A stretch of DNA of 64,000 nt from Candidatus Sumerlaeota bacterium (GTDB taxonomy: Bacteria; Sumerlaeota; Sumerlaeia; JAFGJS01), in assembly GCA_016928995.1 (NCBI GenBank), contig JAFGJS010000054.1, forward strand, positions 62,001 to 126,000. The letters are read 5' to 3'. The translations under genes were made by a program, and so were the position numbers. The notes beneath the pieces were generated by a model, which made no database searches, was not told the DNA's origin, and worked only from the letters and a program-made list of their open reading frames with translations. Positions within the stretch are counted from its first letter, which is position 1. Each line of letters opens with the position of its first letter. Positions 1-64,000 of the stretch are shown in pieces.

Positions 1-280
1 GAGGATGCTGCCCGTATTCGACCCATTGATTATCGTGATTGACATACTTGGCAGCGGCTCCGATGCATTTGGATGGAACATAAACGAGCACAGAGCCCTT
101 GCGCAGACGCTCCACAACATCCTCAAACGGCGCTCGAAATCCGCCATTGTTTTGCTCGCCTTCCATCGCGCCGTAAGCTCGGGCAAACACCTCGCGTTTC
201 CAGGATTCACTGCCGAGCTCTCCGACGTCTGCGTGCGATTCATTGAATAACGAGGTTATCTTTTGATCTTGGAAACTCAT
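1..280 (-). CDS. Unrecognised protein, N-terminal 93 residues, cut by the window edge
   Basis: The minus strand is open from an ATG at 280 to the window edge, and the ATG is preceded by a clear AGGAGAG ribosome site five bases upstream. The visible protein starts MSFQDQKITSLFNESHADVG, continues with a region rich in acidic and aromatic residues, and runs on beyond position 1. I recognise no domain, signal peptide or membrane segment. It is the last visible gene of the minus-strand cluster that begins with the sigma factor at 9118, and is separated from the preceding gene by 122 bases that contain hairpins, so it may be a distal operon gene or have its own expression level. Existence as a gene is well supported by the ribosome site and uninterrupted frame; function is unknown. 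Confidence 0.75.
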   Translation of the reverse strand, partial: MSFQDQKITSLFNESHADVGELGSESWKREVFARAYGAMEGEQNNGGFRAPFEDVVERLRKGSVLVYVPSKCIGAAAKYVNHDNQWVEYGQHP

Positions 281-388
281 TGTCTCTCCTTTTCATCTGC
301 AGCCGCGTGTCCATCCTGCGATGGGCTTGTTCTTAAGAGCGCATGCGAGGCGCTCCATCTTGGCCTCTATTTTCTAACAATGTCGAAA

Positions 389-410
389 CGTCCTGAGATC
401 TTTCAGGACG
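389..410. terminator. Hairpin overlapping a stop codon, possible terminator or attenuator
   Basis: CGTCCTGA at 389-396 pairs perfectly with TCAGGACG at 403-410 around a six-base loop. Read on the plus strand it is followed by GGGGTG and seven T residues, which is the better terminator direction. On the minus strand, where the genes lie, it is followed only by TTTCG, so termination would be weak. The hairpin contains the TGA stop of the 548-aa gene. It could partly insulate the distal gene that starts at 280. Confidence 0.4.
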
Positions 411-2049
411 GGGTGTTTTTTTCACTCGCAACCTCCTTTACTTTTTTTGTCGGGAGAAGGCTCTGCATCGCGGGCGATAAGATTTCGACGCAGCGGCTAG
501 GGGGACAGCTTGAGAAATGCGTCTCGTGGCGGTCTTCGTCATAGAGCGCGGGCACCGCGACGCCCTTTGAGTAAAAACGAAAAAGAACATTTTCAGCTTG
601 AGTCCGGCTGAGCCCTGTTTCTTGTGAGAATATGGCGGCGTCGTATTTTTCCGGAATATTAAACAACTCCGTGACGGTGAAGTTTGCGTTTTTTTTTAGG
701 CCCAGGAATTTCGCCGCCAGACGGCGTCCCAGACTTCTTTCCGGTCCGAAGGCTGTCTTTAGCGACGGGTATTTCTTATCCGGAAACAATTCCTTGCAGC
801 CCTCCGTTGATCGGAGCGACTGGCTCACGGTCCTCCGTATCAGCATATCGAGAAAAAGGAACCGCACGCCCCCCCCTTGCGGAGTGGCGGCAACCTCCGC
901 GAAAACCTGATTACGCCGATCCAATGCGGCCTTGACTTGCTTGGCAAGATCGGCCGCGGCAGCATGCAAGCCCCGCGCAACCATCTGGAGCTTGACCTTC
1001 CGAAACCGTTCTCTCCGGCCACGGCGAGTTTTGACATCATCGCGAATGGCATTCGCTGCTTCAGAAATGCGTTCGGCCTCGCTGACGGCGAGCTGAGCCG
1101 CCAACTCTGGATAGACTTCGTTTTGAAGCGAACCCATCATGGATTTGGCCAAGAGGGAGTAAAAAACCCGCAGCCAGGAAACCCCTTGCGTTTCGCGCGA
1201 CGCCGCGATGCCATCGAGCAGACCGTTCGTTGAGGAGCTCGGTTCGCCGGCTCCGATGAGGTCGGCGTAGATCAGTTGCGAAAGGGGGCTGGCGGCGGAG
1301 ACCGTTTGAATCAGCTTCATCCATTGCCTTGCGGACTCGCTCCTGCTCGGAACGTGATTGCCGGATCGCGCCTGCCTCTCAGCGCGCTCCTCCGTCGCCA
1401 AAACAGACAGCCGTTCGTCAGTCAGCAGACTAACGCGCCAATATGCTTCGATGACTTGCGCGTTGCGGAAGCCGCCGGGCGCAATATATCTCGAGAAACG
1501 CTCAGACAGAGGCGCTGCGCGCAGCGATGCGCACGCGGCGAATATCGTATCTTCCAAGAGCAAGTTGAGCTGAAGAAAATCCCCAGGGAAATCCATGCCT
1601 GTGATTTGATAAATAACCGCGAACGATTTTTTATCCTTGCTGAATTGAGTCAACGCATCGCTCAACGCTCCGGGTGAAATCCGCCCATCCCAGGCTTCAT
1701 TCAGCGCGCAAGCCCAAGCCAGCGGTTTGCCGCCGGATTGACATAGCCCTTGCGGAAACCACCCGTCGAAGACGCTGACATGAGGCCATGCGAGCTTCAC
1801 CACATATTTCAAAAGCCGGGCCGTCATGGCTTCGCGCAACTGACCAAGCTCCGCACAAGCCTCCGCAATATTTCGCGCAGGCTTTTTTAACGTGTTACCA
1901 GGCAAAGGGAGGTTCAACGCGCAGAAATCCCACAAGGAGCCCTGGCTTCGAAGAGCGTGAATGAGCTTGGGCCCCGAGCCCAGCATTGGGCGAAGAGCTG
2001 CGAGGTTGGAGCTCTTAAGCTGCGAAACAATAAAGCCATCGTCAGGCAT
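403..2049 (-). CDS. Unrecognised 548-aa protein of the CHAT/AAA+ cluster
   Basis: I choose the ATG at 2049 ([11 protein letters not shown]), which overlaps the TGA of the upstream AAA+ gene by eight bases, a spacing typical of translational coupling; an upstream in-frame ATG at 2103 would sit far inside the AAA+ gene. The protein is soluble in appearance, with alternating hydrophobic and charged helices, no signal peptide and no membrane segment. A basic stretch lies around residues 345-370 (DDVKTRRGRRERFRKVKLQM) and the C-terminus is lysine-rich. I recognise no family. Because its start is locked to the AAA+ gene it is probably a partner, substrate or effector of that ATPase. This is inference from gene order only. 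Confidence 0.8.
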   Translation of the reverse strand: MPDDGFIVSQLKSSNLAALRPMLGSGPKLIHALRSQGSLWDFCALNLPLPGNTLKKPARNIAEACAELGQLREAMTARLLKYVVKLAWPHVSVFDGWFPQGLCQSGGKPLAWACALNEAWDGRISPGALSDALTQFSKDKKSFAVIYQITGMDFPGDFLQLNLLLEDTIFAACASLRAAPLSERFSRYIAPGGFRNAQVIEAYWRVSLLTDERLSVLATEERAERQARSGNHVPSRSESARQWMKLIQTVSAASPLSQLIYADLIGAGEPSSSTNGLLDGIAASRETQGVSWLRVFYSLLAKSMMGSLQNEVYPELAAQLAVSEAERISEAANAIRDDVKTRRGRRERFRKVKLQMVARGLHAAAADLAKQVKAALDRRNQVFAEVAATPQGGGVRFLFLDMLIRRTVSQSLRSTEGCKELFPDKKYPSLKTAFGPERSLGRRLAAKFLGLKKNANFTVTELFNIPEKYDAAIFSQETGLSRTQAENVLFRFYSKGVAVPALYDEDRHETHFSSCPPSRCVEILSPAMQSLLPTKKVKEVASEKNTPS

Positions 2050-3880
2050 CGGGCCACCCTTTGTTGCTGGCGATCTGCCGCAATTTCTTGAGAATCCCAT
2101 CATCCGGACTCTGCGGGCGATAAAGAGCCTTGGCTTCAGTCACCACATCGTAAATAGTCTTCTGGGTCAGGGTATAATTCCCGTCTGAAATCTCGTCGTA
2201 AGCACGATAGAGCGCGTCGTCGATGGCATATTCAATTTCCGCGCCGGTCATGGCATTGGAGATATTCGGATGCGCCAGGAGCTGACAGAATCGCGTCAGC
2301 GGCTCCGTCGCCGTCAAATCATTGAGAGAAACCGAACGCGTCGTGCTATTTTGCGCCAGTTGGTCGGTGATCGTGTTATCGATCGTGATCTCATGCCCGC
2401 TGTTTTTTTGCAGACGGTCCAGTGCGCGCTTGAGATAGATTCCAAAGATGGATTGACGAGCCTCGGGCGTAGGAATATCCACCCAAAAGATTTGGTCAAA
2501 GCGGCCCTTGCGCGAGAACTCCGGGAAGTGTCTGAGCAAATCTTCAAAATTATTGGCTGTCGCGACGACAAAGACCGATTCCTCTTTTTCGCTCAACCAA
2601 GTCAAAAAATAACCTAAAACCCTGCGCGACACCCCGCTGTCGCCGCCGTCGCTGATTCCCGCGAAGGCTTTGTCAATTTCGTCAATCCAGAGGACGACCG
2701 GCGCCAGGGCTTCGGCCAAGCGCAGAGCCTCGCGCGTACGCTCCTCGCTCTCGCCAATGTAGCTGCCGAACAGCGCGCCGACATCCAAACGAAGCAAGGC
2801 CAGGTTGAACTCTTTTGCGACCAGCTTCGCCAACTGGCTCTTGCCGCCGCCGCTTGCGCCGCAGAGCATGATCCCTTTGGGAGCCGGTAGCGCGTACTCT
2901 TTGCGGATGGATTCACTGACTGCGGCGTCGCGCCGGATTCGAATCCATTCCCGGATCGTGCTCAGACCGCCCAGCTCGACATTGACATGAGGCGTGTAAT
3001 CCAACGCGGCGCTATGGATCGTCTGACTTTTCAAATACAGCATCTGCTCAACATGAGCAGCGACAAGCTGCCGGTTTCCCTGGACCGAAAACATATTGAT
3101 GCCAAGTCGATAGTCCGTCAGCGTCAGTCCGGTGCCGGCGGCGGAGACGAGCTCAATCAAGCGCTCTCTATAGTTTTCTTTTGTTGCTCCCAGCGACTCC
3201 AGATCATCGTCGCTCGGGTCAGGAATATCGAGCTGCTGCGCCTCGACCATTTTGGTCAGAAGTTGAGACAACTCCTCTCTTTCGGGTAAAGGGAAATGGA
3301 TGACTCGAATGTCACGCTTCAATTCAGTCGCCAATTGCTCCGACGAAGGCCCGATCACGATGATCGTCTTATAGGGATAAGACTCACGCGTCTCCCCTGA
3401 CCGTTGCGCCGCGTAATACTGCCTGAGTTCCTGAGCGGCCGCGCGCAACGGACGGACCAGCGAATCCGCTGCGAGGCCTTCCAGTTGAGGATAGATATCA
3501 TAAAAAACTGTCAGGCTGTCGGCGACGGTCGGATTGGTGACAGGATCCGCGTCGATCAACTCCTTGAAAGTGCGATCAGCATGGATTACGCCGTCCTGAT
3601 CGCCCCACCCCTGGGTCTCCTCTATCCCTGGGATATCCAGCCAGATTTGATCCTCAACGGAGCAGGAAGTGATCGGAAGTTGAAGTTCCTGAACTCCCGT
3701 ATTAGCGCACCAGCGTCGCAATCGCTTCCCCCTGTTTTCCCGTATAAGATGCCGGAATGCGCGAACGATGAAATCCATGGCCCGCGCCTCTTCGTAGGTC
3801 TCGATAAAAATGACGGGATAGCCCGCTCGGATTAAGAGCAAAAGGCGATCCATGGTTTCCTGCAACGTTTGTCGAGCCAT
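2042..3880 (-). CDS. Ycf46-like AAA+ ATPase, intact catalytic motifs
   Basis: 612-aa AAA+ protein. The ATG at 3880 is preferred because AAGGGAG lies just upstream and the family N-terminus ([20 protein letters not shown], residues 11-30) follows; the longer frame to 4039 runs into the upstream gene. Residues 1-260 resemble the Ycf46 N-terminal region. The AAA+ module has Walker A GASGGGKS (341-348), the YIGESE pore-region motif (374-379), Walker B LWIDEID (397-403), sensor-1 ATANN (440-444) and an RKGRFD arginine finger (457-462), so ATP hydrolysis is expected. Ycf46 proteins are widespread, poorly characterised AAA+ ATPases. It follows the CHAT fusion by 25 bases and overlaps the next gene, so it is in the operon. 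The CHAT protein's C-terminal half looks like a degenerate copy of this same architecture, suggesting the two form mixed oligomers. Confidence 0.9.
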
Positions 3881-3905
3881 TCGTTCACTCCCTTGATTGA
3901 TTGAA

Positions 3906-6900
3906 TCATGCGTTATGGTTGGCCGTTGGCCATGACAACCGCGCGCCTTTCGCCGCCGACAACCAGAATTCGCGAGAGCGTGGATTGTCGTACGACGAAT
4001 GCAGACGGATTGTCTCATCCACCCAGTGTTCGATTTCATCGATGTTGATCAATTTTTCGCGACACTTGCTCAACGGCGCTCCCGGCGACGCAAGACGAGC
4101 CTCCGGCGTCAGAACAGCGCCGGCTTGGTCCGGATCGGTCAAGTCGTTCAGCTGATTCAGAAATTCCACATCCGCCGCGAGTTCCATCAGCTGGCAGCGT
4201 CGCAACGCAACTTGGAAGACATGCGCCCGATATTCCCCCCGCGGAGCAGCAAGGACGATCGACTCGGGGAAATGCCGTTTCCATTGAGCCGTGAGCTGTT
4301 CGCGCGCGGCGCAAGTTCCGATGACGATCACATCCTGTCGCGAACCGACTCCATCAAGCCAATGCAAGATGGCGCCGGAAAGCCGGATCATCAATTTGGA
4401 AATTTGATCAGCTCGGTTCGCTTCCCTGTCTCCAGCATGATACATACGCTCCGAGCGGCTCAATTCATCAATATCCCGCAGCATCACGACTGCGCGCACT
4501 TCGGCGGCGCAACGAAGAAGCGCTCGCATCGTTTCCTCGGATTCGCCGATGCCGCCCCGCAAACACGTTGCGGCGCTCAGCTTCGCCAAGGGCCGGTTCA
4601 AACGCCGTGCGATTTCCCCCGCCAGCATTTCCTGCGCCCGGCGATCATCCCCTTCCAGCAACAACGTCATGTTTGGCGGACGCCGGCCGGATACGTCGCA
4701 ATCGGCCAGATCCTGCGTCCATTGAACCAGCCATTTCTTATACTGCGGCGGAATCGGGACGCTCCCTGGCGGCGGGAGCTCATGTTTGGGCGTCAATACG
4801 CCTGTGCCGTATTGGGCGAACGCCTCAGTTTGCCGCTCTTTCAGCATATCCAACGCTCGAGTGTCGATCACGCCGTATTGCAGCGCGCAAAGACGCAGCG
4901 CGTAGAGGACATCCCGCTTCGCGCACCCCCTGAATTGCATCGACAATTCAATCGCCGCATCCATCGAAACTTGGACATTGGGCATTTTATGAGTGCTCGG
5001 AAAGTTCCAGATGATTTCATACAGCTCCGAAGCTTCCGGCGCCAACAACGGCACCACGGCAAATAAATTCGCGATCGGCTCGGGAATCCCAATCTCATCG
5101 CCTGCCACGATGATGACAGGAGCTCGGTTCGGATTGTCCCGGAACATCCGGAGAAACCGGTGGCAAGGCTGACCCAAATCCAGCCAGTGCCAGCCATTGA
5201 TCACGCACACGCATCTTTGGGCGCGGGAATCCTGGACGGAGCGGTCGGCGATGTAATACAGGCTGTGCAATCCACAGTAGATGCCGGCGCGGAGCTCCCC
5301 AAGCTCATGTCGCCACTCAACCCGCGTTTCCAGCTGATTATCGGGCTCGCGATCAAAGTGACATTCGATCAATCCCTTCTGCGGCTCCAGCGTGAGGAAT
5401 GCATATGTCTTCGAACCTCCGCTCTCGCAAAGACGCCGGATCGCGCTGCGCACATCCTCGAAGTCGGCCGCCGGAACAATAATCAAACGATGCCCCGCCT
5501 GAATCCGTTGTCCAATGGCGTTGACAAAGGCGTCAAGGATCGGGGTTTCTCCGAGCAACAGCTGCTTCATGCGTTTGGACACCAGGTCGCATCCAGGCCG
5601 CAATTTCGGATCAGGCGCAAGACACTCGCGGATCGTCTGGACAAAAGCAGGCGGGATTTTCAGTTTGAGTTCATCCGAAAGCAGTTCCTGCATATAGGGC
5701 GGGATTTGCTGTTTCGGCAGTTGATCTCCTTCAAACGGCGGCTTGCCTGTGACCTTTTCGAAAACCATCACCCCCAATGCCCAGCAATCCGCGCGCTGGA
5801 TGTCAGTTTGATCCGCGGTTGTGGATCCTTCTGGCGGCGCATAGGGAACGGCGGCCGTCCGCCCTGAGGTGACAAAGCTGACCCAATGCCCTTTGACGAC
5901 GATCCGGTCGATTGCATCGCCATCCCTGAGAAGCACACACGCAGGAGACAGGTTGCCGTGAGCCAATCCGGCTGCATGCAGCTCCGCCAGGGCTTGGCTC
6001 AATTCGGCGGTATGCCGGATAATCATCAGCAAATCAACTGCGGCGTTTGTTGACGCCGCATCGCTCGGGATAAGCCAGTTCGAAAAAGACCAATCTGGCG
6101 ACATGTCATCATAGATCAATGCCGCCAAATCTGGGATTTGACCATTGGATGACGACAGATTTTCCACGCGGTCAGGAATCAGATGCCCTGTGGCTCGCTC
6201 AATTGTGCGAAGAGCGCCAATGCCATCCTCGAGCATTTGCCGGATGCCTGTGACATTCTGAAAGTCATCATTGGGGACTTCAACCAGATGCCACGAGCCG
6301 CGGGTGTTGTGCTTCGCAAGATATGCGATTGAATATTCATCATCCCAAACGATGCGTTGCGATATGTATGGTCCCAAGGTGTTTTCCTCGGAGGCCGTTG
6401 AACATCGAACGGCGGTGGTCAGAGCGCCCCTTGCGACGGTCGAACCTTCGTCCAGTTGTCGCGCGGAACTCGCTGGGCAATAGACTTGGAAAAGATGAGC
6501 AAGCAGGGGAAAGCCCAGCGCCTTTTTAGCGTCATAGAGATGCTGAACCGTGGACGATGGATTTGTCTGCCAGCGTTCAAAAAACTCAAGCAACAGGGAA
6601 CGAAGCGTATTTTTACAATTGTTGTTTTCCGGGATGCGCTCCCAACTGCCGATATAGAACCTGACCCCGCATCTGAGGAAACGGCTGGCGAAGAATTCAT
6701 CGGAAGTGGATTGCCGATTGATGTTGCCGGCGCTCTGGCAGCCGCAGGCAAAGATCAACTCCGGCACGGGCAGCAAAGCCCCCTTGCTTTTGTCCAGGAT
6801 TGGTTGGATCGCGTGGGTAAGCTCGGCTATGCTGATAAATTGTTTTGTCGTACGATCAAGCGACCACCCGCTGTTTCGAAGCGTGCCGTCATTGGGCATG

Positions 6901-7514
6901 TGCCCGAGGAAGAGCACAACACGATGTTCGCGGAAGATCTCTCGAAGCTGGCCGACTCTTTCTGTATCATCGATCAGTTGCCCGCCGGGATACTCGTCAA
7001 CGATGAGCCCTTTTTTGATCAGATCACGCACGACCGCCCGCGCCCATTCTGATTCTTGTTTTTCGAACACCACCGCGATATGTTTCTGGCTTTGATGAAT
7101 CGATGTGATCTGCAGCGGAATCACAGTGCGGCAACCTGGGCCTGATTCGCTCAACGGTCCATTCCCCACAAACGCCAGCTCGGGAAGCAATTGCCATGTC
7201 TTAAGCTCATCGACACTTAAGCGATAGAACAGGTTATCGAGAGGAGCGCCGGCGACAGCGTCATAGCCATGCTGCCAATAATTGTTCGCCATGTCGATGC
7301 TCTCACTCCGGGGGAATGAGCCGCCATGCACCAGAGCGTCCCAAAACTTGGACATGAAATCCTTGGTTGCCCCCAAAGCGTTCGGCCATGTTTGGAGATC
7401 ATCCGCCTCAAGGCGCAAGGCGGTTTCATGATCCGCAGACTGTGTGGTGACCGCTGTTCTGGTCGCCACAAAGTCGTGATTCTCGTGATAGATGAAGGTC
7501 AACGAAACGTTCAT
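3906..7514 (-). CDS. CHAT protease - pseudokinase - degenerate Ycf46-like AAA+ fusion
   Basis: 1202-aa multidomain protein. Residues about 140-350 read as a CHAT caspase-like peptidase: a His in FLGHM (H205) and a Cys in ACGCQSA (C259) sit at the spacing and context of the family dyad. Residues about 385-650 read as a Ser/Thr kinase fold: HGNLSPACVLL (519-529) replaces the usual HRDLxxxN, so the catalytic Asp is Asn and the metal-binding Asn is Cys, and no DFG is seen, while YAPPE and DCWALG remain; it should be a pseudokinase. Residues about 660-1190 resemble Ycf46: an N-terminal segment NAIGQRIQAGHRLIIV, then an AAA+ core with Walker A replaced by LEGDDRRAQ (953-961), IGESE retained, and Walker B altered to LRDIDE. 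The CGGAG ribosome site overlaps the anti-sigma stop. Domain calls are by motif; the kinase and AAA+ inactivity are inferred from missing residues. Confidence 0.85.
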   Translation of the reverse strand: MNVSLTFIYHENHDFVATRTAVTTQSADHETALRLEADDLQTWPNALGATKDFMSKFWDALVHGGSFPRSESIDMANNYWQHGYDAVAGAPLDNLFYRLSVDELKTWQLLPELAFVGNGPLSESGPGCRTVIPLQITSIHQSQKHIAVVFEKQESEWARAVVRDLIKKGLIVDEYPGGQLIDDTERVGQLREIFREHRVVLFLGHMPNDGTLRNSGWSLDRTTKQFISIAELTHAIQPILDKSKGALLPVPELIFACGCQSAGNINRQSTSDEFFASRFLRCGVRFYIGSWERIPENNNCKNTLRSLLLEFFERWQTNPSSTVQHLYDAKKALGFPLLAHLFQVYCPASSARQLDEGSTVARGALTTAVRCSTASEENTLGPYISQRIVWDDEYSIAYLAKHNTRGSWHLVEVPNDDFQNVTGIRQMLEDGIGALRTIERATGHLIPDRVENLSSSNGQIPDLAALIYDDMSPDWSFSNWLIPSDAASTNAAVDLLMIIRHTAELSQALAELHAAGLAHGNLSPACVLLRDGDAIDRIVVKGHWVSFVTSGRTAAVPYAPPEGSTTADQTDIQRADCWALGVMVFEKVTGKPPFEGDQLPKQQIPPYMQELLSDELKLKIPPAFVQTIRECLAPDPKLRPGCDLVSKRMKQLLLGETPILDAFVNAIGQRIQAGHRLIIVPAADFEDVRSAIRRLCESGGSKTYAFLTLEPQKGLIECHFDREPDNQLETRVEWRHELGELRAGIYCGLHSLYYIADRSVQDSRAQRCVCVINGWHWLDLGQPCHRFLRMFRDNPNRAPVIIVAGDEIGIPEPIANLFAVVPLLAPEASELYEIIWNFPSTHKMPNVQVSMDAAIELSMQFRGCAKRDVLYALRLCALQYGVIDTRALDMLKERQTEAFAQYGTGVLTPKHELPPPGSVPIPPQYKKWLVQWTQDLADCDVSGRRPPNMTLLLEGDDRRAQEMLAGEIARRLNRPLAKLSAATCLRGGIGESEETMRALLRCAAEVRAVVMLRDIDELSRSERMYHAGDREANRADQISKLMIRLSGAILHWLDGVGSRQDVIVIGTCAAREQLTAQWKRHFPESIVLAAPRGEYRAHVFQVALRRCQLMELAADVEFLNQLNDLTDPDQAGAVLTPEARLASPGAPLSKCREKLINIDEIEHWVDETIRLHSSYDNPRSREFWLSAAKGARLSWPTANHNA

Positions 7515-7523
7515 GCCAATGGC

Positions 7524-8447
7524 TCACTCCGGGTTGCTTGGGTTCGATCCATCATCGCCGGCTTTCAGCGCCGGCGTATCATCACCAACCACCGGGATAC
7601 GAACGACGCTTTCCTTGATTGCGCCATTTTCATTCCACTGGACGCATAAAGAGAATCCATCTTTGCTCGGCGGATTAATAAAGAAACTTGTTTCGGATTT
7701 TTCGGAGTCCAACATCTTCATCCCGGTTTCAGCTTGACCGCCATCGCCAAGGCCGACACGAAACGATAACGGCTGATCATCCAGCTCCAACCGTATGGCG
7801 ATCCTCCAACGAGACTCGTTGCTTGGATCCACCGAGAGATGAAAAACGGCCTGAACTTCCGGAACCTTGACTTGAATCGAGAGAGGATCGATCCCAAGCA
7901 CAGGCACGGGCTGTAAAAGCATATTGCCAGACTCGCCTAAACGTATGCCTGCGTTGAGCATTTCCTTGGAGATCAGCAAAGATTGGCCGATGGCCTGCCG
8001 CACCAGATGCCAGGTCTGGTTGATCAGCATCACGACGGGTTGGGTTTTGAGTATTTCGGGCATTTTGGGAGGAGGAGGCATTTCCATCGAAACAGGAGGA
8101 ACCGGCCCTCGCAGCCGCATCAACGCGCCATAACACAGCTTGCATTCAAGGACATGCCGCCATGACATCCTCAGTTCATCGGTCAGCTCTCCGCTGGAGT
8201 ACTCAGCAAGCCGCTCCAAGGCCATGACATCCAGATGCGGCGGTTCATCGGGAGGCCATTCCGCTTCATCGCATGCCTCGAACGTTCGAAGCGACTTCAG
8301 AAGCATTACGAATTTTCCGTCCTGCTCCCATTCACGGCGGCATTCCGCGCACGTCGACAAATGCTCGCGCACCGCGGACGCCGCCGGCTCATCGAGAACC
8401 CCATCGCGGAATTCCGTAAGCCGCGAACGAATATCGTTACAATTCAT
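7524..8447 (-). CDS. Cytoplasmic anti-sigma factor with two zinc-binding motifs
   Basis: 307 aa. The N-terminus has the ZAS anti-sigma pattern: Cys3, then His29-x3-Cys33-x2-Cys36 (REHLSTCAEC). A second HVLECKLC motif (His98, Cys102, Cys105) gives a duplicated zinc finger. There is a proline-rich linker around 113-132 and a C-terminal part rich in beta-strand-like sequence (from about 185). No transmembrane helix is seen, unlike membrane-bound ZAS proteins, so it should act in the cytosol. A strong AAGGAG ribosome site precedes the ATG. It lies 65 bases after the ECF sigma gene, the classic sigma/anti-sigma pairing, and directly before the CHAT fusion, so the C-terminal beta-rich part may sense or contact that system. 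Family knowledge supports sigma binding; the signal is unknown. Confidence 0.85.
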   Translation of the reverse strand: MNCNDIRSRLTEFRDGVLDEPAASAVREHLSTCAECRREWEQDGKFVMLLKSLRTFEACDEAEWPPDEPPHLDVMALERLAEYSSGELTDELRMSWRHVLECKLCYGALMRLRGPVPPVSMEMPPPPKMPEILKTQPVVMLINQTWHLVRQAIGQSLLISKEMLNAGIRLGESGNMLLQPVPVLGIDPLSIQVKVPEVQAVFHLSVDPSNESRWRIAIRLELDDQPLSFRVGLGDGGQAETGMKMLDSEKSETSFFINPPSKDGFSLCVQWNENGAIKESVVRIPVVGDDTPALKAGDDGSNPSNPE

Positions 8448-8512
8448 CTGAATATCGCTCCTTCAATCTCTCATAATGATTTATTCCCAAATTTCTTTCA
8501 AAAAAATTCAAA

Positions 8513-9118
8513 TTATGACAGCCAATCCTCGCCTGCCTTTTTTTCGATGCACTCGCACAAGACCTTTTTTCCCCGGTGAATCCATGTCGCCACTGTTTTG
8601 CTATCGACGCCGCGGATTTCTGCGATATCTTTGTAGGAATAGCCAAGGAGCCAGAGATCCAGAGCCGACCTATAATTATCGGGAAGCTGCGACAGGCATT
8701 CTTCGATAATGAGCCTCATTTCGTTGGACATGGCAAGCCTTCGAGGATCCGGACTCGTGCTTGGAACTTCAATGCCCTGCTCCTCCACATCGGTCAATGA
8801 CATAGGATTTAAATTTTTTTCCCGCATCCTGGATCGGATCAATTCCAAACATTTATTTGCAGTCACTCTGGCGATCCAGCCGCCCAAAGGTCCTTTAGGC
8901 TTCCATAACGGAAGCTTCTGAAACAGATGAACGCAGACTTCCTGATACATATCTTCCGCATCTTCATTGTTCCCCCCGGCATAGCGCCATACAATCCCCC
9001 AGATCAGCTTTCCGAAGCGCTCTTCAAAAGCCTTCCAAGCAGCAGCTTCTCCGAGAAGCAGGCGCTGGACAAGATCTTGATCCTGGTCAAAATTTTCGTT
9101 TGGTGAAGTGTCTGCCAT
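8513..9118 (-). CDS. ECF-type RNA polymerase sigma factor
   Basis: 201 aa with sigma region 2 (EDAEDMYQEVCVHLFQ and GGWIARVTANKCLELIRSRM-like helices, about residues 52-100) and sigma region 4 (LPDNYRSALDLWLLGYSYKD, then VDSKTVATWIHRGKKVL, about 143-190). No region 1 or 3, as in the extracytoplasmic-function group. It is the first gene of the minus-strand cluster and precedes its anti-sigma factor, so it probably drives this operon and possibly others. A weak AGGAATAGAG ribosome site precedes the ATG, and a TATTATAT-type AT-rich element lies about 20 bases upstream, but I cannot identify an ECF-type -35 sequence with confidence. Sequence-to-family assignment is firm; its regulon is not known. 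Confidence 0.95.
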   Translation of the reverse strand: MADTSPNENFDQDQDLVQRLLLGEAAAWKAFEERFGKLIWGIVWRYAGGNNEDAEDMYQEVCVHLFQKLPLWKPKGPLGGWIARVTANKCLELIRSRMREKNLNPMSLTDVEEQGIEVPSTSPDPRRLAMSNEMRLIIEECLSQLPDNYRSALDLWLLGYSYKDIAEIRGVDSKTVATWIHRGKKVLCECIEKKAGEDWLS

Positions 9119-9808
9119 AAAACTCTATTCCTATGATATAATATGAGAACTTGACATATCCGCGTTGCTCATCTCGAATCGATGAAGCCGGTTTTACGAC
9201 GCACACGACGCGAAGACGCTCAATGTCATACGCATCGCGATTGACGCTGAAAAATATTTGGGGGTTGGGCGAATTGAGCGGAGGTATCAAACCAATCGAG
9301 CGTCAGGAGCGCGTCATTATTGATGAAGATGTATTTCGCAAAATAGCGGCAATGCATCGACATCACGCCGTCCTCCCATCGCGGTTTGGATGATTCTTTT
9401 GTGCAGGAAAATCCTGCCACAGGAGCAACTAACGCAGCGCTTTTTCCTGTTTATCATCCCATCGATAAACGGACGCCGCTCCAATACATTTGAACAGATA
9501 CCTGCAAGCTAGCGCTCAGAAAACGTTGTGATTTCTGTTTTCGAGCAAATGCAACCCATATTCCCCCATTACAAACTTAGAGTTACTGAATATCACTCGA
9601 AATAAAAATGCAAGCTGGTTTTTGGTTTTATCCCGAAAACCCTCTGGGGCGCGATGAATAGAGAAAAAATTGCTAAATATCTGCAAATGGATGGCTTGCA
9701 TAGATAACGGGATGGCATGAAATACAACTCCAAGCCAAAAAGATTCAATAAAATGCAGAGATTTTTCAAAAGCCCCCTCATCTACTATAAATAAATCTAA
9801 TTTTAAAG
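9119..9808. other. AT-richer gap between the sigma cluster and the RNA locus
   Basis: About 690 bases that divide the divergent sigma-factor cluster from the plus-strand RNA/slipin locus. The first 300 bases hold short open frames on both strands with no ribosome site or recognisable product. The rest is AT-rich. A minus-strand frame at 9516-9956 could encode up to 146 residues but overlaps the RNA promoter, lacks a convincing ribosome site and resembles nothing I know. I treat the stretch as intergenic or decayed sequence holding the promoter of the sigma operon at its left end. Confidence 0.5.
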
Positions 9809-9836
9809 TTGACAGGATCGAATGCTGGAGTATGCT
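9809..9836 (+). promoter_or_regulatory. Strong sigma-70-type promoter
   Basis: TTGACA at 9809-9814, a 16-base spacer and TATGCT at 9831-9836, with an AT-rich upstream tract (CTATAAATAAATCTAATTTT) that resembles an UP element. It points into the structured RNA candidate and, beyond the 10139 hairpin, the tRNA-like genes and slipin. No comparable promoter was seen between the hairpin and the first tRNA-like gene, only about 30 bases apart. Confidence 0.55.
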
Positions 9837-9842
9837 CCGCTC

Positions 9843-10178
9843 CACTTTCGCGCGACGAAGATCCGTCAGCGCGATTTCATTTTTTACCGTTCCCAAGCGG
9901 GAGACGCCGGACATCCGGCACGAGAGAACAACGATGCAGCGGAAACATTTCAACATGCTGACATGCGATTGCGCGGCGCAAAGAGCGTTGGGGCGCGAAT
10001 ATTTTTATTCGTCCCTCAGCGGCGGCTTTACGCCGATGCGCAATAGCGCCTACGTCTCCCGGTTTGCCACGAATGAGCCTTTCAGGCATCGAACCCGATC
10101 CACCGCCTGATTTTCAATCGCACAACAAGCCAAGCAACCGCCGGGAGCCATCAGCGCTCCCGGCGATTTTGCGTTTTT
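9843..10178 (+). ncRNA. Candidate structured RNA upstream of the tRNA-like genes
   Basis: The interval runs from a good promoter to a good hairpin terminator. Nested complementary segments suggest a folded RNA: CGGGAGACG (9898-9906) pairs over nine bases with CGTCTCCCG (10053-10061), and inside it ATTGCGC (9968-9974) can pair with GCGCAAT (10038-10044). The inner helix encloses hairpins CGAATA/TATTCG (9996-10011) and GGCG/CGCC (10021-10034); a GCCGG/CCGGC hairpin lies at 9906-9919. It matches no RNA family I recognise (not tmRNA, 6S, SRP or RNase P by their conserved cores). A 58-codon frame beginning MQRKHFNMLTCDCAAQR lies inside and has only a weak ribosome site, so a small protein is the alternative. 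Ends are estimates. Confidence 0.35.
10139..10178 (+). terminator. Rho-independent terminator upstream of tRNA-like genes
   Basis: CGCCGGGAGC (10139-10148) and GCTCCCGGCG (10156-10165) form a perfect ten-base stem with a seven-base loop, followed by ATTTTGCGTTTTT. It ends the transcript started at about 9843. Since the next tRNA-like gene starts 30 bases later without its own visible promoter, partial readthrough is likely. Confidence 0.75.
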
Positions 10179-10207
10179 ACGTCATCATACCGAGACGCGA
10201 GTCAAGT

Positions 10208-10283
10208 GGAGGCTTAGCTCAGTTGGTAGAAGCGCCAGGTTGAAGCCCTGGATGCGGAGGTTCGATTCCTCCAGCCTTCACCA
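10208..10283 (+). tRNA. tRNA-like gene, anticodon GAA (Phe by codon), unusual
   Basis: A 76-base cloverleaf with encoded CCA. The acceptor GGAGGCT pairs with AGCCTTC (one G-T), the T arm is GGAGG/CCTCC around TTCGATT, and the anticodon stem CCAGG/CCTGG holds the loop TTGAAGC, so the anticodon reads GAA for phenylalanine codons. Oddities: the D stem pairs only GCT with AGC and carries an extra A, the variable loop has four bases instead of five, and base 37 is G where tRNAs with A36 normally carry A37. The body otherwise resembles tRNA-Ala of related bacteria. Its setting beside two other abnormal tRNA-like genes and a slipin gene suggests a specialised RNA rather than the main tRNA-Phe of the cell. 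Confidence 0.7.
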
Positions 10284-10416
10284 ATTTCGACAATGAAAGG
10301 AGAATGATTTTTTCATGACATTATGCATGTGCTGTTGCGCCGACGGCGCGCGAGGCCCAGGACAATCCGGTCGGCCTAGCGTGTGCCGTGAACGGCATCG
10401 AAAGCAGTGGCCATTT

Positions 10417-10490
10417 GCACACGAGCTCAATTGGGAGAGCGTCAGACTATGGTTCTGAAGGTTGGGGGTTCGAGTCCCCCGTATGCGCCA
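10417..10490 (+). tRNA. tRNA-like gene resembling tRNA-Arg but with anticodon ATG
   Basis: A 74-base cloverleaf with encoded GCCA end. T arm GGGGG/CCCCC around TTCGAGT, D arm GCTC/GAGC, anticodon stem TCAGA/TCTGA with loop CTATGGT. The body and the loop flank closely resemble bacterial tRNA-Arg(ACG), whose loop is CTACGGA, but the middle anticodon base is T, giving ATG, which would read the His codon CAT. Other defects: only seven bases lie between the T stem and CCA, so the acceptor has six pairs with one C-A mismatch, and the normally invariant T8 is G. Its last six bases (GCGCCA) are also the start of the next tRNA-like gene. It looks like a modified or decoy tRNA. Confidence 0.65.
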
Positions 10491-10558
10491 ATCGTCCAAT
10501 TGGTTAGGACAACGGGCTTTACCCCCGTCGGTTGCGGGTTCGATTCCCGCTTGGTTCA
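10485..10558 (+). tRNA. tRNA-like gene resembling tRNA-Glu but with anticodon TTA
   Basis: A 74-base cloverleaf without an encoded CCA. T arm GCGGG/CCCGC around TTCGATT, D arm GTCC/GGAC, anticodon stem ACGGG/CCCGT with loop CTTTACC. The overall pattern matches tRNA-Glu, whose loop is CTTTCAC, but here the anticodon is TTA, complementary to the stop codon TAA, and base 37 is C where tRNAs almost always have a purine. The acceptor GCGCCAA/TTGGTTC has one C-T mismatch and one G-T pair. The first six bases are shared with the 3' end of the preceding tRNA-like gene, so one transcript cannot yield both full products. Could be an ochre-suppressor-like or non-translational RNA. Confidence 0.6.
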
Positions 10559-11012
10559 CAACTTCCCAGTAACGGAAGCAACAGCAATCGGCTTGGCGGC
10601 GGCGGATGCGGATGCGCCGGCCGGGCGTGGTGTTCGTGCGGATTTGAATCGCGGCTTGGCATGCGCGATTCAATCCGGATGGCATCACGTCGCGGCAGCG
10701 TTGGACGGCGCCATGCGGAAGGCGGATTCCGCCGCGATCAAAACTTCGGGCGCGCCGCGTAAATTGCAGAACGGATACGAGCAATGGAAGGCTTCATTTC
10801 CCGAACCGATCCAATGCACGCGGCGCAAAACGGAGGAGTCGATCGCGGCTCAAGCGCTTCCCCGCGTACGTGAATGTGGCGGATTCGACGGAAACCGCCG
10901 CCAGGCCACAAAATTCTTAAGCAAGAGCAAGAGTAGGAGCAAGATTACTGAGCATCATCGTATCTTTCGATACATCGCGACGCAGCGCCGGCTTAGGGCT
11001 GCCGCAAATTCA
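10559..11012 (+). other. Leader of the slipin gene with strong hairpins
   Basis: About 450 bases between the last tRNA-like gene and the slipin start. The open frame that crosses it also runs through two tRNA-like genes and has no ribosome site, so I do not call a protein. Visible structure: CGGATTTGAATCGCG pairs with CGCGATTCAATCCG around a short loop near 10638-10680, a GGCGGATTCCGCC palindrome near 10724, and a GTATC/GATAC hairpin near 10957. An AAGCAAGAGCAAGAG repeat tract near 10918 belongs to a dispersed class also seen at 31905 and 56826. It may be a long untranslated leader or further small RNAs. Confidence 0.4.
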
Positions 11013-11030
11013 TGAAAGGAGGGAGCTACG

Positions 11031-12332
11031 ATGTTGAAGTGGTTGCATGTGCGTGAGCACGAACGAGGCGTGCTGTTCCGCGGCCGGAAGTTTGTCCGCA
11101 TTCTTCCTCCGGGCCGGTACGTCTGGATCGATCCGCTGGGCCGGATCGACGCGCGGCGTTATTGCGTGAAGGAGGTCATCTTTGAACACGATCGCCTGAG
11201 CGACATCTGGAAGTCGCGCAAGACCAAGCCGGGCGTGAAGTTCGTGAATTTGCAGGAGCACGAGCGCGCGTTCGTTTGGACCGACGGCCGGTTGGCGGCC
11301 GTCTTGCGGCCGGGGCTGCACGCCTTGTGGACCTTGTACCACGAGGTGCAGGTGCAGACCGCGTCCGCGCGGGATGGTTTGCTGAACCACCCGCAACTGG
11401 ACGTGATTGCGAAGTCTGGCTATTTGGGGGATGAGGCCCTCGCGTTGGAACTGGAAGACCATCAGCGAGCGCTGATTTGGATCGACGGTCGATTCTTCGG
11501 CGCGTTGCGCGAGGGCCTTTATGTCTTGTGGCAGGTGTACCGCAAGGTGCGGCACGAGATCATCGATGCGCGGGAGGTTCGATTCGAACACCCGCGATTG
11601 ACTGAGATCCTGCGGCAGCCGCACGTGGCAAACCATCTGGATCTTTTGACGGTGGAAAGCGGCCACATTGGGCTGTACTTCCTGGACGGAACTTATCAGG
11701 CAACCTTGCAGCCGGGACGGTATGCGTTCTGGAAGACCGGCCGCAAGGTCCAGGTGAAGACTTACGACCTGCGCGAGCAGCTGCTCGACATCGCAGGTCA
11801 GGAGATCATCACCAAGGATCACGTCTCGCTGCGGTTGAACGCGGTCGTCGCGTACCAGACCGTGGATCCGCTGAAGGCGGCCCGCGAAGTGGAGAACTAT
11901 TCGCAGGCGCTCTATCGCGAGGCGCAGCTGGCTTTGCGGGAAGTCATCGGAACTCGCGAGCTGGACGTGTTGCTCAGCGAAAAGGACGCGGCTTCGGCCG
12001 AGTTGCTGGAGCTCGCCCGCGTCCGGGCGGAAGCCTACGGCGTGCAGGTGCTGACCTTCGGCATCCGCGACATCATCCTGCCGGGTGAAATGCGGGAATT
12101 GCTCAACCGGGTGACCGAGGCGCGCAAGGCGGCCGAGGCCGACTTGATTACCCGGCGCGAGGAGACCGCGTCGATGCGATCCCAGGCCAACACCGCGAAG
12201 ATCCTGGAGTCGAACCCGACTCTGTTGCGGCTGCGGGAGTTGGAAACCCTGGAGCGCGTCGCGGAGAACTCCAACCTTACTGTATTGCTGGGCGAACAGG
12301 GCTTGTCCGAGCGAATCAGCAAGCTCATTTAG
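11031..12332 (+). CDS. Slipin/SPFH-band 7 family protein with four N-terminal repeats
   Basis: 433 aa, preceded by a near-perfect AAAGGAGG ribosome site. The C-terminal half is an SPFH/band-7 domain (about 250-370: QEIITKDHVSLRLNAVVAYQ, then ALREVIGTRELDVLL) with a helical tail (EARKAAEADLITRREETASM). The N-terminal half has four degenerate repeats of about 65-70 residues, each with a hydrophobic-x-EHERG-like start, a DGR turn and a RPGLHALW-like end: near 5-62, 70-130, 140-203 and 207-260, the last leading into the SPFH core. No transmembrane hairpin is evident, unlike classical stomatins. Slipins of this repeat type occur, as I recall, in RNA-repair operons with RtcB and tRNA-like RNAs. Here three tRNA-like genes are directly upstream, but no rtcB or rtcR is in the window. 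Function is inferred only. Confidence 0.88.
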   Translation: MLKWLHVREHERGVLFRGRKFVRILPPGRYVWIDPLGRIDARRYCVKEVIFEHDRLSDIWKSRKTKPGVKFVNLQEHERAFVWTDGRLAAVLRPGLHALWTLYHEVQVQTASARDGLLNHPQLDVIAKSGYLGDEALALELEDHQRALIWIDGRFFGALREGLYVLWQVYRKVRHEIIDAREVRFEHPRLTEILRQPHVANHLDLLTVESGHIGLYFLDGTYQATLQPGRYAFWKTGRKVQVKTYDLREQLLDIAGQEIITKDHVSLRLNAVVAYQTVDPLKAAREVENYSQALYREAQLALREVIGTRELDVLLSEKDAASAELLELARVRAEAYGVQVLTFGIRDIILPGEMRELLNRVTEARKAAEADLITRREETASMRSQANTAKILESNPTLLRLRELETLERVAENSNLTVLLGEQGLSERISKLI

Positions 12333-12352
12333 CCGCCCGGCGCCTCATGCCA

Positions 12353-12385
12353 ACGGGGAAGAAATCCTTCTTCCCCGTTTTTTTT
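12353..12385. terminator. Bidirectional terminator between slipin and rsgA
   Basis: ACGGGGAAGAA (12353-12363) and TTCTTCCCCGT (12368-12378) form an eleven-base stem with a four-base loop, followed by eight T residues on the plus strand. It ends the slipin transcript and may also serve the convergent rsgA gene. Confidence 0.9.
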
Positions 12386-12400
12386 AATTGTTTCACATGA

Positions 12401-13504
12401 TTATCGTCTCGATTTGCGGCGGGAATCGCGATAGAGGCGTGTGCGGCGGTTGTCGGCGATCTTTTTCGCCTGATCCTTCTCAAACTCGAGCGCGGTCTTT
12501 TCTTCCTGCATCTTGCGGTAGTTGAACAGGCGCTCCGGCGCGATCTCCCCGGCCTCAATGGCCGCCTTCACGGCGCAGCCGTCTTCTGAATCATGCCGGC
12601 AGTCATTAAAGAAGCAGCTTGCGGCGAGCGCCTCGATGTCCGCGAACGCCTCGTCGAAATCTGTCTCCGTCTCCCACACGCGCAGCTCGCGGATCCCCGG
12701 CGTATCGATCAGCGCCCCGCCATCCGGCAGCGGAATCAGCTCGCGATGCGTCGTGGCGTGCCGCCCGCGATCATCCGTCTCGCGCGACGGCAGCGTCTCC
12801 TGCCGTTCCACTCCGAGCAGCGTGTTAATGAACGTGCTCTTGCCCACGCCCGAAGAGCCGACCACGGCGATAGTCTTGCCGTCCGCGATGCGCGTCTGCA
12901 ACGGCGTCAGGGTGGAGCCGTCCAGACAATTCACCGCGAACACCGGCGCGCCCGAAGCCGCCGTTTGCGCTTGTTCGATGAAGGATTGCGGATCTTCAGC
13001 CTCGTCGGTCTTGGTCAGCGCCACGACCGGCGGAATGCCATTTTGCCGCGCGAGAGCAAGGTAACGCTCCAATCGCCGCGGATTGAACTCCCGGTTCATC
13101 GATGAAAAAATGAACAGCTCGTCCAGATTCGCCGCCATGGTTTGGATGCGATTCTGCTTGCCGGCGGTCTTGCGCGCGATGCTGTTGCAGCGTGGCAAGC
13201 GCCCCAGGATCACCGCCTCGTTCTGCCCCGGCGCGTGCTGCAGCGCCAGCCAGTCGCCCGCCACGGGGTAGTCGAAGTTGCTGCGTAATTCAATGCTGAA
13301 TTTCCCGGCGAGTTTGGCCAACACTTCGCCCCGCGCCGTATAAACGCGGTAGATGTTCTGGAACAGCACAGCCACGCGCCCAGGCTCGCACCCGCGCCAA
13401 TCTGGCTGCGCGTCGAAGGTCGAACGCCAGATCTCGCTCCAGCCCAGCCGTTCCAGCGCGATGGGCGCGCCGCCAGCATTGTCATATCGAAGTTCGTCGG
13501 TCAT
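12401..13504 (-). CDS. rsgA: Ribosome small-subunit-dependent GTPase RsgA
   Basis: 367 aa. RsgA is a circularly permuted GTPase that helps the last steps of 30S subunit maturation. Visible motifs in the permuted order: VALTKTDEAED (G4, about 160-170), GSSGVGKS (G1, about 216-223), the G3 motif DTPGIREL (about 263-270), and the C-terminal zinc cluster CFFNDCRHDSEDGC (about 294-307), followed by a basic tail. An OB-fold-like segment precedes the GTPase. The length agrees with the family. It is convergent with the slipin gene and separated from it by the terminator at 12353. The FmdB-type gene lies upstream on the same strand after a short gap. No sign of decay. Confidence 0.95.
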   Translation of the reverse strand: MTDELRYDNAGGAPIALERLGWSEIWRSTFDAQPDWRGCEPGRVAVLFQNIYRVYTARGEVLAKLAGKFSIELRSNFDYPVAGDWLALQHAPGQNEAVILGRLPRCNSIARKTAGKQNRIQTMAANLDELFIFSSMNREFNPRRLERYLALARQNGIPPVVALTKTDEAEDPQSFIEQAQTAASGAPVFAVNCLDGSTLTPLQTRIADGKTIAVVGSSGVGKSTFINTLLGVERQETLPSRETDDRGRHATTHRELIPLPDGGALIDTPGIRELRVWETETDFDEAFADIEALAASCFFNDCRHDSEDGCAVKAAIEAGEIAPERLFNYRKMQEEKTALEFEKDQAKKIADNRRTRLYRDSRRKSRR

Positions 13505-13537
13505 CTAGGATCGGATGGTTATCGTTGCAATCTTGAA

Positions 13538-13771
13538 TCATTCACTATACGGGCAGGCGCCGCCGTTCATGCCGCAGCATTGGCCGCACGCATCGCCCTG
13601 CGGCATGGATGCCTTCCCGCCGCCACTGGTAATGACGCCCGCTCCCCCGCTGATCATGCGCTCCAGCGCCGCTTTGCCGCAACTCTCGCACTTCGTGAGC
13701 GGCTCGTCGGTGATGCGTTGCTCCGCCACAAACTGATGGCCGCACTCGCGGCATTTATATTCGTAATGCAT
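13538..13771 (-). CDS. FmdB-family zinc-ribbon protein
   Basis: 77-aa small protein with MHYEYKCRECGHQFVAEQ at the N-terminus and a second pair in KCESCG, the CxxC...CxxC zinc ribbon of the FmdB/CxxC-SSSS family. The tail is glycine-rich and has extra cysteines (CGQCCGMNGGACPY). Family members are widespread, often annotated as putative regulators, with no firm function. It ends 33 bases before rsgA starts, so the two may be co-transcribed. The ATG at 13771 has a GAGGTGT-like ribosome site. The call is firm for the family, not for a role. Confidence 0.88.
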   Translation of the reverse strand: MHYEYKCRECGHQFVAEQRITDEPLTKCESCGKAALERMISGGAGVITSGGGKASMPQGDACGQCCGMNGGACPYSE

Positions 13772-13978
13772 TTCTTGACACCTCTAAATTCTATCCCGCG
13801 GCAAAAGCCGCATTTATGTTCGAAGCTGTAAAATATACTGTGGTGTAGCATCAAACGCAATAGGATTCGCATATGCCCGTTTTCACATGTTGTGTTAATC
13901 GGAAGCGATGTAATGACGAGCTTTATCGCGATTTTCGAAAGTTTTGGCGTTAAATTTTAGAGGTTGCATTGCTCTTCT

Positions 13979-14134
13979 GTTGAAAACCTTGGGATATCTC
14001 ACTCGACTTCGACCTCGTTCTCGTTTTCGACCTCGTTCTCGAAAATCAGTATCAAACGAGCGAGATCACGATCAAATCGAGTACGAGAACGAGTGCCGCT
14101 ATGCTGAGTACGAGTACGAGACAGGGTTTTCAAC
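13979..14134 (+). repeat. Dispersed GTTGAAAACC-ended repeat, copy A
   Basis: A 156-base element with perfect ten-base terminal inverted repeats GTTGAAAACC and GGTTTTCAAC. The interior has a CTCGTTCTCG-rich left part, a conserved core GAAAATCAGTATCAAACGAG and a GAGTACGAGTACGAG right part. It is flanked at a distance of seven to nine bases by GGTTGCAT on both sides (13962 and 14142). Copies B, C and D are at 25711, 28916 and 36026. No protein is encoded; it lies in the gap between fmdB-like and FHA-PP2C genes. Confidence 0.85.
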
Positions 14135-14219
14135 AAATCAGGGTTGCATGAAAAAAACGGTCAAATTTTCGCCGTCCTGTCGTGCCGTTGTGGTGAAAAA
14201 GAAGAACAGCCATCACAGC

Positions 14220-15383
14220 TCAAGGAAACTGCAAAACCAAGATCGAAAAATCATCCTCGAATTCCGGCTTCAATGTCCGTTGACGAATCGCGTGCAACAA
14301 CCGCTCCGCCTCGCCTCGAATCGCACCGGTTGAATCGCCGGCCCGAACCAGCTCCTCCAGCCCCTCGACCTGCAACATCGCCTTGTTATCGCCGACCACC
14401 GCCTCCGTCACCCCATCGCTGTAAAGATAGATGCGAGCATCCGGCGCCAACTCAATCGACCGGCTTTGATATTGAAATTCCTTCATGAAACCAATCGCCA
14501 TCCCATCCGAAGTCAGCTGCTCCACCGAATCCCCAGCCGCGCTCAGCAACAAACCCGGAGGATGCCCGCCCGAAGCAAAATCCAGCGTCCGTGTATCAAA
14601 CCGGTAAACCCCGTACCAAATCGTAAAATACAACTGATTATGATCCTGCATTCCGAAATGCCGGTTCAGCTCCCCCAGCACCGCCGCAGGATCATGAAAA
14701 TCCGCCCGCTGCAACGTCTCCAACCGCAGCATATTCAACACCGAAACCGAATGCATCGCCGAACTCACCCCATGCCCGCTCACATCCAGCAAATAAAACG
14801 CCAAATGATTCTCATCCAACCGGTGATACCCGAACGAATCGCCTCCCAGCGCATAGCTCGGCACAAAACACCAATCCGTCTTGATCTCCAGCTCATCCAA
14901 TGGATCCGGCAGCAGCGACTGAACGTAATGCACCGCCCGCCGCATATCGCTTGCCACATCGGCGCCCTTCTGCAATTCCGTCGGCGCCAAAAACTCATGC
15001 CGCAGCCACTGATGACCGATTTGCAGGCTCGCATTCACCGGCCATTCCGCCGATCCCGCCACGCGCTCGCCATCGATGAAAACCCCGTTCGTCGAATTCA
15101 AATCGATGATCTTGACCGTCCCCTCCTCGCGGCAAATGCTGCAATGCCGCTTCGATACAAGACTGTCCACCAGCGTCACATCGCATTCATCAAGCCGGCC
15201 GATCACAATCGGCGTCGTCCCGATCCGGATGTGCCGCCCCAGATGATTGCCGTCCTCCAGATAGATATAATGCTCGCGCGCCAGCCTCATCAGATGCGCC
15301 GGAAACTCCGATCCGATCTCGGTCATACCGCTATCCAGCGGCATCGCCTCCGAGCGGTCGGTTTTTTCCTCATGACAGTCCAT
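14220..15383 (-). CDS. FHA domain plus PP2C-type (SpoIIE/RsbU) serine phosphatase
   Basis: 387 aa. The N-terminal FHA domain (about 45-130) carries GRLDECDVTL, SKRHCSI and LNSTNGVFIDGERV, the phosphothreonine-binding strands. The C-terminal SpoIIE/RsbU-type PP2C domain (about 165-386) has GGDSFGYHRL, FYLLDVSGHGVSSAM, ASGGHPPGLLL, IYLYSDGVTEA and DDFSILVLQF with the acidic metal ligands in place. Such proteins dephosphorylate partners after docking to phosphorylated proteins, often in partner-switching or Ser/Thr-kinase signalling. No kinase or anti-anti-sigma partner is adjacent. The start is uncertain: the first ATG has a weak ribosome site, and Met14 is an alternative. Confidence 0.92.
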   Translation of the reverse strand: MDCHEEKTDRSEAMPLDSGMTEIGSEFPAHLMRLAREHYIYLEDGNHLGRHIRIGTTPIVIGRLDECDVTLVDSLVSKRHCSICREEGTVKIIDLNSTNGVFIDGERVAGSAEWPVNASLQIGHQWLRHEFLAPTELQKGADVASDMRRAVHYVQSLLPDPLDELEIKTDWCFVPSYALGGDSFGYHRLDENHLAFYLLDVSGHGVSSAMHSVSVLNMLRLETLQRADFHDPAAVLGELNRHFGMQDHNQLYFTIWYGVYRFDTRTLDFASGGHPPGLLLSAAGDSVEQLTSDGMAIGFMKEFQYQSRSIELAPDARIYLYSDGVTEAVVGDNKAMLQVEGLEELVRAGDSTGAIRGEAERLLHAIRQRTLKPEFEDDFSILVLQFP

Positions 15384-15469
15384 TGCGATTCATCTCGAAT
15401 CAGAGGATTATGATTGAACATATCATTACGAAAAGCGGTTTCGCATTCAATCATTATTTATGGCTCATT

Positions 15470-18067
15470 TCAAGCAAAGCGGTTGAGAAAGGTGTTTAAT
15501 GCCTTGAGGAGCTCTTCGCGTGAAGCGTCGATCTTTTTCGCTGGAGGCAGGCTGTTGAGGAAGGTTTTGCCGTAGAATTTTCCGGTCACGCGGCGGTCAA
15601 GGATCAGCACGGCGCCGTAGTCGTCTTTATGGCGGATGAGGCGGCCGAAGCCTTGCTTGAAGCGGATCACGGCCTGTGGCACGCTGAATTCGAGAAAGGC
15701 GTTGCGGCCGTGGCGTTCGAGGTATTCCACGCGGGCTTGCAGGATCGGCTCGGTAGGCACGCGGAAGGGCAGGCGCGTGAGGATCAGCAGCGTGAGACTC
15801 TCGCCTTTCACGTCCACGCCTTCCCAGAAGCTCGACGTGGCAAAGAGCACCGAGTGCTTTTCGCGGCGGAAGCGGTCGAGCAGGCGATGACGGGATTCGC
15901 CGCCTTGCTTGTAGCAGGGGAAACCGAGCGCCTCGATCTTCAGGGCCAGCTGTTCGTGCATTTTGTCCATCAGCCGGTGCGAGGTGAAGAGCACAAAGGC
16001 GCGTCCGCGCGAGATGGGGATGGCGCGCAGGATCATCTCTTCGAGCTGCTGCTCGAAGCCGCGGGCGTTGGGTTCCGCGATGTCGCTGGGGATGCCGATG
16101 AGGCAACGGCTGGCGTAATCGAACGGCGTGTCGAGCGTCACCTGGCGGCATTCGCGCGGCGCGGTTTTTTCCGCGCCGGTGTTCATCAATTGCAGGCCCA
16201 CGCGCTGCAGGAAGTAGTCGAACTTGTTATCCACGGCGAGCGTGGCGGAGGTGAGCACGCAGGTTTTCACGACGTTGAAAAGCGTTTGGCGCAGGCCCTC
16301 GCTGATGTCGAGCGGCGCGGAGCAAAAATTCAGCGCTGGACGCCGATTGCCAAAGCCGTCGTCCGTCGCGCTCTTGCGGCCTTCGAACCAGCGGCAGACG
16401 TTTTCGTCTTCCGTGGCGAAAAGGCGGATGCCTTCATTGAAGGCGTTCAGCCGGCCCATCGCCGAATTCAGGTCCATCATGTTGCCGTACATCCACTCGG
16501 CGTCTTCGTCTTCCAGTCCGCGCAGCAGTTGCAGCGCTTTTTTCATGTCTTCGCTGAGCGCGCGGATCTGCCGGAACAGCTCGCGCGCGGCAGGCAGGAA
16601 CACCTGGCCCCAGAACGCGCTTTCCCCGGTTTCACGAGTCACGCGAAGCTGAAAGCTCGCCTGCTGATTTTTTTCCGCGCGAATGGCGCGCATGTAATCG
16701 CCCAGCGCTTCGTGAATCTGGTCGAATGTCTCGTTGACGCGCGTAGCGATTTCGTTGACCTGGGGCACGAGCCGTTCCCAGACGATTTCCTGGGCTTCGC
16801 GGAGAAAGGCCTCTTCGCGTTTCGCATAAAGCGAGGCGAGTTTTTGCGCGAGCGCGGGAAGCACGCCGCCCTGCGCCTTGCGCGGATTGTAAAGCCGCAG
16901 CAGCAGCCTTTGCATTCCGCGCCGCCCGGCGTGCGAGCCGAGGTAGCTCGTCGCGACTTCCTCCAGGTTGTGCGCCTCGTCGAGGATCACGCGCTTGTAC
17001 GGCGGCAGCAGGGCCATGCCGGAATAGTTTTCCGTTTCGCGGCGCAGTTGCAGGTCGGCCATCAGCAAATGATGATTCGTCACGATGACCTGCGCGCGCG
17101 AGGCGGCACGGCGGGACTTGAAGAAGAAGCAATCCTGGTAATGCGGACAGCGCAGCCGCATGCAGTTGTCCGTTTGCGATTGCACGCGCTCCCAGGTGTC
17201 CTCTTCCGGCTCGAAGGAAAGGTCGCTGAGCGAGCCGTCCTGCGTCGCGCTGAGCCATTCCTGGATGCGGCGCATTTCGTCCATCATGGTTTCGCCGAAG
17301 AGATCGAACTCTTCACGGGCATGCCGCGCCCGGCGGATGCTGACGTAATTGCCGCGCCCTTTCACCAGCACGGCGTCGAATTTCAGCCCGGCGAGATCGC
17401 GCAGGGCGGGGATGTCTTTGTGGATCAGCTGCTCTTGCAGGTTGATCGTGTTGGTGCTGATGACGACGCGCTCTTTGTTGCGCACGGCCCAGAGCACAGC
17501 GGGCGCGAGGTAGGCCAGCGATTTGCCGACGCCGGTGCCCGCTTCGATCACGGCGATTTCGCTGTTGTTGAACGCCTCGTTGACTTCCCGCGCCATCTCC
17601 AGCTGCTGCGGGCGCAGTTCGAAGTCGGGCATCTTGCGCGCGAGCGCTCCATCCGGACCGAAGATCGCCTCAATGTCCTTCGCGGGGATCGGCTCGGTTT
17701 CACGCAGGGGGAAGGGCTTGACGATCACGCGCACGGCGTCCACGGCGTTGTTGACGATGAACGATCCGACGCCGAGATCGGAGAGTTCCGACGACACATT
17801 GATGTCGGCGGGCGAGGGTTCAAGTCCGCCGGAGGGGTGGTTGTGGATCACCACGTCGCCCCATTGGGCCTGGTGGATCGTAGCGGGCACGGCGCCGTCG
17901 TCGCCAAAGGCGAAGGCATCGACGTCCGTTACGAGGCCGTGTTCATCGACCTTGCCGACAAAGAAAACTTCCACGCCGTTGTTGCGGGCGATGATTTCCT
18001 TCATCGCGGACCGGCAGCCGGCGTTGATGTGGTCCTCAATGGCGAAAGCGGATGTCGTCGGATTCAT
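15470..18067 (-). CDS. JAB (RadC-like) domain fused to DinG/XPD-type helicase
   Basis: 865 aa. The start at 18067 (MNPTTSAFAIEDH) is chosen because the longer frame to 18247 enters the divergent EEP gene. Residues 8-120 form a JAB/JAMM-like domain: E33, H75-N-H77, S85 and D88 in HNHPSGGLEPSPAD, as in RadC proteins. The helicase follows: Walker A EAGTGVGKS (175-183), DEAH box VILDEAHN, and C-terminal motifs SSFWEGVDVKG and FGRLIRHKDD. DinG-type helicases unwind DNA using a [4Fe-4S] cluster held by four Cys. Three are present in NCMRLRCPHYQDC, but the usual first Cys after KGRxNY is Ser here (KGRGNYVS). It may therefore have an altered cluster. The role is probably DNA repair or replication restart. 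The JAB-helicase fusion is unusual. Confidence 0.9.
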   Translation of the reverse strand: MNPTTSAFAIEDHINAGCRSAMKEIIARNNGVEVFFVGKVDEHGLVTDVDAFAFGDDGAVPATIHQAQWGDVVIHNHPSGGLEPSPADINVSSELSDLGVGSFIVNNAVDAVRVIVKPFPLRETEPIPAKDIEAIFGPDGALARKMPDFELRPQQLEMAREVNEAFNNSEIAVIEAGTGVGKSLAYLAPAVLWAVRNKERVVISTNTINLQEQLIHKDIPALRDLAGLKFDAVLVKGRGNYVSIRRARHAREEFDLFGETMMDEMRRIQEWLSATQDGSLSDLSFEPEEDTWERVQSQTDNCMRLRCPHYQDCFFFKSRRAASRAQVIVTNHHLLMADLQLRRETENYSGMALLPPYKRVILDEAHNLEEVATSYLGSHAGRRGMQRLLLRLYNPRKAQGGVLPALAQKLASLYAKREEAFLREAQEIVWERLVPQVNEIATRVNETFDQIHEALGDYMRAIRAEKNQQASFQLRVTRETGESAFWGQVFLPAARELFRQIRALSEDMKKALQLLRGLEDEDAEWMYGNMMDLNSAMGRLNAFNEGIRLFATEDENVCRWFEGRKSATDDGFGNRRPALNFCSAPLDISEGLRQTLFNVVKTCVLTSATLAVDNKFDYFLQRVGLQLMNTGAEKTAPRECRQVTLDTPFDYASRCLIGIPSDIAEPNARGFEQQLEEMILRAIPISRGRAFVLFTSHRLMDKMHEQLALKIEALGFPCYKQGGESRHRLLDRFRREKHSVLFATSSFWEGVDVKGESLTLLILTRLPFRVPTEPILQARVEYLERHGRNAFLEFSVPQAVIRFKQGFGRLIRHKDDYGAVLILDRRVTGKFYGKTFLNSLPPAKKIDASREELLKALNTFLNRFA

Positions 18068-18202
18068 TTTTGGACGTTCGGCTTGCGTGCAATTAAAGCT
18101 GGAAAGTATCATCCGGCTCTCAGCACAATCAATGTCCAAATGAACCCGTGAAAATTGCGCATTGCCCATTGAAAATTGGAAATTGACCTCGGAAGGAACA
18201 AA

Positions 18203-18928
18203 ATGCCTGCGACTCAGCTGAAAATTCTGACTTACAACCTGCATCACGGCGAGGGATTGGACAAGGTCATCGATCTGGAGCGCATCGGGCGGCTGATCCG
18301 CGAGAGCAGGGCGGACATCGTGGCGCTGCAGGAGATCGACCGCGGTTGCCAGCGCACCGGCGGCGTGGATCAGTTCGCAGAGTACGAGCGGCTGTCCGGG
18401 ATGCGCGGCGTGTTCGGCAAGAGCATCGATTACCAGGGCGGCGAATACGGGCTTGGCGTGCTGTCGCGCTTTCCGGCGCGCGCGGTGGAGAGCGTGATGC
18501 TGCCCAGGCGCGAGGGGCGCGAGCGGCGGCAGTTGTTCGTCACGAAGGTCGCATTAAGCGATGCGGACAAGCTGCTTTTCATCGACACGCATCTCGATTT
18601 CGACGAGCAGAACGATACGGACCGGATGAAGTCGATGGACGTGCTGGACGATTGGCTGGCGGCGCAGCCGGCGGAGACGCCGATGCTGCTGTGCGGCGAT
18701 TTCAATTCACGGCCGGACACGCCGGTGCTGGAGCGGATCCGGCGGCATTGGAGCGTGGCGGGCGGCGATGCGCAGCAATTGACCTTTCCGGCGAACGCGC
18801 CGGTTGAGACGATCGATTACATTTGCCTGCGTCCGGCGGAGCGATGGAATGTTGTGAAGTATGAGGTGATCGAAGAGCCCGTGGCGAGTGATCACCGGCC
18901 GGTGTTGGTCGAGATTGAGCTTGCCTGA
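18203..18928 (+). CDS. Endonuclease/exonuclease/phosphatase (EEP) family protein
   Basis: 241 aa from the ATG at 18203, which has a GGAAGGAAC ribosome site; the upstream ATG at 18176 lacks one. EEP-fold motifs are complete: LTYNLHHG (metal Asn), ALQEID (metal Glu), FIDTHLD (catalytic His), LCGDFNSRP (Asp and Asn), and the terminal ASDHRPVLVEIE (Asp-His). Family members cleave phosphodiesters in DNA, lipids or small molecules. There is no signal peptide in this reading, so a cytosolic hydrolase is likely. It is divergent from the JAB-DinG helicase with a 135-base shared promoter region, so a DNA-repair link is possible but unproven. Confidence 0.9.
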   Translation: MPATQLKILTYNLHHGEGLDKVIDLERIGRLIRESRADIVALQEIDRGCQRTGGVDQFAEYERLSGMRGVFGKSIDYQGGEYGLGVLSRFPARAVESVMLPRREGRERRQLFVTKVALSDADKLLFIDTHLDFDEQNDTDRMKSMDVLDDWLAAQPAETPMLLCGDFNSRPDTPVLERIRRHWSVAGGDAQQLTFPANAPVETIDYICLRPAERWNVVKYEVIEEPVASDHRPVLVEIELA

Positions 18929-18932
18929 TGCG

Positions 18933-19481
18933 CTACGGCGCTCGCTCGCTTTGCAGATAACGAGTCGTGATGAAAATCTGCACTTCTCCCGAGGCCGGAT
19001 TGATTTCAAGATCCGCGGAGGTTTCTTCATTCGGCTTGTCATCGCTGCGCAGCGGCCCCGCATGATAGCGGACCTTGGAGTCGTCTCCGCCGTCTATTTT
19101 CTCCAGCAACGTGGTTGAATCCTGAATCCATGCGTGCATATCGCCGAAGTCCATTTTGAAACTCACCGTGATTGTTTGCGAGTCTTCGGAGCTCCGGGAA
19201 GTAAAAACTCGAAGATCGCTGGTTGATCGTGGCAGATCGGCCAGTTGCAGTTTTTGTTGCACATCCGGCCAATCCCCTGAGGAACGACCGATGAAATTGA
19301 AAAAATGTCTCTGCTGCTGCTGCACGTTTTGAATTCTGTTTTCCATCGCGCGTTGATGCGAGAGGCGCGATGCAAACATCGCGCCAACGCCGCAGACGCA
19401 CAACAGGAAGACCGGCAGCACGACAAGGATCGTCACAATGATCAATACTTTCAACGGCGATGATGAATTGGATTGCGGCAT
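18933..19481 (-). CDS. Membrane-anchored protein of unknown function
   Basis: 182 aa. One strong hydrophobic segment (about residues 11-34, VLIIVTILVVLPVFLLCVCG) near the N-terminus, then a mostly polar domain predicted outside the membrane. The topology and the pattern of the polar part resemble the neighbour at 19493, from which it is separated by 11 bases, so the two are probably a co-transcribed, duplicated pair. The C-terminal part contains acidic and beta-strand-like sequence. I know no family name for it. It converges closely with the EEP gene, with only four bases between stop codons. Confidence 0.75.
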   Translation of the reverse strand: MPQSNSSSPLKVLIIVTILVVLPVFLLCVCGVGAMFASRLSHQRAMENRIQNVQQQQRHFFNFIGRSSGDWPDVQQKLQLADLPRSTSDLRVFTSRSSEDSQTITVSFKMDFGDMHAWIQDSTTLLEKIDGGDDSKVRYHAGPLRSDDKPNEETSADLEINPASGEVQIFITTRYLQSERAP

Positions 19482-19492
19482 CAGTCTGTATT

Positions 19493-20086
19493 CTAAAAAT
19501 CGGCGCTATCGGGCACAAATTGTTTCAATGGAACAAATAAAACTGTCACCGTTTGGCGTTTATCGTCAACGGTTACGTTGAAAGTATAATTCGTCTTCGG
19601 TTGCACTGGACCATAGATGCGCATGTTGGGTATGTCTTGCATCGGCTCCAGATTGCAAATCGACGGACTGGCCGCAATCCAATCCGCGATGCCGTCTTTT
19701 GAGGCTGTGAAAGCCATCGATTTCGTTCCAGCGACGCTTGAATTGGTCAATTCCACCATATTCACCGATGTCGTGTCCGCTGGCAGCGGCGCCAATTGCA
19801 TTAATTGACAGAACTCAACGATGCTCTGATGCTGCAATTCTTCCGCGCCCAATCCATCTCCAAGAGTGTTCGCGGAAAACACCGTTTTCATACTTGTTTG
19901 CCCATTCTGCGGAGCTCCGAGTTTTGTGATGATGTCTTGCGTCGTGTTTTGAATCTGATGGCCAAAAAAAGTGAAAATGCCGATCAGAACGAGCGGTGCC
20001 ACGCACATCATCAAGGCGGCAAGGCCGCAGACGAGCGCGACGATTTTGAATACCTGATTGTTGGAAGACGTATTCTTTTCCGTCAT
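19493..20086 (-). CDS. Membrane-anchored protein of unknown function, related to neighbour
   Basis: 197 aa starting MTEKNTSSNNQVFK. A single membrane segment (about 14-42, VALVCGLAALMMCVAPLVLI) is followed by an extracytoplasmic polar domain with KTVFSANTLGDG and a C-terminal beta-rich part (NYTFNVTVDDKRQTVTVLFV). Both this and the next gene contain a WxD/ADWIAASPS or AWIQDSTT-like segment and similar ends, which supports distant relationship. The ATG has a GGATGCG-like weak ribosome site. No recognised family. Confidence 0.75.
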   Translation of the reverse strand: MTEKNTSSNNQVFKIVALVCGLAALMMCVAPLVLIGIFTFFGHQIQNTTQDIITKLGAPQNGQTSMKTVFSANTLGDGLGAEELQHQSIVEFCQLMQLAPLPADTTSVNMVELTNSSVAGTKSMAFTASKDGIADWIAASPSICNLEPMQDIPNMRIYGPVQPKTNYTFNVTVDDKRQTVTVLFVPLKQFVPDSADF

Positions 20087-20208
20087 GGCGCATCCTTTAC
20101 GCTGGGGTCTTAATCAATTAGACATGATGTTTGAATTTTTGTTGTTGATTGCATGCGAAAAAATTAATGTACCATTCTTTAACGGAGCGAATGCAAGGAT
20201 CAAATCGT

Positions 20209-21261
20209 GTGAGCAAGCAAGCCAAACCATACCTGATCGGCCGGCCGCTGCTGGAGTTGCACGCGGACGCGGATCGCGCGGGGCACAAGGGCTTTCGCGC
20301 GAAGCAACTCTATGGCTGGCTGTATCGCAACAAGATCCGCGACATCGACGAGCCGTCGAACCTGTCCGCGGATTACCGGGAGTTCGTGCGCGAGCATTAC
20401 GAGTGGGGCGGCGTGGAGATCGCGCAGACGCTGCTGTCGAAGGACGGCTCGCGCAAGTTCGCCTTTCGCCTGAACGACGGGAAGCTGGTGGAGGGGGTGC
20501 TGATTCCCGACGCCGGCCGGCAGACGCTGTGCATCTCGTCGCAGGTGGGGTGCGCGGCGGATTGCAAGTTTTGCCGCACGGCGCAAATGGGGCTGGTGCG
20601 GCAGCTGCGCGCGGATGAGATCGTGGACCAGGTGCGTGTCGTGGAGCGGCTGATCGCGCCGGAGGGGGCTGGCGTGACGAACATCGTGTTCATGGGCATG
20701 GGCGAGCCGCTGCATAACCTGAAGGCGCTGATTCCGGCGCTGCGGCTGCTGGGTTCGCCGGACGCGTTCGCCATCTCGACGCGGCGGATCACGGTGAGCA
20801 CGGCGGGGCATGTGCCGGGGATCGACGAGCTGGCAGAGGCGCAGACCAACGCGAGCCTGGCGGTTTCGCTGAACGCGACGACGGACAAGCAGCGTTCGCA
20901 AATCATGCCGATCAATGAGCGCTATCCGATTGAGGCGGTGCTGGAGGCGTGCCGGCGTTTTCCGCTGCATAACCGGCGGCGCATCACCTTCGAGTACGTG
21001 ATGCTGGGCGGCTTCAACGACACGGACGCGGACGCGAAGCGGCTGGTGAAATTGCTGAACGGCATTCCGCACAAAATCAACCTGATTCCATGGAATCCCG
21101 ATCCGGCATTGCCGTTCAAGCGCCCAGAGCCTAAGCGCGTCGAGGCGTTCCAGCAGATTTTGCTCGACCGCCACGAGAGCGCCTTCATCCGCCACAGCAA
21201 AGGCCTGGACGTAAACGGCGCCTGCGGTCAACTGGCGACGCAGCTGCAGGCGGGAGATTGA
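20209..21261 (+). CDS. rlmN: Dual-specificity 23S rRNA/tRNA adenine C2-methyltransferase RlmN
   Basis: 350 aa from a GTG at 20209 (VSKQAKPYLIGRP) with AAGGA upstream; an ATG at 20149 would add 20 poorly conserved residues. RlmN is a radical-SAM enzyme that methylates A2503 of 23S rRNA and A37 of some tRNAs. Visible motifs: the cluster CAADCKFC, NIVFMGMGEPLHN, ITVSTAGHVPGI, LAVSLNATTDKQR, and a late Cys near the C-terminus in VNGACGQL that matches the methyl-carrying cysteine. It stands alone on the plus strand. Its A37 target is of interest because the tRNA-like genes in this window lack A37. Call is firm. Confidence 0.95.
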   Translation: MSKQAKPYLIGRPLLELHADADRAGHKGFRAKQLYGWLYRNKIRDIDEPSNLSADYREFVREHYEWGGVEIAQTLLSKDGSRKFAFRLNDGKLVEGVLIPDAGRQTLCISSQVGCAADCKFCRTAQMGLVRQLRADEIVDQVRVVERLIAPEGAGVTNIVFMGMGEPLHNLKALIPALRLLGSPDAFAISTRRITVSTAGHVPGIDELAEAQTNASLAVSLNATTDKQRSQIMPINERYPIEAVLEACRRFPLHNRRRITFEYVMLGGFNDTDADAKRLVKLLNGIPHKINLIPWNPDPALPFKRPEPKRVEAFQQILLDRHESAFIRHSKGLDVNGACGQLATQLQAGD

Positions 21262-21372
21262 TGCGCGCCTTTTCTTAACGCAAAACGCGGAGACGCGAAG
21301 AGGGATCGATGAAGGATCGATTATTTTCGTCGTTATTGCCAAAAAAAAAGATCCGTCGAATTTGAAAAAAAA

Positions 21373-22860
21373 TTACAAATGGCCGTAATAGCGGGCGAGC
21401 TTGTCGAGGATTATATTTTGCGCGTCGCGCGCCTTCCAGGATTCGGCGTCATTCACCAGGATGCTGAAAGTGAATATCGTTCCTTTGGGCGTGATGTAGT
21501 ATCCGGATAGCGTCGAAACGCCATTCAGCGTGCCGGTTTTGCCATACACGCGCCCCTTCAAACGGGAACTCGTCATGCGCCCCTTCAGCGTGCCTTTGCT
21601 ACCCGAAAGCGCCAGCGAGTCTTTAAACGTCTGGAAATGCGGCTGCGTCGTCTCCCATTGCAGCATACGGATGATCGAATCCGCGGTGCACAAATTATCA
21701 CGGCTCAGACCGCTGCCGTCCTCCGGAACCACATATCGGATTGGCACACCGATCTGATCCAGGAATTCCAGTTCCGCCTTGCGCGTATTTTCATACGAGC
21801 CCAGCCCATACAGCCGCCGCGAAATCGACTGATAGACCTGCTCCGTGATGACATTGTTGCTGCGCTGATTCATCAGCGGCAGCAAATCTTTCAGTGGAGG
21901 CGAGATATAAACATCCAGACGCTTCCCCTGGGCTTCCGGCGCGCTATAAACCACGCGCACGTCGCCCTGAACGAAAATTCCGTTTTCCTTCAGCAGCTCC
22001 TTAAAGACCTTGCCGGCCACGAGCGCGGGATTGCGCAGCGCCACCAGCCGCGTCTCGCTCGACTGCCCCAACGGTTTTTTGCCATCGATGGTGATGATAT
22101 CGCCATTCCGCTCGCGGGAAATTCGCAGGGTGTTGGCCGAACGCTTGGAGCCGTTCTTGGCGTTGTTAATGAGCAAAACGAGGGAGTATGCTGGGATCGT
22201 GCTCACTCGCACCGGCTGATTTTCGCCGTAACCCGCTTTGACCTGGACCGCGATGGCGTTTTCCGAAAAAGACAGACAGCATGGCCGGGCAGCGTATTGC
22301 ACCACGTAATCATCCGGCAAGCCGCTCACCGCGTCGTGATCGTTGGTGAAAGCCGAGCAATCCACTACGATCCCGTCATGCACATACTTGATTCCAGCCC
22401 GCTTGACCGCGTCCACGAATTGCTCCAGCGGCTTGGTGCGCGAACCTCCATCAAAGCGGGGATTGCAAAAGGTCGGATCGCCGCTCCCCACAACGCGCAG
22501 AGCTCCGCGCAGATGCCCATCCTCGGAGATCGCCCCGTCGGCAAAGAGCTCAGTCTGATAAGTGTACTGTTCGCCGAGCTTTTCCAGCGCCAGCAGGCTG
22601 GTGAAAAGCTTCCGGTTCGACGCCGGAACCAGTTTTCGAAGGGAGTTTTCCTCGTAGAGCGACTGCCCCGTTGAGGCGTTGCGAATGGCAATGCCCCAGT
22701 TTGTGTTTTTACTGGAGCCCTTTTTAACAATCGAATCGATATCAGCCTTGAATTTCGCGTTCGGCGCGCTGGAGGCCTGCGCGGCGGAGGGGCTTCCAAG
22801 AACCAGAATGATTTGCAGTAAAACGAGAAAACACAGGTGAAACGATGGAGATTTGCGCAT
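21373..22860 (-). CDS. dacB: D-alanyl-D-alanine carboxypeptidase/endopeptidase (PBP4, DacB family)
   Basis: 495 aa from the ATG at 22860, chosen for its AAGGAAG ribosome site. The N-terminus is a signal peptide (hydrophobic core FLVLLQIILVLG, then SPSAAQA). The three serine-acyl-enzyme motifs are present: SNRK (S81-K84), SNN in MNQRSNNV, and KTG in YGKTGTLN. PBP4-type enzymes trim peptidoglycan peptides in the periplasm. A large insertion between SxxK and SxN, as in class C PBPs, is present. This supports a cell with peptidoglycan and an outer compartment. Monocistronic by spacing. Confidence 0.94.
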   Translation of the reverse strand: MRKSPSFHLCFLVLLQIILVLGSPSAAQASSAPNAKFKADIDSIVKKGSSKNTNWGIAIRNASTGQSLYEENSLRKLVPASNRKLFTSLLALEKLGEQYTYQTELFADGAISEDGHLRGALRVVGSGDPTFCNPRFDGGSRTKPLEQFVDAVKRAGIKYVHDGIVVDCSAFTNDHDAVSGLPDDYVVQYAARPCCLSFSENAIAVQVKAGYGENQPVRVSTIPAYSLVLLINNAKNGSKRSANTLRISRERNGDIITIDGKKPLGQSSETRLVALRNPALVAGKVFKELLKENGIFVQGDVRVVYSAPEAQGKRLDVYISPPLKDLLPLMNQRSNNVITEQVYQSISRRLYGLGSYENTRKAELEFLDQIGVPIRYVVPEDGSGLSRDNLCTADSIIRMLQWETTQPHFQTFKDSLALSGSKGTLKGRMTSSRLKGRVYGKTGTLNGVSTLSGYYITPKGTIFTFSILVNDAESWKARDAQNIILDKLARYYGHL

Positions 22861-23095
22861 GAAACAGCTTCCTTTGTGCATCAGCGGGATCGGGAGTCTT
22901 TTACGACGTCAGCTCAAAAAGAGCGAATTCTAGTTGCCTGCGGCGCTGTTTTTGCCGATAATTATTTATATATCGTGAACGAATCGCGTTTTTTTCAGTA
23001 TTCTTATATAACGCAGAACAGTTTTACTGTCAAACGAAATGCCGTGAATGGCATCTCGCGCGATATTTTTTATAGAGACTAAAGAGCATTAATAT

Positions 23096-23524
23096 ATGGT
23101 AGACACAAAGAACAGCAATTTCGATGAACTGGAGCTCCCGGTTCATGTGGTGGTGAAAGCCGCGCGCGGCGCACCGCCCTTTTTGCGCTTTGAGGGCTGC
23201 TGTATCGCAATCAACGGCGACCGCGCTGTCTGTTTGATCGATCGTTTCAAAACGCAATACTTCAACGACCTGACGACGGATTTCCGTTACGTCGAAATTT
23301 GCCCCGACGCTTCCGGCGGGCCTCTGCCGCGCAAGCTCCGCGGCCGCATCACCGGATTGCGCTATCATCGCCACGAGCTGCCGCTATGCAAGATCGCCAT
23401 CAAGCTGGAAAGCGCTCCCGCATCGCTGCCATACGCCCTGCAACGCTACCTCAAGAAGATCCAGCGCGCCACGCAACGCGAAGCCTCGCGTCCCAATCTT
23501 GAAGTCACTCCGCTGGGCTTCTGA
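23096..23524 (+). CDS. Unrecognised 142-aa protein, possibly beta-barrel-like
   Basis: Compact protein without signal peptide or membrane helix, starting MVDTKNSNFDELELP. It has strand-rich regions (VHVVVKAARG, DRAVCLIDRF, ICKIAIKLES-like end) and a basic C-terminal helix. The last part (GRITGLRY...CKIAIKLE) is faintly like the end of PilZ domains, but the RxxxR and D/NxSxxG signature is not clear, so I do not assign it. The ATG follows TTAATAT without an obvious ribosome site. Convergent with the membrane protein at 23536. Confidence 0.6.
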   Translation: MVDTKNSNFDELELPVHVVVKAARGAPPFLRFEGCCIAINGDRAVCLIDRFKTQYFNDLTTDFRYVEICPDASGGPLPRKLRGRITGLRYHRHELPLCKIAIKLESAPASLPYALQRYLKKIQRATQREASRPNLEVTPLGF

Positions 23525-23535
23525 CGCTTCAAAGG

Positions 23536-24291
23536 TCATTCAAACCGGTAATACGCCCGAGCCGCACAGGCGAACTCGCGCCGCATCAGCATCACGCTGA
23601 TCCAAAGCGGAGCCGCCGCACACAACGTTGAAAGCAACAACACAACAAGCCACGGCGTCGCCGGCATCCACTGCCCCAGCTGCCTCACGAATATCGTCGA
23701 ATGCAGCAACTCCAGCATATCCGGCGCCACGTCCATCACGCACAGCAACGCCCCGCACCACGCCAGCGGTCCGATATACATCATCGCCCGCATCGGCGAC
23801 GGACGGCAGCTGTAACGCAGCATACGGCAAAGCACAGCGAGATCCAGAACCTGCGCCGCCACCATCGCGGCGATCAATCCGGCCATCACGCCATACATCT
23901 GAAAAATACGCAACGGCCCGGAATAATACCGCTGCGCCTCGGAAGGATGCAGCGCCACAAAAGCCGTCACCAGCGCCAGCGTCACGATCAACGGCGCCAA
24001 GCAACGCCACACTCGCTCACGCATGCGCCGCCGCAGATACCCCTCCGCCGGCAGCAACGTCACCGCCAGCTGCTCCCGCACCTCCGTTCCGCTCAGACGC
24101 AGCACCTCCGGCATCATGCAAAACATCATCCAAATCGCCGTGATCATCCCCATCGTCTTCAGCGCGAACCACGCATGCCGCAGGTCCGGATCCTTCACGC
24201 AAGTCATATGCGCCAGATAAATCGCCAGCGCAATCATCGCCCCGTCCGCGATCGCCTCATAAATCCGGCTTTCCCGTGTGCTGATCTCCAT
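23536..24291 (-). CDS. Polytopic membrane protein of unknown function
   Basis: About 251 aa from the ATG at 24291, which follows a GGAAGGGAGGG sequence; longer starts at 24333 or 24372 are possible. I count about six hydrophobic segments: AIADGAMIALAIYLAHM, ALKTMGMITAIWMMFCMM, APLIVTLALVTAFVAL, YGVMAGLIAAMVAAQVL, IGPLAWCGALLCVM and TPWLVVLLLSTLCAA. No transporter or enzyme motif recognised. Converges with the 23096 gene with a gap of 11 bases. Function unknown. Confidence 0.7.
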   Translation of the reverse strand: MEISTRESRIYEAIADGAMIALAIYLAHMTCVKDPDLRHAWFALKTMGMITAIWMMFCMMPEVLRLSGTEVREQLAVTLLPAEGYLRRRMRERVWRCLAPLIVTLALVTAFVALHPSEAQRYYSGPLRIFQMYGVMAGLIAAMVAAQVLDLAVLCRMLRYSCRPSPMRAMMYIGPLAWCGALLCVMDVAPDMLELLHSTIFVRQLGQWMPATPWLVVLLLSTLCAAAPLWISVMLMRREFACAARAYYRFE

Positions 24292-24476
24292 CGCCTCGCC
24301 CTCCCTTCCGCGCAGCTCAAAAACTCCCGCCATACGATACTTAGACCCCGCGCACACAAAAAAGTTCTGCAAGATTCGAGCGGATCATTATAATGCCTCT
24401 TTGCCGCCGGAAAGCGACCTGAAGGGCCGCACGACGCAAAGCACAGCGCAAGCGCAACGCACACAGCCCTGGATCC

Positions 24477-24887
24477 TCAATCCCCAAGCCCCCAAGCTCT
24501 GACGGGGCTGTTCAGCGTGCAAGCGATACCGTAGTCTGAGTTATAGAAATAGCAATCTTCAACATTCACCGGGCATTGGGAGCGAACAATAATGCACCGA
24601 GAGTAATCGCCCGCCGCGCTGTATGTATCGCCAATATTTAGTCTTTTTCCGTTGAAATTTTCGATTCGAGTGACATAGATGGTGTCGTCACAACCACTGA
24701 ATTTTCAATCTTCCACAGTCACAACGGAAGATTGCAGCCTCATGCCTTGACTGAAGCCATCGATAAAAAATCCACGGATTTTCAAAGAATTTTGATACAG
24801 GATCGAGACGCCTGTTCCTGCGGTTTGCATTGTGGGATCATCGAAATTTTTTCGTTTTTTTCGAGGCTCCAGCCAACCACTATTAAA
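24477..24887 (-). pseudogene. Decayed right-handed beta-helix (pectin-lyase-like) protein fragment
   Basis: The minus strand between 24887 and 24477 reads as protein in one frame interrupted by one TGA at 24705-24707. Before it the frame gives GVSILYQNSLKIRGFFIDGF and VVTVED; after it KFSGCDDTIYVTRIENFNGK and SQCPVNVEDCYFYNSDYGIA. The VTVED-stop-KFSGC and VNVEDCYFYNS pieces align, so the TGA replaces the TGC/TGT cysteine of a beta-helix repeat. No start codon or ribosome site is visible, and neighbouring frames are short. I read this as the remnant of a surface or secreted carbohydrate-active beta-helix protein. Confidence 0.6.
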
Positions 24888-25070
24888 TCACCACAAAGAC
24901 ACGATGGCACAAGAAACCGAATTTAAAATTATGTAAATGCCATTATTTATACTTTGTGCGCTTTATGTGTTCATTGCAAAACATCGGTTTTTGCAGCTCC
25001 CTTCAGTTTAATGGTTGTCTTTATCTTTATTGGCTTGAATCGCGTTGCCATTCGTTTGTTGAATTATTGC

Positions 25071-25117
25071 TTGAAATGTGCAAAAAAGGCAATTATATAT
25101 TATGTATAAAATAATAT
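25071..25117 (+). promoter_or_regulatory. Promoter with overlapping dyad, probable autoregulatory operator of padR-like gene
   Basis: TTGAAA at 25071-25076, a 17-base spacer and TATATA at 25094-25099 form a sigma-70-type promoter. A perfect ATATTAT / ATAATAT dyad (25097-25103 and 25111-25117) overlaps the -10 region. This position suits repression by the PadR-type product whose ATG is at 25127. The dyad is AT-rich, so chance is not excluded. Confidence 0.5.
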
Positions 25118-25126
25118 GTTATATCT

Positions 25127-25468
25127 ATGTTTATCCAACGTGAAATTCTTAAAGGGATTATGCCGCTGATCGTTCTGTCGGTTTTACGCCGGGAACCGAT
25201 GCATGGCTATGCTTTGCTGGTTGAACTGGAGCGAGATTACGGTCAGATGCTTCGGCTGGGCGCCGGGACGCTTTATCCGTTGCTTAAACGGTTGGAGCGG
25301 CGAGGTTTGCTGGAAAGCCATGAAGCTGATGAATCGTCTGGGAGAAGCCGGAGAATCTATAGCATCACGGCTGCCGGAGTGGCGTATTTCAAGGAAAACC
25401 GGCTTCAGATCCGCGCGCTAGCCGGTGTATTGCGTCAGGCTCTGGGTAAAAAATGGTTGCGGGGATAA
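25127..25468 (+). CDS. PadR-family transcriptional regulator
   Basis: 113 aa, short PadR type: a winged helix-turn-helix with the diagnostic GIMPLIVLSVLRREPMHGYA, LRLGAGTLYPLLKRLERRGL and RRIYSITAAG, then a C-terminal dimer helix. Length fits the PadR-s2 subgroup. PadR proteins repress stress or transport genes, often responding to small aromatic compounds or drugs. No target transporter or decarboxylase is adjacent. No clear ribosome site; the promoter and -10 dyad upstream suggest a short leader and autorepression. It stands alone between the beta-helix pseudogene and a repeat region. Confidence 0.92.
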   Translation: MFIQREILKGIMPLIVLSVLRREPMHGYALLVELERDYGQMLRLGAGTLYPLLKRLERRGLLESHEADESSGRSRRIYSITAAGVAYFKENRLQIRALAGVLRQALGKKWLRG

Positions 25469-25918
25469 GGGAAAAAACACGCAAAACCGATAGGGCATTT
25501 CTCGAGAAAAGTTACGGCGATTTGGCCAACGGCCACAGCCGAGAGCGGCAGTAGCGTTAGAGGTATGAAGCGCACAAAGCGCCTTTGGCGCTGATGAAGG
25601 TGAAGTTAAGAGAAATAAAATCTATAACGCTAATGTCGTCCTCGGCTATGCCACATCTCAGGGGATGCGGATAAAACTATCGAGAAATGTATAGAACGAC
25701 TCTTGCCCTGTCGAAAACCTTGAAAAATTGCACTCAACCTCGTTCTCGTCCTCGTTCTCGAAAATCAGTTCCAAATGAGAGAGATAGCGATCGAATCGAT
25801 TACGAGTACGAGTGCCGCTACGCTGAGTACGAGTACGAAAAAGGTTTTCAATAGAGCTAATGTCTCTCAAGAGTTCTTGCCACATTCAAGGGATGCGGCA
25901 ATAAAGTTCGAGAGACGT
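25469..25918. other. Repeat-rich gap between padR-like gene and aroA
   Basis: 450 bases with no credible gene. It holds GGCCACAGCCGAG and CCTCGGCTATGCCACA segments, related to the hairpin at 37607, two GGGATGCGG..AAA segments (25663, 25891) and copy B of the GTTGAAAACC repeat at 25711-25851. A minus-strand frame at 25658-25885 is low-complexity translation of the repeat. Confidence 0.7.
25711..25851 (+). repeat. Dispersed GTTGAAAACC-type repeat, copy B
   Basis: TCGAAAACCTTG at the left end and AAGGTTTTCAAT at the right, with the same interior order as copy A: CTCGTTCTCG tract, core GAAAATCAGTTCCAAATGAG, GATCGAATCGATTACGAG and GTGCCGCTACGCTGAGTACG. Same orientation as copy A. Confidence 0.85.
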
Positions 25919-27202
25919 TTACTCGGAGAGCTGAATCCTGGCGCCCAGGGCTTGCATCTTTTCGACGAAGCCGGGGAAGGTGACGGCGACGGATTCGGCG
26001 GTGTCGATCTCGGTGCGTCCTTCCGCGGCCATGCCGGCCAGGGCCAGCGACATGACGACGCGGTGGTCATGATGTCCGTTGAGCTTGGCGCCGCGCAGGG
26101 AGCCGCCCTGTACGATCAGGCCGTCTTCAAGCTCCTCGATTCGCGCGCCCATTTTGGTCAGTTCGGCGTTCATCACGGCCAGGCGGTCGGTCTCCTTGAC
26201 GCGGGCTTGAGGGACGTTGAGCAGGCGCGTTTCGCCTTCGGCCAGCGCGGCAGCCACAGCCATGGCGGGCAGGGCGTCGGGGGTGGCGTTCAGGTCGAGC
26301 TCGCAGCCGCGCAGCTCGGCTCGTTTCACGGCGATCGATCCGGCTTCGGGCTTCACATTGACGGCAGCGCCGAATTGCTGCACGTAATCGACGACGGCTT
26401 TGTCGCCCTGTGAGTCTTCCATGTCCAATCCGCGCAGTTCGATCTCGGCATCGAGCGCGGCGCCGGCGGCGAGGAAGAAGGTGGCCGTGGAAAAGTCGCC
26501 GGGCACGCGGCGCTCAAAGGCTTTGTAGGACTGGCGTCCGGGGATATGGAAGCGCTTCATCGCTTCGTCGTGCTCGTAGCGGATGCCGAGGTAATCGAGC
26601 CAGTCGAGGGTCATGCGCACATAGGGCGCTTCGTTGAGCAGGGGGACGTCGATGTTGGAGCCGCCCTGCGCCAAGGGGCAGTTGATCAGCAGGCTGGTGA
26701 GCCATTGCGATGTGATCGCTTCCAGTGATGTGCGTCCGCCTTTCAGCGGGCCTTGGATCACAAGCGGGCAGCAGTCGTTGCCGCGCGTGCTGAAGGCCTC
26801 GGCGCCAAGGTCATTCAGGCATTTGAGCAGGCGGTCGGCGGGCCGGCGGCGGATGGATGCGTCGCCGGTCAGCACGGTCCAGCCGTGGATCAAGGCGGCC
26901 GTGCTCATCACGATATACAGCGTGGTGCCGGAGTTCATAACGTCGATGACGTTTTCGGGGGCGGCGAGTTTTCCGCCGGCGCCTTTGACGCGCCAGTCGC
27001 CGCCGGGCGTGATAGCGAATTCCGCGCCTAAGGCCTGGCATGCGCCAACGGCGGCTTGGGTGTCCAGCGAATCAAGCGGCGATCGCACGGTGCTCTCGCC
27101 TTCGGCGAGCGTGGCGAACACGGCCGCCCGGACGGAATGTGATTTGCTGGCGGGGATTTCGACCGCTCCGCGCAACTGCGATTTTTCGACGATTAGTTTC
27201 AT
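25919..27202 (-). CDS. aroA: 3-phosphoshikimate 1-carboxyvinyltransferase (EPSP synthase)
   Basis: 427 aa. AroA joins shikimate-3-phosphate with phosphoenolpyruvate in chorismate synthesis. Visible family motifs: PASKSHSVRAAVFATLAEGES (substrate-binding Lys and Arg), the MNSGTTLYI segment matching the GNAGT-type PEP site, DASIRRRPADRL, the SQWLTSLLI segment, the LNATPDALPAMAV segment around the catalytic Asp, VKETDRLAVMNAEL and HHDHRVVMSLAL. A GGAG ribosome site lies upstream of the ATG. The gene is followed, across 90 bases, by the protoporphyrinogen oxidase end on the same strand; hemG lies upstream. No truncation or frameshift. Confidence 0.95.
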   Translation of the reverse strand: MKLIVEKSQLRGAVEIPASKSHSVRAAVFATLAEGESTVRSPLDSLDTQAAVGACQALGAEFAITPGGDWRVKGAGGKLAAPENVIDVMNSGTTLYIVMSTAALIHGWTVLTGDASIRRRPADRLLKCLNDLGAEAFSTRGNDCCPLVIQGPLKGGRTSLEAITSQWLTSLLINCPLAQGGSNIDVPLLNEAPYVRMTLDWLDYLGIRYEHDEAMKRFHIPGRQSYKAFERRVPGDFSTATFFLAAGAALDAEIELRGLDMEDSQGDKAVVDYVQQFGAAVNVKPEAGSIAVKRAELRGCELDLNATPDALPAMAVAAALAEGETRLLNVPQARVKETDRLAVMNAELTKMGARIEELEDGLIVQGGSLRGAKLNGHHDHRVVMSLALAGMAAEGRTEIDTAESVAVTFPGFVEKMQALGARIQLSE

Positions 27203-27293
27203 GCGCTGATATAACTCCGAATATTTGCATTACGATATGAAACTTATTTCACGCAAAGCCGCGAAGAACGCAAAGAAAAAATGAAGTCATTTT

Positions 27294-28658
27294 TCATGAA
27301 GCATCTCGGCAGAGATCTATCGCAAGGCGCTGTCCGGCTTGGAGGCGGTCGGGGATGGAGATGCCGTCGATGTAATTGCCGATGATGCGGATGCCAGGGG
27401 GCAACGACTCACATGCGGCGCGGAGGCGTTCGCGATGTCCGACGCGGAAAACCGGAAGCGCACGTTCCCAGCGCGTGAGGTTGAAGAGGGCGAAATCGCC
27501 GCCGGCGTAGCCCATGGTCTTCTCCAGGTCGCGGCGCACGTGATCGAGCACTTCGGCGTCGCTCCATTCGACGGCCGAGGGATCCTTTTCGCCGCCGTAA
27601 AAGCAGGTGAGGAGGCGATGGCCTTCCGGGGCGAAGCAGGGGAAGATCCGGTCGGTCCAGATCACGCCCAGCGCGCGGATGCCTTCATCGGCGACGGCGA
27701 GGAAGCCGAAGCCTTTGTCGCGATTGCGGAGCTGCTCTTCGCGCAGGCCGACGTGGACGATGTTCAGGCGGGCGTACTCGACTTCCGCGAAGGCTTGGGC
27801 GGCCTGCGGATAGCCGGTCAGAAGGAATTCCGCCAGCGTCCAGGCGGGCAGGGCCAGCGCAAGGCTGCCGGTGAAGATGCGTTCGCCGTCGCCGAGGCGC
27901 AAGGCGATTTCGCTTTCCGTGCCGCCGCTGAGCCGGGCTTCGGTGTTGAGCAGCAGCTCGCCGCCGCGCTCCAGGAATTTCATGGTAAGCTGCTGGGCCA
28001 ATTGGCTCAGCCCCTGGTCGAAGGAGACCAGGCCCTTGGGCGTTTTTTTCTTCGAGGTTCTGGGTGCGCGCATGGCCTTCAGGCCTTTGATCAGGCTGCC
28101 GTGCGCCTGGATGCCATCGTAGAGTTTGGGCAGCGTGGCGGAGAAACTGACCCGGTCGGCGTCGGCGGCGTAGATGCCGGCGAGCATCGGCTTGAGCAGG
28201 CGGTCCACGGGCAGGCCGCCGATGAGCTGGCGGAAGAACTTGCCGATTTCAAGGTCTTGCTGCGGCGCGATTCCTTTTTTGATCGCGGCGCGGAAGAGTT
28301 TGAGTTTCATGCCGAACGGCAGGATTTCGGAAAACATAAAGGCGAACGGCGAAATGGGCGCCTTGTGCAGCGCTCCGCCGTACCAGATGAAGCGGTCGTA
28401 ATCGCGCAGCCGTTCGTGACGCGTTGCGTCCTCGAGTCCGAGTTCGCGGATCAGCTCCATCGCCAACGGCGAGGAGACGAAGCTGTTCGGTCCGTCTTCG
28501 AGGAGAAAACCGTTTTGCCAGCGGCTGTGTATCACGCCGCCGGTGCGCGGGGCTTTTTCGATCAGCAGCGTTTTTTGGCCAGCCTTGGCGAGATGATAGG
28601 CGACGCTGAGGCCGCTGATACCGCTGCCGAGAACTGTCGCGTCGTATTTGCCAGTCAT
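27294..28658 (-). CDS. hemG: Protoporphyrinogen oxidase (HemY/HemG-type flavoprotein)
   Basis: 454 aa from the ATG at 28658 with AAGGACGG upstream. An FAD-binding GSGISGLSVAYHLAKAG motif at the N-terminus is followed by a dinucleotide-motif end (LLIEKAPRTGG), GGVIHSRWQNGFLLEDGPN, the central LVSFDQGLSQLAQQL (substrate and FAD loop) and a C-terminal GNYIDGISIPDRLQAG. This matches oxygen-dependent protoporphyrinogen oxidase, which makes protoporphyrin IX in heme synthesis. The HxxL-rich region and length fit the HemY class. The symbol hemG follows common usage for this family in some databases; hemY would be an equally valid label. Other heme genes are not in the window. Confidence 0.9.
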   Translation of the reverse strand: MTGKYDATVLGSGISGLSVAYHLAKAGQKTLLIEKAPRTGGVIHSRWQNGFLLEDGPNSFVSSPLAMELIRELGLEDATRHERLRDYDRFIWYGGALHKAPISPFAFMFSEILPFGMKLKLFRAAIKKGIAPQQDLEIGKFFRQLIGGLPVDRLLKPMLAGIYAADADRVSFSATLPKLYDGIQAHGSLIKGLKAMRAPRTSKKKTPKGLVSFDQGLSQLAQQLTMKFLERGGELLLNTEARLSGGTESEIALRLGDGERIFTGSLALALPAWTLAEFLLTGYPQAAQAFAEVEYARLNIVHVGLREEQLRNRDKGFGFLAVADEGIRALGVIWTDRIFPCFAPEGHRLLTCFYGGEKDPSAVEWSDAEVLDHVRRDLEKTMGYAGGDFALFNLTRWERALPVFRVGHRERLRAACESLPPGIRIIGNYIDGISIPDRLQAGQRLAIDLCRDAS

Positions 28659-28915
28659 GGAGCCGTCCTTGATGCGAGATGCGCCGGGCGACGGTTTTTT
28701 TCCGGCGGTTATATATGAACTCGTTTTTTGGGATAGGATCAACAGGATTATTGGGATTCGGGTTGGTTTTTCTGATGGCGCAGGCGTTATTTGTTGATGG
28801 CTGCTTTATGGTTCACCACAGGACACAGAGAAGCAATACTGTTTCTGCAGTAATTACCATCATTAAATTCTCCGCGCGCTCCGTGTCTCTGTGCGAGAAC
28901 CGGAATTTTAAGGGT

Positions 28916-28972
28916 TCTCCGAGAACGAGAACGAGGACGAGAACGAGTGTGATTACCAAAGGTTTTCAACAA
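28916..28972 (-). repeat. Dispersed GTTGAAAACC-type repeat, truncated copy C
   Basis: Only the CGAGAACGAG tract and the GGTTTTCAAC end are present, which on the minus strand gives the left end GTTGAAAACCTTTGG then CTCGTTCTCGTCC. The conserved core and the right part are missing. It lies 14 bases from the mnmG stop. A TTCACCACAGGACACAGAG segment at about 28813 is another intergenic repeat type. Confidence 0.7.
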
Positions 28973-28985
28973 GGAAAGGTCGCTT

Positions 28986-30872
28986 TTATAACGATTCTGG
29001 CGAACGCAGGGCGTTGCGGCGTTTGAGGAAAATCAGCAGCACGGAGATGTCCGCCGGATTCACGCCGGGGATGCGTCCGGCCTGGCCGATGCTGACCGGC
29101 CGCACGGCGTTCAATTTTTCCCTAGCCTCGTTGGTCAGACCGCGCACTTCGGCATAATCGATCCAGTCCGGTATCGGCTGACTCTCCAGCGCGGCATGAC
29201 GGTCGATCTCCGCCTGCTGCCGGGCGATGTAGCCCGCATAGCGAATTTGAATCTCGATCTGACGCCGCGCGCGCGGCTCGATCTCCCCGGAGCCTAGCCC
29301 TAGTTCAATCAGCGCCTCATAGGTCATGTCCGGACGGGCGAGGAGTTGCGCGATGGCGCCGCTGTTCTCCAGGTTTTTCAGTTCAAGGCGCGCCAGCGTG
29401 TCCCGGTCCAGCTCGCTCGGGCGCACAATCGTGGTCCGCAGGCGTTGCGTTTCGCCTTCGACCTGCTCACGATGGCGTTGGAAACGGGCGTACTGCTCCT
29501 CTTCGAGCAGCCCCAGACGCCGTCCATCTTCGCAAAGCCGCAAGTCCGCGTTGTCGCAACGCAGCAGCAGACGATATTCCGCGCGCGCCGTGAACATGCG
29601 ATACGGCTCGCGATGTTCCTTGGTGATCAGATCGTCGATCATCACGCCGAGGTAGGCCTCATTGCGCTTGAGCACGAACGGCTCTTCGCCGCGTAGCGTC
29701 AGCACGGCGTTGATCGCCGCATGCAAACCCTGTCCCGCCGCTTCTTCGTAGCCCGTGGTCGCGTTGATCTGCCCGGCCAGATAGAGTCCAGGCACGGTCT
29801 TGGTCTCGAAGGTCGGTTTGAGCTGGATCGGCGGAACATAGGTGTATTCCACGGCATAGCCGTAGCGGAGGAACCGCGCGTTTTCCAGTCCGTGGATCGA
29901 ACGCACGTAGCGCTCCTGCACCTCGCGCGGCAGACTCGTGCTGATGCCGTTGGGGTAGACCGAACCGGCGTTGCGGCCTTCCGGTTCGAGGAAAATCTGA
30001 TGCCGTTCCTTGTCCTTGAAGCGCACACATTTGTCCTCGATGCTGGGACAATAGCGCGGTCCCACGCCTTCGATCTTGCCGGTGAAGAGCGGCGATTGGT
30101 CCAGGCTGCCCAAGATGATTTCATGTGTGCGGGCGTTGGTGTGCGTGATGTGGCAGGGAACCTGCTCGACGTCGATGCGATCCGTGCGGAAGGAAAACGG
30201 AACCGGCTCCGGGTCGCCGTGCTGAACTTCGCAAACGGAATAGTCGATGGAATCGCGATGCAACCGCGCGGGTGTGCCGGTTTTCAACCGGCGGATTTCC
30301 AGGCCGGCCTCGCGCAAACTTTCGCCCAGGCCGATGGCGGCCGGTTCGTCGATGCGCCCGCCCTGCACGGATTCCATGCCGAAATGCAGCTTGCCGTCGA
30401 GGAACGTGCCCGTGGTGAGGATGACGGCGCGCGCCTTGAGCGATTCGCCGGTTTTCAGCCGTACGCCGGTGGCGCGGCAGCTCTCGATGATCAGGCCGGT
30501 CGCTTCGCCCTGCGCCACGGTCAGATTCGGCCAACGGCGCAGATAAGCCTGCACCCAGCGCTCGTAGTCCCATTTGTCCGATTGGCAACGCGGCGCCTGC
30601 ACCGCCGGACCTTTGCGTGTGTTGAGCTGCCGGAATTGAATGCCCGTCGCATCGGCGGCCATGCCCATCATTCCGCCTAACGCGTCCAGTTCCAGCACAA
30701 TCTGGCTTTTGCCTAATCCGCCGATGGCGGGATTGCACGACATGCGCGCGATCGCGTCCACGTCGAGCGTCAGCAATAGCGTCTGGCAGCCCATACGCGC
30801 CGCCGCCGCAGCAGCCTCGGCGCCGGCATGGCCTCCGCCGACAACGATAATTTCGTAGCGATCCGCGAACAT
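28986..30872 (-). CDS. mnmG: tRNA uridine-34 carboxymethylaminomethyl-modifying enzyme MnmG
   Basis: 628 aa from the ATG at 30872. MnmG, with MnmE, makes the 5-carboxymethylaminomethyl group on U34 of certain tRNAs. Visible: the FAD site VVGGGHAGAEAAAAAARMG, CNPAIGGLGK, RQLNTRKGPAVQAPRCQSDK, GTPARL, PRYCPSIEDK, GLYLAGQINATTGYEEAAGQG and the C-terminal RIPGVNPADISVLL. Length agrees with the family. It is separated from hemG by a repeat region. Because the third tRNA-like gene at 10485 is derived from a U34 tRNA, MnmG could act on its wobble base; this is speculative. Confidence 0.96.
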   Translation of the reverse strand: MFADRYEIIVVGGGHAGAEAAAAAARMGCQTLLLTLDVDAIARMSCNPAIGGLGKSQIVLELDALGGMMGMAADATGIQFRQLNTRKGPAVQAPRCQSDKWDYERWVQAYLRRWPNLTVAQGEATGLIIESCRATGVRLKTGESLKARAVILTTGTFLDGKLHFGMESVQGGRIDEPAAIGLGESLREAGLEIRRLKTGTPARLHRDSIDYSVCEVQHGDPEPVPFSFRTDRIDVEQVPCHITHTNARTHEIILGSLDQSPLFTGKIEGVGPRYCPSIEDKCVRFKDKERHQIFLEPEGRNAGSVYPNGISTSLPREVQERYVRSIHGLENARFLRYGYAVEYTYVPPIQLKPTFETKTVPGLYLAGQINATTGYEEAAGQGLHAAINAVLTLRGEEPFVLKRNEAYLGVMIDDLITKEHREPYRMFTARAEYRLLLRCDNADLRLCEDGRRLGLLEEEQYARFQRHREQVEGETQRLRTTIVRPSELDRDTLARLELKNLENSGAIAQLLARPDMTYEALIELGLGSGEIEPRARRQIEIQIRYAGYIARQQAEIDRHAALESQPIPDWIDYAEVRGLTNEAREKLNAVRPVSIGQAGRIPGVNPADISVLLIFLKRRNALRSPESL

Positions 30873-30924
30873 GACTCTTTCAATACGTCTCGAGTTAATC
30901 ACTCATGCTTCACGCGGCGTGTTT

Positions 30925-31032
30925 CTTTGGACTGCGCAGGCCATGCCGGCGCCTTGAAACACGAAATGAGATTGCCAGATATCTTTGCTTAGCCGCTTCG
31001 CAAAGGCGGCCGCATGGCCGCCGCAGTCCAAG
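30925..31032. repeat. Long inverted repeat (TTTGGACTGCGC type)
   Basis: CTTTGGACTGCGCAGGCCAT at the left pairs with ATGGCCGCCGCAGTCCAAGG at the right, with about 28 of 31 arm positions complementary, around a 48-base centre that holds GCCGCTTCGC. It sits between mnmG and the rrf2-suf locus, so it could act as a terminator or as a dispersed palindromic repeat. The plus-strand frames here have no ribosome site. Confidence 0.7.
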
Positions 31033-31143
31033 GAATCGCGCAACACCAGCTGGTAAGCGGCAGAGTGTAATCGGCTCCGGCGCAGGATGCAATGATATTT
31101 GCCGGTTGAAACGACGTGGATGAAGGAGTTTTCATCAATGCCC

Positions 31144-31178
31144 ATCGGGATCGGGATCGCTATCGCAATCGGGATCGA
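31144..31178. repeat. Short GGGATCG-type tandem tract
   Basis: ATCGGGATCGGGATCGCTAT and the following CGCAATCGGGATCG are imperfect six-base repeats, echoed in reverse by GCGATCCCGATGATGATT about 60 bases on. It is similar in style to the CGAGAACGAG tracts but different in sequence. The surrounding 31033-31424 gap shows no gene. Confidence 0.45.
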
Positions 31179-31424
31179 AACGGATATTGAGAGAAGAAAA
31201 TGAAGCAACAAACGCTTGCGATCCCGATGATGATTAGCGCGGCCTAAACAACTGTAAATTCGAGAGATATACATTTTCATGTGCATGTAACTTTTCCTTC
31301 TCATTTGCCTGATCGGTGGCAATAAAAAAGCAACCAGCATCTTTTTTTTGCTTGCAATGTCAGGTTTCGGGGCTAAAATGGGACTAAAAAAGTACTGATT
31401 GTTGCGAGCGGAGCGTTTTGATTT

Positions 31425-31889
31425 ATGTTTCGGATGACTAAATTCACTGGTTACGGGGTTGTGCTGCTCATGCATATGGCGCGGCAACCCGATGATGAAA
31501 CACATAGCGTGACGGAACTGGCCAACGAAGCTTATTTGCCGTTGCCCATGGCGCAAAAGGTGCTTAAACGACTGGCGCGAAAGGGTTTGGTCGAGTCGCA
31601 GCGCGGCGTAAACGGCGGTTATCGGCTGGCCCGGCCGGCGGATCGGATCACCGCCCTCGACATCATCGACGCTCTGGAAGGCGCTGTGGCGTTGACGCAA
31701 TGTGCCGCTGAGCTGGATCTTGGCTCGAAACACGATCGCTGCGAGCGCGAGGCGTATTGCGCCGCGAGTCATGCGTGGCAGGAAATCAATCTTATCGTTC
31801 AGAACGCGCTGCGCAATGTATCGCTCCGCGATATGGTTGCGCTGGAATGGGAGAAAAGCGGCCTGCGGATCACTATATCTGGAGAATAA
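31425..31889 (+). CDS. Rrf2-family regulator of the suf genes, probable Fe-S sensor
   Basis: 154 aa with the Rrf2 winged helix (MFRMTKFTGYGVVLLMHMAR, then ANEAYLPLPMAQKVLKRLAR and GVNGGYRLARPADRITALDI) and three cysteines C93, C106 and C112 in the loop where IscR and SufR-type proteins bind an iron-sulfur cluster. The first Cys is 13 residues from the second, longer than the six-residue spacing of IscR. It precedes sufB by 81 bases on the same strand. By analogy it should sense cluster status and repress or activate suf transcription. The symbol is left blank because it could be named iscR, sufR or rirA-like. Confidence 0.9.
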   Translation: MFRMTKFTGYGVVLLMHMARQPDDETHSVTELANEAYLPLPMAQKVLKRLARKGLVESQRGVNGGYRLARPADRITALDIIDALEGAVALTQCAAELDLGSKHDRCEREAYCAASHAWQEINLIVQNALRNVSLRDMVALEWEKSGLRITISGE

Positions 31890-31970
31890 CATTTTTTTGA
31901 GTGAGATTAAGAGCAAGAGCGAGAGCAAGAGTTTACACACGAGCAAATTTCATCCGAGGGAATCGTTACT

Positions 31971-33422
31971 ATGGGCAAGGATGACGCCAAAATTTTAGAA
32001 GACGCGGCAGGCGGCGAATATAAATGGGGGTTCGTGACGGATATCGAGTCGGACACGTTTCCGCCGGGGCTGAATGAGGACGTGGTTCGGGCGCTTTCGG
32101 CCAAGAAAAAGGAGCCGGAGTGGCTGACCGAATGGCGGCTCAAGGCGCTGCGGCATTGGCAAACGCTGACCGAACCGAAGTGGGGCTTCGTGAATTATCC
32201 TGAAATCGACTATCAGGCGATCAGTTATTATTCCGCGCCAAAATCGGAAAAAGACGGCCCCAAGAGCCTGGACGACATCGATCCGAAACTCCGCGAGACT
32301 TACGAGAAACTCGGCATTCCGCTGGAAGAGCAGTTGAAGTTGGCCGGGGTGGCCGTGGACGCGGTGTTCGACAGCGTGTCAGTGGCCACGACGTTCAAAA
32401 AGGAATTGGAAAAGCGCGGCATCATCTTCTGCTCATTCAGCGAGGCGGTGCAGCGGCACCCCGAACTGGTGCGGAAGTACCTGGGCAGCGTGGTGCCGAT
32501 GACGGACAACTACTTCGCCGCGCTGAATTCGGCGGTGTTCTCCGATGGATCGTTCTGCTACGTGCCGAAGGGCGTGCGTTGCCCGATGGAGCTCAGCACG
32601 TACTTCCGCATCAACGCGGCCATGACCGGACAGTTCGAGCGCACGCTGTTGATCGCCGACGAAGACGCGTACGTGAGCTATCTCGAAGGTTGCACGGCGC
32701 CGATGCGCGACGAGAACCAGCTGCACGCCGCCGTGGTGGAACTCATCGCGATGGACAACGCGGAGATCAAGTACAGCACGGTGCAGAACTGGTATCCGGG
32801 CGACGACGACGGCAAGGGCGGCATCTATAATTTCGTCACCAAGCGCGCGCTTTGCGCGGGCGTGAACAGCAAAATCAGCTGGACGCAAGTGGAGACCGGT
32901 TCGCTGATCACGTGGAAATATCCCTCGTGCATCCTGAAGGGCGACGGCTCCAGCGGCGAGTTTTACAGCGTGGCGCTCTCCAGCAAGAAGCAGCAGGCCG
33001 ACACCGGTTCGAAGATGATCCACATCGGCAAAAACACCAAGAGCACGATCATCAGCAAGGGCATCAGCGCGAAAAACGGCAACAACACGTATCGCGGGCT
33101 GGTGCAGATCGGCAAGAACGCGGAAAACGCGCGAAACTACAGCCAGTGCGACTCGATGTTGATGGGCGATCAGTGCGGCGCGCACACCTTCCCGTACATC
33201 GACGTGCGCAACCGGTCGGCGAAGATGGAGCATGAAGCGAGCACCAGCAAGATCGGCGAGGATCAGATTTTTTATTGTCAGCAGCGCGGCATCAAGGAAG
33301 AGGACGCGATCAACATGATCGTCAACGGCTTCTGTAAGGAAGTCTTCAACGAGCTGCCGATGGAGTTCGCCGTGGAAGCGCAGAAACTGCTGGCGATCAG
33401 TCTCGAAGGCAGCGTGGGATGA
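31971..33422 (+). CDS. sufB: Fe-S cluster assembly scaffold SufB
   Basis: 483 aa with a GAGGGAAT ribosome site. SufB forms the SufBCD scaffold that builds iron-sulfur clusters. Recognisable segments: [20 protein letters not shown] near the N-terminus, [60 protein letters not shown] and [20 protein letters not shown], with conserved Cys and Glu positions, and a C-terminal [14 protein letters not shown]. Length and order fit the family. It leads the sufB-C-D-S set; sufE or sufU are not seen in the window. Confidence 0.97.
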
Positions 33423-33447
33423 GTAGTAAATTCAGGAGCAAAATAAT

Positions 33448-33539
33448 TCACCACAGAGCGCACAGAGGGCACAGAGAACGAATGATATACGGAATAAACA
33501 CGATTGCTTAATCTCTGCGCCACTGCGTCTCTGCGTGAA
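33448..33539. repeat. CACAGAG-type inverted repeat between sufB and sufC
   Basis: TTCACCACAGAGCGCACAGA on the left and TCTCTGCGCCACTGCGTCTC then TGCGTGAA on the right are imperfectly complementary. Similar CACAGAG segments occur near 28813, 35921 and 36240. The element splits the suf operon and could form a hairpin in the mRNA. Confidence 0.55.
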
Positions 33540-33606
33540 TATTGCAGTTCTATTAAGTTCTGAAATATTGAAATATCGCACTACTTTTAATACGGAGCAT
33601 ATCAAC

Positions 33607-34371
<765 letters not shown>

Positions 34372-34417
34372 CCGCGATTAAATGCAAAGGCGCAAGGGCG
34401 CGAAGGCGCAAGTAAAT

Positions 34418-34545
34418 ATAAAAGGAGATATGGGGATGTTGGGGATGTGGAGATAAAAAATTTGCGGTTGGTGATAGTTGGAGAACTTGAAGCTAGTTCT
34501 ATTGTTTATCTCCAATATCCCCTGTATCCCCCTATCTCCTTTATC
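34418..34545. repeat. Long inverted repeat between sufC and sufD
   Basis: The left arm GGAGATATGGGGATGTTGGG, continued by GATGTGGAGATAAA, matches the reverse complement of the right arm TTTATCTCCAATATCCCCTG, continued by TATCCCCCTATCTCC, at roughly 34 of 40 positions, around a 46-base centre. It could fold as a hairpin in the suf transcript, lowering sufD expression, or be a dispersed palindrome. Confidence 0.7.
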
Positions 34546-34594
34546 CAGCTGTGCTGCGTCGTTGCACAAAGCAATAAATAAAAGGTTAAACGAA

Positions 34595-35911
34595 ATGTCA
34601 AAAATGGAAGTCGCAAAATATATCGAGCCTTACGTCGAGGCGTATCGGCGGCTGGCCGCGGAACCGGAACTCTGGCTGAAGGAGATGCGCGAAGCGGCGA
34701 TCACTCAATTCGCGCTGATTGGTTTTCCGGAGACGCGCCAGGAAAATTGGCGTCATACGGAGCTGAGCCGCCTGACCGGTTACACTTTCGCCACGGCGCG
34801 GGATTATCCGCTGGATGACGCGGACATCGCTGAAATTCAGTCGCATTATCACGACATCGACGGCGGCGCGCGGCTGGTGTTCGTCAACGGCTGGCTGCAT
34901 GACGAACTTTCCACGCTCGGACGCCTGCCGGACGCGGTTGTAATCAGCAGTTTGAGCAACGCGCGCGAGGCGCTGGGCGCTGAAATCGACGAACACCTGG
35001 CGAATTACGCCTGCTACGACCGGCACGCCTTCATCCAACTGAACACGGCGTTCATGACCGATGGATTGTTCCTGAAAATTCCGGATGGCGTGGAGCTGGA
35101 GCCGCCGGTTCAGTTGATTTTCTACAGCAAGAGCGAGGATGCGCCGTCGATCAATCATCCCCGCAATCTGATCATCCTTGGAAAGAGCGCCAGGGCGACG
35201 GTTGTCGAAACATACATCGGCTCGCCAGACGCCGTTTATCTGGCGAATCCCGTGACGGAGATCGACCTCGCGGAAAACGCCGCCCTGGATCATTATAAGA
35301 TTCAGCTCGAGTCCGGCGCGGCGTTTCATATGGCGACGATTCAAGCGCGTCAGGCGCGCGACAGCCGCATGCGTCAGACGGCGATCAACAATGGCGCATT
35401 GATCATGCGCAACGACCTCGGTTCGGTGATGATCGGCGAAGGCGGCGACTGCAAGTTCTTCGGGCTTTATCTGCCCCAGGGCGAGCAGCACATGGACACG
35501 CATTCCCGGTTGGATCACGCCGCGCCGCATTGCACGAGCACCGAGCTCTATAAGGGCGTGCTGGACGACCGGGCTACTGGCGTCTTCAACGGCAAGATCG
35601 ACGTGCGGCGCGGCGCGCAGAAAACCGACGCCGTGCAAAGCAATCATGCGCTGTTGCTGACCGACGAGGCGCGCGTGAATGCGCGGCCGCAATTGGAGAT
35701 CTACGCCGACGACGTGAAATGCACGCATGGCGCCACGGCGGGCGAGCCGGACACGGATGCGTTGTATTATTTGCAGACCAGAGGCATTGACAAGGAAACG
35801 GCAAAGGCGATGATTATCGCGGCGTTTGCGTCCGAAATCATCGAGGAAATCGCGGTCGATGCAGTCCGCGAGCGCATCCAGCAAATTGTGTGGGACCGCT
35901 TTTTGCCATAA
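34595..35911 (+). CDS. sufD: Fe-S cluster assembly protein SufD
   Basis: 438 aa from the ATG at 34595 (MSKMEVAKYIEPYVEAYRRL) with AAAGG nearby; the earlier in-frame ATG lies inside the inverted repeat. SufD is the SufB paralogue of the SufBCD scaffold. Visible: LVFVNGWLHDELSTLG, the beta-helix core LIILGKSARATVVETYIG, GEQHMDTHSRLDHAAPHCTS, GKIDVRRGAQKTDAVQSNHA and the family end DALYYLQTRGIDKETAKAMI then AFASEIIEEI. The N-terminal helices are as expected. Follows sufC by 223 bases that include the inverted repeat. Confidence 0.96.
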   Translation: MSKMEVAKYIEPYVEAYRRLAAEPELWLKEMREAAITQFALIGFPETRQENWRHTELSRLTGYTFATARDYPLDDADIAEIQSHYHDIDGGARLVFVNGWLHDELSTLGRLPDAVVISSLSNAREALGAEIDEHLANYACYDRHAFIQLNTAFMTDGLFLKIPDGVELEPPVQLIFYSKSEDAPSINHPRNLIILGKSARATVVETYIGSPDAVYLANPVTEIDLAENAALDHYKIQLESGAAFHMATIQARQARDSRMRQTAINNGALIMRNDLGSVMIGEGGDCKFFGLYLPQGEQHMDTHSRLDHAAPHCTSTELYKGVLDDRATGVFNGKIDVRRGAQKTDAVQSNHALLLTDEARVNARPQLEIYADDVKCTHGATAGEPDTDALYYLQTRGIDKETAKAMIIAAFASEIIEEIAVDAVRERIQQIVWDRFLP

Positions 35912-36025
35912 GGATATGAATGAACCACAGAGGACGCAGAGGATTTTTTTTGACAGGATGAACAGGATTGGCAGGATTTTTCGTCACGATGTTCATAAGG
36001 ATGCGGACAAGATTTTTGAGAGATG

Positions 36026-36185
36026 CTTGCTTTGTTGAAAAGCTGTTTTCGTACTCGTACTCAACGTAGCGGCACTCGTACTCGATTTTATCGTTATCTC
36101 GCTCGTTTGAAACTGATTTTCGAGAACGAGGACGAGAACGAGAACGAGACAGAGCGAGATATCCCAAGGTTTTCAACAAAGCAAG
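36026..36185 (-). repeat. Dispersed GTTGAAAACC-type repeat, copy D
   Basis: The best-preserved ends: CTTGCTTTGTTGAAAA (36026-36041) and TTTTCAACAAAGCAAG (36170-36185) are a perfect 16-base inverted repeat. Read on the minus strand the order matches copy A: GTTGAAAACCTTGGGATATC, CTCGTTCTCG tract, core GAAAATCAGTTTCAAACGAG, then CGAGTACGAGTGCCGCTACG. It sits between sufD and sufS. Confidence 0.85.
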
Positions 36186-36306
36186 AGATGCTTTAAATAC
36201 TTTTTGTGCATGTTAGTAGTGACAAACTATTAAAAGCTGGTTCTCTGTGATCTCTGTGCGCTCTGTGGTGAAATAATATCGCCCCATTGAATTTGGGAGT
36301 TCGAAC

Positions 36307-37572
36307 ATGAGCACTGCGAATATTTACAAAATTATGGACGACCCGAATTCGCTCGATATCGACGTGGAGCGGGTGCGGCGCGATTTCCCCATGCTTTCGC
36401 AACGGGTGCACGGCGTGCCGTTAGTGTATCTGGACAATGCGGCATCCACGCATAAGCCGACGCTGGTGATCGACGCGATCCGGCGGGTGTATGAGCAGGA
36501 TTACTCGAACATTCATCGCGGCGTGCACGAGCTCAGCCAGCGCCTGACCATGCAATACGAGGAGGCGCGGGAAAAGATCCGCGTGTTTCTCAACGCCCGC
36601 AGCCGCGCGGAGATCGTCTTCACTTATGGCACGACGGACAGCATCAACCTTGTGGCGCAGACCTTCGGCCGGGCCAACATCGGTAAGGGCGATGAGATTC
36701 TGATTTCTGAAATGGAGCATCACAGCAATATCGTGCCGTGGCAGCTGCTGTGCGAACAAACCGGCGCGACGCTGAAGGTGATTCCCTTCAACGACCAGGG
36801 CAACCTGGCGATGAGCGACGTGGAGGCGTTGCTCAGCGAACGCACGAAGCTCGTCGCGCTCGTGCATGTGTCCAACGCCCTCGGCACGATCAATCCCATC
36901 GGTCCGATCATCAAACTGGCCCACGACGCCGGCGCGAAAGTGCTGGTGGACGGCGCGCAGGCCGTGGCGCACATGAAGACAGACGTGCAGAAATCGGACG
37001 TGGATTTCTACGCCTTTTCCGGGCATAAGGTTTTCGGGCCGACCGGCATCGGCGTGCTGTACGGCAAGGAAGACCTGCTTGAGGCGATGCCGCCCTGGCG
37101 CGGCGGCGGCGATATGATCCGCACCGTCACGTTCGAAAAAACCACCTACGCCGATCTGCCATACAAGTTCGAAGCGGGCACGCCGAACATCGCCGGCGGC
37201 ATCGGTCTGGGGGCGGCCATCGACTATGTGCACGACATTGGCCTGAAGCACATCAATCATTATGAGAATTCGCTGCTGGCATACATGACGCGTCAATTGC
37301 TCAACGTGGAATGGCTGAAGATCATCGGCAACGCGCCGTGCAAGTCCGGCGCGATTTCATTCATGATCGAAGGCGTGCACCATAACGATCTGGGCCAGTA
37401 TATCGACCACCTGGGCGTGGCGATCCGCACCGGCCATCATTGCGCGCAGCCGGTCATGCAGCATTACGGCGTCACCGGCACGGCGCGCGCTTCGCTGGCG
37501 TTTTACAACAATACCCAGGACATTGATCGCTTCATCGAAGCCCTCGAGAAGGCGAAGAAATTCCTTCTATAG
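36307..37572 (+). CDS. sufS: Cysteine desulfurase SufS
   Basis: 421 aa. SufS takes sulfur from cysteine using pyridoxal phosphate. The lysine is K241 in AFSGHKVFGPTGIG, and the active-site cysteine is C379 in RTGHHCAQPVM, with the short RTGHHC loop of class II (SufS) enzymes rather than the longer loop of IscS. The aldimine aspartate segment KVLVDGAQAVAHM is also present. SufS normally needs SufE or SufU; neither is visible next to it, and the FeS locus ends here. A 70-base gap with a hairpin follows. Preceded by copy D of the repeat and a CACAGAG-type segment. Confidence 0.96.
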   Translation: MSTANIYKIMDDPNSLDIDVERVRRDFPMLSQRVHGVPLVYLDNAASTHKPTLVIDAIRRVYEQDYSNIHRGVHELSQRLTMQYEEAREKIRVFLNARSRAEIVFTYGTTDSINLVAQTFGRANIGKGDEILISEMEHHSNIVPWQLLCEQTGATLKVIPFNDQGNLAMSDVEALLSERTKLVALVHVSNALGTINPIGPIIKLAHDAGAKVLVDGAQAVAHMKTDVQKSDVDFYAFSGHKVFGPTGIGVLYGKEDLLEAMPPWRGGGDMIRTVTFEKTTYADLPYKFEAGTPNIAGGIGLGAAIDYVHDIGLKHINHYENSLLAYMTRQLLNVEWLKIIGNAPCKSGAISFMIEGVHHNDLGQYIDHLGVAIRTGHHCAQPVMQHYGVTGTARASLAFYNNTQDIDRFIEALEKAKKFLL

Positions 37573-37606
37573 TATCTATCAAAGTTCTTGCGTATTGGTC
37601 AGCGGT

Positions 37607-37640
37607 CACAGCCGAGGGCGGCTGTGCCACATTTTTCAGA
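37607..37640 (+). terminator. Hairpin after sufS, possible terminator
   Basis: CACAGCC (37607-37613) pairs with GGCTGTG (37620-37626) around GAGGGC, followed after five bases by ATTTTT. The convergent gene at 37695 is close. The same GGTCACAGCCGAG sequence type occurs near 25533, so it may also be a dispersed palindrome. Confidence 0.45.
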
Positions 37641-37694
37641 AAGCGCTATTTCTTTCGAGAACCGTTCCAGGTCTTACGGGGCAAACAGAAGCTG

Positions 37695-40600
37695 CTATGA
37701 CTTCGGTGTTCGGCCGAAAATCACGGGCGAAGAATCGTCACGGCCTGCGGGGGAGAAAGAGGGCGCATCGGAGGATTGGATTTTGACCGCCATGTCGCGG
37801 ATCATACGCGGCAGTTCGATCGTCATGCGCCCTCCGCGGCATTCCGCGCCCCTCGTTTCGATCTTGCCGTAATACCATGTGTCCCAAAATTCAAGGGTGT
37901 AATGACCGTCGCGCAACTCGCTGTCGAAAATGAATTCGGCGTTGTCCACGGGCGGATTGAACAGCATGGCGTCTTGATCTCCGGTGAACATCCAGGGCGC
38001 TTCATAGAACTTGTCCACGATGTCTTTATTATGGAACCATAGGAAAGCCGTATGCTGGCCCGTGCGGCTCATGCAGTAAATGCCATTGGCGTTGTTCACG
38101 GGCTGGCGATACATGTACTTCCATTCCTGTTCGCGCAGGTCGACGCCCTCGATATAGTCGGCGAAAATTTTCAATTGCTCGTCGAGTTTTTCCTGGAAAA
38201 TCAAATTCCACCACCACGGCATCGGCGCGCCGGAGGCCGGCATGTGCCAGACGATCCAGGGGCCGTTGTGGAGTTGCAGTTTGAGATGCGGGATCGATGT
38301 GCCTTTGGGGTGTCCGCCGTACTCCTCGATGATCCTGGGCTTGTCGACGCTGGACAGGAAGTAAAGGCGTTTGAACATGACGCTGCTGAAGTCGTCGACC
38401 GTATAGGCCGCGGCCTGGGTGTATGTGATGTCGTCCAGTTGCCAGGTTTGAATATCGCCCGCGTCTTTCACGAATTCGGTGGAGATCAGATGGCGGTCCT
38501 GGTCGATTTCGCGGAGATATCCGGCCATTTCCTTGTGCCAGTTGGCGCGGATGTTTGGATTCGGATTGGTCGTGTCGTTCTCGATCCACAGCGTGTAGCC
38601 GAAAAGATTAGGATAAGCGCCCCAGCGCGCGGCCACATAACGATGGCGCCGTTTGAAGAGATCGCGCGTTTTCTGGTCGGTCATCGCTTCGGTGTAATGC
38701 TTGAGCCACCCGCCGTTTTCAACGCGATAGGGATTGTTGGTCCACTGGTCGTCCCAGCGTTGGGTGAACGGACCGTGGTGGTTGAGGGCGAGCTCGATCA
38801 TGATGTCTTTCCGCAGCGCCGCCTCCATCAGATAATCCAGTTCCCAGGCGCGTTGCATGCTGTAGCGTCCGACGCCGTGGAAGGTCGGGTATTCCTTGTA
38901 CCATTCCAGGCCGCACCACCACGCGGTCATCCAGACGCGCCCCATGTCGATCTTGTTGCGCTGCATCTGCTGAAAGAAATCGTCGTAAAGATAGGTGCCA
39001 GTTTTGGGGTTCAGATAAGTGAAATTTTTCAGGTCGTAGAACGTGCGGTTGTCGCGCGGCCAGCAAAGATTGATCGCCATCGGGTAGTAAAACTCGCCGT
39101 TGCTGAACGCGAAGTATTCGGGGTGCTCCGGATCGGACTTCAGATAACCGCGAGCATACTCCGAGGGATGAACATCCAGCTCGCAGTATGAGGTGTCGAG
39201 CGCGTCGCCATACCGGTCGCTGCCCGTAAGGCGCCAGCGATATTGCCCTGGCTCGTCCGGCATGAATCGCACAGCCCACTGCGGCGTTCCGATCGCCCGC
39301 AAGACTTCGGCGTTGTTGCGAAAGTTGCGGACGTAGTCCTGCTTATAAAACGCAGGGAGGCGGGTCGTCTTTCCGGACGGCGCGATAAACTCCGCCATCA
39401 GGTCGATTTCATCCGGATCGAAAGGATTGTCGTATTCGCGATTGAGCGTGAAGTTCGCTTCGTACACCTGATTGCACAGCGCGTCGTCCGGGGCGTCCAG
39501 GGAGGCGAGCGTGAAATTCCCCAACGGAGCTTCGCCTCCAGGGGTGGCGCTCATCAGCGAGGCGCCCTGCACATAGCTATCTCCGGTGTAAACCTTCACT
39601 CCGATCTCGCGGACACGCCGCAATTGCCATCGCCCCCAGACGTCTTCTTGATGCCGGCCTCTCCATGGTTTGGACAGCGAAGCGTGCATATGCAGCGTCG
39701 ATCCCTTCAGGTGGCTTGAATCGGGTTCGGCTTGAAACCATTCTCCGTCGTTCACCTTGATGTAGATCATCGGGCGGATCGACTTCATCGAATTCGGGGG
39801 AATGCCTTCAAGGAACAGCTCAAGATTCACATATTGATAGGCGAACCAATCTTCTTCGATCTTGATTTCATTCGCTACGGCGGAGCTGTCGAGACGGATC
39901 TCCCGCTGAGAGAGCTGCTCCGGCAATCCCATCCAGATCGGGATGACGATCGTGGCGATCCCCAGCAGCAGCAGGCCAATACAGAACGGCAGCACGGTCC
40001 ATGCCGGTCCGAGCGAGGATTCATTCGCATAGGCGCCGTGGAATCCCTGCTCATGTTTGCGTCCGAACAACGTGGAGAGTCCGTGCGGCGTTTTCATCCA
40101 TTGGAACGGCGCCCAGAAAAACTGAAGGAATCCGCGCCATGCGCCCCAGCTCATCAAGAGCCAGTAAATCGGCATGAACAAACCGGGAAACAGCATGCGG
40201 TAATACTGGCGCCGCAAGCCGGCGATGAGATGAATCAGCACAAAGAAGCCATTGAGCAGCATAAGCAACAGCGCGCCGGCGAAAAGCCATGCCGTCCAGG
40301 GCCGGCTGGGATCGAACAACTCCCATTCCCAGGTCAGCCATGCCCCGATCACCACCCAACAAATGGGCATGACGATCATCGAGTACACCTGGCCGCCGAT
40401 CACCGCGAGCAGCAGGAGAAATTCCCATGGTCCGAGCGTCAGCATCGACTTCAGCGGTGAACGGGTATGGATCAGCAGCGTCTGCCAGTAGCCCTTGATC
40501 CAGCGCGAACGCTGGCGCAGCCATGGACGCAGCTTGCAGCAGGCTTCTTCCCACGTCGTGGAATCCAGAATGCGGATGTCGCGGCGGGCGAGGCTTAACC

Positions 40601-41432
40601 GAATGCCCAGATCACAATCCTCGGTCACATTGTACGCGTCCCAGCCCCCCAGCGTCTTCAGGGCTGAAGTGCGAAAATGATTCGATGTGCCACCAAGCGG
40701 GATCGGCGAGCGCAGGGCGTGCAGACCGGGAAGATACAGGTCGAACCACGCGGAGTATTCCAGCGTGAACCACTTCGCCAGCAGATTCTGATGGCCGTTG
40801 TAATAATTCAGCTTGGCCTGCAGGCAGTCCACCTTGTCCGGAAGTTTCCGGAAGGCGCAGATGGCTTTTTTCAGCTGATCGGGCTCCGGCCGGTCTTCGG
40901 CGTCGAAGATGACAAGAAACTCGCCGCGTGCGCGCTCCAGGCCGTAATTGCAGGCGCGCGGTTTGGTTTTGGGATAGCCTTCCGGCACGATGACGATTTC
41001 GATGCTTGGCGGCAGCTGCTGCGCCCGCGCGGCGCGCAAGGTGGCTTCGTCGTCCTGCTCCAACAGCAATTTGATGTCCAACTTGTCCTGCGGATAGTCC
41101 AGGCGCTTCATGGCCTGTACGAAATCGCCGACGACTTCCGGCTCGCGATACATCGGCGCCAGGATGGTGTAAACCGGCAGCGTGGACTCGTCGAGCGCGG
41201 CGAGCTCCTCCGCCGAACACGAGACGGTGAAGCGACGGAACTGACCGATGAAGACGGCGATAACTTTAATCAGGATGATAATGGAAAAAAACGTGAGGGT
41301 GGTGATGTTCCAAAATTGGATAAACGCTTTCAGGCTCAGGCTTGCCTGTACGACAAGTCCAATGATGATGCCGATGAAAACACTACGCTGCCAGGGCCGC
41401 CAAGGATGTTTGGCTTCGTCGAAAAATTTCAC
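37695..41432 (-). CDS. Membrane glycosyltransferase 2 fused to a DUF5060-like/glycoside hydrolase domain
   Basis: 1245 aa. Residues 1-70 hold two membrane helices. Residues about 85-320 are a CESA-type GT2: LAPMYREPE, EQDDEATL, DAED (177-180), GTSNHFRTSAL, TED (270-272) and QRSRW (307-311), so processive or bacteriohopane-like transfer at the membrane is plausible. Membrane helices follow (about 335-500). Residues about 655-760 resemble DUF5060 (EANFTLNREYDNPFDPDEID), and about 770-1160 a TIM-barrel glycoside hydrolase with YFAFSNGEFYYPMAIN, GYTLWIEND (Glu951) and IIEEYGGHP (second Glu). The enzyme could make and trim or bind the same polymer. GT and GH in one chain is rare. Stop at 37695 convergent with sufS. 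Confidence 0.85.
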   Translation of the reverse strand: MKFFDEAKHPWRPWQRSVFIGIIIGLVVQASLSLKAFIQFWNITTLTFFSIIILIKVIAVFIGQFRRFTVSCSAEELAALDESTLPVYTILAPMYREPEVVGDFVQAMKRLDYPQDKLDIKLLLEQDDEATLRAARAQQLPPSIEIVIVPEGYPKTKPRACNYGLERARGEFLVIFDAEDRPEPDQLKKAICAFRKLPDKVDCLQAKLNYYNGHQNLLAKWFTLEYSAWFDLYLPGLHALRSPIPLGGTSNHFRTSALKTLGGWDAYNVTEDCDLGIRLSLARRDIRILDSTTWEEACCKLRPWLRQRSRWIKGYWQTLLIHTRSPLKSMLTLGPWEFLLLLAVIGGQVYSMIVMPICWVVIGAWLTWEWELFDPSRPWTAWLFAGALLLMLLNGFFVLIHLIAGLRRQYYRMLFPGLFMPIYWLLMSWGAWRGFLQFFWAPFQWMKTPHGLSTLFGRKHEQGFHGAYANESSLGPAWTVLPFCIGLLLLGIATIVIPIWMGLPEQLSQREIRLDSSAVANEIKIEEDWFAYQYVNLELFLEGIPPNSMKSIRPMIYIKVNDGEWFQAEPDSSHLKGSTLHMHASLSKPWRGRHQEDVWGRWQLRRVREIGVKVYTGDSYVQGASLMSATPGGEAPLGNFTLASLDAPDDALCNQVYEANFTLNREYDNPFDPDEIDLMAEFIAPSGKTTRLPAFYKQDYVRNFRNNAEVLRAIGTPQWAVRFMPDEPGQYRWRLTGSDRYGDALDTSYCELDVHPSEYARGYLKSDPEHPEYFAFSNGEFYYPMAINLCWPRDNRTFYDLKNFTYLNPKTGTYLYDDFFQQMQRNKIDMGRVWMTAWWCGLEWYKEYPTFHGVGRYSMQRAWELDYLMEAALRKDIMIELALNHHGPFTQRWDDQWTNNPYRVENGGWLKHYTEAMTDQKTRDLFKRRHRYVAARWGAYPNLFGYTLWIENDTTNPNPNIRANWHKEMAGYLREIDQDRHLISTEFVKDAGDIQTWQLDDITYTQAAAYTVDDFSSVMFKRLYFLSSVDKPRIIEEYGGHPKGTSIPHLKLQLHNGPWIVWHMPASGAPMPWWWNLIFQEKLDEQLKIFADYIEGVDLREQEWKYMYRQPVNNANGIYCMSRTGQHTAFLWFHNKDIVDKFYEAPWMFTGDQDAMLFNPPVDNAEFIFDSELRDGHYTLEFWDTWYYGKIETRGAECRGGRMTIELPRMIRDMAVKIQSSDAPSFSPAGRDDSSPVIFGRTPKS

Positions 41433-41695
41433 CTGTACGCGCCTATGCTGTTGAGAAAATCAAACCCGTTTTTAACAATTAACGGGGCGGCTGTCAAGAG
41501 GCCGTATTCACGGGCAAAGATGAAAAGACAGCCGCCCCGTTCCTCGCGTAAGGTACCATACTTAACTCAGCTTATCGTCAAAAAGTTTGGCCAGCGGTAA
41601 AAAAAACATGATTTATTTTTCAGGTTGCGCACATTGCCCGGTTTTGTTTCGCTGGAGCCTGATTGCGGCGAAATTGACGGAGGATCCGAGCAAGC

Positions 41696-42796
41696 GTGAA
41701 AACGGCCCTGATTCAGGATTGGCTGAACGGCATGCGCGGCGGGGAAAAGGTGCTGGAGGAGCTCATCGCGCTCTATCCCGGCGCGGATGTGTTTACCTTG
41801 TTTTACGAGCCGGACCGCATCAGCGCAACGATCAACGCGCAACGGGTGATCGTCTCGCCGTTGCAGCGTCTGCCGTTGGCCCGCACGCATTACCGCTATT
41901 ACCTCCCGCTGTTTCCCTGGGGCGTGGAGCGTTTTGATCTGCGCGGTTACGACCTGATTATCTCTTCGAGCCACTGCGCGGCCAAGGGTGTGCGCGTGCC
42001 TAGAGGCATTCCGCATCTCTGCTATTGCCATTCGCCGATGCGCTATGTCTGGGATATGTACGATGCCTATTTTGGCGGGCGCAATCGCTGGAAGCCGGGC
42101 GGTTTGGTTATGCCGCTGTTTCGCGGCCGCTTGCAGCGCTGGGACGTGCGCACGGCCCGGTCGGTCGATCAATTCATTTGCAACAGCCGGCATATCGCGA
42201 ACAAAATCAAACAATTCTACGGCCGCGAGGCCATTGTCTGCAATCCGCCGGTGGATCTGGAGAAATTCTCCATCGCCCCGGACGGCCCGGAGGATTATTT
42301 TCTGGCGGTCTCCGCGCTCGTACCGTATAAACGGATCGATCTGGCCGTGGCGGCCTGCAACCGGCTGCAGCGGCGGTTGATCGTGGCCGGACGCGGGCCG
42401 GAGGCGCAACGGATCCGGGCGCTCGCCGGACCGACCGTCGAGGTGCGCGACTGGGTGAGCGACGAAGAGCTGGTGCGGCTGTATCAACGCTGCCAGGCCT
42501 TCCTCATGCCCGGTCCGGAGGACTTCGGCATCACACCCCTGGAGGCCATGGCTTGCGGACGGCCGGTGATCGCCTTGGCCGAAGGCGGCGCGCTGGAGAC
42601 CGTCGTCGCTGGCAAGACCGGCGAATTTCATAAGGAGCAGACAACGGAGAGTTTGCTGGAAGTTCTGAAAGCGTTCGATTCCGGAAAATACGATCCGGAC
42701 GCCATCCGCGCCCACGCCATGACTTTCGGCCAGGAGCGCTTCAGGGAAGAGATGCGGCAGATCATCGATCAATGCCTCAAGAATACGACGCGATGA
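41696..42796 (+). CDS. GT4-type (GT-B) glycosyltransferase
   Basis: 366 aa starting at a GTG (MKTALIQDWLNGMRGGEKVL) with GGAGGATCC upstream. GT-B family 4: the N-terminal GGEK loop, HLCYCHSPMRYVWDMYD acceptor-side segment typical of GT4 enzymes of exopolysaccharide clusters, a FICNSRHIANKI linker, DYFLAVSALVPYKRIDLAV (donor domain), and the EX7E sugar-nucleotide motif in MPGPEDFGITPLEAMACGRP. Probably transfers a sugar, often mannose, to a lipid-linked intermediate. It starts a plus-strand set with the membrane protein and the initiating sugar-phosphate transferase. The donor is not predictable from sequence alone. Confidence 0.92.
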   Translation: MKTALIQDWLNGMRGGEKVLEELIALYPGADVFTLFYEPDRISATINAQRVIVSPLQRLPLARTHYRYYLPLFPWGVERFDLRGYDLIISSSHCAAKGVRVPRGIPHLCYCHSPMRYVWDMYDAYFGGRNRWKPGGLVMPLFRGRLQRWDVRTARSVDQFICNSRHIANKIKQFYGREAIVCNPPVDLEKFSIAPDGPEDYFLAVSALVPYKRIDLAVAACNRLQRRLIVAGRGPEAQRIRALAGPTVEVRDWVSDEELVRLYQRCQAFLMPGPEDFGITPLEAMACGRPVIALAEGGALETVVAGKTGEFHKEQTTESLLEVLKAFDSGKYDPDAIRAHAMTFGQERFREEMRQIIDQCLKNTTR

Positions 42797-42872
42797 AACA
42801 TATCAAAAATCAAAAAAACTCGGAACTTCTTGCAGCAGATTCCTGCATAAATCTGGGCGGTGTATATATTCA

Positions 42873-44267
42873 ATGGCTTTTTCTCTTCGAACGATGACTA
42901 AAGCGACAAGCATGCCGGGGAAACTGATGCAATGGCGAGCTGCGTCTGACAATCACGCAGAGGAGGCGCCTGCTGGCTTGCGTTTGATGCATCCGTGTGA
43001 AAACTGGGCCGCGATGGGTTTGTTCGCGGTCGTCGCGCTGGCGCTGAATTCCTTTTATCTGCGTTACAGTCTTCCTCTGGTCGAAGACACGGAGGTGTTG
43101 TTTGGCGCGGCGCTGAATGGGCAGTTTGAGTTTTTTAAGGAATATGCGGGATATATTGCCATCCCGCCCAGAGTATTTTGTCTGATCTGCCAGGTCTTGC
43201 CCGTTATGCTGATCCCGAAGGCTTATGTCTTCATCGCCACAATGTGCAACGCCTTGTGCGCGATGTCGTTTTACCTGCAAATGGCGCATTGGATGCGTTG
43301 CTCCCGCCGTTCCGCCGTGGCGTTTTCCTTGCTGTACCTGTTCATGTCGAGCGGATGCATCACGTCCTACAACCTGATGTACTGCATCTGGCCGTTATCG
43401 CTGGCCGCGATCAATCTTTCGCTGATCTTGCCTCAACTCAAAGGCTGGCGCTGGTGGGCGCTGGCGGCGCTGATCGTCTTCGCCGGAATATCGTCGAATC
43501 CCCTTTGCGTCATTCTCCCCGCCGGCGCGGCGGTGTATGCGGTCATGGAGTGCGCCAGGGCAAACTGGAAAAACGCGGCAAGGTATGCTTTTTTCGCCGT
43601 GATTCAAATCGTGGTTTTATTGGCCATCATTGAATCGCCGCCCGTGACGGTCCTGACCTATACGGATGTCGTCAAAAGGGCTGTTGATGCGATGTATCTG
43701 ATCCTGGCGCGCGTCATCTCTCCCGTTTCCGGCGCCATCCATCCGCTGGATTTACAGTTCGTGTTTTTAACGTCCGGTTTTGCGCTGGGCTTCCTGTTTG
43801 TGATGCTCTCCAAGGATCGCAGCCGCCACATACAGTATTACATTTTTGCTGCCATCATCTGCGTGTTCACGTTTCTGCTATGCCTCACCAACCGGTACAA
43901 TATCTATTATCCGGAAATGATGCATGATGCGGCGCGGGGGAACAGGTATGTCTATATTCAGTTTTTTTTGTTTCTCGAGCTGCTCTGGATCGCGATCCTG
44001 CTGATTCGAAAATCCTTGCCGCGATACGCCGTTCTTGCTTTATTTGTCGCGCACCTTTGCGGTCCGATTTTGTATTATCCGGCTTTGGTGCAAACGTATG
44101 GCGAGCTGGATTATAACGGCGGGGACGATTGGATCGACCGCAGCAACAGATATAACGACGTGCTTGAAAGTTACGTCCGGCGGATCAATCAAAACGGCGA
44201 AGCGAGCGAATTTTACTTGTCGGGATACTGGCGGGATCGAGTCTATAAATTGGTGAAGAAAGACTGA
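42873..44267 (+). CDS. Polytopic membrane protein of a polysaccharide cluster
   Basis: 464 aa. About ten hydrophobic segments (for example WAAMGLFAVVALALNSFYLR, LYLFMSSGCITSYNLMYCIW, GFALGFLFVMLSK, HIQYYIFAAIICVFTFLLCL). The pattern of alternating helices, a VEDTEV acidic loop after the first helix and a soluble C-terminal tail resembles GT-C-type or O-antigen-related membrane proteins, but I see no motif that proves a transferase. It lies between a GT4 enzyme and the initiating sugar-phosphate transferase, with only three bases to the latter, so a role in polysaccharide assembly or lipid-linked sugar transfer is likely. Confidence 0.7.
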   Translation: MAFSLRTMTKATSMPGKLMQWRAASDNHAEEAPAGLRLMHPCENWAAMGLFAVVALALNSFYLRYSLPLVEDTEVLFGAALNGQFEFFKEYAGYIAIPPRVFCLICQVLPVMLIPKAYVFIATMCNALCAMSFYLQMAHWMRCSRRSAVAFSLLYLFMSSGCITSYNLMYCIWPLSLAAINLSLILPQLKGWRWWALAALIVFAGISSNPLCVILPAGAAVYAVMECARANWKNAARYAFFAVIQIVVLLAIIESPPVTVLTYTDVVKRAVDAMYLILARVISPVSGAIHPLDLQFVFLTSGFALGFLFVMLSKDRSRHIQYYIFAAIICVFTFLLCLTNRYNIYYPEMMHDAARGNRYVYIQFFLFLELLWIAILLIRKSLPRYAVLALFVAHLCGPILYYPALVQTYGELDYNGGDDWIDRSNRYNDVLESYVRRINQNGEASEFYLSGYWRDRVYKLVKKD

Positions 44268-44270
44268 CGC

Positions 44271-45701
44271 ATGCATCCGCCTGTTCGACATATGGCCAAT
44301 GTGAAGGCCGTGCAGCACCGGCTGCTGCAGCGGCGCTTCATTCTGGATTGCGTCATGATTCTCGCCGGCATGCTGTTCGCTTACGCCTTGCGGTTTTATG
44401 TGTTGCATTGGCTTAACATCCTGCCCGTCGAAAAGGGCTACGATCCGCGCGATTACGCCTGGCTGCTGGCCTATGCGCTGCCGGTGATGGTGATGTCTTA
44501 CAGCTGGACCGGCATGTACGGCTTGCGCGATCCGGTGTTCAACTACGACATCGGTAAGCGCGTGATTCGCGGAACGCTGCTTGGCGTCGCGCTGGTTCTG
44601 ACGATCAACTTCTTCTTTCGCGAGGCGGAATACGCCCGTCCGGTGTTCATGACGGCTCCGTTCAGCGTGATCGGATTCGTCTTCGCCGGGCGGCTCTATT
44701 TGCGGCAGTATGTGGACCGCTTGCGCGCTGAACGCCGCATCGGCGACATCGGCACGCTGATCGTCGGCGCGGGCGACTCCGCACGGCTGCTGATCCGCAA
44801 GATCCACGAGCATCCCGAATGCGGCCTTGAGGTTGGCGGCGCCGTGGCCGCGCAAACCAGCGACGCTCCGGACGAAGTGGAAGGAGTCCCGGTGCTGGGG
44901 ACGATCAGCGACATGATGCAGATCGTCCGGGAAAAGAAAATCCGGCGCGTGATTTTCGCCCAGCCGAATCTGACCAATAAGGAAATCTTCGACCTGATGG
45001 CGGAATTGGAAAAAGAACTGGTCGATGCGCGCTTCGTGCCGAATCTGCTGGAGAGCCACTTGACGGATTGTTCGTTCGAGAACCTGGACGGCCTGCCGCT
45101 TTTCGGCCTGAAGGATACTCCGTTGCAAGGAATGAACCTGGTGGTGAAAAATCTCTTCGACAAAATCGTCAGTTCGATCATGCTGCTGCTGGGCGCGCCG
45201 TTCTACGCCTTGATCGCCCTGGCTGTCTGGCTCGACTCGGGAAGGCCGCTGTTTTATAAACAGCGCCGCCTGGGCATGGACGGCCGGTCGTACAACATGT
45301 ATAAATTTCGCTCCATGCGGCTCAACGCGGAGCAGAACGGACCGGGGTGGACGCGGCCGGACGACGACCGGGTGACGCGGATCGGGCGATTTCTGCGGCG
45401 ATGGAATTTGGATGAGTGGCCGCAGCTGATCAACGTCTGGCGCGGCGATATGAGTCTGGTCGGGCCTCGTCCCGAGCGTCCGGAATGGGCGCAAAAATTC
45501 AAGGAGGAGTTTCCGCATTACATGATGCGCCACACCGTGAAAAGCGGGATGACGGGCTGGGCGCAGGTGAACGGGCTGCGCGGCGACACAGATCTTCAAG
45601 CTCGACTTGACGCGGACCTCTATTATATAGAGAATTGGACGCTATGGCTTGATATTAAGATTTTGCTGATGACCATGCGAGCGACGAAAAACGCGTATTG
45701 A
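44271..45701 (+). CDS. Undecaprenyl-phosphate sugar phosphotransferase (WbaP/WcaJ type)
   Basis: 476 aa. Four to five N-terminal helices (FILDCVMILAGMLFAYALRF and others), a Rossmann-like CoA-binding-type middle domain (GTLIVGAGDSARLLIRKI), a last helix and the C-terminal bacterial sugar transferase domain: KQRRLGMDGRSYNMYKFRSM, DRVTRIGRFLRRWNLDEWPQ, GDMSLVGPRPE and KSGMTGWAQVNGLRG. These enzymes start exopolysaccharide or O-antigen repeats by moving a sugar-1-phosphate to undecaprenyl phosphate at the inner membrane. It follows the membrane protein by three bases, so they are translated together. The sugar (often glucose or galactose) is not determinable. Confidence 0.94.
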   Translation: MHPPVRHMANVKAVQHRLLQRRFILDCVMILAGMLFAYALRFYVLHWLNILPVEKGYDPRDYAWLLAYALPVMVMSYSWTGMYGLRDPVFNYDIGKRVIRGTLLGVALVLTINFFFREAEYARPVFMTAPFSVIGFVFAGRLYLRQYVDRLRAERRIGDIGTLIVGAGDSARLLIRKIHEHPECGLEVGGAVAAQTSDAPDEVEGVPVLGTISDMMQIVREKKIRRVIFAQPNLTNKEIFDLMAELEKELVDARFVPNLLESHLTDCSFENLDGLPLFGLKDTPLQGMNLVVKNLFDKIVSSIMLLLGAPFYALIALAVWLDSGRPLFYKQRRLGMDGRSYNMYKFRSMRLNAEQNGPGWTRPDDDRVTRIGRFLRRWNLDEWPQLINVWRGDMSLVGPRPERPEWAQKFKEEFPHYMMRHTVKSGMTGWAQVNGLRGDTDLQARLDADLYYIENWTLWLDIKILLMTMRATKNAY

Positions 45702-45734
45702 CGCTAAACCGGCGATCACACGGAAGGAGACGCG

Positions 45735-46133
45735 ATGCAATTTCTTTCCTTTGAAACGGACCACTTCAACCGGACAGAAGTGCGTGATTACTTCATCAAT
45801 CCCTGCTGCTTTGGCGACGACGTCGCCACGTGGCTGATGGCGCAACTGGAAAAGCGCCACGTCAACGTGGCGAAAATCTACCAGGAAGACTGGGGCTGGG
45901 AGCTCGATTGCGAGTTCGGCGGCTCCCGGTACTTTCTCAGCATTGTGCTCGTGGCTGGAGACCAGGATGGGGACTATGGCGAGTGGCGCATTTACGTGAC
46001 CAAGCAGTGCTCCCTGATCGGGCGCATCTTCGGCAAGGACAAAATGGTTCGCGAAGAAGCCATCATCGCCGTCGCTCACACAATTTTAAGCGAGGCTCAA
46101 TTCGGCAACATCCATTGCCTGGCGGAGGTGTAG
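45735..46133 (+). CDS. Unrecognised 132-aa protein
   Basis: Soluble protein with a GGAAGGAGACGCG ribosome site, close after the sugar transferase (33-base gap). The centre contains WGWELDCEFGGSRYFLSIVL and a GDYGEWRIYVTKQ segment, mixed alpha/beta in pattern, with no signal peptide. No family that I know; might be a small enzyme or regulator from the polysaccharide operon or an unrelated gene. Confidence 0.7.
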   Translation: MQFLSFETDHFNRTEVRDYFINPCCFGDDVATWLMAQLEKRHVNVAKIYQEDWGWELDCEFGGSRYFLSIVLVAGDQDGDYGEWRIYVTKQCSLIGRIFGKDKMVREEAIIAVAHTILSEAQFGNIHCLAEV

Positions 46134-46192
46134 CCTCGCGATAGACTTTGCCGCCGTCCGTGGAGGCATATTGATTCGAGGGCTTCTATTGA

Positions 46193-47164
46193 TTATTTTT
46201 TATCAATAACATTCAGGATGGAAAAATAGCCGCGTCCATATTCCTCGCAGAGCAAATCGATCGCCTGCCGCTTGGTTCCGCATTGTTTTTTATATTGGAT
46301 GTATTTCTTTTTCACATCACGAAGGTCATGGGGCGACCAAGCCTTGCCTTGATTCCTCGGCGTTGAATTTTGAGGAGCAATTAAGGATGATTCATCAAGC
46401 TCAACGGCATTCAGTTTGCGTTGCAATCCCTCGAATGATTTTGAATTGATTTCAAAGCCGAGAACTCGCCGTTTGAGTCTGAGAGCGGCGAATGCGGTCG
46501 AGAAGCTCCCCATGAACAAATCCAAAACGCCGCTGCCCTCATTGCTGCTGTATAGCAGCATCTTCTTGAGCAATTCATACGGCAGTTCATTTTTGTTCTT
46601 CGCTTTGCCCGGTTTATATTCCCGGCGAATCTCCCAGACGTCTTCCCGGTCGGCATAGTTTTTTTTCTGTCCCGATCCGTTCTGTTCATTTGCGCCGAAG
46701 CGGCAGTAGGTGTTGAATGTATGCCTGGCGCCGGGCTTCACGTAGAACAGAATATGGTAATGCGAGGAGACGTACTTATAGCGCGTGTGCACGCCGAAGT
46801 TGTACTTCCAGATGATGTGGTTGACTTCTTCGAGCGGCGAGTCGGCCAGCGCGTTGAGGATGTGGCGCAGGTTGGTGTAGCCGGAGACGATGTAGATGCT
46901 GCCGCCGGGCTTGAGGATACGCGCGGCTTGCTCGATCCAGCGGCGGCTGAACTCGGCATAGTCTTCCGCCGGAACTTCGACGTAACCGTCGAGCACGAAG
47001 GATTCATCGCGGTTGTAGTGCTTGTGAAGTTTGTCGCCGTTGATGCCGTAGGGCGGATCGGTGATGATCAGGTCCACGCTATCAGCATCGAGGTGCTTGC
47101 AGCCTTCGACACAGTCTTCATTGTAAAACCGATACCATTCGGTTTCAATCGGCGGGTGGGGCAT
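46193..47164 (-). CDS. Orphan DNA methyltransferase, beta-class amino-methyltransferase
   Basis: 323 aa from the ATG at 47164 with GCAGGAAG upstream; the longer ATG at 47194 lacks this. Motif IV comes first (DPPYG, 36-40) and the SAM-binding motif I comes later (VLDLFMGSFSTAFAALRL), the beta-class order used by N6-adenine or N4-cytosine methyltransferases. The usual FxGxG reads F-x-G-x-F here (LFMGSF). A C-terminal extension (SPHDLRDVKKKYIQYKKQCG and more) may bind DNA or a partner. No restriction endonuclease gene is next to it, so it looks like an orphan regulator or the remnant of a system. The base and the site are unknown. Confidence 0.88.
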   Translation of the reverse strand: MPHPPIETEWYRFYNEDCVEGCKHLDADSVDLIITDPPYGINGDKLHKHYNRDESFVLDGYVEVPAEDYAEFSRRWIEQAARILKPGGSIYIVSGYTNLRHILNALADSPLEEVNHIIWKYNFGVHTRYKYVSSHYHILFYVKPGARHTFNTYCRFGANEQNGSGQKKNYADREDVWEIRREYKPGKAKNKNELPYELLKKMLLYSSNEGSGVLDLFMGSFSTAFAALRLKRRVLGFEINSKSFEGLQRKLNAVELDESSLIAPQNSTPRNQGKAWSPHDLRDVKKKYIQYKKQCGTKRQAIDLLCEEYGRGYFSILNVIDKK

Positions 47165-47215
47165 ATACGGCTTCCTGCGTTTTAGCGGAATCAAAGCATC
47201 GCCGGACGCGGATTG

Positions 47216-48046
47216 TCAACCTGCGGTTTCTTCGTCCTGCTCGTCGCGGATCGCTTCGATGTCCAGTGATGCGGCGATCTGCTCGCGCAGGGGATCGAGC
47301 CATTCATACGCAGTCCATTCCACGCGCAGCGGCGTGATCGAGACGCAGCCGCGGCGAACCACGTTCGAATCGGAGTCCGGGATGCGATCCATGGTGATTT
47401 GCGTCCCGCTGTTGCAGTAAACCGGCAGGCCGTTGCGTTCGCCGCTTGGCGTGAAGATGTCCGAATACCAGGCATGGCCCTGGCGTGTCGCCTCGACGCC
47501 GCGAATCGTTTCGACGCTCCCGCTGGGCGCGTTGACGTTGAGGATCGCGCGCTCCGGGATCCCGCGTTCCAGCGCCATGCGGATGATCTGCGGAAGCACG
47601 GCGCAAATGCCGCTGAAATCCGGACGCTCGCGGTTGAAATCGTAGCACAGCGAAACCGCGATGGCCGGAATGCCGAACATCGCAGCCTCCAGCGCCGCGG
47701 CCACGGTTCCCGAATATTGGATGTTGTTGCCCGTGTTCGAGCCGTTGTTGATGCCGGAGACCACCAGGTCCGGCCGCGGCAGATCAAGGGCAGTGAGGGC
47801 GAATTTCACGCAGTCGGCGGGCGTGCCGTCCACGGCATAGCCCCACACGCGGCCGGAGGAATCGCGGCGCTCCTGCATCGTAAAGTCGTTGAACACTGTC
47901 ACGGCATGGCTGGCCGCGCTGCGTTCGCGGGAAGGCGCAACGACATACAGCTCGCCCATGCCGGCGACGGCCTCGCGCAACGCCGTCATCCCCGGCGCGT
48001 CGATGCCGTCGTCATTGCAGAGTAAAATGTTTGGAATTGTTGACAT
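47216..48046 (-). CDS. surE: 5'/3'-nucleotidase SurE
   Basis: 276 aa. SurE is a survival-protein phosphatase acting on nucleoside monophosphates. The N-terminus is the typical NILLCNDDGIDAPGMTALRE with the metal-binding Asp pair, followed by VVAPSRERSAASHAVT (Ser and Asn loop), DGTPADCVKFAL, PDLVVSGINNGSNTGNNIQY (metal Asn) and SGTVAAALEAAMFGIPAIAV. Length is somewhat above the minimal enzyme. A 50-base gap separates it from the methyltransferase, and it lies downstream of plsX on the same strand. Confident assignment. Confidence 0.95.
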   Translation of the reverse strand: MSTIPNILLCNDDGIDAPGMTALREAVAGMGELYVVAPSRERSAASHAVTVFNDFTMQERRDSSGRVWGYAVDGTPADCVKFALTALDLPRPDLVVSGINNGSNTGNNIQYSGTVAAALEAAMFGIPAIAVSLCYDFNRERPDFSGICAVLPQIIRMALERGIPERAILNVNAPSGSVETIRGVEATRQGHAWYSDIFTPSGERNGLPVYCNSGTQITMDRIPDSDSNVVRRGCVSITPLRVEWTAYEWLDPLREQIAASLDIEAIRDEQDEETAG

Positions 48047-48175
48047 AAACCTTGCTCATTTTTGACTGGAAAAAAGGGAGTTTAATCGTTGGAACAAAGA
48101 AGATCAAGACCGGGTTGAAGCTTTTACGAACGGCCGACAATCCGGGAGACTGTGCGAGTTCCGTCGTGGCGCAAT

Positions 48176-49213
48176 CTATACGTTGGCGATCTCGAACGCT
48201 TCGGCTTTGTGCAGGAGTTGCTCTTCCTGTTTCAGCAGCTTGAGGATGGCGGCGTTGGGATTATGCTTGATGGTCTCTTCGGCGCGGATGATGGCATTGC
48301 TGATGGCCTTGGCGTCGCTGGAGCCGTGGCAGATGACGCAGTTGCCGTTGACGCCGAGCAGCGGCGCGCCGCCCATTTCGGATTTATCCACGCGCTTCAT
48401 CAGGTTTTTCAGCGATGGCTTGGCGATGAGTCCGCCGAGCATCGCGATGGGATTGCGCTTGAGCTCGCGTTTCATTTCGCTGAAGAGGAACTTGACCACG
48501 GAGGAGCCGAATTTCAGCACGATGTTGCCGACAAAGCCGTCGCACACGATGACGTCGAACTTGCCGGAGAGGACATCGTTGCCTTCGGCGTTGCCGCCGA
48601 AATTCAGCGTGGACTCCTTGAGCAGTTTATACGCCTGGAGCGTCGTTTCGTCGCCCTTGGTGTCTTCCTCGCCGATGTTGAGCAGCCCGACCAGCGGATT
48701 TTCCCGTCCCATCACTTCGTGGGCGTACATGGCGCCCATCAGCGCGAACTGCAGGAGATTTTCCGGCTTGCAGTCCACAGTCGCGCCGACATCGAGAATC
48801 AGAACGGGCCGTAGATGCGTGGGAAAAAGCGTGCTGATGGCCGGCTTTTTAATGCCTTCCAGCCGGCCGAGTCCGAACAGGGCGTGCGCGGCGGTGGCGC
48901 CGGTGGCGCCCGCGGAGATCATCGCGCCGGCCTGGCCCGCTTTCACCAGTCCCACGGCGACCGCCACGGAGGAGTCTTTCATTTTGAGGGCTTCGCGCGG
49001 CTTGATGTGCATGTCCACCACGACGGGCGCGTGAGCGTAATCGAACGCATCCTCGCTCACGCCGTTCTGGCGCACGATGTCGCGAAGGCGTTGTTCATCG
49101 CCAACGAGTGTGATGCGGCTCTCGACGCGATCCATCGCCTTCACCGCGCCTGCAATCAACACGCCGGGGCCGTTGTCGCCGCCGAGAGCGTCGAGTGCGA
49201 TGCGCGAAGTCAT
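48176..49213 (-). CDS. plsX: Phosphate acyltransferase PlsX
   Basis: 345 aa from the ATG at 49213, which overlaps the rpmF stop as ATGA. PlsX makes acyl-phosphate from acyl-ACP for phospholipid synthesis. Visible: IALDALGGDNGP at the N-terminus, GFVGNIVLKFGSSVVKFLF, GGAPLLGVNGNCVICHGSSD and SAGATGATAAHALFGLGRLE. The yceD-rpmF-plsX order is the classical conserved arrangement linking ribosomes and lipid synthesis. The gap from plsX to surE is 129 bases and holds no gene. Confidence 0.95.
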   Translation of the reverse strand: MTSRIALDALGGDNGPGVLIAGAVKAMDRVESRITLVGDEQRLRDIVRQNGVSEDAFDYAHAPVVVDMHIKPREALKMKDSSVAVAVGLVKAGQAGAMISAGATGATAAHALFGLGRLEGIKKPAISTLFPTHLRPVLILDVGATVDCKPENLLQFALMGAMYAHEVMGRENPLVGLLNIGEEDTKGDETTLQAYKLLKESTLNFGGNAEGNDVLSGKFDVIVCDGFVGNIVLKFGSSVVKFLFSEMKRELKRNPIAMLGGLIAKPSLKNLMKRVDKSEMGGAPLLGVNGNCVICHGSSDAKAISNAIIRAEETIKHNPNAAILKLLKQEEQLLHKAEAFEIANV

Positions 49214-49395
49214 GAGTGCACGACGACCCGGTAGGACTTGCCTTTGTATTGGCCGCAGGATTTGCAGGCGCGATGCGGCAGTTTCGGTTCGCCGCAGTTT
49301 TCGCATTTACTCACGTTCGTGATTTCCTTCATTTTCAGGTGCGAACGGCGTTTGTCGCTGCGAGCACGGCTGTGTCGTCTTCTTGGTGTGGGCAT
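49210..49395 (-). CDS. rpmF: 50S ribosomal protein L32
   Basis: 61 aa: MPTPRRRHSRARSDKRRSHL, then the zinc ribbon CENCGEPKLPHRACKSCGQY (two CxxC pairs). Matches bacterial L32 in length and zinc motif. Overlaps plsX by four bases and follows yceD after six, an operon of yceD, rpmF and plsX. Confidence 0.97.
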   Translation of the reverse strand: MPTPRRRHSRARSDKRRSHLKMKEITNVSKCENCGEPKLPHRACKSCGQYKGKSYRVVVHS

Positions 49396-49401
49396 CTTTC
49401 T

Positions 49402-49971
49402 TTACTCCTCATCATCTGGTAGATGAATTTGATTCAGTTGTTCCTGCCAGTCGGGATTTTTGTCCGATTCGGCTTCTTCATCGCCGCAGGCGGGAGGCAA
49501 GCTCTCCGTGAACGGCGATTCGTCGTATTTATGCGGAAACGCTGGAACTTCAAGCAATAACAATTCGCGCAATTCGTTGTCCAGCGTCAGCTCATCGTGA
49601 ATGTAGTAAGCGAAGTCCTCGTCTTCCAGGGCGACGGTGACGACGCGTTCGCCGGTTTCCTCGTCTTCCGTTCGAGGAGGAGCGGGAATGTACATCAGTT
49701 CGATGTTTTCCACGTTCAATTCCTGCTCGAACGGCTCCAGCGTCCGCACGCATTCCAGCCGCACTTTCGCGCTCATCCTGCCGGTCACGCGAATCCGCTG
49801 GCCGATCTTTTTGAGCCGCAGATCCACTTCGATCGGGGCGATGAATTCGACCGGCTGAGCCAGATGCGTGTCACCCGCAAGCGCTTCCTCCAAACCGAGC
49901 TCTTTTGGCGGCAGCGTTTGCTGGAGCTCCAGGGGCTGGAGGTCGCCGATTAAATGCACTTTAACTTTCAT
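49402..49971 (-). CDS. yceD: DUF177/YceD-family protein, ribosome-related
   Basis: 189 aa from the ATG at 49971 with a GGAGGAGGG ribosome site; a longer frame to 50049 lacks one. YceD proteins are conserved beside rpmF and are thought to act in 23S rRNA accumulation. Visible: the beta-rich N-terminus, IGQRIRVTGRMSAKVRLECV with the Cys-containing strand, and the typical acidic C-terminal part (DELRELLLLEVPAFPHKY-like LRELLLLEVP). The C-terminus is more acidic than in model organisms (DEEAESDKNPDW). Confident by synteny and pattern. Confidence 0.88.
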   Translation of the reverse strand: MKVKVHLIGDLQPLELQQTLPPKELGLEEALAGDTHLAQPVEFIAPIEVDLRLKKIGQRIRVTGRMSAKVRLECVRTLEPFEQELNVENIELMYIPAPPRTEDEETGERVVTVALEDEDFAYYIHDELTLDNELRELLLLEVPAFPHKYDESPFTESLPPACGDEEAESDKNPDWQEQLNQIHLPDDEE

Positions 49972-50168
49972 AAAACGGCCCTCCTCCAACCGCAAAAGGA
50001 GCGGTATTCCATTGAGAATGCGCCCGGAAGTCAAGTCCAAATTTAGCAAGTTCGCCGCGATTCGGTCAATTTTTCGTTTTTTTGGCTGAAAGATCCGCTG
50101 CGTTGTATTTTACTGATTGTAAGATCAGCAGATCTCGCGATCCATCCTTTTTTACCAGGAATCAAACG

Positions 50169-53100
50169 ATGCATCCGATATGGCGTTGTGGTTCTTTTAT
50201 ATTCATTTTATGGGCGTTAGGCTTCGATGCAGGTTCTTTTCGAATGCTTCATGCCGCCACGCCGCGGCTTGACAGCGACGTGCCGGTCCAGGAGACGATC
50301 CTCGATGACGATCAATATGGCCATCGCGCCGTAGCCGAAGTGAATGGCGACGGCTATAATGATATTGTAGGGCTCAATTACGGCAGCGGAAACGGCGATC
50401 TCGTCTGGTATCGCTATCCGGACTGGACCCGTTTCGTCATCGCGCAACCGAGTCTGTATGCGGATTACCAGTGGTATCGCTCGGACGATCTTGCGGTCGC
50501 GGACATCGACAACGATGGCGACGACGACATTGCCGGGCGGGTCGGTCCGAACAGCGACGCCGCGGGTCCGATCTGCTGGTGGGAGAATCCGCTGCCGTCG
50601 GGCGATCCTTCGCTGCCGGGCTGGACGCGGCATGACATCGGCATCACGGATTACAACAAGGACCTGGGCCTGGCGGATTATAATATGGATGGCAAGATCG
50701 ATGTGGCCGGACGGGAAAACGCGGAAACCCACGTCTTCATTCAGGGCGGCACGCCGCTGGAATGGACGCTGGTGATGCAAACCAGCCACTACCACCACGA
50801 AGGCATGGCCATCGGCGACTTGGACAATGACGGCGACATCGACCTCGCGCTCAATGGCTTCTGGTTCGAGAATCCGCATCCGGATCCGATCACCAACACC
50901 TGGGTCTTTCACGATGTCGATGCTAAGTGGTATACGCAAAGCGGCTATGGCTGGCAGGACAATAACAGCAACATCGAGGTGGCGGACGTCAACGGCGACG
51001 GCAAGGCGGAGTTCCTGATCTCGCAATCCGAGCTGCCGGGATTCCCACTTTCGATCTACTCGGCGGGCGATCCGATAAACGGCCCCTGGACGGAATTTCA
51101 ACTGGAGCCGGTGGCGGATTATTATCAGACGCTGAAGGCCGCGGATTTCGACAACGACGGCGACACGGACATCTTCTCCGGCGAATTTCCGCGTTATCCC
51201 GATGCGGCGCCATGGAATGTGTATATCTACCTGAATGAAGGCAACTCCGGGAGTTGGACCAGGCAGCTGCTGACGCAGGATGGCGTGTATCACGGCTCCA
51301 TCGGCGACGTGGGCAGCGACGGCGACATCGACCTGATCGGCACGCGCAGCTACGATACAGCGCCGCTGTTTCTCTGGGAAAACCTGACCGCCGACACGAG
51401 CGTGCATTCGCTGGATAAATGGACCTACATTGAAGTGGACAACTCGCGCCAGAGCTGGGGGGACTTCGACACGCCGAGTTGGGTGCGGTATTTCGGCCTG
51501 GCGTTCGGCGACGTGGACGGCGACGGGAATAAGGACATCATCTCCGGCCGCTATTGGTATCGCAACCCCGGCGGCGGCATGACCGGCGTCTGGACGCGCA
51601 CGGACCTGGGTTTGAACTGCGACGCCAGCTTGTTCGTCGATGTGGATGACGACGCGTTCGCCGATCTGATCGCTTCGGCCGGCACGACGATCTATTGGCT
51701 CGAAGCGCAGGACGCCAACGGGACGTTATGGACGCCCACGGCCATTGACACCGCTTTTCCCGGAACCGATCACGTCAACACGCAGGGCTATGAAATCGTG
51801 GAACTGATCGGCGGGGGCAAGCCGGAATTATTGCTTCACGCCGATGGTGTCTATATGTACCAGATCCCCGCGAATCCCTCGTCAACGGCTTGGACGCGCA
51901 CGAAGATCGTCTCCAATTCGAATGGCGAGGCGATCGGCATCGGCGACATCGACGGCGACGGCTGGACGGACGTCGCCGTGGCTCATTCTCCCGCTGAATC
52001 CACAACCTGCCGCATCAAATGGTGCAAGCATCCCGGCGCAAGCGGCGGCGCATGGGCGGAGCATTTCATCGGCTACTTCGACGGATTGTATCCTGATCGA
52101 GTGGAAGTTGGAGACTTGAATGGCGACGGCCGCCCGGACATCGCGGTCAGCGAAGAGGGGCAAGTGGAGCAGCCGATTTATCAGACCGCCTGGTTTGAAG
52201 CTCCGGCCGATCCCACACAGGACAACTGGACGCGCCGCACGATCGTCACGCAGCACACGACCAACGCGATGGACGCGGCGGACATGGACAACGACGGAGA
52301 TTTGGATTTAATCACCGGCGAGCATCGCGGCACGGAGAAGGTGGCCATCTGGGCCAGCGACAATGCGGGCAATTTCACCGAGTATGTGGTGCCGGAAGGC
52401 CGCGAAAGTCATCTTGGCGCGCGCGCCGTGGACCTGGACGGCGACGGCGATTATGAGATCGTCAGCATCGCCTGGGATGATTATCAATACCTGCATCTCT
52501 GGCGCAACGACAACGTCGGGATCATCGTCCCGCCGCCGGCTGAAAACCGCCCGCCTAGTGTCAGCGCGGGTTCGGACCGGTTGATCGTGGCGCCGGAGAA
52601 TTCAACAACTTTAAACGGCTCGGTTTTCGATGACGGACTGCCCGCCACAGGGACGTTGACGGTTCAATGGAGCCAGGTCAGCGGGCCGGGAAATGTGACT
52701 TTCGGATCGCCCGATACCCCTGGCACCACCGCGGTTTTCAGCATTTCGGGCGCTTATGTCGTGCAATTGAGCGCGAGCGATGGAGCGTTAAGCGCATCCG
52801 CTCATGCGACGGTGTCGTTCCTGCCAGCCAGCGCCAATCAAGTTTTGCATTGGCGGTTTGATGACGTCAGCGGGGCCAGCGCGACCGATTCGAGTCCATT
52901 CGGCAATCATGGCACAGTGTCCGGCGCGACCTGGACAGACGGTTATTACGGCGGCGCGTTGACTTTCAACGGCTCAAGCGATTACGTCGCCATCTCCGAT
53001 ATCGCCATCAACGGCGATTTCCCCGGCTGCACGGCGGGTCAGACCGGCGACTTCACCCTTTGCGCCTGGATCAAGCGCGGCAGCAGTGGTTCTCGTCATC

Positions 53101-53648
53101 CGGTTGTTTCCAAACAGGGCGATCTGGGCAGTGCGGCGCGCGGTTTCGTGTTTGAAATCACCGACGCCGATTATCTGAAGATTGAATTATTCAACGGCGA
53201 CGACAGCGACCTTAATCGCACGGACGTGTTCAGCTCACAGCAGATTCCTACCGGCATCTGGACGCATGTCGCCGTGACTTATGAATATATCAGCGACGGC
53301 GCGTCAAAAGTCCGGTTGTACATCAACGGCGTGAATGACGGCGCCAGCGACATGGCGCATGGTCCGTTGCAGCAGAATTCCAGAGCGTTTGAGGCAGGGC
53401 GCTACTATTGGTCAAACAGCTACAGCGCTTTCTGGCACGGCGAAATCGACGATGTGCGGGTGTATAACGTCGCGCTGACCGCGACCGAGATCGCCCGCAT
53501 CCTCATCGGGCCGCTCGTTCGTCCGGATCTGCAGGATCATCTGCTGGGAGTGGATACGATGACCAGCCAGCAGCAGACCGAGGCTGAAATAAACGGCGAT
53601 TCGCAACTGGATATCGGCGACTTGCTGGAATGGTCGCGCTTCGATTAA
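50169..53648 (+). CDS. Secreted VCBS/FG-GAP repeat protein with LamG-like domain and dockerin-like tail
   Basis: 1159 aa from the ATG at 50169 with AGGAATC upstream; it begins with a signal peptide (CGSFIFILWALGF). Residues about 50-800 hold many FG-GAP/VCBS repeats with calcium-type loops: DVDGDGNKDIISGRYWYRNP, DIDGDGWTDVAVAH, DLDNDGDIDLALNG, DMDNDGDLDLITGEH. Residues about 810-900 form an Ig/cadherin-like domain (NRPPSVSAGSDRLIV). Residues about 910-1100 are LamG-like (SDYVAISDIAINGDFPGCTA, WTHVAVTYEYISDG). The end, AEINGDSQLDIGDLLEWSRF, is dockerin-like but shows only one such repeat. Such proteins are exported or surface proteins for binding or adhesion. Ca2+ binding is inferred. Confidence 0.9.
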   Translation: MHPIWRCGSFIFILWALGFDAGSFRMLHAATPRLDSDVPVQETILDDDQYGHRAVAEVNGDGYNDIVGLNYGSGNGDLVWYRYPDWTRFVIAQPSLYADYQWYRSDDLAVADIDNDGDDDIAGRVGPNSDAAGPICWWENPLPSGDPSLPGWTRHDIGITDYNKDLGLADYNMDGKIDVAGRENAETHVFIQGGTPLEWTLVMQTSHYHHEGMAIGDLDNDGDIDLALNGFWFENPHPDPITNTWVFHDVDAKWYTQSGYGWQDNNSNIEVADVNGDGKAEFLISQSELPGFPLSIYSAGDPINGPWTEFQLEPVADYYQTLKAADFDNDGDTDIFSGEFPRYPDAAPWNVYIYLNEGNSGSWTRQLLTQDGVYHGSIGDVGSDGDIDLIGTRSYDTAPLFLWENLTADTSVHSLDKWTYIEVDNSRQSWGDFDTPSWVRYFGLAFGDVDGDGNKDIISGRYWYRNPGGGMTGVWTRTDLGLNCDASLFVDVDDDAFADLIASAGTTIYWLEAQDANGTLWTPTAIDTAFPGTDHVNTQGYEIVELIGGGKPELLLHADGVYMYQIPANPSSTAWTRTKIVSNSNGEAIGIGDIDGDGWTDVAVAHSPAESTTCRIKWCKHPGASGGAWAEHFIGYFDGLYPDRVEVGDLNGDGRPDIAVSEEGQVEQPIYQTAWFEAPADPTQDNWTRRTIVTQHTTNAMDAADMDNDGDLDLITGEHRGTEKVAIWASDNAGNFTEYVVPEGRESHLGARAVDLDGDGDYEIVSIAWDDYQYLHLWRNDNVGIIVPPPAENRPPSVSAGSDRLIVAPENSTTLNGSVFDDGLPATGTLTVQWSQVSGPGNVTFGSPDTPGTTAVFSISGAYVVQLSASDGALSASAHATVSFLPASANQVLHWRFDDVSGASATDSSPFGNHGTVSGATWTDGYYGGALTFNGSSDYVAISDIAINGDFPGCTAGQTGDFTLCAWIKRGSSGSRHPVVSKQGDLGSAARGFVFEITDADYLKIELFNGDDSDLNRTDVFSSQQIPTGIWTHVAVTYEYISDGASKVRLYINGVNDGASDMAHGPLQQNSRAFEAGRYYWSNSYSAFWHGEIDDVRVYNVALTATEIARILIGPLVRPDLQDHLLGVDTMTSQQQTEAEINGDSQLDIGDLLEWSRFD

Positions 53649-53758
53649 AGCGATGAAAGAGACGACAAAATTCGTAAAAACTCTTGCAGCTGCGTTGTGC
53701 AATCCGCTAGATTCACCCAGATGGCAGGCTATTTTTATTTCTTAAAAGGTTGCAGACG

Positions 53759-54034
53759 ATGAGCGACGATATTATCAAAATTGTGCAGGATAAACTTGAT
53801 GAGAAAAATGAAGTCATCAAAGAGCAACAGGTGCAGATCCAGGAGCAGGATCAGAAGATCGAGGAAATCAAAGAGGAACTTGAAGATAAAAACAATGTGA
53901 TCAAAGAGCAGCAGCTGCAAATCGCGGAACTCGAGGGCAAGCTGGAAGAGATGCAGGCGCGCATTGCGGAACTCGAACAAACCGCCACGAGTCATGATGA
54001 GTTGGTCAAGCGCCTTAAGGAAGCCATTGAATAG
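53759..54034 (+). CDS. Small coiled-coil protein with internal duplication
   Basis: 91 aa from the ATG at 53759 (AAAAGG upstream); a TTG at 53750 would add three residues. Nearly the whole chain is charged alpha-helix with heptads of I, L, V. Two copies of a four-heptad unit appear: EKNEVIKEQQVQI and, 28 residues on, DKNNVIKEQQLQI, which suggests a parallel coiled coil. The last 25 residues (TATSHDELVKRLKEAIE) form another helix. No membrane part. The stop codon lies inside a 26-base tandem duplication. Could be a scaffold, a structural rod or a partner protein. Confidence 0.75.
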   Translation: MSDDIIKIVQDKLDEKNEVIKEQQVQIQEQDQKIEEIKEELEDKNNVIKEQQLQIAELEGKLEEMQARIAELEQTATSHDELVKRLKEAIE

Positions 54035-54077
54035 CGTTATCGCAAATTAGAATTGAATAGCGTTATCGCAAATTAGA
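54026..54077 (+). repeat. 26-base tandem duplication at the end of the coiled-coil gene
   Basis: ATTGAATAGCGTTATCGCAA followed by ATTAGA occurs twice in direct succession (54026-54051 and 54052-54077). The first copy contains the last Ile-Glu codons and TAG stop of the coiled-coil gene, the second copy repeats them outside the gene. Confidence 0.9.
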
Positions 54078-54088
54078 TCGGAAAACAG

Positions 54089-54125
54089 AACGCCGCCGAG
54101 CGTCAGTATATGCCACGGCGGCGTT
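54089..54125. terminator. Terminator between the coiled-coil gene and the aminotransferase
   Basis: AACGCCGCCG (54089-54098) pairs with CGGCGGCGTT (54116-54125) around a 17-base loop, with TTTGGTTTG to the right on the plus strand and GTTTTCCG on the minus strand. Convergent genes on both sides make a shared terminator likely. Confidence 0.7.
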
Positions 54126-54150
54126 TGGTTTGATAGACTCAACGTCCGAC

Positions 54151-55341
54151 TTACAGCACGCCGGCGATGGCCTGAGTCAAGTAGTCCATGTTCGCTTCGG
54201 TCATGCCAGCCACGTTGATGCGGCCGCTGCCGACGATGTAGATTGCGTATTTCTCGCGCAGTTGATCGACCTGATCGCGATTCAATCCGCTGAACGAGAA
54301 CATGCCGTTTTGCCGCGTGATGAAGGAGAAGTCGCGCTCCACGCCTTTTTCCTTCAGCGCGTCCACGAAGCGCCGGCGCATGAGATTGATCCGGTCGCGC
54401 ATCTCTTTCAGTTCACCGAGCCATTCCTGATGGAGCTGCTTGTCGCTCAGGATTTCGCGCACAATCAGTCCGCCATGCGCAGGCGGATTCGAGTAATTCA
54501 CGCGAATCACGCGCTTGATCTGACTGAAGGCGGAATCCGCCGCAGCCGAGTCCGCCGCGACCAGTGTCAATGCGCCCACGCGATCCTGGTACAGGCCGAA
54601 GTTTTTCGAGAAGGAGCTACAGATCAGCAGTTCACATCCGGCCGTGAGGAATTCGCGCAAGCCGGCCGCGTCTTCTTCCATTCCGGCGGCCAGGCCTTGA
54701 TAGGCGAAGTCGATCAGGGGCATCGCGCCGCCTTCCGACAATGTCGCGGCGATCTGTTTCCATTGTTCCTGCGTGGGATCCATGCCTGTTGGATTGTGGC
54801 AACAGCCATGCAGCAGCACCATGTCGCCTTTGGGGATCTGCTTCAACGCAGCGATCATGCCTTCGAAGTCCAGCCGCTGATTCGCCGCGTCGTAATACGG
54901 ATACGCGACGGTCTCCAGTCCGGCTGCCTCGAAGATTCCCTTGTGATTCGCCCAGGTCGGATCGCTGATCCAAACCCTGGCGCCGGGCAGCTGCGTGTGG
55001 ATGAAGTCGCCCGCCACGCGAAGCGCGCCGGTTCCGCCGGGAGTATGCGCGGTGCGCGCACGGTTCGAGGCGATGATCTCGTGATCCGCGCCGAACAGCA
55101 TTCGCTGCGCGTGCAGGGCGTACTGCGGATCGCCGTTGATCGGCATGTAGCTCTTCGAGTCGGCCGATTTCAAAATGCGCTCTTCGGCTTTCTTGACGGA
55201 ATTCAACACCGGCGTTTTGCCGTTGGCGTCTTTGTACACCCCTACGCCGAGATTGACTTTCTTGGGATTGGGATCCTGTTTGAAGGCTTCGGTCAGCCCC
55301 AGAATCGGATCCGCGGGCGCGGCTTGAATGCGTTCCAGCAT
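54151..55341 (-). CDS. Aspartate/aromatic aminotransferase (AspC/TyrB type)
   Basis: 396 aa from the ATG at 55341 with CTGGAGC upstream. Class I aminotransferase of the AspC/TyrB group: ILGLTEAFKQDPNPKKVNLG and GVGVYKD N-terminus, TPGGTGALR, HGCCHNPTGMDP, PLIDFAYQG with the PLP-contacting Asp/Tyr, SSFSKNFGLYQDRVG with the PLP lysine, and RINVAGMTEANMDYL at the end with the substrate Arg. Interconverts aspartate or aromatic amino acids with their oxo-acids. AspC and TyrB cannot be separated by eye, so no symbol is given. Upstream is the argG gene after an inverted repeat. Confidence 0.94.
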   Translation of the reverse strand: MLERIQAAPADPILGLTEAFKQDPNPKKVNLGVGVYKDANGKTPVLNSVKKAEERILKSADSKSYMPINGDPQYALHAQRMLFGADHEIIASNRARTAHTPGGTGALRVAGDFIHTQLPGARVWISDPTWANHKGIFEAAGLETVAYPYYDAANQRLDFEGMIAALKQIPKGDMVLLHGCCHNPTGMDPTQEQWKQIAATLSEGGAMPLIDFAYQGLAAGMEEDAAGLREFLTAGCELLICSSFSKNFGLYQDRVGALTLVAADSAAADSAFSQIKRVIRVNYSNPPAHGGLIVREILSDKQLHQEWLGELKEMRDRINLMRRRFVDALKEKGVERDFSFITRQNGMFSFSGLNRDQVDQLREKYAIYIVGSGRINVAGMTEANMDYLTQAIAGVL

Positions 55342-55367
55342 GATCGTGCTCCAGTCATAAAAATTAT

Positions 55368-55449
55368 AACGCAAAGTCGCTAAGACGCAAAGAAGCGCTA
55401 AGTTTTATCGCTTTCTTTGCGAAACTTTGCGACTTTGCCTCTTTGCGTT
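55368..55449. repeat. ACGCAAAG-type inverted repeat between aminotransferase and argG
   Basis: AACGCAAAGTCGCTAAGACG at the left and ACTTTGCGACTTTGCCTCTT then TGCGTT at the right are complementary over about ten to twelve bases in two blocks, with CGCTAAGTTTTATCGCTTTC between. Related segments are near 21276 and 27249. Confidence 0.6.
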
Positions 55450-55454
55450 AATTT

Positions 55455-56696
55455 CTATTCCTTCGAGGCCAGGCCCTTGCGCGCCAGGATGCGCGCGCTC
55501 ACGGCCAGCACATTTAAAAAGCCTTCGCTGTCGGCGTGATTGAACTCGCCAATGCTTTCCATTGATGCGGCGGATTCGCTGTAGATGCTGTGCGGGCAGT
55601 CCGTGGCGGCCTCGAACACCACGTTGCCCTTGTAGCAGCGCACCTTGATCGCGCCGGTGGCCAGTTTGGCGAAATGCGCCGTCGTGGCCCGCGCCGCCGC
55701 GCTGGCCGCGTCATACCAGTAGCCCTGGTAAATCTGCTCGGCCAGCGTTTCGCTCGCTGCACGGAAAACCTTGCGCGCACGGCGGTCGAGAATCAATTGA
55801 AGCAGGTAGTCGTAGCACTCGCCAAGCAGCGCGAGTCCGGGCTGCTCATACACGCCGCGGGATTTGATGCCGACGAAACGGTTTTCCACGACGTGCTTGC
55901 AGATGCCTACGCCGTTGCGGCCGGCGATGGCGTTGGCCTGTTCAAAGGCTTGCAGCACGCTGACGGGCTGGCCGTTCACCGACACGGGGCGTCCGGCTTC
56001 GAAGCGCACCTCGAAGGTCTCCGCAGTGTCCGGGGCTTGATCGGGACGCACGCCGAATTCCGGCTCGACTTCCCATGCGCCGACTTCGAGCGACTCCAGT
56101 TTGCCGGCCTCGTGCGTCAGTCCGAGGAAATTGGCGTCCGTGCTATATGGTTTGTCATGCGAGTGCTTGATTTGCAGACCGTGCTGCTGGCAGAAGTCGA
56201 TCATCTCCTTGCGTCCGCCGAATGCGCCGAGGAATTCCTCGTCGCGCCAGGGAGCGTAAACCGAAAAGTCCGGTTCGACCATGTTCGTGGCGAGCTGAAA
56301 GCGCACCTGATCGTTGCCGCGCCCCGTGGCGCCGTGGCTGATGACGCTGATTCCGCGTTTTTTCATTTCATCCAGAATCAGGCTCGTGGTGACGAAACGG
56401 GCGATACCGGTGGTGTTCCAGTAGCCGCCCTCGTAGGCCGCCTGGGCCTGCACGACGCGCAAGCCTTCTTCGGCCAGCGCTTCGCGGCCGTCGAGCACCA
56501 CGGCGTCCTGCGCTCCAGCGGCGAGCATGCGTTGCCGCACGGCTTCCAGATCGGGATCATCGGGCTGGCCCAAGTCAACCGTCATGCTGATGACCTTGAC
56601 TCCCAGGTCCGTCAGCCAGCGGGTGATGGTCATGCTATCCAGTCCGCCGGAACCGGCAAAGGCGATGGTTTGGCCCTTTAATTCGCTTGCTTTCAT
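55455..56696 (-). CDS. argG: Argininosuccinate synthase
   Basis: 413 aa with a TTTAGGAGGCGC ribosome site. ArgG joins citrulline and aspartate with ATP in arginine synthesis. Visible: the P-loop FAGSGGLDSM (an SGGLDS version), AYEGGYWNTTGIAR, SHGATGRGNDQVRFQLA, IKHSHDKPYSTDANFLGLTH, GAWEVEPEF and the later KSRGVYEQPG. Length fits the family. The ATG lies close to a perfect Shine-Dalgarno, with no other arg gene adjacent. Confidence 0.96.
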   Translation of the reverse strand: MKASELKGQTIAFAGSGGLDSMTITRWLTDLGVKVISMTVDLGQPDDPDLEAVRQRMLAAGAQDAVVLDGREALAEEGLRVVQAQAAYEGGYWNTTGIARFVTTSLILDEMKKRGISVISHGATGRGNDQVRFQLATNMVEPDFSVYAPWRDEEFLGAFGGRKEMIDFCQQHGLQIKHSHDKPYSTDANFLGLTHEAGKLESLEVGAWEVEPEFGVRPDQAPDTAETFEVRFEAGRPVSVNGQPVSVLQAFEQANAIAGRNGVGICKHVVENRFVGIKSRGVYEQPGLALLGECYDYLLQLILDRRARKVFRAASETLAEQIYQGYWYDAASAAARATTAHFAKLATGAIKVRCYKGNVVFEAATDCPHSIYSESAASMESIGEFNHADSEGFLNVLAVSARILARKGLASKE

Positions 56697-57128
56697 GGCA
56701 GCGCCTCCTAAAACGCGATCGGCGGCCGCTGAGCCGCCCTGTTAAATTCCGCAAACCATATAGACGCGGGAAGCTCCGTGTCAAGCAATGGTTGCGTGGA
56801 AGGATGTTCTTGATTTTGCCCTGTGTCATTTCTTGCTCTTGATCTTGCTCCTGCTCTTGCTCTGAGATTACGGCACAGTCATGGATTTTGCTCTCGCGGT
56901 GTCAGTCATCCAGTCCTAAAACCTGAATTCATAGCGTTGAGACGGATTGGGAGCAAGAGCAAGAAATGAAAAATCGGGTTAAACTTGAGAGCCTGCCGCG
57001 TGGAACATCGTGTCGTTTCTTGCTTGACATTCGATTGCGGCGCGAGTTGACTCTTCGTTCCGTCCGAGCGTAAAGCCTTGGGCGAAATGGATTTTGCATA
57101 ACGTTTTGATTCGCAGGGAGAGAATGCG
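56697..57128. other. Repeat-containing gap upstream of secG
   Basis: 430 bases without a credible gene. It holds an inverted repeat at 56826-56969 whose left arm TCATTTCTTGCTCTTG and right arm GAGCAAGAGCAAGAAATGA are complementary, related to the AGCAAGAG tracts near 10918 and 31905. A TTGACATTCGATTGCGG promoter-like stretch lies near 57023, upstream of secG. Confidence 0.6.
56826..56969. repeat. TCATTTCTTGCTCTTG inverted repeat
   Basis: Arms of about 16 bases at 56826 and 56951-56969 enclose CTTGCTCCTGCTCTTGC tracts and a TCATGGATTTTGCTCTCGCG segment. The same AGAGCAAG motif is at 10918 and 31905, so it is another dispersed family in this genome. Confidence 0.6.
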
Positions 57129-57536
57129 ATGAAATTGTTTTTCGCGTTGTTGATAGTCGCCTATATTCCGGCTTGTCTGTTGCTGATCGTCGTCGTGCTG
57201 GCGCAGGAAGGCAAGGGCGGTGGAGTTTCCGGTTTGATCGGCGGCGGCTCGCCGCTGGGCGACACGTTGGGCGCATCCGGCGCCGAGGCGGTGTATCGCA
57301 AGTGGACCCGCATCATCGCGGCCATCTTTCTCGCGGGTTCTTTGTTAATCACGCTGAGTTTCCAGGGCATCGCGAAACAAAGCGACCAGTCTGATTCGCT
57401 GGCGGGCGTGAAGGATGAATCGCAGACGGCTGTCACGACTCAGGAAGCGGCTCCGGCCGATACGGGCGGAGAAGAGCCAGCCGCGACGAATCTGCTGGAA
57501 ACGATCAGCGACTCTGAGCCAACTACAAACCAGTGA
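57129..57536 (+). CDS. secG: Preprotein translocase subunit SecG
   Basis: 135 aa. Two membrane helices (FFALLIVAYIPACLLLIVVV and TRIIAAIFLAGSLLITL) surround the conserved cytosolic loop QEGKGGGVSGLIGGGSPLGD, typical of SecG. The C-terminal tail of about 55 residues is acidic and alanine-rich and longer than usual. CAGGGAGAG ribosome site. Its stop overlaps the next gene's GTG start (GTGA). Confidence 0.94.
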   Translation: MKLFFALLIVAYIPACLLLIVVVLAQEGKGGGVSGLIGGGSPLGDTLGASGAEAVYRKWTRIIAAIFLAGSLLITLSFQGIAKQSDQSDSLAGVKDESQTAVTTQEAAPADTGGEEPAATNLLETISDSEPTTNQ

Positions 57537-58945
57537 ATGTCTTTGGACGAATCGCCCTCCTTTGCGGATTGACCTTGCTGTTGAGCGGATGCGCGCGTTT
57601 GGCGCCTTCGCTTCAATCGAAGTCCCGAGCATTTTCCGTGGAACAACACACCCTCGACAACGGCCTGACCGTGCTGATTAATGAATCGCATGCCCATCCG
57701 CTTGTGACCATTGATCTGTGGGTTGAGGTCGGGTCGGCGTATGAGCCGGAAGAGCTGGCGGGCGTTTCGCATTATCTTGAGCATATGCTGTTTAAGGGCA
57801 CGCCGGAGCACAAGGTCGGCGATATCGACCGCATCGTGGAAAACATGGGCGGCTTGTGGAACGCAGGAACCTCGCGCGATTACACTCATTTTTACATCAC
57901 GGTCGGCTCGTCCTTTTTCGAACCGGCGCTGAAAATCCTGACGGACGTGGTGTTGCGTCCGAGCATCGACGCAAACGAGTTTGAGCGGGAGCGCTCCGTG
58001 ATCCTTGAGGAGATCCGCCGCAAGCAGGACAATCCCTCGGCGTCGCTGTGGGATGAAACTTACGCCCGCGCGTATGAAAAAAGCCCGTATAAGGGAAGCG
58101 TGCTGGGACCGGCGGAATCGATCAAGGCGATGCCGCATTCCGGCATGCTCGGTTATTACGCGGAGCATTATCAGCCGGGCAGGATGACGCTGGCGCTCGT
58201 GGGCGACGTTGAAACGTCGCATGCGCTGAGCTGCATCGAGAGCGTATTTGACGCCGCGCTGGCGGACCGTCCGGCGATCCGGCCCAAAGAAGAAGCCGGC
58301 GTTGAATTTGATTCTCTGGGCGAGCTGTCGATCAATGCGGTATATGCCTCGCGCGGCCGGACGGACCTGCGCCGCGATACGCAGGAGGCTTACGTGGCGA
58401 TCGCCTGGCCTGCCGCGGGCATGGATCAACTCGATGATGTGTATCCGCTCGATGCGCTGGCCACGATTCTGGGCGATGGCCGCACGTCCCGCTTGTACCG
58501 CACGATCCGCGAGGAGAAACAGCTCGCGACTGCAATCAGTTGCTCGTATTTGACGCAAAAGGGGCCGTCGCTTATGGTTGTGGTTGCTGCTACGGCGCCG
58601 GACAAGGTTGATGCGCTGATCGAGGCCGTGGAGGATGAGATGGAGCGGATGCGCCAAGATCCCGTGGAGAGCAAGGAGTTGGATCGCGTCCGCGCGATGC
58701 TGCGCAATCAGCGTATTTTCGCCACGGAAACCACCTCGGGCGAGGCGTCGTTGATCGGTTATGGGTACACGGTCAGCGGCGGAGTGGAGTTTGAGCAGAC
58801 ATATCTGGATCGTATCGAAGCATTGAACGCGGGCGATTTACGCCGCGCTGCAATGCGTTATCTCAAACCGGAACACCGTGTTGTCACTGTGATTCTGCCG
58901 CAGCAAACCGCGTCAGAGGAGCCGCCTGCCGGCGAGTCGAATTGA
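57533..58945 (+). CDS. M16-family zinc metallopeptidase, predicted lipoprotein
   Basis: 470 aa. GTG start at 57533 overlapping the secG stop. A lipoprotein signal is clear: hydrophobic core ALLCGLTLLL then LLSGC with Cys20. The inverted zinc motif is H80-YLE83-H84 in VSHYLEHMLFKGT, the HxxEH of the pitrilysin/M16 family, with the third ligand Glu further on (ERERSVILEEIRRKQDNP segment). The C-terminal M16 partner domain (DDVYPLDALATILGDGRTSR) follows. One-chain bacterial M16 proteases of this kind process peptides in the periplasm. The link to secG by overlap is curious, but no common role is evident. Confidence 0.93.
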   Translation: MNVFGRIALLCGLTLLLSGCARLAPSLQSKSRAFSVEQHTLDNGLTVLINESHAHPLVTIDLWVEVGSAYEPEELAGVSHYLEHMLFKGTPEHKVGDIDRIVENMGGLWNAGTSRDYTHFYITVGSSFFEPALKILTDVVLRPSIDANEFERERSVILEEIRRKQDNPSASLWDETYARAYEKSPYKGSVLGPAESIKAMPHSGMLGYYAEHYQPGRMTLALVGDVETSHALSCIESVFDAALADRPAIRPKEEAGVEFDSLGELSINAVYASRGRTDLRRDTQEAYVAIAWPAAGMDQLDDVYPLDALATILGDGRTSRLYRTIREEKQLATAISCSYLTQKGPSLMVVVAATAPDKVDALIEAVEDEMERMRQDPVESKELDRVRAMLRNQRIFATETTSGEASLIGYGYTVSGGVEFEQTYLDRIEALNAGDLRRAAMRYLKPEHRVVTVILPQQTASEEPPAGESN

Positions 58946-59210
58946 CCTGCGCATTCAATAAAATCAAACAGCGACGGTTGAAAAACACACAAAGCGCTTG
59001 ATTTTTCTCCAAAAAATAACGATATAGCTGTGTCCGTAGATGAATGTAGTTCCGGACAATGACCGCGGAAGCCTTCATAAGATCTTCATTTTCGCGTCTT
59101 AAGTGATAGCGAAAACGCTTCCGCGAAAAGCCGCGAAAGGCAGGCGGGGCGAGCGGCGCCATACGGAGCACGGCTGAACCGAAGGCGACCAGCCCTGAAC
59201 GAGGCGAGCC

Positions 59211-59462
59211 ATGAGCGGCGAGAACGACGAAGAGCATAAAGAAAAAGAGAAGCAGCGGAAATTGCCCGTGGCGCCGGAGGCGTTGGAGGCGCTGATGATT
59301 CCGTTTTTACTCGGCGCCGGACCGATCGTCGGCTGGTATCTGGGCAATCAGGCGGATCAGTGGTTTGGCAGCAGTCCCTGGGGGCAATTCATCGGACTTG
59401 GCTTCGGCCTCGGCGCTGGCGTCCATCAAGCAGTGATCATCATCCGGCGGATTTCACGATGA
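59211..59462 (+). CDS. ATP synthase-associated AtpZ-like membrane protein
   Basis: 83 aa with two membrane helices (MIPFLLGAGPIVGWYLGNQA and FIGLGFGLGAGVHQAVIIIR) and a highly charged N-terminus (ENDEEHKEKEKQRK). Position before atpI and atpB matches AtpZ/AtpI-type accessory subunits thought to support Mg2+ or Ca2+ handling and rotor assembly. ATG follows GAGGCGAGCC. Its stop overlaps the next start (ATGA). The F-type operon probably starts here, with a 265-base upstream gap that holds the promoter region. Confidence 0.8.
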   Translation: MSGENDEEHKEKEKQRKLPVAPEALEALMIPFLLGAGPIVGWYLGNQADQWFGSSPWGQFIGLGFGLGAGVHQAVIIIRRISR

Positions 59463-59899
59463 ATGGAAATACGACACCCCAAACGCCCCCGAGCGAAAGC
59501 ATCGGCCGGGATGTGGCCCAGCGCGCGGCGATCATGGCAGGCTGGATCACGCTCTGCGGTTTTTGTTGTTATGCAGCGTTCGGTTCATGGCAGAATGGCG
59601 CGCAGTACGCCATGTTCAGTCTTTGGGGCGTGTTTTTTCTGCTGGTGATCCGCCGTTTCATTATGGCGATCTTCCGCAAGGACGGTCTGTCCACGGCGGG
59701 CTGGGGCGCGGCCAATGCGGGGATGATGCTGGCGCTGCTGGGATTGTGCCTGCTGTTCACGGCGCTGGAGCGCCTCAGCGCGGCGGCCATGTTGCTCGGG
59801 ATTCATACGATCTATCTGGCGCTGATTTGGAAAGCATTGCGCAGCGGATCGCAAGGCGCCGGCGTCAAGCCCAATGAAAACGGCACGATATGCGAATGA
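59459..59899 (+). CDS. atpI: ATP synthase subunit I (AtpI-like)
   Basis: 146 aa from the ATG at 59459 (overlaps the previous stop as ATGA). Four helices: QRAAIMAGWITLCGFCCYAA, AMFSLWGVFFLLVIRRFIMA, GAANAGMMLALLGLCLLFTA and AAAMLLGIHTIYLALIWKAL. Typical of the I or i subunit between AtpZ and AtpB, which helps assembly of the c-ring. Weak sequence conservation, so the call rests mainly on place and topology. Confidence 0.75.
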   Translation: MNGNTTPQTPPSESIGRDVAQRAAIMAGWITLCGFCCYAAFGSWQNGAQYAMFSLWGVFFLLVIRRFIMAIFRKDGLSTAGWGAANAGMMLALLGLCLLFTALERLSAAAMLLGIHTIYLALIWKALRSGSQGAGVKPNENGTICE

Positions 59900-59985
59900 A
59901 AATGAGATAATAAGAGGATAGATTTTGACATTCATACGCGGTTTATTTTTGATGCCAGAAGCAGGCGTGGGAGATTGATTTCAGA

Positions 59986-60909
59986 ATGGCAGCATTGGAT
60001 ACGCAACATAACACGCTGAATGAGCATGAGGGCGCCGCCGCAGCCGGTGAACACGGCGAGACGGGAGCGGGCGCCGAACACTCGAATGGCGAAGAGGGGC
60101 ATGGCGCCGGCGGGCAAGATATTCATGAAGTGCCGCATGTGCTTTACGTCGTAACGGAAAGTTTGAACCGGTCGGGGCATGCTCACGCCGCGCACGTCAT
60201 CGAGCGATATGAAAACACGATCTACTCGTTTGGCTTTGTGATTATTTTCTGCCTGTTCGTGCGGATCGCCATGAAGCAGCGCCGCGTGATTCCAGGCAAA
60301 CTGCAAAACGCCGTCGAGGCCGTGGTGGAGCTGTTCTATAACTTTTTCCGCGAGCTCCTCGGCGATAAGCACGCCCAGCGATTTCTGCCGTTCCTCGGCA
60401 GTCTCTTTTTATTCATCATCTGCAATAATTACATGGGGCTTGTGCCGGGATTAAAGGCCCCGACTTCCGTGCCGCAGACCACGTTCGCGCTGGCGGCGTG
60501 CGTGTTTGTCTATGTGCAATACATCGGGATCCAGTTGAACGGCATCGGCGGCTACATCTTTCATCTGATGGGTTCGCCGCGCAGCGTCGTGGAATGGTGT
60601 TTGATGCCGTTCATGTTTGTGCTGCACACCATCGGCGAGTTGATCAAGCCGGTCTCGTTGGCCTTGCGTCTTATGGGCAATATCATGGGCGAGGACATTC
60701 TGATTTTCGTGATGGCGACGCTGGGCACGGCGCTGGCCGCGGCGATCGGATTGGGCGCGCTGCATATCGGGCTGCCGTTGCAGCTGCCGTTCATGTTTCT
60801 CTCGCTGTTGCTGGGCGGAATTCAGGCGCTGGTGTTCACGCTGCTGGCGGCGATTTATTTCCTGCTGATGTTCCCGCATGAGGAGCATCATGGCGAGGAA
60901 GAGCATTAA
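59986..60909 (+). CDS. atpB: ATP synthase F0 subunit a
   Basis: 307 aa. N-terminal extension of about 60 residues, rich in Gly, Ala, Glu and His, then helices including [40 protein letters not shown] and [20 protein letters not shown], which holds the essential Arg facing the c-ring. The N-terminal extension is longer than in standard subunits and may be species-specific. GGGAG ribosome site. Part of the contiguous F1F0 operon. Confidence 0.95.
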
Positions 60910-60977
60910 CAGAAATCAAGATCGGGAATTATACGAACAATCATCATAATCCAACAATCGTACGCGGAGGATTGATC

Positions 60978-61256
60978 ATGGAAAATTTCCAGTGGGTGTT
61001 CGCTCTGATGGCCATTGGCTACCCGCTCGGGCTGGGCATTGCGGCTTTGGGCAGCGGTCTGGGTCTGGGCAAGGCGGTGAGTTCGGCTTTGGAGGCCGCC
61101 GGTCGTCAGCCGGAGGCCGCCGGCAAGCTGCAGACGATGATGATCATCGGCGCAGCGTTCATTGAGGCGTTGACGATCTATGCGCTGATCAGCCCGTTCC
61201 TGGCCAAGGCCACTTTTATGGACGTCATCATCAAAGCGGCGGAAAAGATCCAGTAA
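60978..61256 (+). CDS. atpE: ATP synthase F0 subunit c
   Basis: 92 aa from the ATG at 60978 with GCGGAGG upstream. Two helices: [20 protein letters not shown] and [20 protein letters not shown], with the key carboxylate in AAFIEALT. The Glu is followed by Ala-Leu, not Ser/Thr as in sodium-driven c subunits, and no partner Gln/Ser pattern is seen, so a proton-driven rotor is suggested. Loop motif RQPE is present. Confidence 0.96.
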
Positions 61257-61385
61257 GCTGGAGCGGAATTCGAAGAGACCGGCGACGGCATAGCTGCCGT
61301 TGTCCTGCGCCATCGGCGTGGCAGGTCGCCGTTCCGGCGGCGGCCTTCTCAGCCATGCAGCGAAAAATGCAAGGAGCCCGTCATC

Positions 61386-61883
61386 ATGGGTGCAATCATA
61401 CTTGAAAATCTCGGGCCGATCTCGGCGCAAGTGATTTCGTTTTTGATCTTTTACTGGCTGCTGAAGCGCTTTGCCTGGGGTCCGGTGATGGTTCTGCTGG
61501 AGGAGCGCCGCAAGCGGATCAAGGGCGAATACGACAAGGTCAGCGCGCTCCAGAAGCAGATGGAAGAGCTCAAGACGGACTATGAGAAGCGCATCGGGGC
61601 GATTGAGGCCGAGGCGCGCGAGCGCGTGCAGGAGGGCGTGAAGGAAGGCCGCCGCGTGGCGGAGGAGATCGCCGAAAAAGCCCGCGCCGAGGCGCGCGAG
61701 CGCGTCGAGAAGTCCAAGCAGATGATCGATCTGGAGATGATCAAGGCGCGCAAGGAACTGCGCGAGCAGATCGTTGATATCGCGATGAAGACTTCGGAGC
61801 TGGCTGTGCGTGAACGGCTGGACCGCACCAAGCATGATGAATTAGTGGGGCGGTTTATCGATGAGCTGAACGCGAAGAATTAG
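61386..61883 (+). CDS. atpF: ATP synthase F0 subunit b
   Basis: 165 aa. One N-terminal helix (ISAQVISFLIFYWLLKRFAW) followed by a long charged helix (GPVMVLLEERRKRIKGEYDK, EARERVQEGVKEGRRVAEE), the stator rod of the F-type ATPase. Length is normal. The gap of 129 bases to atpE contains CGGCGACGG/GCCGTTCCGG palindromic segments but no gene. AAGGAG-type ribosome site before the ATG. Confidence 0.95.
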   Translation: MGAIILENLGPISAQVISFLIFYWLLKRFAWGPVMVLLEERRKRIKGEYDKVSALQKQMEELKTDYEKRIGAIEAEARERVQEGVKEGRRVAEEIAEKARAEARERVEKSKQMIDLEMIKARKELREQIVDIAMKTSELAVRERLDRTKHDELVGRFIDELNAKN

Positions 61884-62020
61884 GGATAGTGGTCCGAGTT
61901 TAGAGTTTAGAGGTTAGAAGTCAGGATCAGTCGGACGGGTCGGACATGTCGAACTCGTCTGACGGATTTGAAGCCGGAAGAATGCCGTTTAGAATTTAGA
62001 GTATCGGATATTGGAAGAAG

Positions 62021-62569
62021 ATGATTCTTGATCCCGAAGTGGCTGAACGTTATGGCGATGCGCTGTTTGCGGTGGCGAAACGGCGCAACGAGCTGGATGC
62101 GATCTGGCAAGATGCGGAAGAGCTGATGGCGCTCGTGCCGCGCGGCAGCCAGATCCGCACGTTTCTCGAAGGTCCGCAGTTCAACACGGCGGATCAGGAG
62201 CGCGTGGTGGAGAAGGTGTTCAAGGGGCAGTTGCACGAGCTGCTGACGAATCTGCTGCATCTGCTGATCCACCGCCGACGGATTTATTATCTGGAGGCGA
62301 TTCTGGAGACCTTCCAGCGCCTGGTGGAGGAAAGCCGCGGGATTTATCCGGCGGAGGTCGTCAGCGCAGTGGAACTGAACGAGGCGCAGAAGAGGGACGT
62401 GGAGGCGTGTATGGAGCGCTATACGCAAACCGATCTGCGCATCCACTGGCGCGTGGAGGAAAATTTGATCGGCGGGCTGGTGGTGAAGTTCAAGGATTTG
62501 CTGATCGACGACAGCGTCAGCACGCGATTTGCGAAATTGAAACATGATATGATGGCGGTCAGGGTTTGA
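62021..62569 (+). CDS. atpH: ATP synthase F1 subunit delta
   Basis: 182 aa. Matches the delta (OSCP) subunit: VAERYGDALFAVAKRRNELD N-terminus, RTFLEGPQFNTADQERVVEK and a C-terminal RIHWRVEENLIGGLVVKFKD. It connects the stator b rod to F1. The 137-base gap from atpF contains GTTTAGAGTTTAGAGGTTAG and GTCGGACGGGTCGGAC repeats. ATG has a GGAAGAAG upstream sequence. Confidence 0.95.
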   Translation: MILDPEVAERYGDALFAVAKRRNELDAIWQDAEELMALVPRGSQIRTFLEGPQFNTADQERVVEKVFKGQLHELLTNLLHLLIHRRRIYYLEAILETFQRLVEESRGIYPAEVVSAVELNEAQKRDVEACMERYTQTDLRIHWRVEENLIGGLVVKFKDLLIDDSVSTRFAKLKHDMMAVRV

Positions 62570-62670
62570 GCTTGGAAACGAGTGAACGGAAAGCGGAAGG
62601 CGCGGCGAACGCGGCGCAGCCGTCAATAGAGTGAATCAACGAATCATTTATCATAAAGAGGTACGCGTCC

Positions 62671-64000
<1,330 letters not shown>

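What the first reader, a model, noticed from the sequence alone, without database searches (positions are those of the whole stretch)
3906..7514. CHAT protease joined to a pseudokinase and a degenerate Ycf46-like AAA+ half
Motif reading shows a His/Cys pair (H205, C259 in ACGCQSA) typical of CHAT caspase-like peptidases, then a kinase fold without its catalytic Asp, then an AAA+ relative with a broken Walker A (LEGDDRRAQ). I know no described system with this domain order. CHAT domains are used as effectors in several bacterial conflict and signalling systems. Pseudokinase and dead AAA+ modules would suit a sensor/switch. This is the strongest undescribed-system candidate in the window.
Basis: partly seen in the sequence, partly recalled or inferred. 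Interest (0 to 1): 0.92.

Follow-up and report, generated by a model that had tools for sequence, protein, structure and literature searches.

The report
Caspase-like CHAT–pseudokinase–AAA+ fusion protein
A bacterial protein joins a caspase-like protein-cutting domain, a dead kinase and a Ycf46-type molecular-motor domain inside a large operon of motor proteins; the same protein and operon occur in an unrelated bacterial phylum, so this looks like an undescribed stress or defence machine whose likely job is switchable protein cutting.

Summary
The ORF 3906-7514 is on the MINUS strand: CHAT (about residues 130-347), pseudokinase (380-655), then a complete Ycf46-like region (660-1202), not just an AAA+ half. 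Pfam CHAT is marginal (E 8e-4, below cut-off). A full-length homologue in an Acidimicrobiia MAG (L191; 29% identity, E 3e-123) keeps H205 and C259. A five-sequence AlphaFold2 model (low confidence) has SAVED-CHAT as best structural match (Z 12.2), with the dyad on the strands expected for clan CD. The kinase HRD Asp is Asn in both proteins and the VAIK Lys is lost. Walker A is broken only in the window protein; L191 has GPAGCGKT, so the "dead AAA+" is not conserved. The gene sits in a roughly 28 kb operon: ECF sigma, zf-HC2 protein, CHAT fusion, active Ycf46, p566, FtsH-like AAA+, small proteins, bpMoxR-like MoxR, p517, p668 and a 2,321-aa protein. Most of this order recurs in L191. The MoxR forms its own clade beside FtsH-type MoxR-vWA ternary conflict systems. 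Best reading: a new variant of these ternary systems in which a CHAT protease is tethered to a Ycf46 AAA+ machine and gated by a pseudokinase. Activity, assembly and substrate are inferred.

The parts
3906..7514 (-). CHAT-pseudokinase-Ycf46-like fusion protein, 1202 aa
   Evidence: ORF; Pfam; full-length homologue L191, 29% identity, E 3e-123
6474..7127 (-). CHAT (clan CD, caspase-like) domain, residues about 130-347
   Evidence: PF12770 E 8e-4; AF2 model pTM 0.50 best matched by SAVED-CHAT 8tl0, Z 12.2, residues 137-347
6900..6902 (-). codon of His205, predicted catalytic
   Evidence: conserved in L191 and in three CHAT proteins at FtsH-ternary loci; at the end of predicted strand 199-205
6738..6740 (-). 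codon of Cys259, predicted catalytic
   Evidence: conserved in L191 and in three CHAT proteins; follows predicted strand 252-257; aligned with the CHAT Cys by hhalign
5550..6377 (-). pseudokinase domain, residues about 380-655
   Evidence: Pkinase E 1.7e-10 on the segment; HRD becomes HGN in both proteins, VAIK Lys becomes E/Q, DFG becomes GHW/DAW, APPE and DCWxLG kept
3909..5537 (-). Ycf46-like region, residues about 660-1202 (N-terminal part plus AAA+)
   Evidence: hhalign to Ycf46 profile E 1.4e-15 over 471 columns with L191; window sequence alone E 8e-7
4629..4652 (-). degenerate Walker A slot (GDDRRAQE); intact GPAGCGKT in the homologue
2042..3880 (-). active Ycf46-type AAA+ (ATG at 3880; ORF open to 4039)
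   Evidence: Walker A GASGGGKS, Walker B, GRFD; 44% identical in L191; 42-46% to Ycf46 of same-class genomes
403..2103 (-). p566, unknown protein conserved in the operon (ATG at 2049 also possible)
   Evidence: 23% identity in L191, E 7e-11; weak hit upstream of MoxR in L192
2..280 (-). start of a 545-aa FtsH-family AAA+ protein that continues outside the window (L021:17144-18781)
   Evidence: NCBIfam FtsH 85 bits; 38% identity in L191
7524..8447 (-). zf-HC2 anti-sigma-like protein with C-terminal beta-rich domain, 307 aa
   Evidence: PF13490 E 1e-8; C-terminal domain matched in L191 at E 6e-5
8513..9118 (-). ECF sigma factor
   Evidence: Sigma70_r2 and r4_2, E 5e-13 and 2e-13

Best explanation
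The protein is the protease component of a previously undescribed lineage of MoxR/FtsH-type AAA+ 'ternary' systems. Its Ycf46-like tail docks it on the active Ycf46 ATPase encoded by the next gene, a paralogue; its pseudokinase acts as a non-catalytic regulatory or binding switch; and the MoxR and FtsH-like ATPases with their partners sense or set a threshold that frees or orients the CHAT His/Cys dyad. A likely target is the anti-sigma-like protein encoded immediately upstream, so that cleavage releases the ECF sigma factor and switches on a response, much as CHAT protease Csx29 cleaves Csx30 in Craspase. Shown: domains, conserved dyad, lost kinase residues, homology to the neighbour Ycf46, gene order conserved across two phyla. 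Inferred: proteolytic activity, docking on Ycf46, gating, substrate, role in conflict or stress.
For: Full-length homologue and conserved gene order in L191. H205 and C259 conserved. SAVED-CHAT is the best structural match, Z 12.2, ahead of caspases at 10.1 and flavodoxin-like NQO1 at 9.3. Pseudokinase losses in both homologues. C-terminal region homologous to Ycf46 over both parts, E 1.4e-15, against E 2.4e-9 for FtsH-ternary ATPases as a control. Active Ycf46 starts about 25 bp after the CHAT stop codon both here and in L191. MoxR clade beside FtsH-ternary MoxRs, 95/94. CHAT genes occur near MoxR and FtsH genes at L214, L256 and L258. Protease to anti-sigma to ECF sigma precedents: Craspase PMC10028731 and CalpL/T/S PMC11417357.
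Against: CHAT is below the Pfam cut-off in the window protein and undetected in L191; profiles I built from TPR-CHATs gave no hit above shuffled sequence. The AF2 model is poor (mean pLDDT 46) and its alignment contained three known CHATs. In L191 the sigma slot is only a weak sigma70_r2 match (E 0.02) and the anti-sigma slot lacks zf-HC2, so the substrate idea is weak. No vWA component was identified inside the conserved part of the operon. Nothing shows physical contact with Ycf46.
Confidence: 0.5

Rival explanations
1. Non-proteolytic scaffold: the CHAT, the pseudokinase and the degenerate AAA+ are all binding modules that assemble the complex, as proposed for many inactive peptidase domains in effector position in VMAP ternary systems.
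For: Two of the three modules have lost catalytic residues in the window protein; Kaur et al. report that about 70% of effector-position caspase domains in VMAP systems are inactive.
Against: Both predicted catalytic residues are kept at about 31% identity in the CHAT region while neighbouring residues such as C257 changed; the AAA+ P-loop is intact in the homologue.
Confidence: 0.22
2. Sigma-control protease: the protein's main job is regulated cleavage of the upstream zf-HC2 protein to release the ECF sigma factor, in a housekeeping stress response unrelated to phage defence.
For: Sigma, anti-sigma and CHAT genes are contiguous with a 9-bp gap between the last two; Craspase and CalpL/T/S precedents.
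Against: The sigma/anti-sigma pair is strongly diverged in L191; no experimental substrate.
Confidence: 0.2
3. Not a CHAT: residues 130-347 are another Rossmann-like alpha/beta domain (TIR-like or flavodoxin-like) with a fortuitous His and Cys.
For: Marginal Pfam score; Foldseek on the weak model ranks TIR and flavodoxin folds among its top hits with no hit below E 1e-3.
Against: CHAT is the only credible Pfam family; SAVED-CHAT leads with Z 12.2; GH...C register invariant with genuine CHATs.
Confidence: 0.08

Closest known systems
FtsH-type MoxR-vWA ternary systems (Kaur et al. 2020, PMC7159879)
   Same: MoxR with TAK-type P-loop, FtsH-family AAA+ component, caspase-like effector, several operon-specific proteins; MoxR tree places them as neighbours
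   Different: Adds an active Ycf46, a CHAT-pseudokinase-Ycf46 fusion and an ECF sigma pair; no Ubl conjugation genes recognised; vWA core protein not identified
MoxR-vWA-beta-propeller ternary systems (PF20030 bpMoxR)
   Same: MoxR hits bpMoxR at 101.6 bits; very large partner protein with an N-terminal TM-like segment
   Different: Published bp systems show no conventional effector; Pfam finds no propeller in the large protein
Craspase (Csx29 TPR-CHAT, Csx30, ECF sigma)
   Same: CHAT protease beside an anti-sigma-like protein and an ECF sigma factor
   Different: No CRISPR effector in this operon; the CHAT is fused to a pseudokinase and a Ycf46-like AAA+ instead of TPRs
SAVED-CHAT of type III CRISPR (8tl0)
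   Same: Best structural match of the CHAT region
   Different: No SAVED domain found in the fusion protein
Ycf46 AAA+ proteins
   Same: Homology over both parts of Ycf46 and adjacency to an active Ycf46
   Different: Fused to CHAT-pseudokinase; Walker A/B and GRFD motif lost in the window protein

Membership tests
CHAT peptidase (PF12770, clan CD) | Family profile score above curated cut-off | tested here: inconclusive
   19.4 bits vs 24, E 8e-4; only credible family for the region; none in L191
CHAT peptidase (PF12770, clan CD) | Catalytic His at a strand end and Cys at a later strand end | tested here: met
   H205 ends strand 199-205, C259 follows strand 252-257 in a low-confidence model; both invariant in 5 proteins
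CHAT peptidase (PF12770, clan CD) | CHAT/caspase fold | tested here: met
   SAVED-CHAT Z 12.2, rmsd 3.8 over 168 residues, then caspases; model mean pLDDT 46, alignment included three CHATs
Protein kinase, active | VAIK Lys, HRD Asp, DFG Asp | tested here: not met
   E/Q, N/N, G/D in window/L191: pseudokinase
Ycf46 | Homology over both the N-terminal part and the AAA+ domain | tested here: met
   hhalign E 1.4e-15, 471 columns
Ycf46 | Intact Walker A/B and GRFD arginine motif | tested here: not met
   Lost in window protein; Walker A intact but GRFD absent in L191
FtsH ternary system | MoxR with GXXXTAKS-type P-loop | tested here: met
   GPPGTAKT; clade beside FtsH-ternary MoxRs 95/94, long branches
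FtsH ternary system | Third component with inactive N-terminal and active C-terminal FtsH-type AAA+ | tested here: inconclusive
   Active FtsH-type half clear; N-terminal half aligns in register only weakly, E 0.067
FtsH ternary system | Divergent vWA core component | tested here: inconclusive
   vWA genes lie downstream in this genome but not in L191's downstream flank; p517/p668 unassigned
FtsH ternary system | Effector fused to EAD1, Ubl conjugation set (complex subtype) | tested here: not met
   No such Pfam domain in operon proteins
MoxR-vWA-beta-propeller ternary system | vWA protein with C-terminal beta-propeller | tested here: not met
   vWA proteins of 231 and 277 aa without propeller; no propeller family in the 2,321-aa protein
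Known anti-phage defence systems | Match to a PADLOC system beyond generic kinase/AAA hits | tested here: not met
   Only kinase (mad6, PD-T4-6) and AAA (IetA) similarities

The most novel reading that the evidence does not exclude
A new type of ATP-dependent protease-switch: a caspase-like CHAT built into a Ycf46-type AAA+ assembly through a paralogous tail, held off by a pseudokinase, and governing an ECF sigma factor within a MoxR/FtsH multi-ATPase conflict system that moves between phyla.
Probability: 0.3. Interest if true: 0.82.

Novelty: new variant of a known kind. Interest (0 to 1): 0.66.

Why it matters
Ycf46 is a widespread AAA+ family with no agreed mechanism that I know of (own knowledge). 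A natural fusion of a Ycf46 paralogue to a caspase-like protease, beside an active Ycf46, makes a testable proposal that Ycf46 works as an unfoldase or assembly platform. The operon also links MoxR/FtsH ternary systems, so far defined by computation in the paper read here, to a CHAT protease and a sigma factor, giving a concrete substrate to test.

Tried and rejected
First exact-peptide scan of genome contigs with the whole protein: no relative. CHAT half against 340 relatives and 195 genomes of another phylum: nothing beyond noise. Plasmids: one Nostoc AAA only. Single-sequence AF2 of residues 1-380: pLDDT 36, not used. CHAT profiles built here from same-class and other-phylum CHATs: no hmmsearch hit above shuffles, only the Cys half aligned by hhalign. 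Foldseek on the second model: no hit below E 1e-3, TIR and flavodoxin-like folds near the top; the caspase/CHAT ranking appears only with VIA-align. The bpMoxR Pfam hit alone is not diagnostic, because the same model rings in 12 of 14 control genomes; the tree was used instead. Hypothesis that same-class Ycf46 genes share this context: rejected, none of 14 loci had operon partners beside Ycf46. Inactive N-terminal AAA in the FtsH-like protein: suggestive only. Viral contigs: none. An ECF-type GGAAC promoter upstream of the sigma gene: none found. TerY-like vWA/PP2C/kinase genes as part of the core: not supported, absent downstream in L191.

Full report
OBSERVATION. The ORF is real but lies on the minus strand of 3906-7514. 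On residues 1-380 alone CHAT is the only credible family, the next hit being E 0.15.

A HOMOLOGUE. Searches with the protein itself found no orthologue in 40 same-class genomes, about 300 further genomes, 195 genomes of another phylum or a pattern scan of 84,980 species. Searching instead with the MoxR of the same operon (alignment A1) brought in four close MoxRs at 43-45% identity. One of them, L191 (Acidimicrobiia bacterium nzgw83, JAHFUQ010000004.1), carries a full-length homologue of the fusion protein: 29% identity over residues 49-1187, 398 bits, E 3e-123. Gene order is the same in both: CHAT fusion, Ycf46 (44%), p566 (23%), FtsH-like AAA+ (38%), p168 (29%), MoxR (43%), p517, p668 (27%), large protein (24%). 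A small gene lies in the p201 position, without detectable similarity. Upstream in L191 are a weak sigma70_r2-like ORF (E 0.02) and a protein matching the C-terminal domain of the window's anti-sigma-like protein (E 6e-5) but without zf-HC2. Only 1 of 395 genomes sampled in that class has the gene, so its spread is patchy and horizontal transfer is likely. Three loci (L189, L190, L192; two of them named UBP9) hold MoxR, p517, p668 and the large protein without the CHAT/Ycf46/FtsH section in the stretch seen.

CHAT. H205 (VLFLGH) and C259 are conserved in L191; C257 is not. With CHAT proteins found at three FtsH-ternary loci (L214 Nostoc, L256 Actinocrispum, L258 Saccharothrix) the columns invariant in all five sequences include F202, G204, H205, G210 and C259. 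A five-sequence AF2 model of residues 1-365 is weak (mean pLDDT 46, pTM 0.50; 65-84 over residues 141-180) but has the clan CD order of strands, with H205 ending one strand and C259 just after another. VIA-align ranks the SAVED-CHAT filament first (Z 12.2, 168 residues), followed by caspases at Z about 9 to 10; separase is at 9.0; unrelated flavodoxin-like folds reach 9.3. Plain Foldseek gave no significant hit. The model's alignment contained three known CHATs, so it is not a blind test. I take the CHAT assignment as about 90% likely.

PSEUDOKINASE. In both proteins the HRD motif reads HGN, the VAIK lysine is replaced (E or Q), and DFG reads GHW or DAW, while APPE and DCWxLG are kept. Catalysis is very unlikely; a regulatory or binding role is inferred.

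YCF46-LIKE REGION. Residues 660-1202 align with a Ycf46 profile over both its N-terminal part and its AAA+ domain: E 7.6e-7 from the window sequence alone and E 1.4e-15 over 471 columns with L191 added. FtsH-ternary ATPases serve as control, E 2.4e-9. In the window protein Walker A, Walker B and the GRFD motif are lost; in L191 Walker A is intact (GPAGCGKT), so AAA+ death is lineage-specific. The next gene encodes an active Ycf46 with all motifs; it is the only strong Ycf46 match in this genome, and Ycf46 genes of same-class genomes do not lie in such an operon.

OPERON. The minus-strand run goes from the ECF sigma (9118) past the window start to C97:45364. It includes the FtsH-family AAA+, a bpMoxR-like MoxR with TAK-type P-loop, a protein with four TM-like segments and a 2,321-aa protein with one. 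After a gap of about 540 bp come vWA, PP2C and kinase-FHA genes, resembling the TerY phosphorylation triad (own knowledge); they are not downstream in L191. The MoxRs of this operon type form a clade (100/100) beside those of FtsH-ternary loci plus one bpMoxR (95/94), far from generic MoxR; long branches make the exact placement unsure. Kaur et al. 2020 (PMC7159879) describe FtsH-ternary systems as often using caspase-like effectors, and beta-propeller ones as lacking conventional effectors.

MECHANISM. Best reading (0.5): a CHAT protease tethered through a Ycf46 paralogue to an active Ycf46 machine, gated by the pseudokinase and the MoxR/FtsH apparatus, perhaps cleaving the anti-sigma-like protein. 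Two CRISPR-linked proteases release ECF sigma factors this way: Csx29 cutting Csx30 (PMC10028731) and CalpL cutting CalpT (PMC11417357). Domains, residues and gene order are shown; activity, docking, gating and substrate are inferred.

NOVELTY. No paper in the library held describes CHAT with pseudokinase and Ycf46 in one protein; the library lacks most subscription journals. I rate it a new variant of a known kind (MoxR-centred multi-ATPase conflict systems), with a new protein architecture.

Noticed in passing
window 10208-10559 (+): Cluster of three tRNA-like genes beside the operon: tRNA-Phe, one called tRNA-His with an odd ATG anticodon, and one with anticodon TTA that would read the stop codon TAA. 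It may be a degenerate tRNA or a suppressor tRNA.
   Followed up: partly
L053:16109-19971 and L021:488-1321 (same contig, before window start): Zinc-ribbon protein with a weak vWA match, vWA protein, membrane PP2C phosphatase and kinase-FHA protein in a row downstream of the operon, resembling a TerY phosphorylation triad.
   Followed up: partly
L021:1865-8830: 2,321-aa protein with an N-terminal TM-like segment and no Pfam match, conserved at 22-25% in four other genomes next to MoxR.
   Followed up: partly
window 14220-15383 (-): ORF that by eye looks like an FHA domain joined to a SpoIIE/PP2C-type phosphatase; not searched.
   Followed up: no
L214:911-2590, L258:2333-3181, L256:2227-3321: CHAT-domain genes near FtsH-ternary MoxR and FtsH genes in Nostoc, Saccharothrix and Actinocrispum.
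   Followed up: partly
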